Shown here: piece after piece, positions 1 to 38,090 of the stretch
How the letters are laid out: every line of letters begins with the position of its first letter
Numbering within the stretch: position 1 is the stretch's first letter
Source: a virus
Strand: one strand, 5' to 3'
Length of the DNA stretch: 38,090 nt
Virus record (IMG/VR): IMGVR_UViG_3300045996_000676
Coordinates: 1 to 38,090 of that record
Program-made: the position numbers and the translations under genes
Notes under the pieces: generated by a model
The model's database searches: none
What the model was told of the DNA's origin: nothing
The model's input: only the letters and a program-made list of their open reading frames with translations

Positions 1-1
1 G

Positions 2-163
2 CTCATTCTCCAGCCCGGCCAGTTCTACGAAATTAACGGCATCCTCTACCGCTGTCAGAAGAAAACCAAAAAGGGGTTTGAATTGCGGCGCTTCACCGGC
101 AGCATCCACATTCCCAAAGTGAATGCGACCGGGACGATGATTCAGAACGCAAAGGAGGCGTGA
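2..163 (+). CDS. C-terminal end of an unidentified phage protein
   Basis: An open frame runs from the window edge to TGA at 161-163 and gives the last 53 residues of a protein whose start lies outside the window. It is rich in basic and aromatic residues (a KKTKKGFELRRF stretch) and has no motif I recognise. Its stop overlaps the ATG of the next gene (TGATG), so the two are translationally coupled, which supports it being real. Its position directly upstream of the terminase suggests a small early-packaging or terminase-associated protein, but that is only inference. Confidence 0.6.
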   Translation, partial: LILQPGQFYEINGILYRCQKKTKKGFELRRFTGSIHIPKVNATGTMIQNAKEA

Positions 164-306
164 TGTATTGCGACAACTGCAAACAGGGGATGCTGACGCG
201 AATTATGAGGGACGGCAATAACGCGAAAATCTTCTCTACGTGCAGGAAGGACTATATCGGGTGGATATACATCGCCACCATCAAGGGGTTTTTTAAAGAT
301 TTATGA
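163..306 (+). CDS. Small Cys-containing protein, 47 aa
   Basis: The ATG at 163 overlaps the preceding stop, and the TGA at 304-306 overlaps the next start (ATGA), so this ORF sits tightly in a coupled operon. An AAAGGAGG ribosome site lies at 151-158. The 47-residue product has a CDNC pair (C3, C6) and a third cysteine at 27, like a reduced zinc knuckle, followed by an aromatic-rich C-terminal half. No family is recognised. It is one of many small cysteine-rich proteins in this genome. Confidence 0.65.
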   Translation: MYCDNCKQGMLTRIMRDGNNAKIFSTCRKDYIGWIYIATIKGFFKDL

Positions 307-926
307 GCGTAGCGGAGGACATGCTTCAGTCGTACGCGAACGACATTCCGGGGTTCATCCTCGATGAAGGCTTTTTTGTTACCCGCGACGAGCACCGACA
401 CGAAGGCGAGTATCCCTTTCCGAATCATCCCTACCAGCGCGACTATCTCCAAGAGCTGTGTGAAAACGATCTCCTTGTTGTGACGAAAAGCCGTCAGGTC
501 ATGGTGACATGGCTAACCCTGGCCTACATTCTGGCCCGCGCGCTCACCCGAAAGCATCTGCTCTCCATCCTGCAGACCAAGCGCGAAGATGACGCTATCG
601 GCATGGCCGATCGGGTCAAGTTCATGTACGACCATCTGCCCAAGTGGATACGAGACGTGCGGCCGAAAGAAGGCGGGATCCGTGAGAATCAATCCTCTCT
701 CGAGCTGGTGACGCAAGACTCGCTGATTTGGGGTGTCCCGCAAGGCGCGGATATTATCCGGTCGCACACCGTCTCGATCTTCTACGCGGATGAAGTGGAT
801 TTTCAACCCGATGCCAAGGCCAGCCTACGAGCGGCGGCACCGTCATTAGACGGTGGACAGGGGATCTGGACCAGCTCGGCATGTTTAGGGGGACTAACTG
901 GCCAGCTCATTCATGGAAGCTGGTAA
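303..926 (+). CDS. Terminase large subunit, ATPase half
   Basis: This 207-residue protein is the N-terminal motor domain of a large terminase, which hydrolyses ATP to pump DNA into the procapsid through the portal. Visible motifs are a YQRDYLQEL adenine-contact segment (residues 44-52), a Walker A-like TKSRQVMVTW (61-70), a Walker B SIFYADE (158-164) and the coupling motif TSSA (190-193). The ORF stops 14 residues after TSSA, so the RNase H-like nuclease domain is missing; it is found in the separate ORF at 1252-2427. A whole TerL is usually 450-650 residues. The stop may reflect a frameshift: the frame that opens at 881 continues as HSWKLVN, which resembles the expected TerL continuation. 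The start overlaps the upstream stop (ATGA). Confidence 0.85.
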   Translation: MSVAEDMLQSYANDIPGFILDEGFFVTRDEHRHEGEYPFPNHPYQRDYLQELCENDLLVVTKSRQVMVTWLTLAYILARALTRKHLLSILQTKREDDAIGMADRVKFMYDHLPKWIRDVRPKEGGIRENQSSLELVTQDSLIWGVPQGADIIRSHTVSIFYADEVDFQPDAKASLRAAAPSLDGGQGIWTSSACLGGLTGQLIHGSW

Positions 927-943
927 ACAGGGAGGACGGCACG

Positions 944-1255
944 ATGTTAGACGGCAAAGAGCTAGAGGACGCGATTGCAGCAAAGCCGGGCGAGAAGGTG
1001 GAGATGCATCAGATCATTAAACGGATCAAGTCGAAAAACTTCATGACGTTGGAAGGGGTCGGCTGTCCAACAGTCACGGTCTGCAACCTCATCCTGGATA
1101 ACGGCTACTCGGTGCGCGGAGAGGCGGCCTGCGTGGTTCCTGAAAATTTCGACAAAGAAATCGGCGAGACGATCGCGTATCGAGACGCCTTCGATAAGCT
1201 CTGGCCGCTGTTCGGCTTCTTGCTCGCAGAGAAAATCTACACCAGGGGCAAGTGA
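944..1255 (+). CDS. N4 gp49 / Sf6 gene 66-like protein
   Basis: The 103-residue product matches the N4 gp49/Sf6 gp66 phage family of unknown function. The diagnostic C-terminal block is visible: a GEAACV segment, NFDKEIG, then AFDKLWPLFGFLLAEK. I chose the ATG at 944 because GGAGG lies at 931-935 with 8-nt spacing; the frame is open back to 881, but that part resembles terminase sequence. The gene lies between the ATPase and nuclease halves of the terminase, and its TGA overlaps the GTG of the nuclease ORF (GTGA), so all three are expressed together. Members usually sit among small accessory genes, so this position is unusual and suggests insertion into the terminase gene. Confidence 0.8.
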   Translation: MLDGKELEDAIAAKPGEKVEMHQIIKRIKSKNFMTLEGVGCPTVTVCNLILDNGYSVRGEAACVVPENFDKEIGETIAYRDAFDKLWPLFGFLLAEKIYTRGK

Positions 1256-2427
1256 CAGACCTCCAAACCAAAACCTGCCCACGATGTCAGCGCATGTTGC
1301 CGACCGTCGACTTTGCGAAAAACGCAGAGACGAAGGACGGGCTGTACACCTATTGCAACTCCTGCAAATACGACATTGAACGGCTGAAGAAGTATCCGGC
1401 GCGGGCCATGCCGGAAGATACCGCACAGGGCAACCTCGAGCGGCCGGTACCGAAAAAAGCGGCGGTGCACGCCAAGATTCCCGTCGGGATCCTAAACGGG
1501 ATCAAGGTACCGGAAAAGGTCGAACAGACCTCACCTGGGATGTGGAAATGGACCTCCCCGAAAGGCTGGCGCGTGCTGGCCATCCACTACAGCGCCGATC
1601 CGACGAAGGATCCCCGGACGGTCAACGGCGCCGCCTGGGTCAATAAGCGCAAGGCTTCCATGTCAGAGCGCGACTGGAAGCGCGAAATGGAAATTGACCA
1701 TACGGTATCGGAGGGGCAACCGTTCTTTTCCACGTTCAACCGGTCGGTGCATGTCCGGCCGTGCGAATACGATCCGGAGCGGCCGTTGGTGCGGAGCTGG
1801 GACTTTGGGAAAGCCCATCCGGCCGTGGTGTTCGGCCAGATGGACAAGCGGAACCAGCTTCGAATCCTCTACTCGATGATCGAGACGAACAAGGATATTT
1901 TCTCGTTTGCGCCGTTTGTGCTCGGGGAAACGAATCAGCGATATCCGGGCGCGAAGCTGGTCGACTATTGCGACCCGGCCGGCTCGCAAGAAACGGACAA
2001 GGGCGCCACGACCATGATTCTCTCTCAGAAATTTGGGATCACCTTGCACTATCGCTTTTCGTTCCTGGAAGAAGGGCTCCGGATGATGGAGCAACGCTTA
2101 AAGATCCAGGAATACGGCGAGCCCGGCATGATTATCGATCCCATCAACCACGATCTGATTAACGGCTTTGCCGGCGGCTACAAGCTGGACGTCGGCGCCA
2201 GCGGCAAGGACTCAGAGGGCCGGCTGAAGAACAATCCGAAAAAGGATGGCTGGTTCGACCACCTAATGGACGCGCTCCGCTATATGTACATCGGGCTCTT
2301 CACGCTGACGGCGGATGACAAAGTGAGCGAAGCGGAAGCGTGGGATAAGGTGGGACTCTGGCGGACCAACAAGCAGCACCGGGATAAGAACGAGGACATG
2401 GAGGCGCTCGGTGAATTTTGCGGCTAA
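1252..2427 (+). CDS. Terminase large subunit, nuclease half with zinc-ribbon N-terminus
   Basis: This 391-residue protein carries the terminase linker (GWRVLAIHYSADP, about 106-117, and DWKREMEID, 141-149) followed by the RNase H-like headful nuclease. Likely metal-binding acids are D184 (SWDFG), D241 (CDPAG) and D336/D340 (FDHLMDALRY). Residues 1-90 are foreign to terminases: a C9-x2-C12/C35-x2-C38 zinc-ribbon with F21 and KDGLYTYC, the pattern seen at the N-terminus of phage HNH or endonuclease VII-type proteins, but with no HNH motif following. The start is GTG, overlapping the gp49-like stop. It should act with the ATPase half at 303-926 as a two-chain terminase, unless the RNA or protein is spliced. 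Confidence 0.85.
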   Translation: MTDLQTKTCPRCQRMLPTVDFAKNAETKDGLYTYCNSCKYDIERLKKYPARAMPEDTAQGNLERPVPKKAAVHAKIPVGILNGIKVPEKVEQTSPGMWKWTSPKGWRVLAIHYSADPTKDPRTVNGAAWVNKRKASMSERDWKREMEIDHTVSEGQPFFSTFNRSVHVRPCEYDPERPLVRSWDFGKAHPAVVFGQMDKRNQLRILYSMIETNKDIFSFAPFVLGETNQRYPGAKLVDYCDPAGSQETDKGATTMILSQKFGITLHYRFSFLEEGLRMMEQRLKIQEYGEPGMIIDPINHDLINGFAGGYKLDVGASGKDSEGRLKNNPKKDGWFDHLMDALRYMYIGLFTLTADDKVSEAEAWDKVGLWRTNKQHRDKNEDMEALGEFCG

Positions 2428-2989
2428 GGAAATCCTGGAAGGGATGCGGATCCCGAAATGGTACGGCGTGGCATACTTCGAACTCAACCGAAACGTGGCC
2501 GTGTGCTACCCGGTCCCCTTCAACTGGGTAGTGCGATGGGCGCGCGATGCCTGGCTGTTCCTCAAAAACCCTCCGCCGCAACGAGACCTAAAAGCGTTTA
2601 TGCGTGGCATTCGTCAAGGGCGCGAATTGGGAGAGGAGTACGGGCGTGAAGTCGGCTTCGACAAAGGGTACGCCGCGGCCCGGCAAATCTACCAGCACGA
2701 AAACGACGCGCAAAAAAAGGCGCTCAATCACTTCATGAAGGCGCTGGTCGACCAACACAACATGAGGCTTCCCAATGTGGTTTTGGCAACAGAAACCGTG
2801 TGCCGTGTGTGCGGAGAAAGACAAGCGATTGCAGCAGATGGAGCTACAGGCGGACATGCTAAAGATGCAGCTCCAGGACAGCCGGCTCCGGGAACAAAAG
2901 GCGATCGACTCCCTCCTTGGAGAGCGAAACCTTCCAGGCGTGACGCCACCGGCGAGGATGTCAGCGAAGGACTCCCAGGGGGCCCTTGA
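2411..2989 (+). CDS. Unidentified protein with long C-terminal overlap
   Basis: A GTG at 2411 opens a 192-codon frame overlapping the end of the terminase nuclease ORF by 17 nt. Residues 1-120 look like genuine protein: an aromatic, amphipathic N-terminal half (VPFNWVVRWARDAWLFL) and a charged helical segment. From about position 2775 it overlaps the next gene in another frame for 215 nt, and there its composition turns to Gly, Pro, Ala and Arg, as expected of an out-of-frame reading. Either the ORF simply lacks a stop and continues through the next gene, or a stop was lost by frameshift. No family is recognised. Confidence 0.55.
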   Translation: MNFAAKEILEGMRIPKWYGVAYFELNRNVAVCYPVPFNWVVRWARDAWLFLKNPPPQRDLKAFMRGIRQGRELGEEYGREVGFDKGYAAARQIYQHENDAQKKALNHFMKALVDQHNMRLPNVVLATETVCRVCGERQAIAADGATGGHAKDAAPGQPAPGTKGDRLPPWRAKPSRRDATGEDVSEGLPGGP

Positions 2990-3083
2990 TGACGCGATGG
3001 CGCTCTTTAAAGACGAGGACGACAAGGGGGACGGGCTCGTTCAAGAGGCCGATACGATCTTTTCGGAGGACCGGGCGCAATGA
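2775..3083 (+). CDS. Zinc-knuckle coiled-coil protein
   Basis: This 102-residue protein starts MWFWQQKPCAVC, with a CxxC pair, followed by a Gln/Leu/Lys-rich coiled coil (about residues 18-50) and an acidic C-terminus. Small phage proteins with an N-terminal CxxC and a coiled coil are common near terminase and portal genes, but their role is not established. A GAGG site at 2764-2767 precedes the ATG by 7 nt. Its TGA overlaps the next ATG (ATGA at 3080). It shares 215 nt with the upstream ORF in a different frame; the coiled-coil pattern favours this frame as the coding one here. Confidence 0.7.
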   Translation: MWFWQQKPCAVCAEKDKRLQQMELQADMLKMQLQDSRLREQKAIDSLLGERNLPGVTPPARMSAKDSQGALDDAMALFKDEDDKGDGLVQEADTIFSEDRAQ

Positions 3084-3262
3084 GTGATTTCTTGACATCA
3101 GGGCAAACCCCTGGTATTGATCCACTACGCGAAGCTAGGTGCCCCGGATGCGGGAAGCTGAAATTCAAGTTTCGAGGGAGAATCCAGTTTCTCGAACTGA
3201 AGTGCCGATGCAAACAACTTTTTACGGTGGTGGGTTATGAAGTAAAAGCGACGATCACATAA
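3080..3262 (+). CDS. Com-like zinc-finger protein
   Basis: The 60-residue product has C21-x2-C24 and C42-x1-C44 separated by a basic strand and FLELKC. This matches the Mu Com-like zinc-finger family; Mu Com binds mom mRNA and activates its translation. No Mom-like modification gene is visible nearby, so an RNA-binding or regulatory role is only an inference from family. The ATG overlaps the preceding TGA. It is the last gene before the strong terminator at 3289-3323. Confidence 0.7.
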   Translation: MSDFLTSGQTPGIDPLREARCPGCGKLKFKFRGRIQFLELKCRCKQLFTVVGYEVKATIT

Positions 3263-3288
3263 GAGCCTACCTCGGTTTTAAACCACTC

Positions 3289-3323
3289 AAGGCCTCGGTC
3301 CTCACGGATCGGGGCCTTTTTTT
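3289..3323 (+). terminator. Rho-independent terminator before the portal gene
   Basis: A 13-bp stem (AAGGCCTCGGTCC paired with GGATCGGGGCCTT, two G-U wobbles) with a TCAC loop is followed at once by a run of seven T residues. It lies between the Com-like gene and the portal start, 11 nt before the portal ATG. No convincing promoter is visible between terminator and portal, so it probably attenuates downstream transcription, or needs antitermination, and does not cleanly separate two units. Confidence 0.9.
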
Positions 3324-3334
3324 ATTCCAAAATT

Positions 3335-5554
3335 ATGACCGACCAGCAAATCCTAGACAGAGTGCGCGAAATCAAGCGGAAGAGCCAATACCTCCGGTAT
3401 GGGTTCGAGCGCGACATTTTCCGCAACCTCCTCTTCAAGCAGGGGCATCAGTGGATTGTCTGGGATGGCACAACCCGGCGCTTTCGGCAGAAGAAGCTGA
3501 AGAGCTGGGTCCCGATGCCGGTCACGAATAAGTTTGCCGAACTGCTCGACTCGCTCGCCTCGTTGATCCTCCGGGTAGATCCGCCCATGCAATGGCGCTC
3601 ACTGGACGATCAAGACGAAGTGAAGAAGTCCATCGCCGAAACCGCCACGGCCGCATTGGCTCGGGCGCGCGATCGGGTGCACTTCGCCAATCTCCGCCAA
3701 GAGCTGGCGACGTGGCTCGTCTATAGCGGCAACGGCTTTCTGGTCAATTCCTACGACCCGACCGGCGGACATAAATACAAAATCCCGCTGCACGAGTGCC
3801 AAGAGTGCCGCAACGTCAATATGCCTGTGGCCTTTGAGGACGGGTGCGAAGAGTGCGGCTCACAGAATCACAACATCCAGCTCGTCAACGGCCTGCCGCA
3901 AGAGCAAGAGCTAACCGGCGGCGCCGAATTCTCGGAAGTCGCCACCCCGTTCGAAATGTTCATGGACTTCTCGATTACCCAATTCCACATGCAGCCGGAG
4001 GCGCTTCGCGTGAAGACGCGCCAGCTCACCTATTTCAAGGAGCATTGGGGGGCTAAAGGCGAAAAGGTGCAAGCGTCGGGCTCGTCTACGCTGGGGGAAT
4101 TCTACGCGGCTTCGATGGCGTATATGTCCTCGGGCTCCGGGATCTCGCCGGCGGCGACGATAGCCCAGAAAATGCCGACGGCCGCGGAAGAGTGCTATTG
4201 GGTCAAGCCCTGCCAAGAATTCAAGGACGGGCTCTATCTCGTCTGTGCCGGCGACGTCATTCTCGAGAAAGACTCCCTCTCCTGCAAAAACCATCTCGGC
4301 GAGCAGTTTATCCCGGTCCAGCACATTGTCTTTGACCACATCCCCGGCTCGGCGATGGGGAAGACGGTAGCGAACGACCTCGCGCCCAAGCAGAAGCAGC
4401 GCAACGAGCTGGAGAGCCTGATTCAGCTCATCACCATGCGGATGGCGAACCCCGTCTGGATCGTCCCGTACGGAACGGACGTCGAAGGCTTCTCCGGCCA
4501 GCCGGGCGCGCTCCTCAAAGCGATTCAACTCAGCCCGAATGCCAGCGGCGAACCCAAGCGCCTCCCTGGAGAGAACGTCCCAAGCTCCGTCATGGCGTGG
4601 CTGGAGAAGATCGATAACGACCTCGAGTCGCAAGCGTCGATGTTTGACGCACTCAAGGGCAACGCCCCCCCCGGCATTACTGCCGGATACGCGATTCAGC
4701 TCCTCATCGAACGAGGACAGTCGCGGTGGGGGCCCTTATTCCAGCGGTGGGAAAACGGCTGGATGGACTGGGCCACGAACATTACGGCCTTCCAACGGGC
4801 GTACATGCCGGCCGATGAATTGCTGATGATCCTCGGGCCGCACGGTACCTGGGAAGTGGCGAAATTCAAAGAGGACGACTTTGCCGTCATCAACCTGAAG
4901 GTCGAACCGAATTCCGCCAAGCCGACCTCTTCCATTACGCAACAGGCCATCCTCGACAACCTGCTTTCAAAGAACCTGATTGACACGACCGACCCGCACA
5001 ACAAGAGCGAAATCCTCCGCATGGTCGGGATGACGCAATTCGATAACGTCTCCGACTGGGACATGAAGGATGCGGCGCGCGAAGAGCAATCCTTCCTGGA
5101 CATTACGAAGATTTTCGACCTCGCCGCGGCCAACAAGAAAATCCAAGAGCTGGCCATGTTCAACCCTGAAGCGGCGGACATGGAGGCGAAGAAGGTTCAG
5201 CAGATCACGACACAGGGCGCCCTCCGCTTCCGTCCGCAGATCGATAACCACGTCATTCATCTCTGGTCGCACAAGAAATTCGCCAAGACGGACGCCTTCA
5301 TGAAACTGCCGGCGGAATGGCAGGCCGTCTTTATCCAGCATATCGAACTCGCCGCGATGCAGATCATGCAGGAATCCCAACAGCTCGCGCTGCTCAACGC
5401 GCCACAAGCCGGACCGCCGGGGTCTCCGTCCCCTGGTGCACCGGGCAAACCTCCAGCCCCTCAGTCTGAAAAGCCTGGGGAGCTGGCGGCAAGCCCGAAA
5501 GGTGGGCACGCGCAAATGCCGGCCATGTCGGCAGGGGTACCTGGTGGGAGCTGA
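3335..5554 (+). CDS. Portal protein
   Basis: At 739 residues this is the size of a podovirus (P22-like) portal, the dodecameric ring at the capsid vertex that docks terminase and then the tail. The N-terminal region (FKQGHQW, WVPMPVTNKF, LILRVDPP) and the long central helical body (DHIPGSAMGKTVANDL, QKQRNELESLIQ) fit this family. Residues 155-174 hold an inserted zinc ribbon (C155, C158, C171, C174) not typical of portals. The C-terminus is Pro/Gly-rich and low complexity. The ATG at 3335 has no Shine-Dalgarno sequence, only an A/T-rich leader after the terminator. The stop overlaps the next start (TGATG). Confidence 0.85.
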   Translation: MTDQQILDRVREIKRKSQYLRYGFERDIFRNLLFKQGHQWIVWDGTTRRFRQKKLKSWVPMPVTNKFAELLDSLASLILRVDPPMQWRSLDDQDEVKKSIAETATAALARARDRVHFANLRQELATWLVYSGNGFLVNSYDPTGGHKYKIPLHECQECRNVNMPVAFEDGCEECGSQNHNIQLVNGLPQEQELTGGAEFSEVATPFEMFMDFSITQFHMQPEALRVKTRQLTYFKEHWGAKGEKVQASGSSTLGEFYAASMAYMSSGSGISPAATIAQKMPTAAEECYWVKPCQEFKDGLYLVCAGDVILEKDSLSCKNHLGEQFIPVQHIVFDHIPGSAMGKTVANDLAPKQKQRNELESLIQLITMRMANPVWIVPYGTDVEGFSGQPGALLKAIQLSPNASGEPKRLPGENVPSSVMAWLEKIDNDLESQASMFDALKGNAPPGITAGYAIQLLIERGQSRWGPLFQRWENGWMDWATNITAFQRAYMPADELLMILGPHGTWEVAKFKEDDFAVINLKVEPNSAKPTSSITQQAILDNLLSKNLIDTTDPHNKSEILRMVGMTQFDNVSDWDMKDAAREEQSFLDITKIFDLAAANKKIQELAMFNPEAADMEAKKVQQITTQGALRFRPQIDNHVIHLWSHKKFAKTDAFMKLPAEWQAVFIQHIELAAMQIMQESQQLALLNAPQAGPPGSPSPGAPGKPPAPQSEKPGELAASPKGGHAQMPAMSAGVPGGS

Positions 5555-6267
5555 TGGGCGCGATTAGGCGACGACTCAGAGGAGATGAGGATTTGGGGCA
5601 GTACCTAGCAGAGACAGGGGATCCGAATCCGCCGGCTAATGTGGCCGCGCAAATCGCCAAAACAAATGCGAGCTATCCGACTTTCAGCCCAAAGCCTGGA
5701 TCTGTGCGGTACACGCCGGAGAGGCTCAACGCCGCCGGGTTCACGATGAAGTCTGGGCCGACCAAAGGGCGCGTTGTCATTTCAACGGGCGCTGAAGAAG
5801 GCCACGTTCCCAACACGCTCGCCCATGAATCCCTCCATCAACGGTTTGATGAGCACGGCAACCGACCGCCGCGGATGGGGATGAGCGGCAAACCCCTAGA
5901 CCTGGACGCAATCGGCAACTGGCCACGCTGGGAGTTGAGTCGCCGGATGAAGGATCTGCAGCCGGACGACCAATTCGGGCCGTACTGGGGCATGAGGGCG
6001 AACCGCAACGGGGAAGAGCAACTCGCAAATATCTACGGATACGAAGGATCCCTCCCAAAAGGCTCAGCCATCACCGGGACGGAGGTAGGGAAGGCGCTCT
6101 TCGACGGCCGGCAATCCCTCAAGGATTACTACTTTTCCCAAGTATCACATCCCTACGGTGGCCTCTGGGAAGGGCAGACGCCGGAACCTTCTATGACATC
6201 GCAGATAGCCGACCGGTTCAAGCAATTCCTGCTCAAGAGAGGAATCAACTTTGTCGGCAATCCATAA
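5554..6267 (+). CDS. Putative HExxH metallopeptidase-like protein
   Basis: A 237-residue protein coupled to the portal gene by a TGATG overlap. Residues 91-95 read HESLH, an HExxH zinc-peptidase motif preceded by hydrophobic TLA, as in zincin helices. A possible third ligand lies in NGEEQLANIYGYEG (around residue 153-160), the right kind of segment for a gluzincin. The position between portal and scaffold is where many phages encode a prohead protease, so a capsid maturation or scaffold-degrading role is possible; prohead proteases are normally serine or aspartic enzymes, so this would be unusual. Function is inferred only from the motif and context. Confidence 0.6.
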   Translation: MGAIRRRLRGDEDLGQYLAETGDPNPPANVAAQIAKTNASYPTFSPKPGSVRYTPERLNAAGFTMKSGPTKGRVVISTGAEEGHVPNTLAHESLHQRFDEHGNRPPRMGMSGKPLDLDAIGNWPRWELSRRMKDLQPDDQFGPYWGMRANRNGEEQLANIYGYEGSLPKGSAITGTEVGKALFDGRQSLKDYYFSQVSHPYGGLWEGQTPEPSMTSQIADRFKQFLLKRGINFVGNP

Positions 6268-6365
6268 CGCCTGTCGGGGCGCTCGCGCCCGTTAATCAGC
6301 GAGCCATCGGCCGCTGGCCGTTTCCAGCGTATCGGACCACGCCGTAACCGTGGGGGAGGTTCCAG
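6268..6365 (+). promoter_or_regulatory. Structured leader before the scaffold gene
   Basis: This 98-nt gap holds two small perfect hairpins: GGGCG-CTCG-CGCCC at 6277-6290 and CGGCC-GCT-GGCCG at 6308-6320. Neither has a following T run, so they are not simple terminators. A strong GGGGGAGG ribosome site lies just before the scaffold ATG. They may stabilise or set the 5' end of the scaffold and capsid mRNA; no promoter is clear. Confidence 0.4.
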
Positions 6366-7193
6366 ATGAAGAGGACGTTTTGGTTTACCGACGAAGAAAC
6401 CGGGCTCAGTTTTCCACCGTTTTGCGGAGGGGATGGTCCCCCGGCGGGAGATCCGCCGGCTGCAGATCCGCCTGTAGATCCCAACGGTGGTGCTCAGGAT
6501 CCGCCCGCGCCGCCTCCTGAGAGGACCGTCCCGGTGTCCGCGTTGGTGGCTGAACGGCGCCGCCATGCCGGGCAGGTTAACAGCCTCGCCGCACAGATTG
6601 CCGCCCTGACTGAAGAGATTAGAGGGCAAGCATCGAAAGTACCGGCCGGCGCTGACGATCCGCAAGAAGCGGAACGGAAGAAGGTTGAGAAGTATTACGG
6701 CATCGACAAGCTGAAAGAAACGCTGGCCGGGCTCCAGGAAAAACTTTCGGGACTCGACCAACTCAAGGCCCAGACCGAACAGCTCTCCAATATGTTCACG
6801 TCGCGGGAGAACGCCCGGATGAACAGGGCGGAAACGATCGGGGTGAAAGCCTTCGATGCTTCACTCGGCGTCACGCAGGAAGTCTGGGACCAGTGGGTTG
6901 CCTCACAGATGGGCCAAGACGACATCGAGGAAATTGTCGTCATGGGCAACGTCCAGCACATGAACGAAGTCGTAAAACGCGCGAAGGCCATCCTCGCACG
7001 CGGGGGGAAGCCTCCGGCGCCGCCGGCTTCATTACAACGAGACCTTAGAACCGTCAGCCGTTTGCCGGGCACGCCGGCACCTGGCGGAAACCCGCCGACT
7101 CCTCCAGCGGAAGAAAAACTCACAGGCCGCGCCCTGCACCATCGGGCCGCTTCGCGCTTGCAAGAGGTTTTCGACCGCTCGCAGAGGGGGTAG
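6366..7193 (+). CDS. Scaffolding protein
   Basis: This 275-residue protein lies immediately upstream of the major capsid gene, the usual scaffold position. It has a Pro/Gly/Asp-rich N-terminus (residues 20-52), a long coiled coil (about 60-150, with QVNSLAAQIAALTEEI and LKETLAGLQEKLSGLDQLK), a helical segment with conserved-looking DQWVASQMGQDDIEE, and a proline-rich, then basic C-terminus (ALHHRAASRLQEVF) that could bind capsid subunits. This composition is typical of podovirus scaffolds, which direct procapsid assembly and then leave. GGGGGAGG precedes the ATG with about 6-nt spacing. Confidence 0.75.
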   Translation: MKRTFWFTDEETGLSFPPFCGGDGPPAGDPPAADPPVDPNGGAQDPPAPPPERTVPVSALVAERRRHAGQVNSLAAQIAALTEEIRGQASKVPAGADDPQEAERKKVEKYYGIDKLKETLAGLQEKLSGLDQLKAQTEQLSNMFTSRENARMNRAETIGVKAFDASLGVTQEVWDQWVASQMGQDDIEEIVVMGNVQHMNEVVKRAKAILARGGKPPAPPASLQRDLRTVSRLPGTPAPGGNPPTPPAEEKLTGRALHHRAASRLQEVFDRSQRG

Positions 7194-7208
7194 GCAAGAA
7201 AGGACATC

Positions 7209-8513
7209 ATGGCCGCTCTTGATGCACAAAGTACCGCGGTAGGCGCCTTCAACGAGGTCCTGAAAATCGACTACGAGAAGGGCATCATCGATTCACTGAA
7301 CGATGAACAGCCCCTCCTGTCGAAGATCAAAGGGGATAGCGAGTCCTGGACCGGACAGCTCGTTCAATTCCCTGCGCGCGTCAGCCGGAACCAGTCGGCC
7401 GCGGCAACCACGGAAGGCTACAAGTACCACACGCCGGGCAAGCAGACGTACAAGGACTGGCAGATTCCGGCCAAGTACGCGCACGGCTCCATCCGCCTGA
7501 CGGCTCAAGTCATGGCGGCATCGATGAAGAGCAAGGGCGCGTTTGCGCGGGCCCTCGGCTCAGAAATCGACGGGCTCGTGGAGGACATGGCCAACTACCG
7601 CGGCCGCGCCATCTGGGGCTGGGGAAACGGGGTGCTCTGCCTCGTCAATGGGGATCCGGGTACCGGCACGACCATTACGGTGGATGCGCCGCATGGAGTT
7701 GCCGGCTCGGTGAACGGAAGCCGGTTCATTCAGCCGGGGATGTTCATCGCGTTCATTAACCCGTCGGATGGCGCCATTCGCGCCGGCGGCGCGCGCACCG
7801 TAGATGCGGTGGCTGCAACCGGCCTCACCTTCACGATCACAGCGGCGGCCGATGCCGCGGTGGCCGACAACGATTACATCGTTGCTGCGATGGAATCGAC
7901 CACATCGGACGTGAACGAAACCACGTACGCGAAAGAGATTATGGGGATGCTCGGCCTGGTCGACAGCACGACCTACGTGAGCACGCTCCATAACATCGAT
8001 CGGTCGGCGTCACCGGGTAACTTCATGCAGAGCACGGTGATTAGCTCAGTCGGTGCGCTCAGCGCCGATGTGCTCCAGCGCGCCATCGATACCGTGCACC
8101 AGAAGGCGCGCGGCAAGACAGACGCGATTTGGTGCGAGCACGCCACGCGCCGGGCCTATCAGGTCATGCTGGAGAACGACCGCCGGTATATGGCGGCGTC
8201 CCTCATGAACCCGGATGCCGGCACGAAAGCGGCCAAACAGAAGAGCCTGGATTTCGGCGGGATCCCGATCGAAGTCGACAAGGATGCTCCGTACGGAACC
8301 ATGTTCGGGCTCGAGTACGACACGTTTACGCGCTGGCTCTTGACTGAGGGGGAATGGGCCGATGACACCGGCTCCATCCTTCGCTTCGTGAGTCAGATGG
8401 ATGCGTACGAGGCCGTCTACCGGATCTTCGATAACTTCGGTTGCGAAGCTCCGCAGCGAAATTGGACGCTCCGGGGGATCACGAACAACATTGTGGTTGT
8501 TCATCTCCCATAG
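7209..8513 (+). CDS. Major capsid protein, HK97 fold
   Basis: A 434-residue protein directly after the scaffold gene. The N-terminal arm (FNEVLKIDYEKG), the E-loop-like GYKYHTPGKQTY, the long helix region (LGSEIDGLVEDMAN) and the P-domain and C-terminal part (DAIWCEHATRRAYQV, FGGIPIEVDKDAPYG) fit HK97-fold capsids. Residues about 140-240 form a Gly/Thr/Ala-rich beta insertion (TITVDAPHG to AVADNDYIV), probably an extra surface or insertion domain. An AAAGGA ribosome site precedes the ATG. A strong hairpin follows the gene, which may help make this transcript abundant. Confidence 0.9.
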   Translation: MAALDAQSTAVGAFNEVLKIDYEKGIIDSLNDEQPLLSKIKGDSESWTGQLVQFPARVSRNQSAAATTEGYKYHTPGKQTYKDWQIPAKYAHGSIRLTAQVMAASMKSKGAFARALGSEIDGLVEDMANYRGRAIWGWGNGVLCLVNGDPGTGTTITVDAPHGVAGSVNGSRFIQPGMFIAFINPSDGAIRAGGARTVDAVAATGLTFTITAAADAAVADNDYIVAAMESTTSDVNETTYAKEIMGMLGLVDSTTYVSTLHNIDRSASPGNFMQSTVISSVGALSADVLQRAIDTVHQKARGKTDAIWCEHATRRAYQVMLENDRRYMAASLMNPDAGTKAAKQKSLDFGGIPIEVDKDAPYGTMFGLEYDTFTRWLLTEGEWADDTGSILRFVSQMDAYEAVYRIFDNFGCEAPQRNWTLRGITNNIVVVHLP

Positions 8514-8548
8514 TCCTGACGGATCAACCACGAGTTGATTCCGATCTT

Positions 8549-8576
8549 GGGGTGGAGCCCGAAAGGGCTTCACCCC
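8549..8576 (+). promoter_or_regulatory. GAAA-tetraloop hairpin after the capsid gene
   Basis: A 12-bp stem (GGGGTGGAGCCC paired with GGGCTTCACCCC, one G-U) closed by a GAAA tetraloop. A second small inverted repeat, ATCAAC-CACGA-GTTGAT, lies at 8523-8539. No T run follows, so it is more likely an mRNA 3' stabiliser, processing site or weak terminator that raises capsid mRNA relative to downstream genes. Confidence 0.6.
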
Positions 8577-8598
8577 TTGCAACAGAAGGAGAGACGGC

Positions 8599-9096
8599 AT
8601 GGACGGATACGCTTCAGTCAAAGTGGTGAATCGACGCAAAGTCCCGTATGAGGCGATGTTCAACGGGCAAACGATTTGTTTCAAGCCTGGGCAGAGCCGG
8701 CACTTTCCGCCGAATGTGGCGCATTGCATCGTCGCCGATTCTGTCCTGAAGATCGATCTAGCGAGCGGCGTCCCGAGTGTGTTCGCGCTAGCCATTGAAC
8801 CGGAGGACAGCCAGGAGCCGGTCAAGCCGCTCAAGGGCTCGCTGGCCGTAAAGAACGATGTGGAGATCCTCGACCGGACCAACGATCACCAACTCACAGA
8901 GACGGAGCCGAAGATCCTCAGCGCCGACGGGGCAGAGGAGATGGGCATCGGCAAGGCGGAGAAAACGACCACGCCGCTACCGGAAGGGAATCCGCTTCCG
9001 CCGGCAGAGGAAATGAAAACGCTCTCGTTCCATAACGCCGTCAGCTCCACGCCGCGCGGCGCCGTCGCCGGCAATGGGGTACGACTCAAGCAGTAA
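8599..9096 (+). CDS. Small post-capsid virion protein
   Basis: A 165-residue protein with a compact N-terminal part (residues 1-75, containing NRRKVPYEAMFNGQTICFKPGQS, which suggests a small beta-barrel) and an acidic, Pro- and Glu-rich, probably disordered C-terminal half. Position between the capsid gene and further virion genes suggests a capsid decoration or head-completion protein; no family is recognised. GAAGGAG lies 6-8 nt before the ATG. Confidence 0.6.
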   Translation: MDGYASVKVVNRRKVPYEAMFNGQTICFKPGQSRHFPPNVAHCIVADSVLKIDLASGVPSVFALAIEPEDSQEPVKPLKGSLAVKNDVEILDRTNDHQLTETEPKILSADGAEEMGIGKAEKTTTPLPEGNPLPPAEEMKTLSFHNAVSSTPRGAVAGNGVRLKQ

Positions 9097-9130
9097 TCCA
9101 CGCAGGCAGCTCGGACCATAAGGAGGACGT

Positions 9131-9691
9131 ATGCAATCACGGACAGGTGCACAAGGGCTCACGCCGACTCAGGTCCGATCTGGAGTCGCAAATCTCTTTG
9201 CGCTCTGCATTCGGCAGTTTGTGCAGGATGCGCCCAAGCTCTTTTTGAAAATCTGGAACCGGCAGAATCCGGCCGTCACGATTACCGGCGCGACGAACGC
9301 GACCCCGATCGTCGTAACAGCGGTCGCGCATGGATTCTCCAACGGGGATCTCATCGCGATTACCGGGATGGTGGGCGCCACCGGGGGAAATGGTGTCTGG
9401 GAAATTGCCAACAAGGCCGATGACACCTTTGAGCTGAAAGGGTCGGCCGCAGGCGGGGTGTGGTCCTCGGGCGGCACAGCGTACGCCCAGCCGGACATCA
9501 TTGTGCCCATCCTGGCCGGCGAAACCACGCGGGATGCTCAGCAGCTCAAGGCGGAATTTCAAGGGACGAAAGGCGGCGCGCATTGCTCGGCTGGCCTGAG
9601 CTATGCCGTCTCGGCCTCGTTCGGTTTGATGACCGCACCGGATGCCGGCGACGAGCCGGAAGTCATTCTCGATTACAACGAAGTCGGCTAA
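9131..9691 (+). CDS. Virion protein with FCCH-like beta domain
   Basis: The 186-residue product has a helical N-terminus (QVRSGVANLFALCIRQF) and, at about residues 52-112, a beta module with the pattern TNATPIVVTAVAHGF...GDLIAITGM...G.W.I, followed by DDTFEL. This is the FCCH-like repeat often seen in phage tail and adhesion proteins. The same module occurs in the 1148-residue protein at 12536-15982. A strong AAGGAGG site precedes the ATG. A tail or capsid-surface role is inferred from position and domain. Confidence 0.6.
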   Translation: MQSRTGAQGLTPTQVRSGVANLFALCIRQFVQDAPKLFLKIWNRQNPAVTITGATNATPIVVTAVAHGFSNGDLIAITGMVGATGGNGVWEIANKADDTFELKGSAAGGVWSSGGTAYAQPDIIVPILAGETTRDAQQLKAEFQGTKGGAHCSAGLSYAVSASFGLMTAPDAGDEPEVILDYNEVG

Positions 9692-9722
9692 GGCCGATCC
9701 GTCAACCTCACAAGGAGACGCC

Positions 9723-10529
9723 ATGTACAACGATATCGAAGCAGCTCACGGCCTCCTGATGGATGGGGGAATTCCAGGGGCCTATAACAACGTGCTCTGG
9801 ACGCCTCCCTTGCTCGGCGAATCCGTCATGCCGTGCGCGCTCGATATTGCCTGGGCGCAGCTCCAATACCGCGGCGCCGGCACGCCGGAGGTCGGAATCG
9901 GGGGCCGGCTCCATAGCGACTACTGGCGCGCGTACACGATGACCGGCGCCGCCGTGCTCGCCGATGACACGGTAGATGCGCAAGATGCCGGCGCGAACGA
10001 TTTTCCGATGGAAGTCCTCAACGACGACAACAGCGGGTTTCTCATCGCCTCGCCGTATAAATTTAACTGCCTAGATATTCTGGCCGGCGCCACGGTGTCA
10101 GTCGGCGGGGCGCCCGTTCGGATCCTGGAATACTCCGGGCCGGCTGGCTGGGTCACGCTCAGCAATCCGCTCGTGGGTCCGGTGACGGGCGGCCATTATG
10201 TCGCCGGCGAAACGCTGGTGTTCTGGACCGCGCCGCAAAACCATCAACCGATGACGGTCGCGCTGCATGGGACGGGAGTCCCTGAAGGCTGGTACGGCGT
10301 GCGAGTCAAGGCCACGACCGCGCCCACGACGACGGCCGGGCTCGCAACCAGCATCAGTGTCGCCATCGTCAAAGCCTGGAAAGATATCCCTGCCACGGCC
10401 GGGATCTACACCCTGGCGCCGTCTGCGACTCCGCTTCATATCGATGCGCCCTGCGATGCGCTCGTAGGGGTGTGCTCGGTCGCACACGATGCAAACCAAT
10501 GGAGCGCCTTAGTCAAGGTGAGGGGGTAA
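9723..10529 (+). CDS. Virion structural protein, 268 aa
   Basis: The frame is open further upstream, but AAGGAGACGCC directly precedes the ATG at 9723, so this start is chosen. The product is rich in beta-type sequence with Gly, Ala and Thr (VSVGGAPVRILEYSGPAGWVTLSNPL, PMTVALHGTGVPEGW), as in phage surface or tail proteins. No family is recognised. It ends just before the first of the signal-peptide-bearing genes, whose ATG begins 2 nt after the stop. Confidence 0.6.
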   Translation: MYNDIEAAHGLLMDGGIPGAYNNVLWTPPLLGESVMPCALDIAWAQLQYRGAGTPEVGIGGRLHSDYWRAYTMTGAAVLADDTVDAQDAGANDFPMEVLNDDNSGFLIASPYKFNCLDILAGATVSVGGAPVRILEYSGPAGWVTLSNPLVGPVTGGHYVAGETLVFWTAPQNHQPMTVALHGTGVPEGWYGVRVKATTAPTTTAGLATSISVAIVKAWKDIPATAGIYTLAPSATPLHIDAPCDALVGVCSVAHDANQWSALVKVRG

Positions 10530-10531
10530 CG

Positions 10532-11296
10532 ATGAAACAGCTACGCTCACTCGTTTGTGCACTCGTTATGGTCCTCGCCTGCACGGAGGCATTCGCCGGG
10601 CTCATCGAAACACCCGTCGCCGGCTTGCCGACGTCTGGAGCGTCCGGCATCAGTCGAATCGTCACTGATGGAACGGATGGCGCGGATTGCACGGTCGGCG
10701 GCGGAAACTTTGCCGTTCTCTGTACCTTCGATGGCTCGTCCACCTGGACGGCCGGCGGCGGCGGCGGCGGCGGCGCGGCCCTGCCGATCGACCTTGAGGC
10801 GGACGTAGAGAATACGCTTCCCGTTGAGAACGGAGGGACCGGGCTCGCCACCATCGCCGAAAATGAAATGATGCTGGGGACCGCGGCTGATACGCTCGCC
10901 GCCAAAGCCTTGCCGTCCTGTTCGAACGCGACCACTTCAAAGATGCTGTACAACAGCACAACACATGCCTGGTCTTGCGGCACTGATCAGGATAGCGGTG
11001 GAGCAGGTTCGGCCACTTACGCGATCTCAACCAAGATCACGACCTACACCATCCTCACGACCGATCGAGTAATCCTCTGTGATGCCACGGCGGGCTCCTT
11101 CGTGATGACGCTTCCGGCGGTCTCTGGCAATGACGGCGTGAATTACGTCGTTAAGAAAATCGACTCTTCCGCGAATGTTTGCGAGGTAGACGCGAACGGC
11201 TCGGAAACGATCGACGGCGCGACTGGCTTGCAACTCGGCACGCAATACGAAGCAGTCAACCTCGTAGCGGACAGTACCGGCTGGCACATTTTCTAA
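10532..11296 (+). CDS. Fibre-like protein with Sec signal peptide
   Basis: I chose the ATG at 10532, preceded by GAGGGGGT, giving 254 residues. The first 22 residues form a classic Sec signal: MKQLRSL, a hydrophobic core VCALVMVLACTE and an AFA-G cleavage site. After a seven-glycine run the protein contains NGGTGLATIAENEMMLGTA, the repeat type of phage tail fibres, and a C-terminal beta domain with LTTDRVILCDATAG and FVMTLPA. A fibre-like protein with a cleavable export signal is unexpected, because virion proteins assemble in the cytoplasm. It heads a run of four such genes. Confidence 0.7.
   Translation: MKQLRSLVCALVMVLACTEAFAGLIETPVAGLPTSGASGISRIVTDGTDGADCTVGGGNFAVLCTFDGSSTWTAGGGGGGGAALPIDLEADVENTLPVENGGTGLATIAENEMMLGTAADTLAAKALPSCSNATTSKMLYNSTTHAWSCGTDQDSGGAGSATYAISTKITTYTILTTDRVILCDATAGSFVMTLPAVSGNDGVNYVVKKIDSSANVCEVDANGSETIDGATGLQLGTQYEAVNLVADSTGWHIF
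10754..10774 (+). repeat. (GGC)7 triplet repeat coding a glycine hinge
   Basis: Seven GGC units encode a seven-glycine linker between the signal-proximal part and the fibre-like part of the 254-residue protein. Slippage here would change linker length without shifting the frame. Confidence 0.8.
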
Positions 11297-11307
11297 GGAG
11301 GGCTATC

Positions 11308-11763
11308 GTGAAGAAACTTACGAGTATTTTCGGATTAAGCGCGATGATCTTCGTGCTGTGCCTTACGCCGGCTGGGATCGACGCGGCCTATGTGCCGGCG
11401 GGGACGGCGGTCGCGCCGACGAACTTCACGCCCGCAGATGGCTGCGACATCGCTCGCGCTCGCATCAATATCACAAGCACGACAACAATCGTCAATGCCC
11501 TCGCCAGTAACTACGTCAGAATCTACGGGCTCTTTTTGCGGGTGGGCTCGGCGGCGGCGAACAGTGTCACGATTGAATCGACAGGCGGAACTGATTTGCT
11601 CGGTGGGCTGTATGACTTTACCGCGAAGGAATCGCTGTTCTTGCCGCAGGGGCCAAACATCTACGATTTGACGCCGATCAGTGAGGGCCTGGTGCTCACG
11701 CTCTCCGGTGCAGAGGAAGTGGTCGGGATGCTCTACTACACCCAATGCGATACGGCGCCATAA
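11308..11763 (+). CDS. Small exported protein, 151 aa
   Basis: GTG at 11308 is preceded by TAAGGAGGG and gives a 151-residue protein; the frame is open upstream, but that part overlaps the previous gene. The N-terminus KKLTSIFGLSAMIFVLCLTPAGIDAAYV is a Sec-type signal with cleavage likely at DAA-Y. The mature part is beta-rich with two cysteines (C at DGCD and near the C-terminus QCD). No enzyme motif is seen. It sits between two other exported, fibre-like proteins. Confidence 0.65.
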   Translation: MKKLTSIFGLSAMIFVLCLTPAGIDAAYVPAGTAVAPTNFTPADGCDIARARINITSTTTIVNALASNYVRIYGLFLRVGSAAANSVTIESTGGTDLLGGLYDFTAKESLFLPQGPNIYDLTPISEGLVLTLSGAEEVVGMLYYTQCDTAP

Positions 11764-11774
11764 GGAGGATGACG

Positions 11775-12539
11775 ATGAATCGAATCTATTTAGCGACTCC
11801 TGAAGGCGTTAGTCGGCTCTGGCAACCAGTCGAGGGCGGGCTCGCATATCCCTCGGAAGCGTACATCAAGCAGATGCGGGAATTCATCGCGCCGTGGGGC
11901 CACACGATCACGGAGGATCGTACGCACGCCTACGACGCCTCAATGGGGTTGCTGCTCGCGGGGACCGCGTTCGCGACAAAGGATCTTTCGGTCTCGCGTC
12001 GGGGGCTATTCAAGCTGCTCGGTGTGGGGGCGATGGGCCTGACGCTCGCGCAACTGCTCAAGGCCGATGAAGTCGCCGCGCAGTTCGGTGGTGCGGGAGG
12101 CGCAGATACCAATACTTTCATTATGACCTTTGAGGGCGCGACGGCGGGCTTTACCCTCACGACGGCGATTGAGACGTGGTATCACGGCAATTCGCAAAGC
12201 ACCCAAAGTACGGGCGCGTTCTATATCGCACGACAGGTCTGCCCCGCAGCCGGGACCATCACGGCGGTCAGTTTCATGGCGGTCAGGACTGGGGCAGTCC
12301 CGAATCCTCTCGCGCAAAGCATTGCCCATCATTTACGGGTTAACAATACGACCGACACGGCAGCGGTCAACGGCACCTGGGATTCCGCTGCCGGGACGCC
12401 TGACAAATACAGCGGGTCTGTGTCTGTAGCGGTCTCAGCCGGGGATGATATTGTGGCGAAAATCGTCACGCCAGGATGGGCAAGCAGTGCTCCGGCCAGT
12501 CCACGATTTAATGCGGCGGGCCGGATCACGGTGGCATGA
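11775..12539 (+). CDS. Protein with internal twin-arginine motif
   Basis: ATG at 11775 follows AAGGAGGATGACG. The 254-residue protein has an N-terminal 70-residue cytoplasmic-looking segment, then S74-R75-R76-G-L-F-K followed by a hydrophobic stretch LLGVGAMGLTLAQLL and AxA-like EVAAQ: the layout of a Tat signal, but internal. The C-terminal part is a beta domain (about 110-254) of the type found next to fibres. An internal start at M57 would place the Tat motif near the N-terminus, though I see no ribosome site for it. The stop overlaps the next gene's ATG. Confidence 0.6.
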   Translation: MNRIYLATPEGVSRLWQPVEGGLAYPSEAYIKQMREFIAPWGHTITEDRTHAYDASMGLLLAGTAFATKDLSVSRRGLFKLLGVGAMGLTLAQLLKADEVAAQFGGAGGADTNTFIMTFEGATAGFTLTTAIETWYHGNSQSTQSTGAFYIARQVCPAAGTITAVSFMAVRTGAVPNPLAQSIAHHLRVNNTTDTAAVNGTWDSAAGTPDKYSGSVSVAVSAGDDIVAKIVTPGWASSAPASPRFNAAGRITVA

Positions 12540-15500
12540 TGATGACGTTACTCATCCTCTTTCTGAGCATATTTTGTGCCATTCCGAGTTATGCCGCCAC
12601 GACCTTTTCCGCGTGGACCGCTGACGATCTGGAAAACGTCAAGCCACAAGATGCGGCTGGCGCGGGAACCTCCCTTGCCATCGAAGGACCGCGCCTGTCC
12701 TATGCGTCCGGGCAAATCATCGGGCGGTGTAGCGACAGTGCCGGGAGTGCCACCTGTACCGCCGTGGATCTCACCTTACCGCATTTAGTGATGACGGGTG
12801 GGCCGACGCTCACCATTGCCACGACTACGAATGCGACACCCGTACAAGTCAATTTCACGACCGCGCACGGGCTCACGTCACAAGCTATGTTGGAAATCAC
12901 CGGCACGAGCATCGGGGCACTGGATGGGAACGTCTACTATGTGACCGTCGTCGATAGCGATTCCGTCACCTTGAACGGCACGACGGCTCCTGGTTCGACG
13001 GCGAGTGCAGGCACGGCGAAGCATGCCATCCATAAAAACAACATCGTCGCCTATCGGGAAGATCCCATTCACATCTTCTTTCCCACGGCGCCACCCGCGC
13101 TCACCTATGAGGGGGAATATCCGTACTACCTCATCGCAGGCTATGTGGGCGGGGAGAAAAAAGACCCGTACTACATGGAGACGCGAACGGTGTTTCCGGT
13201 CGATGTCAATACTGTGAGTCCAGTCTATCGGCAATTCTCGCCGACGCCAGTCACCAGGCATCTGAATAACGGCAACAATCCTCGACAACTGTTGACCAAC
13301 GGACCGTTTTCAAGAAACCTCACCGGCTGGACGGCGACGAACACGGGTACGGGCGCGGCTCCCTCATGGACGACATCAGGCACTGATGGCATTGCCCGTA
13401 TCAACGGCGGGGCCGCAGGGACATCCAAGCTAGAGCAATGCGTCCCGCAATTCGCAGGCTGGCAATATGAACTGAATTTTCAGCGAGTGGCGGGCACGTT
13501 CAAGGTACAAGTCGGGACGGCCTCGGGACTCACGGACGTTGTAGCCGCAACTTCGTTTAGTGCGACGGGGATCGTGCGATGGTCCGGCACAAACGCCCTG
13601 GCTTGTATCCAATTCTTGAGCGACACGAGCGGGAACGCGGATATTAAGAAAGTCGTCTTAGCGCGGGCGATTACTCCGGTGTGGCAATTAGGGGCGAACC
13701 CGACGACTGCCGGATGGTCTGACGTATCCAGCGGCGGTTCGATCTCCTGGGCTTCAACGAGCGGCGGCACGTTGACCTTTACCAACTCCGGTGCGGCGAT
13801 TGAGTACGCCTTCACCATTCAGCCCAATACGACTTACGGCGTCTACAGCAATAGTTCCAGCATCAAGTTTCGGGTGGGCACCAGTACCGGCGGGACGCAA
13901 ATTAAAACGGATACCTCCCTCGCCGCTGAACAGTTGGTCTCGTTCACCTCTGGCGCGAATACCGGCACAGCCTACTTACGCATACTCAAAGATACCGCAG
14001 GCGCGGCCAACGTGACGAATCTTTACCTCACAACCGGCATGAGTGCGGGGCGGATTACCTTATCGGGCACGTACAACACGACCACCAGCAAAACCTTTCA
14101 ATTTGAAATCACCAAGTCCGGGTCCAGTGCGACCGTTCCTGCGGGGGAGTTCATGTGGTCCTCAGATGGTACGACTTGGACCGGCCCCACGGCGATGACC
14201 GGCGCGGCTCAAGCGTTGGGGAACGGGATCAGCGCCACGTTGACCGGATCCTTCAATGTCGGGGAGCGAGCCGTTGCGTATGCCCGTAGCGCCCGTAATC
14301 AGCCGTTCTGGATCGATGTGTACCTGGATAGCTCGGTGCCCGCAGGCGTCTACAAAGGTACGGCAGCAGTGGCGGCGAGTTCTCCTGCGACCTCTGTCAA
14401 TGTCCCAATGGTGGTCACGGCCTTGCCGCTCACGATGGATGCCGAGATTGATGATTACCGCACGTACTTTGCGCTCGGGACGCTGTACCTGACATCCATC
14501 CATACAGGCGGATCGACGAAGAAAGAATTGCATAAACTGTACGGGAAAGCGTGTCTGCGCAACCATGTGACCTGCGGGAGCAACTTCGGGAACTATTTGA
14601 CGTTCGGCTGGAATGCGGGGACAGGCGCGTTGACCTCAGCCTCTGGCTATAGCGACGTGAACGAAATCGGGAAACTCCTCGTCGATGGCGTGGATACGTA
14701 TGGCTCGCTTGGCGTCTACACGACGCCCAAAGGGGCGAAGTGGACGAGTCTGCATTTTCCTATTACGAGTTGGAGTGGAACCAACTCGCCAGAGACGCCC
14801 TCGAATTCCATATCCGTCGCTTCCACGCGGTACGACTCCGGCACCTTGAACGTGACGAAGTACATCAATATGTGGGCGGATGCGACCAACGGCTGGAAAG
14901 CCAAGGTCATGCAATGCGACGCCGCGTGTGATGCCGTCAACGGGCATTCAGACTGGACGACCAATACGGCGCGCAACATCGTGTATCCCATCGATGAACC
15001 TGTGATGAATGTGACGCCGGGGTCGGCGTTGACGGGATTGACTGACCAGTTTGTTGATCTGAAAACCAACATCTTCGATCAAATGACCGGATACTCGTAC
15101 ACCATGTCCACCACGGAACTGTTGCCGACGACCGACGCCGGGGATGCGGGCGTGCGTGCCGTTATGAATTTATGGTTTCCGAACCAGGAGTTTACGACGC
15201 AAGCCTACGGCAAACCGGCTGGCACGTTTGCGGCTACCGGCAATTATGCGACGAGGGCGGACTATATCGCGGCGGGCGTCACACGGATCGGCGCGTACAC
15301 ATCCTGCCACGACCACGCCTGCAATATCGACCGTGGCACCATCGGCACAGAAGACATCGAAAATATCGATTTTCGGGCGAACTCCACGAATGTCGGTGAG
15401 ACTGGCAAGGCCACCTATGACGGCTATTCCCGGTATGCCGCCGATGAAACGCTCATGGGTCAACGCATGATGGGCTGGCAGAACTGGCACTGGGGGCGAG

Positions 15501-15982
15501 CGAATTATGAACTGTATTACGCGACGACCGACACCTCGGACAACTATCGGGGGTGCCTAAGCTCAGGCAGCTATTCCTCGACACGCGGGCAAACGAGCGC
15601 CTTTAACTGCGTGCCGGAATACGAGAACGCATATATGTTCGGCGGGCACGGGATCGGGACGATGGTCATGCCCGCCACAATCGCTCGATTCGGCGGGACG
15701 AATGATTTTGTGACTGAGACGCTGACGCTGAAAGCTGTGCGCAGCCACATTCAAGACAATTTCTTTTTCAATCAAATTTATAACAACGCCCTAGACGGCG
15801 GGACGCAGTTGAACAGCATCGTCGAGCGGACGGTGATTAGCTCCACGCGCTACACGAAGGATCTGGCCGGATTCCGATCGATGGTGTCTTCGATCCATCA
15901 ACTGGCGGCGGGGCAAAGCGGGAAGAATCGCTCTCGACTCACGAGTTACCCAAGGGCGGTGTCGGGGCAGTACCGGAAATGA
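12536..15982 (+). CDS. Large exported fibre/glycosidase-like protein
   Basis: At 1148 residues this is the largest putative adhesion protein. MMMTLLILFLSIFCAIPSYA is a clear Sec signal. Modules in order: an FCCH-like beta repeat (about 95-160), two carbohydrate-binding-like beta-sandwiches (about 251-378 and 382-498), a beta domain ending in WIDVYLDSSVPAGVYKG (about 588-630) that resembles the domain before DUF4091-type glycoside hydrolases, and a barrel-like region with YPIDEP near residue 820 that could hold the catalytic acid. A polysaccharide-binding or -degrading role fits, acting outside the cell or as a tail spike. Enzyme activity is inferred, not shown. The ATG overlaps the upstream stop. 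Confidence 0.6.
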   Translation: MMMTLLILFLSIFCAIPSYAATTFSAWTADDLENVKPQDAAGAGTSLAIEGPRLSYASGQIIGRCSDSAGSATCTAVDLTLPHLVMTGGPTLTIATTTNATPVQVNFTTAHGLTSQAMLEITGTSIGALDGNVYYVTVVDSDSVTLNGTTAPGSTASAGTAKHAIHKNNIVAYREDPIHIFFPTAPPALTYEGEYPYYLIAGYVGGEKKDPYYMETRTVFPVDVNTVSPVYRQFSPTPVTRHLNNGNNPRQLLTNGPFSRNLTGWTATNTGTGAAPSWTTSGTDGIARINGGAAGTSKLEQCVPQFAGWQYELNFQRVAGTFKVQVGTASGLTDVVAATSFSATGIVRWSGTNALACIQFLSDTSGNADIKKVVLARAITPVWQLGANPTTAGWSDVSSGGSISWASTSGGTLTFTNSGAAIEYAFTIQPNTTYGVYSNSSSIKFRVGTSTGGTQIKTDTSLAAEQLVSFTSGANTGTAYLRILKDTAGAANVTNLYLTTGMSAGRITLSGTYNTTTSKTFQFEITKSGSSATVPAGEFMWSSDGTTWTGPTAMTGAAQALGNGISATLTGSFNVGERAVAYARSARNQPFWIDVYLDSSVPAGVYKGTAAVAASSPATSVNVPMVVTALPLTMDAEIDDYRTYFALGTLYLTSIHTGGSTKKELHKLYGKACLRNHVTCGSNFGNYLTFGWNAGTGALTSASGYSDVNEIGKLLVDGVDTYGSLGVYTTPKGAKWTSLHFPITSWSGTNSPETPSNSISVASTRYDSGTLNVTKYINMWADATNGWKAKVMQCDAACDAVNGHSDWTTNTARNIVYPIDEPVMNVTPGSALTGLTDQFVDLKTNIFDQMTGYSYTMSTTELLPTTDAGDAGVRAVMNLWFPNQEFTTQAYGKPAGTFAATGNYATRADYIAAGVTRIGAYTSCHDHACNIDRGTIGTEDIENIDFRANSTNVGETGKATYDGYSRYAADETLMGQRMMGWQNWHWGRANYELYYATTDTSDNYRGCLSSGSYSSTRGQTSAFNCVPEYENAYMFGGHGIGTMVMPATIARFGGTNDFVTETLTLKAVRSHIQDNFFFNQIYNNALDGGTQLNSIVERTVISSTRYTKDLAGFRSMVSSIHQLAAGQSGKNRSRLTSYPRAVSGQYRK

Positions 15983-16401
15983 TGGGATGGCGGATGTACG
16001 AACAAGTCCTCCTCGCCCTAACGATGTGGCGCGAAGCGCGCGGCGAAGGCCGGGAATGCCTGATTCAAGTCGGCTGCACGGCGCGGGACAGGGTGGATCA
16101 CCCCAAATGGTGGGGCAAGGATTACATCTCTGTCCTCACGAAGAAATGGCAGTACAGCTCACTGACGGATCCCAAAGACAGGCAGCTCACGACCTGGCCG
16201 GCGGCGAACGATCACATATTCGAGGAGTGCTTGACGTTGGCCGGACAGATCATCGATCGCACCATCAACCCGCTGTTGAAAGGCGCGGACTCCTACTATG
16301 ACGCTTCGATTGCTCCGCCGGCATGGGCCACGCCTGACAAGCTCGTTGGGCGAATTGGTCGGATCACCTTTTACAACATCGATGGTCAGACGGAGGACTA
16401 G
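15979..16401 (+). CDS. Endolysin, SleB-type cell wall hydrolase
   Basis: A 140-residue protein matching the SleB/CwlJ hydrolase family, which cleaves peptidoglycan glycan strands. It shows the family opening LALTMWREARGEGRE with catalytic-type E19, then QVGCTARDRV, the KKWQYSSL segment, and the C-terminal ADSYYD...PPAWA and RITFYN blocks. There is no signal peptide, so it needs the holins encoded next. ATGA overlap with the preceding gene. It lies inside the tail-gene region, between the large exported protein and the adaptor. Confidence 0.85.
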   Translation: MMGWRMYEQVLLALTMWREARGEGRECLIQVGCTARDRVDHPKWWGKDYISVLTKKWQYSSLTDPKDRQLTTWPAANDHIFEECLTLAGQIIDRTINPLLKGADSYYDASIAPPAWATPDKLVGRIGRITFYNIDGQTED

Positions 16402-16605
16402 ATGGCACAGGTTGATGCTGTCGAACTGGCGCGACACGATGAGCAGCTCGGGGACCATCATAACCAACTCAAAGAGCTGTGGACCGCCCTCGAGAAAGTC
16501 CGGGACCGTCCTCCGGTCTGGGTGTCCTGGGTGCTCTCAGGCGCCGCTTTCATCCTGGGCATCATGAGCACGCTCCTCGTGCAATGCGCCCCATTCGTGA
16601 AATAA
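16402..16605 (+). CDS. XhlA-like holin or haemolysin-type membrane protein
   Basis: The 67-residue product has a coiled-coil N-terminal half (ELARHDEQLGDHHNQLKELW) and one C-terminal transmembrane helix (VSWVLSGAAFILGIMSTLLV). This is the plan of XhlA-type phage proteins that act with a holin to release endolysin. It starts directly after the endolysin stop, with GGAGG 6 nt upstream. Position beside the endolysin supports a lysis role. Confidence 0.75.
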   Translation: MAQVDAVELARHDEQLGDHHNQLKELWTALEKVRDRPPVWVSWVLSGAAFILGIMSTLLVQCAPFVK

Positions 16606-16620
16606 AGAAAGGGAGTCACC

Positions 16621-17223
16621 ATGCTTGCCATCCTGCTTCCCATCCTCGGGCCGGTTGTCGGAAAACTCCTCGCTGGCCTGGTAGACAAGGCCATCAACCA
16701 CTGGCGAACCTCTGCGGCGGGTGGTGGCATGGCAGCGGTGACGTATGTCGCCGCCCAGCAGATTCTTTCAGCGGCCGGCTGTCCCATAGAGCATGTGGAT
16801 CTCGCGGCAGCGTCCTTGGCTCTCCCTAACGTGCTCGTCGGCGTACTCAGCAATCAGAAGGAGGCTGGCAAGCTGGTGGATGTGGATAGGATCAAGACGC
16901 TCAGCGGGGCCAAGATTGAAACGATCGTGGTCGCAGAGCAAACAGATAAGGAGGGCAACCCAATTATGCGCTCATGGCTTCCGCTGTTGATCGTGTGTTT
17001 TTTTGCCGTCTCCTGTAGTCCGAAGGGAAAAGCGGCTATCGAAAAAGTGGAAGATCGACTGCAGGAAGCCTGCAAGGTGGCACAGGGCGCACCGGGGAAT
17101 CTGGATGCGCTTCGCCCATTCATTACCGACGAGAAGGCGCGCGCCGGCCTGGAGTCGGCAGAGCTGGCGCTGAGTGTCGTGAAATCTCTGTGCAAAGGAG
17201 TGACGGATGGCAATCCCAGTTAG
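16621..17223 (+). CDS. Holin-like protein, in-frame with a lipoprotein
   Basis: The 200-codon frame has two distinct parts. Residues 1-115 look like a small membrane protein: a hydrophobic N-terminus MLAILLPILGPVVGKLLAGL and a second Ala-rich segment (GGGMAAVTYVAAQQIL), holin-like. From residue 116 a complete lipoprotein begins (see the nested entry). AAAGGGAG precedes the first ATG. No stop separates the parts, although a TAA lies one frame away at 16947-16949, in the TAAGGAGG context that ends several other genes here. A one-base indel fusing two genes, or true internal initiation, are both possible. Confidence 0.6.
   Translation: MLAILLPILGPVVGKLLAGLVDKAINHWRTSAAGGGMAAVTYVAAQQILSAAGCPIEHVDLAAASLALPNVLVGVLSNQKEAGKLVDVDRIKTLSGAKIETIVVAEQTDKEGNPIMRSWLPLLIVCFFAVSCSPKGKAAIEKVEDRLQEACKVAQGAPGNLDALRPFITDEKARAGLESAELALSVVKSLCKGVTDGNPS
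16966..17223 (+). CDS. Nested lipoprotein, possible outer-membrane spanin
   Basis: Internal ATG at 16966, in the same frame as the 16621 ORF, with its own AAGGAGGG at 16948-16955. The 85-residue product starts MRSWLPLLIVCFFAVSC, a lipoprotein signal with the lipid-accepting cysteine at residue 17, followed by SPKGK and a helical, Cys-containing body. Small lipoproteins beside endolysin and holin genes are often o-spanins that disrupt the outer membrane. A partner i-spanin is not obvious. The end overlaps the next gene. Confidence 0.55.
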   Translation: MRSWLPLLIVCFFAVSCSPKGKAAIEKVEDRLQEACKVAQGAPGNLDALRPFITDEKARAGLESAELALSVVKSLCKGVTDGNPS

Positions 17224-17614
17224 CGTGCAAGAGAAGGTGAAGCGGTTCGATAAGGATCTCCGGCTGGTGGAAAAGCGCACGCATGACCCGGAGAAGGCCG
17301 GCGGCGAGTGCATCTTAATCGCGCTGGAGCGCAAGGACCGTGGCGGGGTGTATCGACAGATCGGCTGGGTGCGGCCGGATCTCCTCGGGGACGGATCCAT
17401 TCTCCTGAACAAGCTGAAGAACTCAGACATCCGGGAATATGGCGGAGGCCACAAGGCGGCGGATGCGTACGATGAAGCCGACCGGCAGCGAGAAGAAAAG
17501 CAGAAGGCAGAGCGACGAGACCGGTTTGACCAAATCGGCCGGCAAAGCTACGACCACATCAAGCGACGAACTGGCCAGCGAATCAATAACGCGGGGATGC
17601 CGCAAGGAGTCTAA
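17207..17614 (+). CDS. Unidentified 135-aa protein
   Basis: ATG at 17207 with AAAGGAG upstream; it overlaps the lipoprotein end by 17 nt. The N-terminal 75 residues look folded (ECILIALERKDRGGVYRQIGWVRPDLLGDGS), and the rest is a highly charged helix (EADRQREEKQKAERRDRFDQIGRQSYDHIKRR). No family recognised. Position between lysis genes and the adaptor suggests a head-tail or lysis-linked accessory. Confidence 0.55.
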   Translation: MAIPVSVQEKVKRFDKDLRLVEKRTHDPEKAGGECILIALERKDRGGVYRQIGWVRPDLLGDGSILLNKLKNSDIREYGGGHKAADAYDEADRQREEKQKAERRDRFDQIGRQSYDHIKRRTGQRINNAGMPQGV

Positions 17615-17898
17615 TGCACGAGCATTCGCGCACGCGACCAGTCGCTCAGTCCTACTTCCAGAATGTCCACGGCGCCGAAATGGAACATACGCCTGGCGTG
17701 ACGTTTCGTCCTGGCGACCCACTCCGCCCGCAGTTTCCCTGGGAAATGAATCTCTACCCAACGGAAGAGCAGGCCGGCAACGCCGCGCGGCGACGGTCGC
17801 AAGTGTTCGGACAGATGGTAGATGACGCGATGAATCGCCACGCGGAGATGGATCAGTACGGCCCGATCCGACGGCGGTTAATGGAGGGGCTCCGATGA
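17614..17898 (+). CDS. Unidentified 94-aa protein
   Basis: Start overlaps the upstream stop (TAATG), and its stop overlaps the adaptor start (ATGA), so it is in a coupled cluster. The N-terminal half is Pro- and aromatic-rich (GVTFRPGDPLRPQFPWEMNLYP), the C-terminal half helical and basic (AARRRSQVFGQMVDDAMNRH). No family recognised. It is probably a small virion-assembly protein by context. Confidence 0.55.
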   Translation: MHEHSRTRPVAQSYFQNVHGAEMEHTPGVTFRPGDPLRPQFPWEMNLYPTEEQAGNAARRRSQVFGQMVDDAMNRHAEMDQYGPIRRRLMEGLR

Positions 17899-18551
17899 AT
17901 AGAGGCGCTGTCCGTACCCTCGTGCGTACCTACCTGAACGAGCCGCAAGCGGCTTTCTGGACGAATGCCACACTCAACACGTTGATCAATGTGGCCACGC
18001 GCAAGGTGCATATTCTGATTAAGAACGTCAGCCGGTATCACTTCACGACGCGCGTCACCTTTCCGACTGTGGCCGGCAGCGAATGGTACCAGTTGCCGTC
18101 GGACTGCAAAGACATTAAGCACGTCTCGAAAATCATCGCGGCGAACGATAACCAGGAAGCGCCACTCACGCGGGCGCCCTCCGATAACGCCTTCGCCTTT
18201 ACCGACTCGCCGCTGGTCGATAACGGCTCCAACGACAACCCGAATCAGTATTGGATTATGGGAACGTCCATGCGGCTCATTCCTAAGCCGACCTCTGTCG
18301 TCACCATCCGGATCTACTATGAGGCCCGCATTGCGGACATGACCGACGACGCGAACACGCCGGCCTGCGACGAGGACTATCACGACATGATTGCGAAGTG
18401 GGCAGCGATTGAAGCGGCCTCGAAAGACGAGAAGATGCGGAAAGATATCGTCGCTATGTTCTCCATTCGCCAAGAAGATTTACTCCAGGACGTCTTTCAC
18501 CGGATGCCGGCGCCGCCGACGGAAGTCGAAGGCTATCTGCAGGGGATTTAA
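17895..18551 (+). CDS. Putative head-tail adaptor
   Basis: The 218-residue protein opens with a helix (AVRTLVRTYLNEPQAAFWTNATLNTLINVATRKV) and has the YYEARIADMTDD...DYHDMIAKWAAIEAASKD pattern of phage adaptor proteins that dock under the portal (P22 gp4-like or T7 gatekeeper-like by role). It precedes the fibre and nozzle genes, the usual place in podoviruses. ATGA overlap with the preceding gene. Family assignment is from sequence pattern and position. Confidence 0.65.
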   Translation: MNRGAVRTLVRTYLNEPQAAFWTNATLNTLINVATRKVHILIKNVSRYHFTTRVTFPTVAGSEWYQLPSDCKDIKHVSKIIAANDNQEAPLTRAPSDNAFAFTDSPLVDNGSNDNPNQYWIMGTSMRLIPKPTSVVTIRIYYEARIADMTDDANTPACDEDYHDMIAKWAAIEAASKDEKMRKDIVAMFSIRQEDLLQDVFHRMPAPPTEVEGYLQGI

Positions 18552-18553
18552 CT

Positions 18554-19867
18554 ATGAATCTTTCCGTTGATGGAGACAGCGACTACGTTGATACCGGCAC
18601 ACCGGATTCGGCCACGCCTGTCAGCAACAGCACGGATGGAAGCGACGGCTCGGACCTCATCGCCGAACACATCAACGGGCTCCTCGTCGCCGTCCCAGCC
18701 CTGCAAGCACTACTCGGGAATGCGCTCACCCTGAAGGGCTCTGTCGCCGATCTGGCAACGCGGCTCGCCCGGTCGCTTGAAGCGGACGGCGCGTTCCGCA
18801 AGGGAACCTCCTTCCCGGGGACGCCCATCGCCGGACAGCCGTTCTGGCGCACCGATCAAGCCTTGTTCTATGTGTACGATGGCGTAGCCGGCCAGTGGGT
18901 CTTAGGACAAGACAATCCGCTCTACGCCCTCATCGATGGTACGCGGGAATATACCGGCGTTATCAAGATTGAAATGTCAGTGCCCGGCGTGCGGCTCCGC
19001 GGCCTGGAAGTCTCCGGCCGGGATGTCTTCATTGCGGAGTCAGGCGGGACGCTCTACTTCTACGACAACACCGGCACAGAGGCGGTCCCTATCTGGACGG
19101 AACGGTTCTCCGTCAATATGGCGACGGGCGCGTATAGCGGCGCGCAAATCGTAGGGAACACGATTCCTGCGGCGTCACTGGTTAATAGCTCGCTGACTCA
19201 GGCACAAATGGGGACTGGATGTACGGGGACGGGGCAGCTCAAGACGGCAACGGCATCCAGCAGCATTTCTATTTCCAATGTCGGGGCCGGCACGGTTGGC
19301 AATAGTGGCGCCATCACCATGAATGATTATTCATTCTTCCCCTCGACCAGCGTAGAAGGCTCCGGGGATGTCATCGCCAAAAATGGAACATGGACGCCGA
19401 CGGAAGCGGCGGACGCGGGGAACACCACCGGACGGATCACGGTCTCGATTAACCTCGAGACAGGAGCAGGCGGGGGAATCGCCCTAACGCGGCTCCGGTG
19501 GCGGTATATCACGGCCTCTGACAACCCCGACGTGTGGGTGGTCCCCGATCCACTCACTGGACGCATTGTAGGCGCCTGGTGGTCGGACGATGCCCTTCCG
19601 TCTGGGATTATCCCGATTAGCATTCCAGGCTTGACCTCTGTGCGACTGAGCGCGGCGGACCTCGAGCGGCTCGCAATCCCGATAGCACGGGTCAATGAAG
19701 CACGAGACAGGATCAGGGACCTCAAGTTGAAGGAAGCGAACATCCCGTATCGGGCGCTCGCCCTCTACGCCGCGGACGACGCGCCGGCGGTGTGGTTGAT
19801 CCAGAATTGCAAGATAGGCGCTGGCGGACGGCTCACAGAATTAACCGCACAGGAGCGGCGCCCGTAA
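18554..19867 (+). CDS. Tail fibre or spike-stem protein
   Basis: 437 residues. The N-terminal region (RKGTSFPGTPIAGQPFWRTDQALFYVYDG, about 76-104) is a common fibre-attachment type motif, followed by Gly/Thr/Ser-rich stem-like sequence (about 210-270: SSSISISNVGAGTVGNSGAI) and a C-terminal compact domain. No signal peptide, unlike the fibres at 10532-15982, so this is the more conventional tail fibre. AGGGG lies about 8 nt before the ATG. Its TAA overlaps the next ATG (TAATG). Confidence 0.6.
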   Translation: MNLSVDGDSDYVDTGTPDSATPVSNSTDGSDGSDLIAEHINGLLVAVPALQALLGNALTLKGSVADLATRLARSLEADGAFRKGTSFPGTPIAGQPFWRTDQALFYVYDGVAGQWVLGQDNPLYALIDGTREYTGVIKIEMSVPGVRLRGLEVSGRDVFIAESGGTLYFYDNTGTEAVPIWTERFSVNMATGAYSGAQIVGNTIPAASLVNSSLTQAQMGTGCTGTGQLKTATASSSISISNVGAGTVGNSGAITMNDYSFFPSTSVEGSGDVIAKNGTWTPTEAADAGNTTGRITVSINLETGAGGGIALTRLRWRYITASDNPDVWVVPDPLTGRIVGAWWSDDALPSGIIPISIPGLTSVRLSAADLERLAIPIARVNEARDRIRDLKLKEANIPYRALALYAADDAPAVWLIQNCKIGAGGRLTELTAQERRP

Positions 19868-21654
19868 TGCCGACTCAACTCGACAAACTCGCGTCCCTCG
19901 AAGGCGGCATCATCCGAGACGTCTCCAATTGGGCGGACGTCAACCGGGGCTTTTACAAGCTCACCGGAATGCACACCAACATCAAAAGTGTGCTCACGAA
20001 AGTCTCGGGCTCTGAGAAATTTACCTCGACCATTGTCGGCGGCGATCAAATTCGGGGGCTCTGGCAGGTGCGCCTGAATGGGACCGTCTATTATTTTGCG
20101 GCCACGGCGGACGGGAAGATCAAGCGCATTCAGGGCGCGACGATCACGAACCTAGAAACGGGCCTTGCCGATTCCTACTGGGACGGCCGCACGCTCGGCG
20201 CCATCTTCTTCATGGCTGGCGGCACGACCAACGGCAACAAGAAAATCCTTTCCACGCTGGACGTGCAGAACGTCGGCATTGCGGCGCCGGCGACAGCGGT
20301 TATTGCGGTCGATAGCGGTGTGGGCGGGGATCCTGACGGCACCTACACCTATAAGCGCACCTTCTACAATTCCCTCTCTAACCAGGAAAGCGACTCGGCG
20401 CCGCTGTCAACTCCCCTCACGGTCGTTACAAATGAAATTAGTCTGTCTGGGCTCGGCGGCGCGGTGGATGCCCAAGTAGATAAACAGCGGATCTATCGCA
20501 CGACGGGCACCGGTGACGGGATCTGGTTACTGGTGGTGGAGCTGCCGATTGCCGACACGACCTACACCGACGATACGGCTGACGGTTCGCTCGGCGCCGC
20601 CTACTCCGATGATAACGGTGTGCCGCCGGCCGCGTCCTACCTCGAGCTGTACAACGGAATGATGTTCTATGCGGGGCTCGCAAACCCCAATGAGTCTCGG
20701 GTTGCCGTGAGCGGTGTCCTTCGGCCGGAAGCCTGCGATGCGGATAACGTCTACGATCTGGAGCCGGACGAGGAAGATGTCATTACCGGCATCAAGAAAT
20801 TTGGCCAAGCGATTGCCGTCTATAAGCAGACGTCAATCTGGCTAGGGTCTGGATCCACGCCGGACGGGATGGATTTCGTTCGAACGCGCGTCAATGAAGG
20901 CGCGCTAGGGAACTGGGGGATTATTCCGTTTGCCTCCATGCACTGGTACCTCGGCGAAAAAGGCGTCTTTACGTTCAACGGCCTCAATGAAACGTACATG
21001 AGTAGCGCGATTGAGGAAGTGTACAAGACGCTCGATCTGGCGACTCTGGCCAATGCCAGCGGGGTCTATTACAAGCCGCTCAATCTGTTGATCTGGAATG
21101 TGCGTACGGCCGATGAGCCCGACTTTGACCAGTGGCTCATGTACAACATCAAGACGAGGGAATGGAGCACGCGCGAGCACGCGACCTCCAAGCTCTCCAC
21201 CTATAAGGATGTGTACGGCCGCTCGGTCCTCTGGATGGGCGGGGTGAATGGCTACACGTACAACGGGGATCGGGGCAACGCCGATGATGGGACGGATATC
21301 GTGGTGGATATCATCCTCCGCGGGATCTGTCTCGGCTTTAAGGATAAACAGCCCGACCTCGACCAGCTCTACTGCTTCCGGCATATCGAATTGCTCTACG
21401 ATCCGAACGGCGGGAGCGAGCCGGTCACGATTTCCTACGCCCTGGACGATCCGGAGTCGACCTACTACAGCGCCGTCAATCCGGCGGATGGAACCAGTGA
21501 GTTTACGCCGACGACGGGAGAGCGAGTCCGGTTCGACGTTCCGGAGCTGCATTCCTATGGCCGGTTGATCTTCGTCCGCATTCAGGCTAGCTCACAGGAA
21601 GCCTTGACGATCCGCGGCGTGCGGGTAGAAGGGAACGGGCTCGGCCGACGATGA
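19867..21654 (+). CDS. Tail nozzle/tubular-type protein
   Basis: The frame is open from 19792, but the TAATG at 19865-19869 marks the start, giving 595 residues. It opens with QLDKLASLEGGIIRDVSNW, then shows repeated beta-rich segments with propeller-like features (AIAVYKQTSIWLGSG, YLGEKGVFTFNGLNE, LLIWNVRTADEPDFDQWLMYNIKTREW). This is the look of podovirus tail nozzle or tubular B-type proteins, which complete the short tail. The stop overlaps the next start. Confidence 0.7.
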   Translation: MPTQLDKLASLEGGIIRDVSNWADVNRGFYKLTGMHTNIKSVLTKVSGSEKFTSTIVGGDQIRGLWQVRLNGTVYYFAATADGKIKRIQGATITNLETGLADSYWDGRTLGAIFFMAGGTTNGNKKILSTLDVQNVGIAAPATAVIAVDSGVGGDPDGTYTYKRTFYNSLSNQESDSAPLSTPLTVVTNEISLSGLGGAVDAQVDKQRIYRTTGTGDGIWLLVVELPIADTTYTDDTADGSLGAAYSDDNGVPPAASYLELYNGMMFYAGLANPNESRVAVSGVLRPEACDADNVYDLEPDEEDVITGIKKFGQAIAVYKQTSIWLGSGSTPDGMDFVRTRVNEGALGNWGIIPFASMHWYLGEKGVFTFNGLNETYMSSAIEEVYKTLDLATLANASGVYYKPLNLLIWNVRTADEPDFDQWLMYNIKTREWSTREHATSKLSTYKDVYGRSVLWMGGVNGYTYNGDRGNADDGTDIVVDIILRGICLGFKDKQPDLDQLYCFRHIELLYDPNGGSEPVTISYALDDPESTYYSAVNPADGTSEFTPTTGERVRFDVPELHSYGRLIFVRIQASSQEALTIRGVRVEGNGLGRR

Positions 21655-21998
21655 ATCCGCAACTCCTCAAGAAAGATTTCAGCCTGCAGGCGGAATGGAC
21701 GCTCGAGCAAGCCTCCATCCTGGATCGGTTCATTGAGCGTCTCGTTGGCGCCCAGATTGCCATCCGCACCGGTACCTACCTGGGGACCGCCCGGGCGAAT
21801 ACGGTGTCTGTCCCGGACTTGCCGGGACCGCCGAAACTGGCCCTCCTTCAAGCGAATGCCGGCGGCACGCCAGCGTATACCCTCGTGGCCTATCCCACTG
21901 GGGACATCACGGCATGGAATCAGAAGTCTTTCACGCTGAGAGCGGCGTCCAGTTACAACACGATGGGGACCACGTTTTCTTATCTTATTATCGCGTGA
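21651..21998 (+). CDS. Small tail-associated protein, 115 aa
   Basis: ATGA overlap with the nozzle gene indicates coupled expression. An N-terminal helix (LKKDFSLQAEWTLEQASILDRFIERL) is followed by a beta-rich C-terminus (YTLVAYPTGDITAW, YLIIA). No family recognised; the position suggests a nozzle or fibre accessory. Confidence 0.5.
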   Translation: MNPQLLKKDFSLQAEWTLEQASILDRFIERLVGAQIAIRTGTYLGTARANTVSVPDLPGPPKLALLQANAGGTPAYTLVAYPTGDITAWNQKSFTLRAASSYNTMGTTFSYLIIA

Positions 21999-22007
21999 GG
22001 TAAAACC

Positions 22008-22730
22008 ATGCTACCAGTAGCAGGCTTAATGATGGCTGGCGGCTCCCTCGCTGGAGGGGGCCTGAGCTTTCTTGGTGGGCAATCGCAATCGAAGGCGATG
22101 CGCGATGCCATGAAGCAGTACATCAACTATCAAAACGATCAGCGAAACCTCTTCCTGAATCAGCCGCAATCGACGGCCATCAAGGACAAGCTGACGAGCT
22201 ACATCGGTGGCGATGTCGGGTATAGCGATGATGTGCTCAGCGGCATGAAGCACGGCGTCTACGAGGATTACGGGAAGAGCCTCACGGACATGAACAATAG
22301 CGTCGCCGGCGCGGGATTGACACCTGGTGGCGCCTATTCGCCTGGCCGGGCCGATCGCGCGAAGCGCCGGCTCGGGGAGAATATCGCCTCAAATCGTGCA
22401 CAAGACATTCGAAACATCAACAAAGAGAATGCGGATGTGGCGCTCAATAACCAGCGGTTTGCGGTGTCGGCTCTCCCAACGTACATGCCTGGCCTGTCGA
22501 ACACGCCGCAAATAAGCCCGGACGTGTTCCAGGGGCTCAACTCAACCGCGCACCCTGGCTCCTACTTCGGGCCAGCAATCAGCAGTACCAGCTCGGCGAT
22601 GTCGGCTCCGTACCTTCAGGCGGACGCCTACGGGCCGATCATGGAACAGATGATGAAGTATATGCGGACGCCTCAACAGGCCGCGATGGTAGGCGGTCCT
22701 GGACCATGGGCCGGCGGGTACCAATTCTAA
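22008..22730 (+). CDS. Internal virion / ejection protein
   Basis: The 240-residue protein starts with a Gly/Ala/Met-rich hydrophobic stretch (MLPVAGLMMAGGSLAGGGLSFLGG) and continues as a helical Asn/Gln-rich body with Gly- and Pro-rich loops (GAGLTPGGAYSPGRAD). This plan, hydrophobic glycine-rich N-terminus plus helix, fits T7 gp14 or P22 gp7-like ejection proteins that are injected with DNA. GAGG sits 7-8 nt before the ATG. Confidence 0.6.
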   Translation: MLPVAGLMMAGGSLAGGGLSFLGGQSQSKAMRDAMKQYINYQNDQRNLFLNQPQSTAIKDKLTSYIGGDVGYSDDVLSGMKHGVYEDYGKSLTDMNNSVAGAGLTPGGAYSPGRADRAKRRLGENIASNRAQDIRNINKENADVALNNQRFAVSALPTYMPGLSNTPQISPDVFQGLNSTAHPGSYFGPAISSTSSAMSAPYLQADAYGPIMEQMMKYMRTPQQAAMVGGPGPWAGGYQF

Positions 22731-22742
22731 CGAGGGGGACAC

Positions 22743-23066
22743 ATGGGAGCGATTAAGGCGAAGCTGCAAAGTTTCAAGGCGCCGAAAGCCTCCTCGGGTG
22801 GGCGACGGGGCTCCGTGAGGATGCCCAAAGAGCCGAAACAGGAGAAGCGTAGCGGCGGCGGGGGTGGCGCCAAGATGAGCCCGACGTCCATGTTCTACCT
22901 GGGTCGGACGATGAAGCGAGACCAGGACGCGCGAGAGATGGGAGAGGCCACGAGCCGGATTGCGATCGATCAGCACGGCGGGAATTTCAACAATGCTGCT
23001 TCCATGCAGGAGCAAATAGCGGCCGGGCTCGCACAGCTCGACGCACTCTTAGGGCTCGGACAATAA
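22743..23066 (+). CDS. Basic Gly-rich small virion protein
   Basis: 107 residues; the first 45 are very basic and glycine-rich (SSGGRRGSVRMPKEPKQEKR then a glycine run), likely DNA-contacting or disordered, and the rest is helical. GAGGGGG precedes the ATG. By position between the ejection protein and the 1727-residue protein it is probably another internal or ejected protein. No family recognised. Confidence 0.5.
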   Translation: MGAIKAKLQSFKAPKASSGGRRGSVRMPKEPKQEKRSGGGGGAKMSPTSMFYLGRTMKRDQDAREMGEATSRIAIDQHGGNFNNAASMQEQIAAGLAQLDALLGLGQ

Positions 23067-23079
23067 GGAGGGAATGATT

Positions 23080-23631
23080 ATGCCTATGCCTGGACCGATT
23101 GGAATGATGATGCGCCGGAAAGCGGCGATGCAACGCCCGATGCAGCCGCCGATGGAAGATCCTGAGAACATGGATACGATGATGTATCCCGGCGGCGACG
23201 AAGATATGGAAATGAATGATGCGCAAGGGACCGTCCCGATGCCCTGGCAAGGACAGGCGCCGCCTCAGAATCCTATGGCGGTTCCTGTCCATTCCACTCC
23301 GGAAATGCAGAGCGAGTACAAGCGGATGGGCTTCAAGGGGGTGACGCCAGAAGCGACCGACCTGACGCGGGGCTTTGAGCAGGCGCCGGCTGGTCCGATC
23401 CGTGAGAAATTCCACGCCGCCCAACATCAACGGCTGAAGAACGACCAGCACGGCGTTAATCAGCAGCTCCGGATGGAGCTGGCCAACAAGAAGGCCATGA
23501 TTGAGGCGAAGATCCTCCAGATGAACCGCCTCGGGGACCATAAAGGCGCCGCACGGTTACAGCAGAGCTACGAGGGCATGGTCGGACAGCTCGACGCGCT
23601 CATTAACTCGGGGATGCAGGCGCCCCAATAA
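23080..23631 (+). CDS. Methionine-rich virion protein
   Basis: AAGGAGGG at 23065-23072 leaves only 1 nt to the ATG at 23074 but 7 nt to the ATG at 23080, so the latter is preferred (183 aa). Fourteen of the first 54 residues are methionine, with many prolines (MPMPGPIGMMMRR). The C-terminal half is a helical Gln/Lys-rich segment (QHGVNQQLRMELANKKAMIEA). No family recognised; it is adjacent to the giant internal protein and ends one codon before it. Confidence 0.5.
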   Translation: MPMPGPIGMMMRRKAAMQRPMQPPMEDPENMDTMMYPGGDEDMEMNDAQGTVPMPWQGQAPPQNPMAVPVHSTPEMQSEYKRMGFKGVTPEATDLTRGFEQAPAGPIREKFHAAQHQRLKNDQHGVNQQLRMELANKKAMIEAKILQMNRLGDHKGAARLQQSYEGMVGQLDALINSGMQAPQ

Positions 23632-26600
23632 ATGGCCGACGAGAAGAAGAAGAAAGGGAAGTACGGGCTCACGCAAGAGGAGCTGGCGGGCCTCGAGCCG
23701 TTCCAGCTCCGGTTGCTTAAGTCGAATGCGGAGAAGTACGGGGCAAAAGTCCCAGCCTCAACCCCGGCCGCAGAGATGCCATCCGACGAGGGGACGTTTA
23801 CCGGCTGGGTCAAGCAGCTTCCCTCCGCCATTGGAAAGAGCCTCAAGGAAGGCTGGGACTACTGGACCTCCAGCCCCTACCGCGCCCTGGAAGCGCCGGC
23901 ACAAGCCCTCGAAACCATCGCCTGGCCAGTCACCAAGGCCGCTGAACTACAGCCGTTCAGTGAGGATCTCCAGCAGGCCGGGACCGCCATCAAGGACAAG
24001 CTCCATAGCAAATCGGTGAAGTACGGGAATCTGGCTGGTGGATATGAACCATCCGGCGCGCTGAGCGTCCTCGGTTCGCTGAAATGGCCCTGGCCTGGAC
24101 CAAAACCGATCAAGTCGGAAAAATTCATCCCGACGAAGGCGGAGCTGGGCACACTTGGGAAAGAGACAGCCAAAGGGGCCGCTACTGGGGGAACGTATGG
24201 GGTCATGGCGGAGACGGACAAGCCGTCCGCTGAGCGCGATTATCTGAAGGCTGGCCTGGAATGGGCCGCGATGGGTGGCGCCGGTCATGCCGCCGCCGGG
24301 GTATTCGGTGCACGCGGAGAGAAGAAGCCGGCGCCGCCGGCTCCAGCGGCTCAACATGGCGTGGTCCTGCCGGACTTCCCTCCCGGTGACGCTCCAAAGC
24401 TCGATCTCCCCAAGACGCCGACCGATCCCAACTGGAAGCTGGAGCCCAGCTCGGTACCGGCGCCGCCGTTTATGGGGGTGACGGACGACCTGATGAAGCA
24501 GGAACCGGTGTTTCCGCCTCCCTCCAGGGTGATGCACGGCGATGGGAATACCCCTACGGAGCCAACATTGCCACCGGGGCAGCAGCAACGCGCCGCCCTG
24601 GACTTTGGGCTACCTCCTACCGATGTTCCGCTTGGTGAGGCGCCCAGCCCTGTTACGCACAAAGATTTTATGGGTTCGAAGGTTCCCTACCTCAACCCGG
24701 ATGAGTTGACGCAGGTCCCCCTGCAGGCTGGCTCCAAACCCACGGAGCCGATCTTAGGGCAACCGGTCGACTATCTGCCGCCTGAATCCATGCCGCACGA
24801 GCCCATCGGGGACGGCCGACCGCCGGAATTCATGGGGCAGCCGGTCGAAAACGTCCCGCTCGAAGCGTTACCAAAAGGTAGCGGTGCGCCGAATTTCATG
24901 GGCGAGACGGTTGATTTCATGCCGCCGGAGCAGCTACCCCATCCGGCCTCGTCTGTCCCTGATAGTGCGTTCAACGGCGACCTGGAGGACAGGCTTAACT
25001 CTGTGTTTCTGTCCGATTATCACGACGGCTCCGCAATCTCTCTGCATGGTCAAGGATTCACGCCTAATGAGATTGCCGCGCTAGAACGGGCCGGCCTTGC
25101 TACTGGCGGCACCATGAGCCGGCAACAGTGGGGCAAGTGGATGGACGAGCGCAGTAATCGCCTGACTGGGAAGCGCGCGCCATCCAAACAGCCTGAGTCG
25201 TTCGATCTCTTAGGCCAGCATGTCAATAAGCTAGAGGAGACGATCCCACTCACGGAACGGGTACCGGACGCCCTGCATCCGCTCAGCTCTGCTATGCCGG
25301 AGGATGTCCTAGACGTACCGGAAGTCACAGTAAGAGCTGATCGGCTACCTGAAGTTAACAATCCACCGACAAGAAGTTTACAACCCCCGTCCCCGGAAGA
25401 GCTACAGCGGATGCTGTCACAGGGCCGGCCTCAACCCATGCCGCCGCCTGTCCAGGATCTCCTAGCTGAAGCCATGCCCGGCATGAAACCGATCAAGGAC
25501 TATCTCGAACTGGGGCCGATCAAGCAGGGCATCAGGGAGCAGGCCGGATTGCCTGGGATGCCTCCGCCAGAAATAGGCGCGAAGCCCAACATCGCGCGGG
25601 AAGTGACACCGGAAGAGGCGCCGCTGTTTAGTCAGCAGGCTCAGACGCCGGAGCCCGAACAGATGCCGATGCTGGAGGTTCCACACTCCCAGTACGGCGA
25701 CATCCATCCGCCGGATCCTGGCGTGAGCTTCAAGGATCCCCTGGATTACAGCTCCTTCGAAATAGCCGCCATCCCTCGGCACAACCTACCGCCTGAATTG
25801 CAAGACGATCTCCTGGCGCGGACTGCCTATGCCCGCGATACGATGGGAATTGCCGGCGATGAACGCGGGTTTAGCATCCCCATCGAAGGGCAAGGGATGG
25901 GCGGCACGGCTGAACGGCACGCCTCCTCTGCATCGCCGACCTTTCCATGGTACAAGGAAGTGACCACGGACGGCGGACTGAAACCAAAGGATGTAGAGAA
26001 TGCGCTTCGAAAGATCGAGCAGGATCAAGGACTGGACAAGGGCAAATATGTTGAGCGGGTCAAGGAAGCCTTGCTCAAGGACCGGGAATTTACCGGGTGG
26101 AAACGCGCCGGTGAAGTATCTGATGAACCGATTCCCCACGAAGGACATGAGCCTCTCCATGATCCCGGCGCCGAATACGAGCCGACTTGGGAAGACATGG
26201 ATCAACTGGCCGACGATGCGGGAGTACGGCAGGAGATCCACGACGAGGTAGACGTTGACCGCTCCATGATGCAGCGGCTCAGCGACACGCTGAACAACGA
26301 AAAGGGCGCCGTGACGCTGGGCTCTGGAGTGGGCCCACTGGAACGAACCCTCCTCACGGTGCGGCGCTTTGCAGAGCGGCATCCCGAATTTGAGCCGGTC
26401 TACCAGATGTCGCTGGATGAGGGCCAGATGGCCACGGCGACCGCCTACGATCTCCGCAAGACGGCAGAGCCCTACTTCAAGCTGACGGAGCAGGACCGCG
26501 CGATTGTCGACAAGATCCTCCGGGATCGGCGCCGGCTCGGCCGATCGGTGCCTATTCCCCAGCAGTTCCAGCCGGCCGTCCAGTCGATCGATAACATGAT

Positions 26601-28815
26601 GGCCTCCGCCTACCAGTTCATCAACGACGTGCGGGAAACCAAAGGGCTCCAGCCGATCGCGCAAGATCAATTCTACGTGCCGTTCTCACGCTCCGGGGAT
26701 TACCTGGTTGTCCTCAACGGGCCGGCTGGGACCACGCCGAAATGGGTGAGCGCGGTCGGCACACTCCGGGAAGCGGAAGCTCTTTCGAGGCAGCTCGAGC
26801 AGCGATTCCCAGGCTCCACAACCAACGTGAAGTATGGATCCGGGAAGAAGGGCGACCAGCCCGGCCTAGACTTCGCCACGCTCCAGCAGATCGAGAATGC
26901 CGGCTTTATTACCCGGGATGAGTACGAGGAAATTATCAAGCAATTTGACTTGCCGCCTGGCTATGCGGAGCACTTCCGGCAAGCCGGTAAGGTCATGGGC
27001 GAAGCGGAAAGCCTCCTGAACCCCATCGAACGATACATCCAAGCGACGTCAGCCTATGGCGCCCGGTTCATCTACGATGAGCCGATGAAGGCGAACATCA
27101 GCAAGCTCAAGGATCCGCAAGTGCGGCAGTATGCGGAAGCCTATCGAGACTATCTACGGAAGAAGCCGGTCGAATACTCACGGCTCCGGGGCTCGGTCGC
27201 TGTCTGGGACCTCGCGCTCAATGTGGGCTCGATGGCGCAAAACGCCTCACAGGTTCCCGTCCTCGGATTCCCCATGCTCCAGCGCGCGGTCGGTGGCGAC
27301 ATCAAGCAAGCAACAAAAATCTTCAAAGAAGGCTTTAGTGCTTTGCTTAGACCCACACCGGACGATCTGCGATTCCTGGCGATGGCAGAACGCGAAGGGC
27401 ATACGCGACCGGTCAATGCAGAGGAATTGTTTGGGACGCAAGGCATCGATCAAACAGGGGTCGAATTCGGCGCGCCGGCCATTCAGCGACAGGCGGAGCG
27501 CGGCGCCATCAGCCCGAATACCGCGCGGATGCTCCGTAAGCCGGTCGATATGCTGGCGGCTGGAGTCGAAAAGACATACGACGTCGGCCAGCGGGTCAAT
27601 CGGGATCTCGGCCAGCGGACCAGCTACGCGCTAAACCGACTCCTCGGCCATTCGCAACCCATCGCGAAGGACATCAGCGAGAAGGCGCACCCTATCTTGA
27701 TGGCCGGCTTTGCCTCGATCGAGGAAGCGAATCGGAAATGGGCAATCCTGGCTGGGATGCGAGCCGGAAGACTTCAAGGGTTGAGCGAGCCGGAAGCGTA
27801 CGAGTTTGCCAAGAAGTTTTCGCGCGATGTGAATTTCGATTACAGCCCGTCCTCCAGGTCTCCGCTGTACCGCGGCGCCGGCGCACCGTTGGGGCTCTTC
27901 GCCACGTTCGGGACGGAAGCCCTCTCCACCTATTCGAAGTTGATCCGGGAACAGCTCAAGAAGCCGGGCATGGGCAAGTTTGCCGGCGGCGCCGCTGGGA
28001 CCGCACTCGCCGCCTACTGGACAATGGCCGGCATCAAGGGCTTACCGGGCGTGGAAGATTTCGATGTACACGGTCCCTGGCCTGGCGCGCTCAGCGAGAC
28101 CCTACCGGACTGGGCCTATCAAGGACCGGCGTCCGCTGCGACCGGGCTCGACATCGCCTCCAAATTTAAAATTGGCCCACGGTTGCCGATCGACATGCAG
28201 AACGGCGGACTGGATCTCAGTCAGGTTGCGGTCGCACAGCCGTTTCAGAATGTGGCGATGGGCGCGGACTGGTTTCTCCATTCGCCGATGGATGCGCCGT
28301 CCGCACAGCTCGCCGGCGAACGGGTCCTCCCTCCATCGCTACGCGCCGCCGCCACGGCCGGACGCTGGGCCGGGCTCGGGCCGGAGGGATCGATCGAGCA
28401 CGGTGCGGTGGGCACACTCCGGGGACATACACCTGGGCCCAATGCACAAGGCGAGAAAGATTTCTTCCATCCGTCTATGAAGGATGTCGCCTTGAAGGCG
28501 CTGGGCTTCACGCCGCTGGAGCTGTCCAAGCAATACGCGCGTGGCCGGATCGAACAGGTGAAGGATGACCGGCTGAAGGCTGGAGTCACAAGCCTAGTTA
28601 ACGGCGCGGCAAACGATCTCGACCGGAACGGCGAGAGCGCGCCGAGTCGGAACCTCGCCAAGCTCCGCGAGCAGAATCCGCAAGCCTACCGGGAATTGAT
28701 GAAAGCCTGGGCCAAACGCAAAGGCGGCGAGCAAGCGTCTACGCGAGAGATTTACCGGCGGGCACAGGAACCAAAGCCGATCGCCAAGAGAAAGCAACAT
28801 GGCAATCAGGGCTAA
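23632..28815 (+). CDS. Giant internal virion / polyvalent protein
   Basis: The 1727-residue protein starts directly after the previous stop. Residues 1-250 are helical and Pro-rich; 346-437 hold four short repeats; 440-760 are Pro-rich and low complexity; from about 870 it is mainly helical and charged. Near the C-terminus, a segment with PLGLFATFGTEALSTYSKL followed by GLPGVEDF resembles the membrane-proximal helical region of large phage polyvalent and internal virion proteins (LPD38-like). Such proteins are ejected with DNA and help cross the envelope. Enzymatic motifs were not found. The end overlaps the next gene by 17 nt. Confidence 0.6.
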   Translation: MADEKKKKGKYGLTQEELAGLEPFQLRLLKSNAEKYGAKVPASTPAAEMPSDEGTFTGWVKQLPSAIGKSLKEGWDYWTSSPYRALEAPAQALETIAWPVTKAAELQPFSEDLQQAGTAIKDKLHSKSVKYGNLAGGYEPSGALSVLGSLKWPWPGPKPIKSEKFIPTKAELGTLGKETAKGAATGGTYGVMAETDKPSAERDYLKAGLEWAAMGGAGHAAAGVFGARGEKKPAPPAPAAQHGVVLPDFPPGDAPKLDLPKTPTDPNWKLEPSSVPAPPFMGVTDDLMKQEPVFPPPSRVMHGDGNTPTEPTLPPGQQQRAALDFGLPPTDVPLGEAPSPVTHKDFMGSKVPYLNPDELTQVPLQAGSKPTEPILGQPVDYLPPESMPHEPIGDGRPPEFMGQPVENVPLEALPKGSGAPNFMGETVDFMPPEQLPHPASSVPDSAFNGDLEDRLNSVFLSDYHDGSAISLHGQGFTPNEIAALERAGLATGGTMSRQQWGKWMDERSNRLTGKRAPSKQPESFDLLGQHVNKLEETIPLTERVPDALHPLSSAMPEDVLDVPEVTVRADRLPEVNNPPTRSLQPPSPEELQRMLSQGRPQPMPPPVQDLLAEAMPGMKPIKDYLELGPIKQGIREQAGLPGMPPPEIGAKPNIAREVTPEEAPLFSQQAQTPEPEQMPMLEVPHSQYGDIHPPDPGVSFKDPLDYSSFEIAAIPRHNLPPELQDDLLARTAYARDTMGIAGDERGFSIPIEGQGMGGTAERHASSASPTFPWYKEVTTDGGLKPKDVENALRKIEQDQGLDKGKYVERVKEALLKDREFTGWKRAGEVSDEPIPHEGHEPLHDPGAEYEPTWEDMDQLADDAGVRQEIHDEVDVDRSMMQRLSDTLNNEKGAVTLGSGVGPLERTLLTVRRFAERHPEFEPVYQMSLDEGQMATATAYDLRKTAEPYFKLTEQDRAIVDKILRDRRRLGRSVPIPQQFQPAVQSIDNMMASAYQFINDVRETKGLQPIAQDQFYVPFSRSGDYLVVLNGPAGTTPKWVSAVGTLREAEALSRQLEQRFPGSTTNVKYGSGKKGDQPGLDFATLQQIENAGFITRDEYEEIIKQFDLPPGYAEHFRQAGKVMGEAESLLNPIERYIQATSAYGARFIYDEPMKANISKLKDPQVRQYAEAYRDYLRKKPVEYSRLRGSVAVWDLALNVGSMAQNASQVPVLGFPMLQRAVGGDIKQATKIFKEGFSALLRPTPDDLRFLAMAEREGHTRPVNAEELFGTQGIDQTGVEFGAPAIQRQAERGAISPNTARMLRKPVDMLAAGVEKTYDVGQRVNRDLGQRTSYALNRLLGHSQPIAKDISEKAHPILMAGFASIEEANRKWAILAGMRAGRLQGLSEPEAYEFAKKFSRDVNFDYSPSSRSPLYRGAGAPLGLFATFGTEALSTYSKLIREQLKKPGMGKFAGGAAGTALAAYWTMAGIKGLPGVEDFDVHGPWPGALSETLPDWAYQGPASAATGLDIASKFKIGPRLPIDMQNGGLDLSQVAVAQPFQNVAMGADWFLHSPMDAPSAQLAGERVLPPSLRAAATAGRWAGLGPEGSIEHGAVGTLRGHTPGPNAQGEKDFFHPSMKDVALKALGFTPLELSKQYARGRIEQVKDDRLKAGVTSLVNGAANDLDRNGESAPSRNLAKLREQNPQAYRELMKAWAKRKGGEQASTREIYRRAQEPKPIAKRKQHGNQG
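24667..24942 (+). repeat. Four 16-residue FMG/ILG repeats in the giant protein
   Basis: The protein repeats a pattern of F/I-M/L-G, two residues, V, two residues, hydrophobic, P, any, E/D, any, L/M, P/T: FMGSKVPYLNPDELTQ, ILGQPVDYLPPESMPH, FMGQPVENVPLEALPK and FMGETVDFMPPEQLPH. The unit spacing is 24 to 30 residues. It may be a peptide docking site. Confidence 0.7.
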
Positions 28816-29041
28816 GTTTGGCGCCGGCTGGAAGTTTGATCGTGGGGTGAAGTACGGCTATGGAAGTAGCGAGCCCTGGTCTCCCTTGGGCTCGCCCTCC
28901 ACGGTGGCTAGGTTCACGGATGCTACGGCTGCGGATGTGTCGACAGCTCCGGCGTCTGAGGTAGGGGCTGATGTGAGCCCGTCGTTTTCGGCGGAGACGG
29001 GATCTGACGTGGTACCGACCTACTCACCGGAGGATCCATAA
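28799..29041 (+). CDS. Small unidentified protein, 80 aa
   Basis: ATG at 28799 overlaps the end of the giant protein by 17 nt in another frame. The product has a basic aromatic N-terminus (MAIRAKFGAGWKFDRGVKYGYG) and an acidic, Ser/Ala/Asp-rich C-terminus. The ribosome site is weak (AGAGAAAG). Its last 119 nt overlap, antisense, the C-terminal tail of the RuvC-like gene. Probably the last gene of the rightward block, but less certain than its neighbours. Confidence 0.45.
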   Translation: MAIRAKFGAGWKFDRGVKYGYGSSEPWSPLGSPSTVARFTDATAADVSTAPASEVGADVSPSFSAETGSDVVPTYSPEDP

Positions 29042-29504
29042 TCAGCAGATACTTCGCCAGCAAGAGCGCCTCCGCCCGGTTATGATCCTTCTTCCGACCT
29101 AACGGAGCATCCGGCCACGCACGAATGGCCGCCGCCCTGGAAAACTCCTTGTCCTTCTTGTTCTTCAACTTCATGGCTGGCTTCCAGATGTTCGGTTTCT
29201 CGAGCGCGTACGGCCAGTCCAGCGTACCTAGGACACCCTTCACCTGTCCGTAGCTATCGCCAAACGAGAAGATGGACGCGCGCCCATCGCTCGGCATGGC
29301 GGCCACGTCCTCCACGAGAATCTTAGCGCCTCGGTACGGGCTTAGAATGCGCGCCAGCTCGGCTGCATTGATTTGATTCTTGACGGCTTTCATCCCGCCG
29401 CCGTTCGCCATGACCGGCAAATCGTGGACCGCCACAAAATTACCCAGTCCGTTGATGACGCCGATGGCGCCGGATAGCCCAATGTCAATACCGATGTACA
29501 GCAT
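28923..29504 (-). CDS. RuvC-like Holliday junction resolvase
   Basis: Leftward gene; the ATG at 29504 is chosen because AAGGAGG lies 7 nt upstream, with another ATG two codons earlier. The 193-residue product has the RuvC-like RNase H-fold opening MLYIGIDIGLSGAIGVI with D7, ILVEDV with E65, and a C-terminal KKDHNRAEALLLA block with D140. Such phage enzymes resolve recombination or packaging branches. The last 40 residues are Pro- and Ser-rich and overlap, antisense, the 80-residue rightward ORF. It is the last gene of the leftward early operon. Confidence 0.8.
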   Translation of the reverse strand: MLYIGIDIGLSGAIGVINGLGNFVAVHDLPVMANGGGMKAVKNQINAAELARILSPYRGAKILVEDVAAMPSDGRASIFSFGDSYGQVKGVLGTLDWPYALEKPNIWKPAMKLKNKKDKEFSRAAAIRAWPDAPLGRKKDHNRAEALLLAKYLLIMDPPVSRSVPRQIPSPPKTTGSHQPLPQTPELSTHPQP

Positions 29505-29524
29505 CAGCATTCCTCCTTGGTTGT

Positions 29525-29926
29525 TCAGCGAGTCCAGGTCTTTGGCAGTAGGTGTATCGGTCGATCTCCGCGCTCCGGACAGACGTTGACATGGTTGCGA
29601 AGCAGGTACCGATACTGGAAAAACTTGCGGCAGAACGGACAATCAAACTCGGTGATGGGACCGGCCGGCGGCGCCGGCTTCGGCTCTGGCTTAGACAAGA
29701 AGAAGGTAGGCGGAGGGAACTCCCCCGCCTCCTGCTCAGTGAGTAAGCCCCCCCGCACAAACGCAGACAGCTTTTCCGTAAAGCGGAGCGCCGCGGCGTC
29801 GTGCCGTTGCTTGAGAATCCCGATCTCAACTTTGTGCCCGGCAATCTGGGTAGCAAGACTACGTATGAACTTGCTGGCAGCTTCAAGGCTCTTTTGTGCG
29901 TTTGCCTTTGGGTCATGGTCATGCAC
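29525..29926 (-). CDS. Zinc-finger protein with C2HC motif
   Basis: GTG start at 29926, 3 nt after the upstream stop. The 133-residue product has a helical N-terminal half and, at C96-x2-C99...H112-x3-C116 (FDCPFCRKFFQYRYLLRNHVNVC region), a classical single zinc finger with the C-x2-C-x12-H-x3-C spacing typical of eukaryotic-type C2H2/C2HC fingers. A Pro-rich linker (residues 78-92) joins the parts. It lies between the resolvase and a small exported protein; a nucleic-acid-binding role is inferred. Confidence 0.7.
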   Translation of the reverse strand: MHDHDPKANAQKSLEAASKFIRSLATQIAGHKVEIGILKQRHDAAALRFTEKLSAFVRGGLLTEQEAGEFPPPTFFLSKPEPKPAPPAGPITEFDCPFCRKFFQYRYLLRNHVNVCPERGDRPIHLLPKTWTR

Positions 29927-29929
29927 CCG

Positions 29930-30289
29930 TTATTGGACCTTCACGCGGCCCTCAAACTGCCCCCCGCGGTGGTAGTTGCACCACAACACCGGCTCCGTCT
30001 CGCCCTTGACGCAGACGCCCATGGATTTGAAATAGCCAATGTCGGTAAATGATCCTTGGCTCATGACTTCCAGCGCGTCTTGCTCTCCCATCCGGTAGAC
30101 GGTGTGGCCGTCCTTGCTGATGCACCAATACTCGCCCGCCGGAGTGGTGAGATCGCTCCCGCACGTATCGTGGGCCGCCTTCAAGGCGTTAATAAAGTCT
30201 GCGCCGGCCGGCGGCTCCATGTACGCGCCGCACACGACGAGTACGGCGAAGAACAGCACAAATGCGAAGGGTAGATACTTGGATTGCAT
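29930..30289 (-). CDS. Small exported protein with cysteines, 119 aa
   Basis: AAGGAGGCGCC directly precedes the ATG at 30289. MQSKYLPFAFVLFFAVLVVCGAYM is a signal peptide or membrane anchor. The mature part has four further cysteines (at about 43, 56, 92 and 104), suggesting disulfides in the periplasm, and a YWCISKDGHTVYRMG segment. No family recognised. An exported protein in an early operon could affect the envelope or exclude superinfecting phage, but this is speculation. Confidence 0.6.
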   Translation of the reverse strand: MQSKYLPFAFVLFFAVLVVCGAYMEPPAGADFINALKAAHDTCGSDLTTPAGEYWCISKDGHTVYRMGEQDALEVMSQGSFTDIGYFKSMGVCVKGETEPVLWCNYHRGGQFEGRVKVQ

Positions 30290-30298
30290 GGCGCCTCC

Positions 30299-30529
30299 TT
30301 ACGTGGTGGTGGTTCGCTTCTTTCTCTTCTTCGGCTTCCTCGTGTTCAATCGGATCCTCTCCAGGTGGTACGGGATGGCTAAGAAGTTTTGGCAATGGAG
30401 CAGGTTATTCAACCGTTTCATTTCATCCCGGAGATCCATCAGGACGGCGAGATGGGCTTGCGGTACGGTCAGATCATTAGAGAACCCATCGATAAGCCAA
30501 GCTACGTCTTTCCTTCTCGTGTCGGGCAT
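30299..30529 (-). CDS. Small protein with basic tail, 76 aa
   Basis: AAGGAGGCGCCACG precedes the ATG at 30529; the stop abuts the ribosome site of the next gene. The N-terminal 55 residues are helical (AHLAVLMDLRDEMKRLNNLLH), ending in a very basic KPKKRKKR stretch followed by four threonines. No family recognised; DNA or RNA contact through the basic tail is plausible. Confidence 0.55.
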   Translation of the reverse strand: MPDTRRKDVAWLIDGFSNDLTVPQAHLAVLMDLRDEMKRLNNLLHCQNFLAIPYHLERIRLNTRKPKKRKKRTTTT

Positions 30530-30550
30530 CGTGGCGCCTCCTTCGTGGTG

Positions 30551-30573
30551 TATGCGTCCGGTTATGCGTCCGG
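30551..30573. repeat. 12-bp-period tandem repeat TATGCGTCCGG x2
   Basis: TATGCGTCCGG occurs twice in tandem with one T between, spanning the end of the leftward gene at 30562 and the short gap after it. No function is evident. Confidence 0.6.
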
Positions 30574-31038
30574 CGGCTGACTGGCTTCAATGCCGCTGAC
30601 GACTTCTGGATACTCGGCATCTGCTACGCCGGCGTCAACAAGCTCCTGCGCCATGTCGTTGACGTTTTTAAACACTTCTCCTAGTGTGGCCGCTGGGTTG
30701 GGGTCGGCGTGCTCGTCGGCGGTCAACGGGCGCTCTTCGATAATCTCGTTGGTGTCCTGCCGGCGGACGACTAGCTTGTTATGATCCAAGTCCATTTCCT
30801 GCAAACAAATCACCGGTTTCATTTCCAGTCCATTGTGCATCAGCTCGGCCAGCTTGGAGATGGTCCCCTTCACATCCTTGATGGCTTTCGTGTGCCGCTC
30901 GGCTATCTCCTTCTTGGTTTCCTCCAAACGCTGGAGCTGAAAGGTGTGCTCGGCTAAATCCTCCCCCAGCGCGGCTTTCCGCTCCGGCGTCAGGCTGACG
31001 GGTAGATGTCTCGTGACCGTTGGCAATGTCTCTGACAT
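30562..31038 (-). CDS. Coiled-coil phage protein, 158 aa
   Basis: The ATG at 31038 is chosen (GGAGG 8-9 nt upstream); an in-frame TTG two codons earlier is less likely. The product has a long coiled coil (LAEHTFQLQRLEETKKEIAERH), a beta segment (VVRRQDTNEIIEERPLTADE) and an acidic C-terminus. Proteins of this plan are common near recombination genes in phages, with unknown role. Its first 260 nt overlap the preceding ORF in another frame. Confidence 0.65.
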   Translation of the reverse strand: MSETLPTVTRHLPVSLTPERKAALGEDLAEHTFQLQRLEETKKEIAERHTKAIKDVKGTISKLAELMHNGLEMKPVICLQEMDLDHNKLVVRRQDTNEIIEERPLTADEHADPNPAATLGEVFKNVNDMAQELVDAGVADAEYPEVVSGIEASQPPDA

Positions 31039-31465
31039 ATTCAATCTCCTCCGTGGTTGGTGGGGTGTACCCCTTGGGAAAGGTAATGCCGTGCTTCGTC
31101 ATGGTCTGCAGATGGGACACGCGCTTAATCAGGTGCGGCCGGCAGTACGCAAAGCCCAGCTCCGCCATGTCCTCACAGGGGACGGCGGCCGTCTTGTACT
31201 TGCATTGCTCGCGTCCTTCGACCAGCCAATCACGCCACCAGTCTTTCTTAAGGAACCGGATCGGATCCCGCACGTAGCCTCCCTGCACGCGGGGATCTTT
31301 CGCGTAATTGGCGGCAGCCTTCACACACAGCCGTTGATCCTGGCTGGTCATCTTGTTGAACAGCGTCTCACTCTCCGCCTTCCCTAAGCGCCGGCCGTTG
31401 CGCTCCGGGTAGACTTGCCAGAACAGGGCGAAGATGGATGGAAACGCCGGCTTGCGCGCCGCCAT
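30779..31465 (-). CDS. Unidentified protein, long C-terminal overlap
   Basis: The ATG at 31465 lies 2 nt after the bet/recT stop. Residues 1-150 look genuine: an aromatic N-terminus (FPSIFALFWQVYPERNGRRLGKAESE), GGYVRDPIRFLKKDWWRDW, and a Cys/His set (QCKYK...CEDM...YCRPH) possibly binding zinc, ending in TTEEIEYVRDIANG. The first part resembles the C-terminal region of phage replication proteins with the FW..YP..K pattern. The last 75 residues overlap the next gene out of frame and are low complexity, so the natural end may be earlier or a stop is missing. Confidence 0.6.
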   Translation of the reverse strand: MAARKPAFPSIFALFWQVYPERNGRRLGKAESETLFNKMTSQDQRLCVKAAANYAKDPRVQGGYVRDPIRFLKKDWWRDWLVEGREQCKYKTAAVPCEDMAELGFAYCRPHLIKRVSHLQTMTKHGITFPKGYTPPTTEEIEYVRDIANGHETSTRQPDAGAESRAGGGFSRAHLSAPAFGGNQEGDSRAAHESHQGCEGDHLQAGRADAQWTGNETGDLFAGNGLGS

Positions 31466-31467
31466 GC

Positions 31468-32610
31468 TTACGCCTTCTTCAGCTTGGCCAGCAGCTCGTC
31501 ATACTCCGCGCTCAGCTTCCCTTTGTCCGTCTTGCTGATATCCGTCCTGGCTATAATCTCCTTGGAGATTTGATTCCAGATATCGGTCAGCATCGATGCG
31601 GAAGGGGCACTCTCGAGCAGGTCCAGGTACTCACTACAATCTGGAAGCTTCTGTCCGGTGTATGGATCCGTCGCCGGCTTCTGTGCTTCGGGCTCGGCTT
31701 CGGGCGTCAGCTCTTCAAACGCCAGATGCGTCAAGTTGCGGAACGGGGCGCCGCCTCGTGGGTTGGGCTTCTCCTCGTACTGGAATTGGACGCGCCGGCC
31801 GATGGGGTTCTTCTCGGCCTTCAGCGCCGGAGGGGTTTCGAAGGAGGACAGGGTAAGCTCGCCGCCGTTGTTGTCCAGCGCGAACGTGAATTTATGCGTC
31901 TTGACCGTCGCACTCTTCGGCGCCCAGCCCTTCAGCACGCCGGTATAGTAATCGCCGCTCTTCGTCTCGGCCTGCTTGGGCCCTTCGACTTGTGCGGTGC
32001 CGTCTCCGCTCAATACTTCAATGTCGATCGTCGGCACTTCATCATGCGTGAGGATCCCGGACAGATCGAACGGAAACGCCTTTCGCAAGGCGCCGGCCTC
32101 CGCGCACTTGCCTAGCTGGTTGTATGGCATTCCCTTTTCCGACCACATCTTGACCGGTGTTCCGTCCTTCTTCTTCTGGACGTACTCCCGCCAGCGGACG
32201 GTATGCGTATAGGCGCGCTTCTCGCCTTGGGCATCGTAGGCATACACGGTCACGGTCGCCTGCTTGGGGTGCCAAGATTCGTCAGGATCCTCGATAAATT
32301 CCGCCGGCTCAATCCCGCAGAGCTTCCCGGTGCGATGAGCCACGAGGCGGTAGCCGTCAATGCCGACCTGGATCCCCATCTTGAAACTGTCGCTCTCCGG
32401 ATCCCATCGCTTGATGGCGTAGATTTGTTTGATGAACGGATCGAGCCCGGTGCGCCGGCAGGTATAGGCGAAGAGCGAGAATTCATCGTCGGTCGTCCCC
32501 TTTGCGACCGTGCGCTTCAGGAGTTCGAGCTGGGCTTTTGTCCAGCGGGGCATGGAGAGCTTGATCTGTTTCTTCTCGGACGGGTCTACGGTCGCTACTT
32601 CTGTCGTCAT
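31468..32610 (-). CDS. bet: Bet/RecT-type single-strand annealing protein
   Basis: The 380-residue protein matches the phage Bet (lambda Red beta) branch of the RecT/Bet annealing proteins. Diagnostic blocks: LLKRTVAKGTTDDEFSLFAY, RTGLDPFIKQIYAIKRWD, MGIQVGIDGYRLVAHRTGK, and MPYNQLGKCAEAGALRKAFP with LSGILTHDE. It binds single strands and promotes annealing during phage recombination or replication. The extended C-terminal part (about 210-380) is variable. The ATG overlaps the HTH gene stop (TAATG). Its exonuclease partner is probably the RecB-like gene at 35870-36451, on the other side of attP. Confidence 0.9.
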   Translation of the reverse strand: MTTEVATVDPSEKKQIKLSMPRWTKAQLELLKRTVAKGTTDDEFSLFAYTCRRTGLDPFIKQIYAIKRWDPESDSFKMGIQVGIDGYRLVAHRTGKLCGIEPAEFIEDPDESWHPKQATVTVYAYDAQGEKRAYTHTVRWREYVQKKKDGTPVKMWSEKGMPYNQLGKCAEAGALRKAFPFDLSGILTHDEVPTIDIEVLSGDGTAQVEGPKQAETKSGDYYTGVLKGWAPKSATVKTHKFTFALDNNGGELTLSSFETPPALKAEKNPIGRRVQFQYEEKPNPRGGAPFRNLTHLAFEELTPEAEPEAQKPATDPYTGQKLPDCSEYLDLLESAPSASMLTDIWNQISKEIIARTDISKTDKGKLSAEYDELLAKLKKA

Positions 32611-32858
32611 TATTTCCCCCCTGTGAGATTAACTGCTCTCGGCTTAAACTTTTGCATCCACTGGTCGACTTCGGTGAGTTTGAATTGCAGGGCCTTTCCC
32701 GGCTTGTAGAACGGAAACCCCTTCGTGCGGATCCATTCGCGGACGGTATTCGGTGGGGTGTCGAGGTACTGACAGAGCGCCGGCATCCCCACAAATCCAA
32801 CGGGTTTGTACCCTCGGAGCAGATCGCGGATCTCCTGTAGGACGTCCGTATCCGGCAT
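32610..32858 (-). CDS. Excisionase-like HTH protein
   Basis: An 82-residue protein with a winged-helix, MerR/excisionase-type domain: MPALCQYLDTPPNTVREWIRTKGFPFYKPGKALQFKLTEVDQWMQ. Such proteins bind DNA as Xis factors or regulators. It is encoded next to the integrase, divergently, and directly upstream of bet (TAATG overlap), so excision control is the leading idea. A regulatory role is equally possible. Confidence 0.7.
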   Translation of the reverse strand: MPDTDVLQEIRDLLRGYKPVGFVGMPALCQYLDTPPNTVREWIRTKGFPFYKPGKALQFKLTEVDQWMQKFKPRAVNLTGGK

Positions 32859-32860
32859 GG

Positions 32861-33031
32861 TTAACTACCTAATCCTTTCTCGGCCTCAAATAGCGCCAGC
32901 GCCTCGTCAACGATCCGGTAGGCCAGCATCCCGGACTTCTCGCGCAACTCGTTGAGTTTGCTGCGCGTATCTGGTTTAACGAATATCGGCTGGAATCTTT
33001 TACTTCCGACCTTCGAAGTAGGTTCTTCCAT
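32861..33031 (-). CDS. Ribbon-helix-helix-like small regulator
   Basis: The frame is open further upstream, but AAGGAGGCGT precedes the ATG at 33031, giving 56 residues. FQPIFVKPDTRSKLNELREKSGMLAYRIVDEALALFEAE shows the strand-helix-helix pattern of RHH repressors. It is the first gene of the leftward operon, right after a predicted promoter, and may autoregulate it or control the lysis-lysogeny choice. Inference from length, pattern and position. Confidence 0.6.
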   Translation of the reverse strand: MEEPTSKVGSKRFQPIFVKPDTRSKLNELREKSGMLAYRIVDEALALFEAEKGLGS

Positions 33032-33070
33032 ACGCCTCCTTGTAGGAAATCGTGAACTGCAGCGTGCGAG

Positions 33071-33099
33071 GAAATACACCTGTAAATGCGCCTTGTCAA
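33071..33099 (-). promoter_or_regulatory. Predicted leftward early promoter
   Basis: On the minus strand a perfect TTGACA (complement at 33094-33099) lies exactly 17 nt from TATTTC (33071-33076). The predicted start would be about 30 nt upstream of the 33031 ATG. It would drive the operon from the RHH-like gene to the RuvC-like gene, and it lies in the 174-nt gap between it and the divergent integrase. The -10 match is moderate. Confidence 0.55.
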
Positions 33100-33205
33100 T
33101 ACTGATTCTTAAATAGTTTTCAGGAATGTAAAAGATTTAATGGCTCTGTATCATAGGGCCGTCAGGGGAACGGCTCAGGTAAGTAGAAGAAAGGTCGGGG
33201 AAAAC

Positions 33206-34333
33206 ATGAGTACGTTGTATAGGTACCAGGATCCACAAAAAGGCGTGTTCCGGCTGAAGTGGTATTGCAAGGCGGGGTGTCCAAAACATCCGAAAGGCGG
33301 CGGCGCGCATTGCGTCTCACTAAGAACTAGGGACGGAAAACGCGCTAGGAGCCTCCAGGACGAGAAAGATCGGCAACTCGACCAAGAGGCCGCGCGGCTG
33401 ACGCTCGGCCTGCAGGCGCCCAAGGCGGCAAGCCGTGACATGCTCCTGACTGAGTTTCGAGACTTCTATCTAGAGAGGGCGGAGAAGGACCAGTTGGTAG
33501 GACTGGATACGCTCTATCGGAATCATCAGCCCATGCTGAATAAGCTGGTGGAATTTGCGCCGACAGCCACGCTCGAAGATCTCACGCTAGCCTGGGTGGA
33601 GCGATATCAATCGACCGTGCGCCGGCGGTACGCAGATTACGGCTGGAATAGCCGGCGGGCCACGCTCCGGGGGATCTTTAACCGGGCGGTGGAATGGCGG
33701 CTCATAGGTGAGAATCCCTTCGTGGCTCTCCAGCGGGTGAAGCGTCCCCAAGCAACCCAACCGAAACGGCTCTATCAAGAGCAACTCCCGATTATCCTCC
33801 GCCATGAACGGAAAGACTTCTGGAAGCTGGTCACGCTGTTTCTGTACATCACCGGATGCCGACTCATGGAAATGGCGCGCCTTGAACGGACCCACGTCCG
33901 GCCGGAGCTAGGCTATTTCGGAATCGTGAAGAACAAAGAGAAGCGGGTCAAACGGATCCCGCTGACGACGGTCGTACTGAAGATTATCAACCGGGCCCAG
34001 AGTCTCAGCGACTCGCCGTACGTCTTTCCCTGGAAAGGCGGACAGCTCACGCGCAACACCGTCACGCGACACTATGACCGGCTCAGCGAGAAATGCGGCT
34101 TTAAGGTCAGCGCCCATCGGTTCCGCCATGCACACGGTACCCATGCGCTCGAGCTGGGATCCAACTTAAAGGCCATTCAGGACACGCTCGGACATTCCGA
34201 CATTCGAACCACGGCAGACTTTTACATTGACGTCGATTTGAAGCACATACAGAAATCCATGGATGCCCTGGACGGCGAAACGCTGTTTGACGGTAGCAAT
34301 TTAGTAGCGCGGCCTCATAAGACCGCAGAATAA
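33206..34333 (+). CDS. int: Tyrosine-family integrase
   Basis: I prefer the ATG at 33206 (375 aa) over the upstream in-frame ATG at 33140. The C-terminal catalytic domain shows R219 (TGCRLMEM), H307-x2-R310 (HRFRH), H330 (LGHSD) and the nucleophile Y340 (DFYID), all as in tyrosine recombinases. The N-terminus has a Cys/His group (YCKAGCPKHPKGGGAHC) that could bind zinc or arm DNA, followed by an alpha-helical core-binding domain (about 75-180). It should recombine the attP just downstream with a host tRNA-Gln gene. It is divergent from the early operon. Confidence 0.92.
   Translation: MSTLYRYQDPQKGVFRLKWYCKAGCPKHPKGGGAHCVSLRTRDGKRARSLQDEKDRQLDQEAARLTLGLQAPKAASRDMLLTEFRDFYLERAEKDQLVGLDTLYRNHQPMLNKLVEFAPTATLEDLTLAWVERYQSTVRRRYADYGWNSRRATLRGIFNRAVEWRLIGENPFVALQRVKRPQATQPKRLYQEQLPIILRHERKDFWKLVTLFLYITGCRLMEMARLERTHVRPELGYFGIVKNKEKRVKRIPLTTVVLKIINRAQSLSDSPYVFPWKGGQLTRNTVTRHYDRLSEKCGFKVSAHRFRHAHGTHALELGSNLKAIQDTLGHSDIRTTADFYIDVDLKHIQKSMDALDGETLFDGSNLVARPHKTAE
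34289..34308 (+). repeat. Left 20-bp direct repeat, probable integrase arm site
   Basis: GACGGTAGCAATTTAGTAGC lies inside the 3' end of int and is repeated exactly at 34517-34536, on the other side of the tRNA-derived attP core. Each copy contains GTAGC twice. Position and symmetry fit an arm-type integrase binding site. Confidence 0.65.
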
Positions 34334-34349
34334 CGGCATAGGCAGTAAC

Positions 34350-34394
34350 ACTCTGGATCTGGCTACCAAGGTTCGAATCCTTGTCCCCCAGCCA
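34350..34394 (+). other. attP core: 3' half of a tRNA-Gln(CUG) gene
   Basis: The sequence matches the 3' part of a tRNA-Gln gene: anticodon loop CTCTGGA with U33-CTG, the 3' anticodon stem TCTGG, the T arm CAAGG-TTCGAAT-CCTTG, the acceptor strand TCCCCCA, discriminator G and CCA. The 5' half is absent (TAACA where CCAGA would be expected). It lies directly downstream of int, so it is the phage attachment core, which on integration rebuilds the 3' end of the host tRNA. It is not a functional tRNA gene here. Confidence 0.85.
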
Positions 34395-34466
34395 CCTACC
34401 TTTCAGGAAAATCAAGCAGATGCGACGGTGCGTAGGCTGGAGTCAGGCGTAGCATTTCCTCCACAC

Positions 34467-35009
34467 CTACGGTAGATGTCGATTGATGTCTGTCGGTGGT
34501 GAAGAAAGTGGGCTCCGACGGTAGCAATTTAGTAGCAGTTGAGCATCCATGATCGCTTGGTTTCTCTGCCGGGCCCATCCCGCGTCAGCGCACACGCCAT
34601 CACAGTCTGTCATGGGGGGGCTGCACACATGGCCGGTTTCCGGAATGGGCTCAAGCGGCAGATGCTTTAATAACCCCTCCACCTCCGCCCGCAGGCGCTG
34701 GTTCTGTTGCTCAACCAACTCTGCATTCACCTTCCATTCATGGGACAGCACTTCCAGTCCAGCCACCTCAGCCCGTGCTGCCGCGAGGTCGGCGGTCAGT
34801 TCCTTGACTTGTTGAAACGCGCCGTTCATATGTGACTGCATGGCATCCCGCTCCTGCTCACACGCCTTCAGCAGTCGCGCGTCCGCCTCGCGCACGGCGG
34901 CTAAGGCTTTGACTATGTTCTTGAGTGTTTCATCCCAGTCGATAAAGCCTGTTTCGCCGATGTGCTCAACCTTGATCTCCCGCGCCGTCGCTTCCAAGTC
35001 CATGCTCAT
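34467..35009 (-). CDS. Coiled-coil protein, 180 aa
   Basis: The ATG at 35009 overlaps the upstream stop (ATGA). The N-terminal half and middle form a long coiled coil (READARLLKACEQERDAMQSH, QQVKELTADLAAARAEVAGLEV), and a C-terminal part with cysteines (HVCSPPMTDCDGVCADAG) could bind metal. The C-terminus runs into the right arm repeat. No family recognised. It is the last gene of the right leftward block. Confidence 0.6.
   Translation of the reverse strand: MSMDLEATAREIKVEHIGETGFIDWDETLKNIVKALAAVREADARLLKACEQERDAMQSHMNGAFQQVKELTADLAAARAEVAGLEVLSHEWKVNAELVEQQNQRLRAEVEGLLKHLPLEPIPETGHVCSPPMTDCDGVCADAGWARQRNQAIMDAQLLLNCYRRSPLSSPPTDINRHLP
34517..34536 (+). repeat. Right 20-bp direct repeat, probable integrase arm site
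   Basis: An exact second copy of the 34289-34308 repeat, 123 nt after the attP core, overlapping the 3' end of a leftward gene. Together the two copies flank the core, as the arm sites of other tyrosine-integrase phages do. A related GTAGCATTT lies near 34449. Confidence 0.65.
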
Positions 35010-35224
35010 GACTGCACCGCCAGCTTGGCGAGCAGCGCCTGAATCATCTCCTGCTGTTGAATTACAGCCGTCTGCATCTCAATGAGCTTGGACTGGAAGT
35101 CCTGCTTCGTGGCCCAGGCAATCGCCGCTTCCGCCTCCTTCAGCGTGGCGAGTTGCCGCAACTCTTCGTGCGAGTCTCTCAACGCCTTCGTCATGGTGTC
35201 CACTTCTTCAACGGAATAGATCAT
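35006..35224 (-). CDS. Small coiled-coil protein, 72 aa
   Basis: AAGGAGACACCTGC precedes the ATG at 35224. The product is almost entirely helical (VEEVDTMTKALRDSHEELRQLATLKEAE and IEMQTAVIQQQEMIQALLAKL). No family recognised. It is coupled to the 180-residue coiled-coil gene, which suggests the two may form a complex. Confidence 0.6.
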   Translation of the reverse strand: MIYSVEEVDTMTKALRDSHEELRQLATLKEAEAAIAWATKQDFQSKLIEMQTAVIQQQEMIQALLAKLAVQS

Positions 35225-35436
35225 GCAGGTGTCTCCTTCTTGGTTTTACTGAAGTCATTCGCTTTCGTGCAGCAATTGAAATGCGAGACATACAGGCCGG
35301 CGACCGGCGAACACGTCCGCGCGCTCTCATGGTGCAGGTAGACGTTTGCCAGCGCGTCCAAGGGGATCATCTTCCCGGTGATATTGCGCGCCCAGATGAT
35401 GGGGCGCCCACACCCTTTGCATCTAGCTTTCTCCAT
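35221..35436 (-). CDS. Phage zinc-ribbon protein, 71 aa
   Basis: The ATG at 35436 is preceded by GGAGG. The N-terminus MEKARCKGCGRPIIWARNITGKMIPLDALA matches the widespread small phage zinc-ribbon family with CxxCG...PLDA; a later cysteine cluster (FNCCTKAND) completes possible ligands. Role unknown. Overlaps both neighbours by a few nt. Confidence 0.7.
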   Translation of the reverse strand: MEKARCKGCGRPIIWARNITGKMIPLDALANVYLHHESARTCSPVAGLYVSHFNCCTKANDFSKTKKETPA

Positions 35437-35650
35437 TGACCCATTCCTCCCACGGCATCCACGCGACCCCGCCGCGCATGTAATTGTCGAAGTCGTAGGT
35501 TTTCTCGCCGTGCAGCTCGCGCACTTTGCCGTTCCGGTCCTTATCGACCATGTAGAGCGCCTTAATCGGTGTGCCGGTTCGCGTCTGGTAGGTGTCCACC
35601 TTGACGGCAATTCCGCATGGACTCTTAGCGATCGCTTCGTCCAAGTGCAT
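35423..35650 (-). CDS. Small unidentified protein, 75 aa
   Basis: AAGGAG lies 8 nt before the ATG at 35650. The product is a compact beta-like protein (GIAVKVDTYQTRTGTPIKALYMVDKDRNGKVRELHGEK) ending in a Trp-rich segment (VAWMPWEEWV). No family recognised. It overlaps its neighbours at both ends, as is usual for this dense block. Confidence 0.6.
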   Translation of the reverse strand: MHLDEAIAKSPCGIAVKVDTYQTRTGTPIKALYMVDKDRNGKVRELHGEKTYDFDNYMRGGVAWMPWEEWVNGES

Positions 35651-35873
35651 CTAAAAGCTCCTTTGAGGCTTGTTCCCATTTCCCGCACCAGTCGCCATCG
35701 GATGACGTCACAGGCCAGATGCCTCGGCCATCGTCGCCTATAGCCGGCGGATTGACCTTGCACCATCCATCCGGCGGCTCGTTCAGGCCTGGGTCTGGTG
35801 GGCCGTCATCCTCCAGGTCTACGTGATACATCTCATCCCAAAATTTACATTGCATACAGCCTTTGTGTTTCAT
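35625..35873 (-). CDS. Four-cysteine small protein, 82 aa
   Basis: Start at 35873 (GAGGATGAG just upstream); the longer open frame is not preferred. It has C6-x2-C9 (GCMQCKFW), C38 (GWCKV) and C63 (DWCGKWE), the pattern of a common small phage protein with C..CKFW...G.C...PP...P.T..DDWCG.W. The four cysteines probably bind zinc or an iron-sulfur cluster. Role unknown. Confidence 0.65.
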   Translation of the reverse strand: MKHKGCMQCKFWDEMYHVDLEDDGPPDPGLNEPPDGWCKVNPPAIGDDGRGIWPVTSSDGDWCGKWEQASKELLDALGRSDR

Positions 35874-36451
35874 CTCATCCTCTTTCGTAAAACGGTTAAG
35901 GCCGCCAGAATCTCCGCCCAAAGGACAGGATTCGGTTTCACGGCCAGAGGCTTGACGTCCTGCCCCTTGGCCACTTGGAGAATAAATGCCTTCCGGTCCT
36001 TGTGTGCGATGTCCTGATAGTCGGCATTCAGATACATCATCAATTGCGCGTGGTACTGCTCGCCCACGGATTCAGCGAATTTATAATCGGGGATCATCAG
36101 CGTGCCGCCCTTGCGGAATACGGCGTCCAGCGTGCCGGCATACCCGTACTTGGTAGAGACGCGCGGCAGCTCAGTGGCCAGCGGTTCCCATCCGGTATCT
36201 TGCAGCCACTTGATGAGCTTCTGAGGCCGCTCGCTCAGCTCCACGCCATCCGGAGAACCGGTGAGGATCCACGTCTCGATCGCGCGCTCCATTTCCTGGT
36301 GACAGCGCGTCCCCTCGTCCAGCTTGGCCGTATCAATCCATCCGCTGATGGGTCCGTAGAGCAGCTCCTTGACGGCAGAGACGCTCGGGTAAATCGCCTG
36401 CGTCTCCCAGCGATAACAGCGAAAGCCTTTATGTTCGATGACGTCAGGCAT
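35870..36451 (-). CDS. RecB-like PD-(D/E)XK exonuclease
   Basis: The 193-residue protein has the phage exonuclease layout: RCHQEMERAIE (H51), E94, GTLDAVF with D109, then IPDYKFAE with D122-x-K124, and EQYHAQLMMYL with Q136 and Y140. These are the metal-binding and catalytic residues of the RecB/Cas4-like PD-(D/E)XK nucleases. It probably works with the Bet protein to make recombinogenic ends, although the two genes are in different operons on either side of attP. Overlaps the upstream gene by 8 nt. Confidence 0.8.
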   Translation of the reverse strand: MPDVIEHKGFRCYRWETQAIYPSVSAVKELLYGPISGWIDTAKLDEGTRCHQEMERAIETWILTGSPDGVELSERPQKLIKWLQDTGWEPLATELPRVSTKYGYAGTLDAVFRKGGTLMIPDYKFAESVGEQYHAQLMMYLNADYQDIAHKDRKAFILQVAKGQDVKPLAVKPNPVLWAEILAALTVLRKRMR

Positions 36452-36644
36452 TTCGTCGTTCCTTCAGCATTTCATCGGCCTGCTCATAGGCTAAGACTGC
36501 CGCCTCGGTATCAGTCATTTCACTAAAATTCGCCAGAAGCCCGGTCAGCGCCGCCATAGCGAAACAATCACGCAATGATGGCCTTGAGTCTGCTATATGT
36601 TCGATGGCTTCCATGATTCGACGTTCTGCGACTTCGTTCATCAT
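36444..36644 (-). CDS. Small helical protein, about 66 aa
   Basis: The frame is open upstream, but the ATG pair at 36644/36641 follows GAGGAAGTGAGGGGA and the stop of a small upstream gene, so a start there is chosen. The product is helical (AERRIMEAIEHIADSRPSLRDCFAMAALTGLLANFSEMTDTEAAVLAY). No family recognised. It overlaps the exonuclease start by 8 nt. Confidence 0.6.
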   Translation of the reverse strand: MMNEVAERRIMEAIEHIADSRPSLRDCFAMAALTGLLANFSEMTDTEAAVLAYEQADEMLKERRNA

Positions 36645-36649
36645 TCCCC

Positions 36650-36805
36650 TCACTTCCTCGGAAAGCCGACAAAGGTCCGCCGGCATTGATAGCAACGGAC
36701 CACGCTTACACGGCAGTCTTTGTACTGCGTTTCCATCTGATGCCCGTAATGCACGGCCAGCCATTGGTCAAGACTATCCACAATGGGTACGGGTTCATTA
36801 AACAT
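36650..36805 (-). CDS. Small CxxC protein, 51 aa
   Basis: This short gene fills the gap between the HTH protein and the 66-residue protein. ATG at 36805 overlaps the HTH stop by 8 nt; TGA ends 5 nt before the next ATG. The product has MFNEPVPIVDSLDQWL and a C-terminal cysteine group (DCRVSVVRCYQCRRTF). An alternative 30-residue ORF from the TAATG has no such features. The fit between neighbours supports this frame. Confidence 0.6.
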   Translation of the reverse strand: MFNEPVPIVDSLDQWLAVHYGHQMETQYKDCRVSVVRCYQCRRTFVGFPRK

Positions 36806-37142
36806 CGGCCCAGACTCCTTGTTGTGCGCGCCACGATTTCAGGCGCTCCACGTTTAACCAGATCCGCCCATGTCGGCGCCGGCAGGGCGCGCCATTGCGA
36901 ATCCACCGATAGACAGTATTCCGCCACACGCCCAATGCCTGGGACGCCTCGCGCGGCGACACATAGCCCAGTGGAGGAATCGAAGAGTCCAGACAGAACC
37001 CAGCTCGGCGGTTGTATCGCTTGCAATGGTCTAAGCATCGCTGGCAGAGCACGGCGCCGGGCTTCGGGTCGTTCTTGCATCCGCCGGATCGGCAGAGCCC
37101 TAACGCTTTTTTTCTCTCGTACCGGTTTTTGTAGCGGTTCAT
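36798..37142 (-). CDS. Zinc-finger plus HTH DNA-binding protein
   Basis: 114 residues: N-terminal Cys group (C17, C22, C33, C36, C40; LCRSGGCKNDPKPGAVLCQRC) and a C-terminal excisionase-type HTH (YVSPREASQALGVWRNTVYRWIRNG). A DNA-binding regulator is likely. The ATG at 37142 has no clear ribosome site, only a pyrimidine- and AT-rich leader; the frame stays open to a TTG at 37268, so the start is uncertain. Confidence 0.65.
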   Translation of the reverse strand: MNRYKNRYERKKALGLCRSGGCKNDPKPGAVLCQRCLDHCKRYNRRAGFCLDSSIPPLGYVSPREASQALGVWRNTVYRWIRNGAPCRRRHGRIWLNVERLKSWRAQQGVWADV

Positions 37143-37293
37143 AAAAATAAGAGAGGGGAGGAGCTGGGCCTGTGCTACGCCGCCCCGGCCAGTTATGCGG
37201 TTCGCTGTAACTGCCCTGCAAGTCTTACAATGCTGGCCGCTTTGGGACTTGCTGCTCCTGCCCCCCAATCAGAGAGGATCGGCCCGTTACCTC

Positions 37294-37977
37294 CTATCCC
37301 CTCGTGGTCGAACTTGGCACATCGTACATTTCGAGCAGCTCACAAGTGCCGCTCTTCGCCAGTGCGGCGAGCCTGGTCGTATTTAGCTCCCAGACGCTAT
37401 CGGGCAAGCCGGCTAGTCTGGGATCTGTCCGATAGAATCCTTCCCTCTGGTCGCGCGCTAACGATTGACACAATGCCGGATGGGCCTTGATCCGCCAGTT
37501 AGGCACCATCCGCATAGTCGACATGGCGCCGCCGGCCGATTGCACGACCGCACGCGGCTGTTCGATCACCTTCGGCGGAGCCACGGCGACCGGATCCTTA
37601 CCGGCCGCAATTGCCGCCTGGACCTTATCCTCGTGCTTCTTGTTCTCGGCGTCCTGGATCGCCTTCTTTCTGGCGACCTCGGCGGCAAACCAGACGCCGG
37701 CCACGCGCTCTAAATCCTTTTTCGATTGCTCCAGCGGCTCCAGCATCTTCCGCTCTTTGTCGTCCACTTCCTTTTTCGCCTTGCGAAGTGGGGCCTTGAT
37801 CGACTCCCAGAAAGCCTCGACCTTCTTCGCCTTCAGCTTGACGTCCGTCAGGTATCGCATGGCCTCGTCGTACTGGTCCTGCGTCTTGACGGCCTTCGGC
37901 GCCGATTGAATCGCGTTGATGACGAGCGCGCCGGCGGATTCCTCGTCGGTGATTTCCAGCTCTGCCAATGTGGTCAC
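37294..37977 (-). CDS. Coiled-coil phage protein, 227 aa
   Basis: GTG start at 37977, overlapping the upstream stop (GTGA), with GGGGGAG close by. The protein resembles a common phage family next to recombination genes: AVKTQDQYDEAMRYLTDVKLKAKKVEAFW, then KAPLRKAKKEVDDKERKMLEPLEQSKK, a long coiled coil and a C-terminal compact domain (NWRIKAHPALCQSLARDQREGF). Role unknown. The roughly 150-nt gap after it holds only an open extension of the HTH frame. Confidence 0.65.
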   Translation of the reverse strand: MTTLAELEITDEESAGALVINAIQSAPKAVKTQDQYDEAMRYLTDVKLKAKKVEAFWESIKAPLRKAKKEVDDKERKMLEPLEQSKKDLERVAGVWFAAEVARKKAIQDAENKKHEDKVQAAIAAGKDPVAVAPPKVIEQPRAVVQSAGGAMSTMRMVPNWRIKAHPALCQSLARDQREGFYRTDPRLAGLPDSVWELNTTRLAALAKSGTCELLEMYDVPSSTTRG

Positions 37978-38090
37978 ATCTCCCCCTTCTGGTTATGGTG
38001 GCGCGCCTTGTCGCGGATGTCCCAGTCATGGAATGCCATCCGCAGGATCGCCGCCTGTGGTATGCCGCCGTTTCGCTTCACGGCCTGCTC
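37974..38090 (-). CDS. C-terminal end of an unidentified protein
   Basis: The last 38 residues of a leftward gene whose start lies beyond the window, ending in TGA at 37974-37976, which overlaps the next gene's GTG. The visible part (GIPQAAILRMAFHDWDIRDKARHHNQ) is helical and charged. No family recognised. It shows that the early operon continues outside the window. Confidence 0.6.
   Translation of the reverse strand, partial: EQAVKRNGGIPQAAILRMAFHDWDIRDKARHHNQKGEM

Follow-up and report, generated by a model that had tools for sequence, protein, structure and literature searches.

A probable two-chain, chimeric large terminase in a clade of metagenomic viruses

The large terminase subunit, TerL, is regarded as a marker common to all tailed phages and consisting of a single chain (PMC7824862). 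In the TerL of D6E, Y213 is a residue of the lid subdomain that touches the P-loop arginine, and residues 230-241 form the linker between the lid and the nuclease (PMC5727402). The packaging ATPase of asccphi28, a phi29-type relative, has a lid of its own, through which subunit contacts are mediated (PMC8216284). The only kind of split TerL that we met with in the open-access literature, where absence is no proof of absence, is the intron case: in the Bastillevirinae (PMC11878797) and the Jug phages (PMC12363816), terL is spread over several ORFs, with other genes lying between them.

The locus considered here also has ATPase and nuclease ORFs with another gene between them. It belongs to IMG/VR virus record IMGVR_UViG_3300045996_000676, all 38,090 bp of which were analysed and are referred to below as the window. 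Very likely it encodes a bona fide large terminase made of two chains, which would be chimeric and would assemble in trans, the complex and its activity being predicted from comparisons of sequence.

The divided locus and its relatives

All three genes are on the plus strand, in the order ORF A (303-926), gene B and ORF C (1252-2427). HMM searches of the window matched the terminase ATPase in ORF A and nowhere else, and the nuclease in ORF C alone; no further TerL ORF was found there with the HMMs built here. An independent contig (L002/L004) carries the same arrangement, differing by 5 mismatches and no gap in 7,424 bp (99.93% identity); the arrangement is thus real and not a sequencing error, and it agrees with an earlier, sequence-only reading of this DNA, which had placed split ATPase and nuclease ORFs at just these coordinates. 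A portal-like gene (3335-5554; phrog_332, 3e-8) and a gene for the major head protein (7209-8513; phrog_14242, 6e-48) indicate that A and C open a head-gene module of the normal kind. A temperate virus is probable, given genes at 33140-34333 and 31468-32610 (-) for a tyrosine integrase and a RecT-like annealing protein, respectively. No tRNA genes were found in the window. Two ORFs in different frames, at 2411-2989 and 2775-3083, overlap by about 215 nt, and the pair looks conserved, with a counterpart in contig L003 (6927-7349 and 7240-7563) that overlaps by about 110 nt.

Scans of 2.9 million viral contigs, made with single proteins and small alignments and being pattern-based, so that closer intact relatives may be missed, found the split in 16 distinct viral lineages, the window's included, at 30-58% identity. 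Twelve of these, again counting the window, make up its own clade (clade 1 below), with A chains 48-58% and C chains 49-57% identical to those of the window, while four are more distant (L043, L042, L053 and L074, the last counted for its A chain only). The ATPase ORF terminates at a homologous point after the coupling motif in all 16 lineages, with a stop codon that varies among TAA, TGA and TAG. In the window and its relatives, ATPase and nuclease occupy separate ORFs rather than one polypeptide, with stops in the connecting frames. An uninterrupted gene in related phages, which the sequence-only reading had named as something to search for, did not turn up: all IMG/VR contigs that exceed 45% identity to one or other chain and show both halves are split, and the viral contig scans found no homologue of the A+C type that was intact. 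In scans of genome contigs no close relative was found as a prophage or host copy, the one intact TerL there, in an Acidobacteria MAG, being 24% identical; no relative was found on plasmids, nor any split relative in the cultured phages collection, in which the ATPases of L043 and L053 had no match. All of the split genomes are metagenomic, with no cultured member. By these comparisons the split is real and old, and not an artefact.

The two chains and the position of the break

Chain A (207 aa) is, by profile and fold matches, a stand-alone TerL ATPase (ASCE) core. The motor motifs that had been read in the first ORF from the letters alone are all present in the alignments: a P-loop, KSRQVMVTW (486-512), in which the usual glycine (SRQxG) is replaced, Walker B with its catalytic glutamate, SIFYADE (774-794), and the coupling motif TSSA (870-881), as part of WTSSA, for which the tails were also compared. 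The stop falls 14 residues past TSSA, at a conserved point. Lys62, Arg64 and Trp70 are invariant in the ATPase alignment, D163 and E164 are so in split and intact rows alike, and S191 is invariant too; chain A has the P-loop Lys, Walker B Asp, catalytic Glu and coupling motif of a TerL ATPase, and lacks the P-loop glycine. PHROGs name ORF A as terminase large subunit (2e-10), a profile built only from split A chains matches T4 gp17 in the PDB (E 1e-8), and ORF A matches the HMM of intact T4-like ATPases (1e-24) and not that of H1-type ATPases. When chain A was aligned to H1-type TerLs it was misplaced, since the H1-type ATPases are another subfamily, and that alignment was discarded. Its matches in the cultured phages collection are mostly T4-like TerLs, at about 25-28% identity. 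The AlphaFold2 model of chain A (pLDDT 89, pTM 0.90) matches gp17 residues 103-306 with a Z of 19.8 and an rmsd of 3.4 (197 aligned), and D6E TerL 10-189 with a Z of 11.4 (VIA-align 2).

Chain C (391 aa, with a GTG start) comprises a zinc finger, a lid, a linker and an RNase H-type nuclease. The N-terminal zinc finger (CxxC...CxxC; residues 5-47, 1264-1392) was recognized by alignment and by PHROG matches to HNH/endonuclease VII families (1e-6 over residues 3-52), terminase appearing there as just a trace. It is missing from the C chains of three relatives (L029, L041 and L043), which marks it as an add-on, and it could add DNA or partner binding. The lid subdomain and linker helices (residues 76-150, GMWKWTSPKGWRVLAIHYSADP..., 1477-1701) were placed by D6E mapping and by conservation, the majority identity being 0.66-0.70 in lid and linker, 0.43 in the zinc finger and 0.29 in the spacer; the affinity of the lid is T4-like, weakly so, with E 0.001 over 45 columns. 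The RNase H-fold nuclease (residues 151-350, 1702-2301) was assigned from invariant columns and from fold matches to many TerL nucleases. It has the three acidic residues of a TerL nuclease, and D184, D241, D340 and H337 are invariant in the C-chain alignment. ORF C matches the H1-type nuclease HMM (2e-42) and not the T4-like nuclease HMM, and in the cultured phages collection chain C matches seven podophage-type TerLs at 25-35% identity. Its sequence had no significant match in the PDB, so the identity of the nuclease rests on the fold and on the intact H1-type relatives. The AlphaFold2 model, of moderate confidence (pLDDT 70), matches D6E TerL 212-417 with a Z of 19.4 and an rmsd of 2.3 (178 aligned), the P22 nuclease with a Z of 17.4 and gp17 356-558 with a Z of 13.6 (VIA-align 2).

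From residue 106, chain C maps onto D6E 212 onward. Since chain A corresponds to D6E 10-189 and gp17 103-306, and chain C to D6E 212-417, the two together amount to a whole TerL, and the models place the break inside the ATPase domain, at the junction of ASCE core and lid. The sequence-only reading had put it downstream of this, at the interdomain linker, and had described the second ORF as linker plus nuclease; both of these are there, but a zinc finger of about 45 residues and the lid come first, and the mapping of the breakpoint on intact TerLs that it had called for sets it before the lid. The lid and linker of a TerL are thus present, though on chain C rather than on the ATPase chain.

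Comparison of the modules by hhalign shows that the window has an ATPase from the T4-like subfamily but a nuclease from the subfamily that occurs in podophage TerLs whose motor is of the GxGxGKS type, rather than both being of one subfamily as in a canonical TerL. The clade-1 ATPase matches the T4-like ATPases at 9e-24 and the H1-type at 0.31, whereas the clade-1 nuclease matches the H1-type at 4e-46 and the T4-like at 0.77. The split ATPases match each other at 1e-33 to 1e-14 and the intact T4-like or L044-type ATPases at 1e-23 to 1e-8; against the GxGxGKS-type ATPases of H1-type TerLs they gave no match (E at least 0.05). The nuclease of L042 and L053 is closest to the T4-like one (3e-12; L044-type 6e-11, H1-type 0.03), so that a single clade of split ATPases has nucleases from two different subfamilies. 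An IQ-TREE analysis of 27 ATPases over 202 columns puts all 16 split ATPases in one clade against the 11 intact ones (support 100/100); inside that clade, clade 1 has 89/93 and the group of L042, L053 and L074 has 100/99, L043 being a long branch. Both chains are under purifying selection, with dN/dS of 0.08-0.21 between pairs of relatives (one saturated C pair gave no ratio), and the distances of A and C correlate (Mantel r 0.63, p 1e-4). Of the explanations that the sequence-only reading had offered, a two-chain terminase is the one favored by a split kept under such selection across 16 lineages at 30-58% identity.

None of the 16 split ATPases retains the P-loop glycine, whereas all 11 intact ones compared have it; the split pattern is K[SCG]R[QR]-hydrophobic-x-x-[TS]W, that of the intact relatives KARQLGLTW or SRQ.GK[TS]. 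The loss may be linked to the separated lid, and could mean weak or altered ATP binding in the split ATPases. Together with the different subfamilies of A and C, it can also be read as a sign that A is a repurposed or degenerate TerL-like ATPase and no motor, with C working with some unknown motor or as a stand-alone nuclease. We think this improbable, given that K62, R64, D163 and E164 are conserved, as is the coupling motif, and that no other terminase ATPase was found in the window. C moreover carries a lid, which has no known use lacking an ASCE partner, while A, C and the portal gene lie in one gene run and the A and C distances covary.

Gene B and the variable interval

Gene B (944-1255, plus strand) is a Phage_gp49_66-like gene (PF13876, E 5e-21) carried as cargo between A and C; the sequence-only reading had likewise described a gp49-like gene between the halves. 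Its ORF is open from 881 (881-1255), and the residues HSWKLVN of that frame had been likened to TerL just after the coupling motif. They are probably not a TerL remnant, because the PF13876 match begins only at residue 44 of the ORF and the better start is probably the ATG at 944, behind GGGAGG. The stop of gene B overlaps the start of ORF C (GTGA).

Gene B is not part of the terminase, since where the window has a gp49-like gene the relatives carry unrelated genes or none. In L003 the interval holds an N6/N4 DNA methyltransferase and two small ORFs, in L024 and L012 a small CxxC ORF, in L041 a DUF3310 gene, and in L042 an HNH_3-AP2 endonuclease with others. From the stop of A to the start of C there are 2 nt in L040, 34 nt in L043 and -4 nt (an overlap) in L053; where the gap is 115-1,746 nt, it is occupied by other genes. 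A tiny CxxC family (M.xGExKAxxGDxLxH...YC.xC) follows chain A in L003 (4765-4944), L024 (5626-5790) and L012 (after 1178). A small gene that precedes the ATPase in the window (2-163) has a look-alike in L026 (3122-3520), there lying between A and C, and the two share ...KKxF...LRRxTGxI...V.A.ATGTM..A; from this pair, it seems that cargo genes change places about the split.

Genes of the gp49 type are mobile accessory genes, and a recent insertion of one (or an assembly error) might have broken a functional terL in this genome alone. This explanation, which had been raised both as such and in the form of an inserted gene plus a frameshift, we consider the least probable of all, for the terminus of A is conserved whatever intervenes, nothing included. 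The same break is found in lineages without the gp49-like gene, some of them without any intervening gene, and both the near-identical second contig and the lack of an intact A+C-type homologue in our scans speak against it.

The variable interval bears equally on splicing, which had also been suggested: a self-splicing intron carrying the gp49-like gene would interrupt terL, and the spliced mRNA would give one chain. There is precedent in the group I introns of terL in the Bastillevirinae and Jug phages cited above, and an HNH-AP2 endonuclease sits in the L042 gap. The covariance-model search that had been proposed (Rfam cmscan) nevertheless found no intron, either at the gathering threshold in the window or at a relaxed threshold over 850-1650, where there was just a chance snoRNA match; L040 and L053, at 2 and -4 nt, leave no room for one. 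The gaps hold differing ordinary genes, and C has a start of its own and an N-terminal zinc finger that would disrupt any fused TerL, so that we regard an intron as very improbable. A programmed frameshift or stop read-through joining A to C is likewise hard to credit. The A and B frames overlap at 881-926, which with the B/C overlap looks like coupled translation, and the C frame of L040 runs open as far back as A; but in most genomes that frame meets a stop only a few codons before the C start, the relation of the A and C frames is inconstant, the stop codons of A differ, and gaps of up to 1,746 nt are taken up by other genes. Two proteins are therefore the more parsimonious reading.

The HNH_3 and AP2 homing-endonuclease-like gene in the A-C gap of L042 (6499-8244) is a possible relic of the splitting of terL. 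As a matter of speculation, the zinc finger of chain C may have been left behind by a homing endonuclease that at one time divided terL, since it resembles phage HNH/endonuclease VII fingers, and the L042 gene would fit.

The proposed motor and known systems

The reading that we prefer is that A and C belong to one operon and are translated separately, the gene between them being neither spliced out nor read through, and that they would reassemble non-covalently into the packaging motor on the portal. Chain A would provide the ASCE core; the lid (transmission) subdomain, linker and nuclease would come from chain C, which has a variable zinc finger ahead of them. The lid of C would dock on, or close over, the ATP cleft of A, making intermolecular the contact of P-loop arginine and lid that is intramolecular in ordinary TerLs, and C would place its nuclease below the ring of the motor. 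As the lid mediates subunit contacts in asccphi28 (PMC8216284), C may in addition hold adjacent A subunits together. The split would be ancestral to one virus clade, the nuclease module having been exchanged between terminase subfamilies after it or along with it, with the outcome that the window's clade and L043 have a nuclease of the H1/P22/D6E type and L042 and L053 one of the T4 type. We infer complex formation and activity, as well as the stoichiometry of the motor and the order and direction of the exchange, from the comparisons above.

That engine and cutter come from different terminase families in the window's group suggests that the motor can be built from interchangeable parts. More tentatively, and at somewhat under even chances, such a motor, in an ancient viral lineage, may be separable in a stronger sense: the ATPase engine and the lid-nuclease would be independent and interchangeable units joined by an interchain, ATP-sensing lid contact, the nuclease could be substoichiometric or recruited only at initiation and termination, and terminase subfamilies could evolve by the swapping of subunits. 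In either event, separate engine and lid-nuclease chains would be a ready tool for asking whether the lid couples hydrolysis to translocation, and would permit testing of the need for the nuclease during translocation and of the ratio of engine to nuclease. Because the natural split is stable and a single ATPase clade goes with two nuclease subfamilies, a TerL tree built on one domain can mislead. Annotation that expects a TerL of 400-600 aa can miss such viruses: Pfam made no call above cut-off for chain A or chain C, and PF03237 and PF17289 had no match above cut-off in six split-terminase records.

Among the systems already described, T4 gp17 shares with chain A the fold and motifs of the ATPase core, and its subfamily. 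But gp17 is one chain with lid and nuclease, whereas chain A stops before the lid and has no glycine in its P-loop, and the nuclease of the window belongs to a different subfamily. The TerLs of the D6E/P22/SPP1 type and the H1-type podophage TerLs (e.g. MW202477) have a nuclease like that of chain C in fold and sequence; they differ in being single chains, and the H1-type TerLs compared have a GxGxGKS-type ATPase without detectable similarity to chain A. The split terL genes of the Bastillevirinae and Jug phages have group I introns whose splicing restores the chain, while here there is no intron match and the gap is inconstant or zero. The phi29-type packaging ATPase is, as chain A is, a chain without a nuclease. 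That of asccphi28 has its own lid, in contrast to chain A, which has none and is paired with a lid-nuclease chain. Finally, the herpesvirus terminase subunit 3 (UL15 type) has a coding sequence that is discontinuous in the genome and a fold that matches chain A with a Z of 13.5; its parts, unlike those proposed here, are joined by mRNA splicing into one chain.
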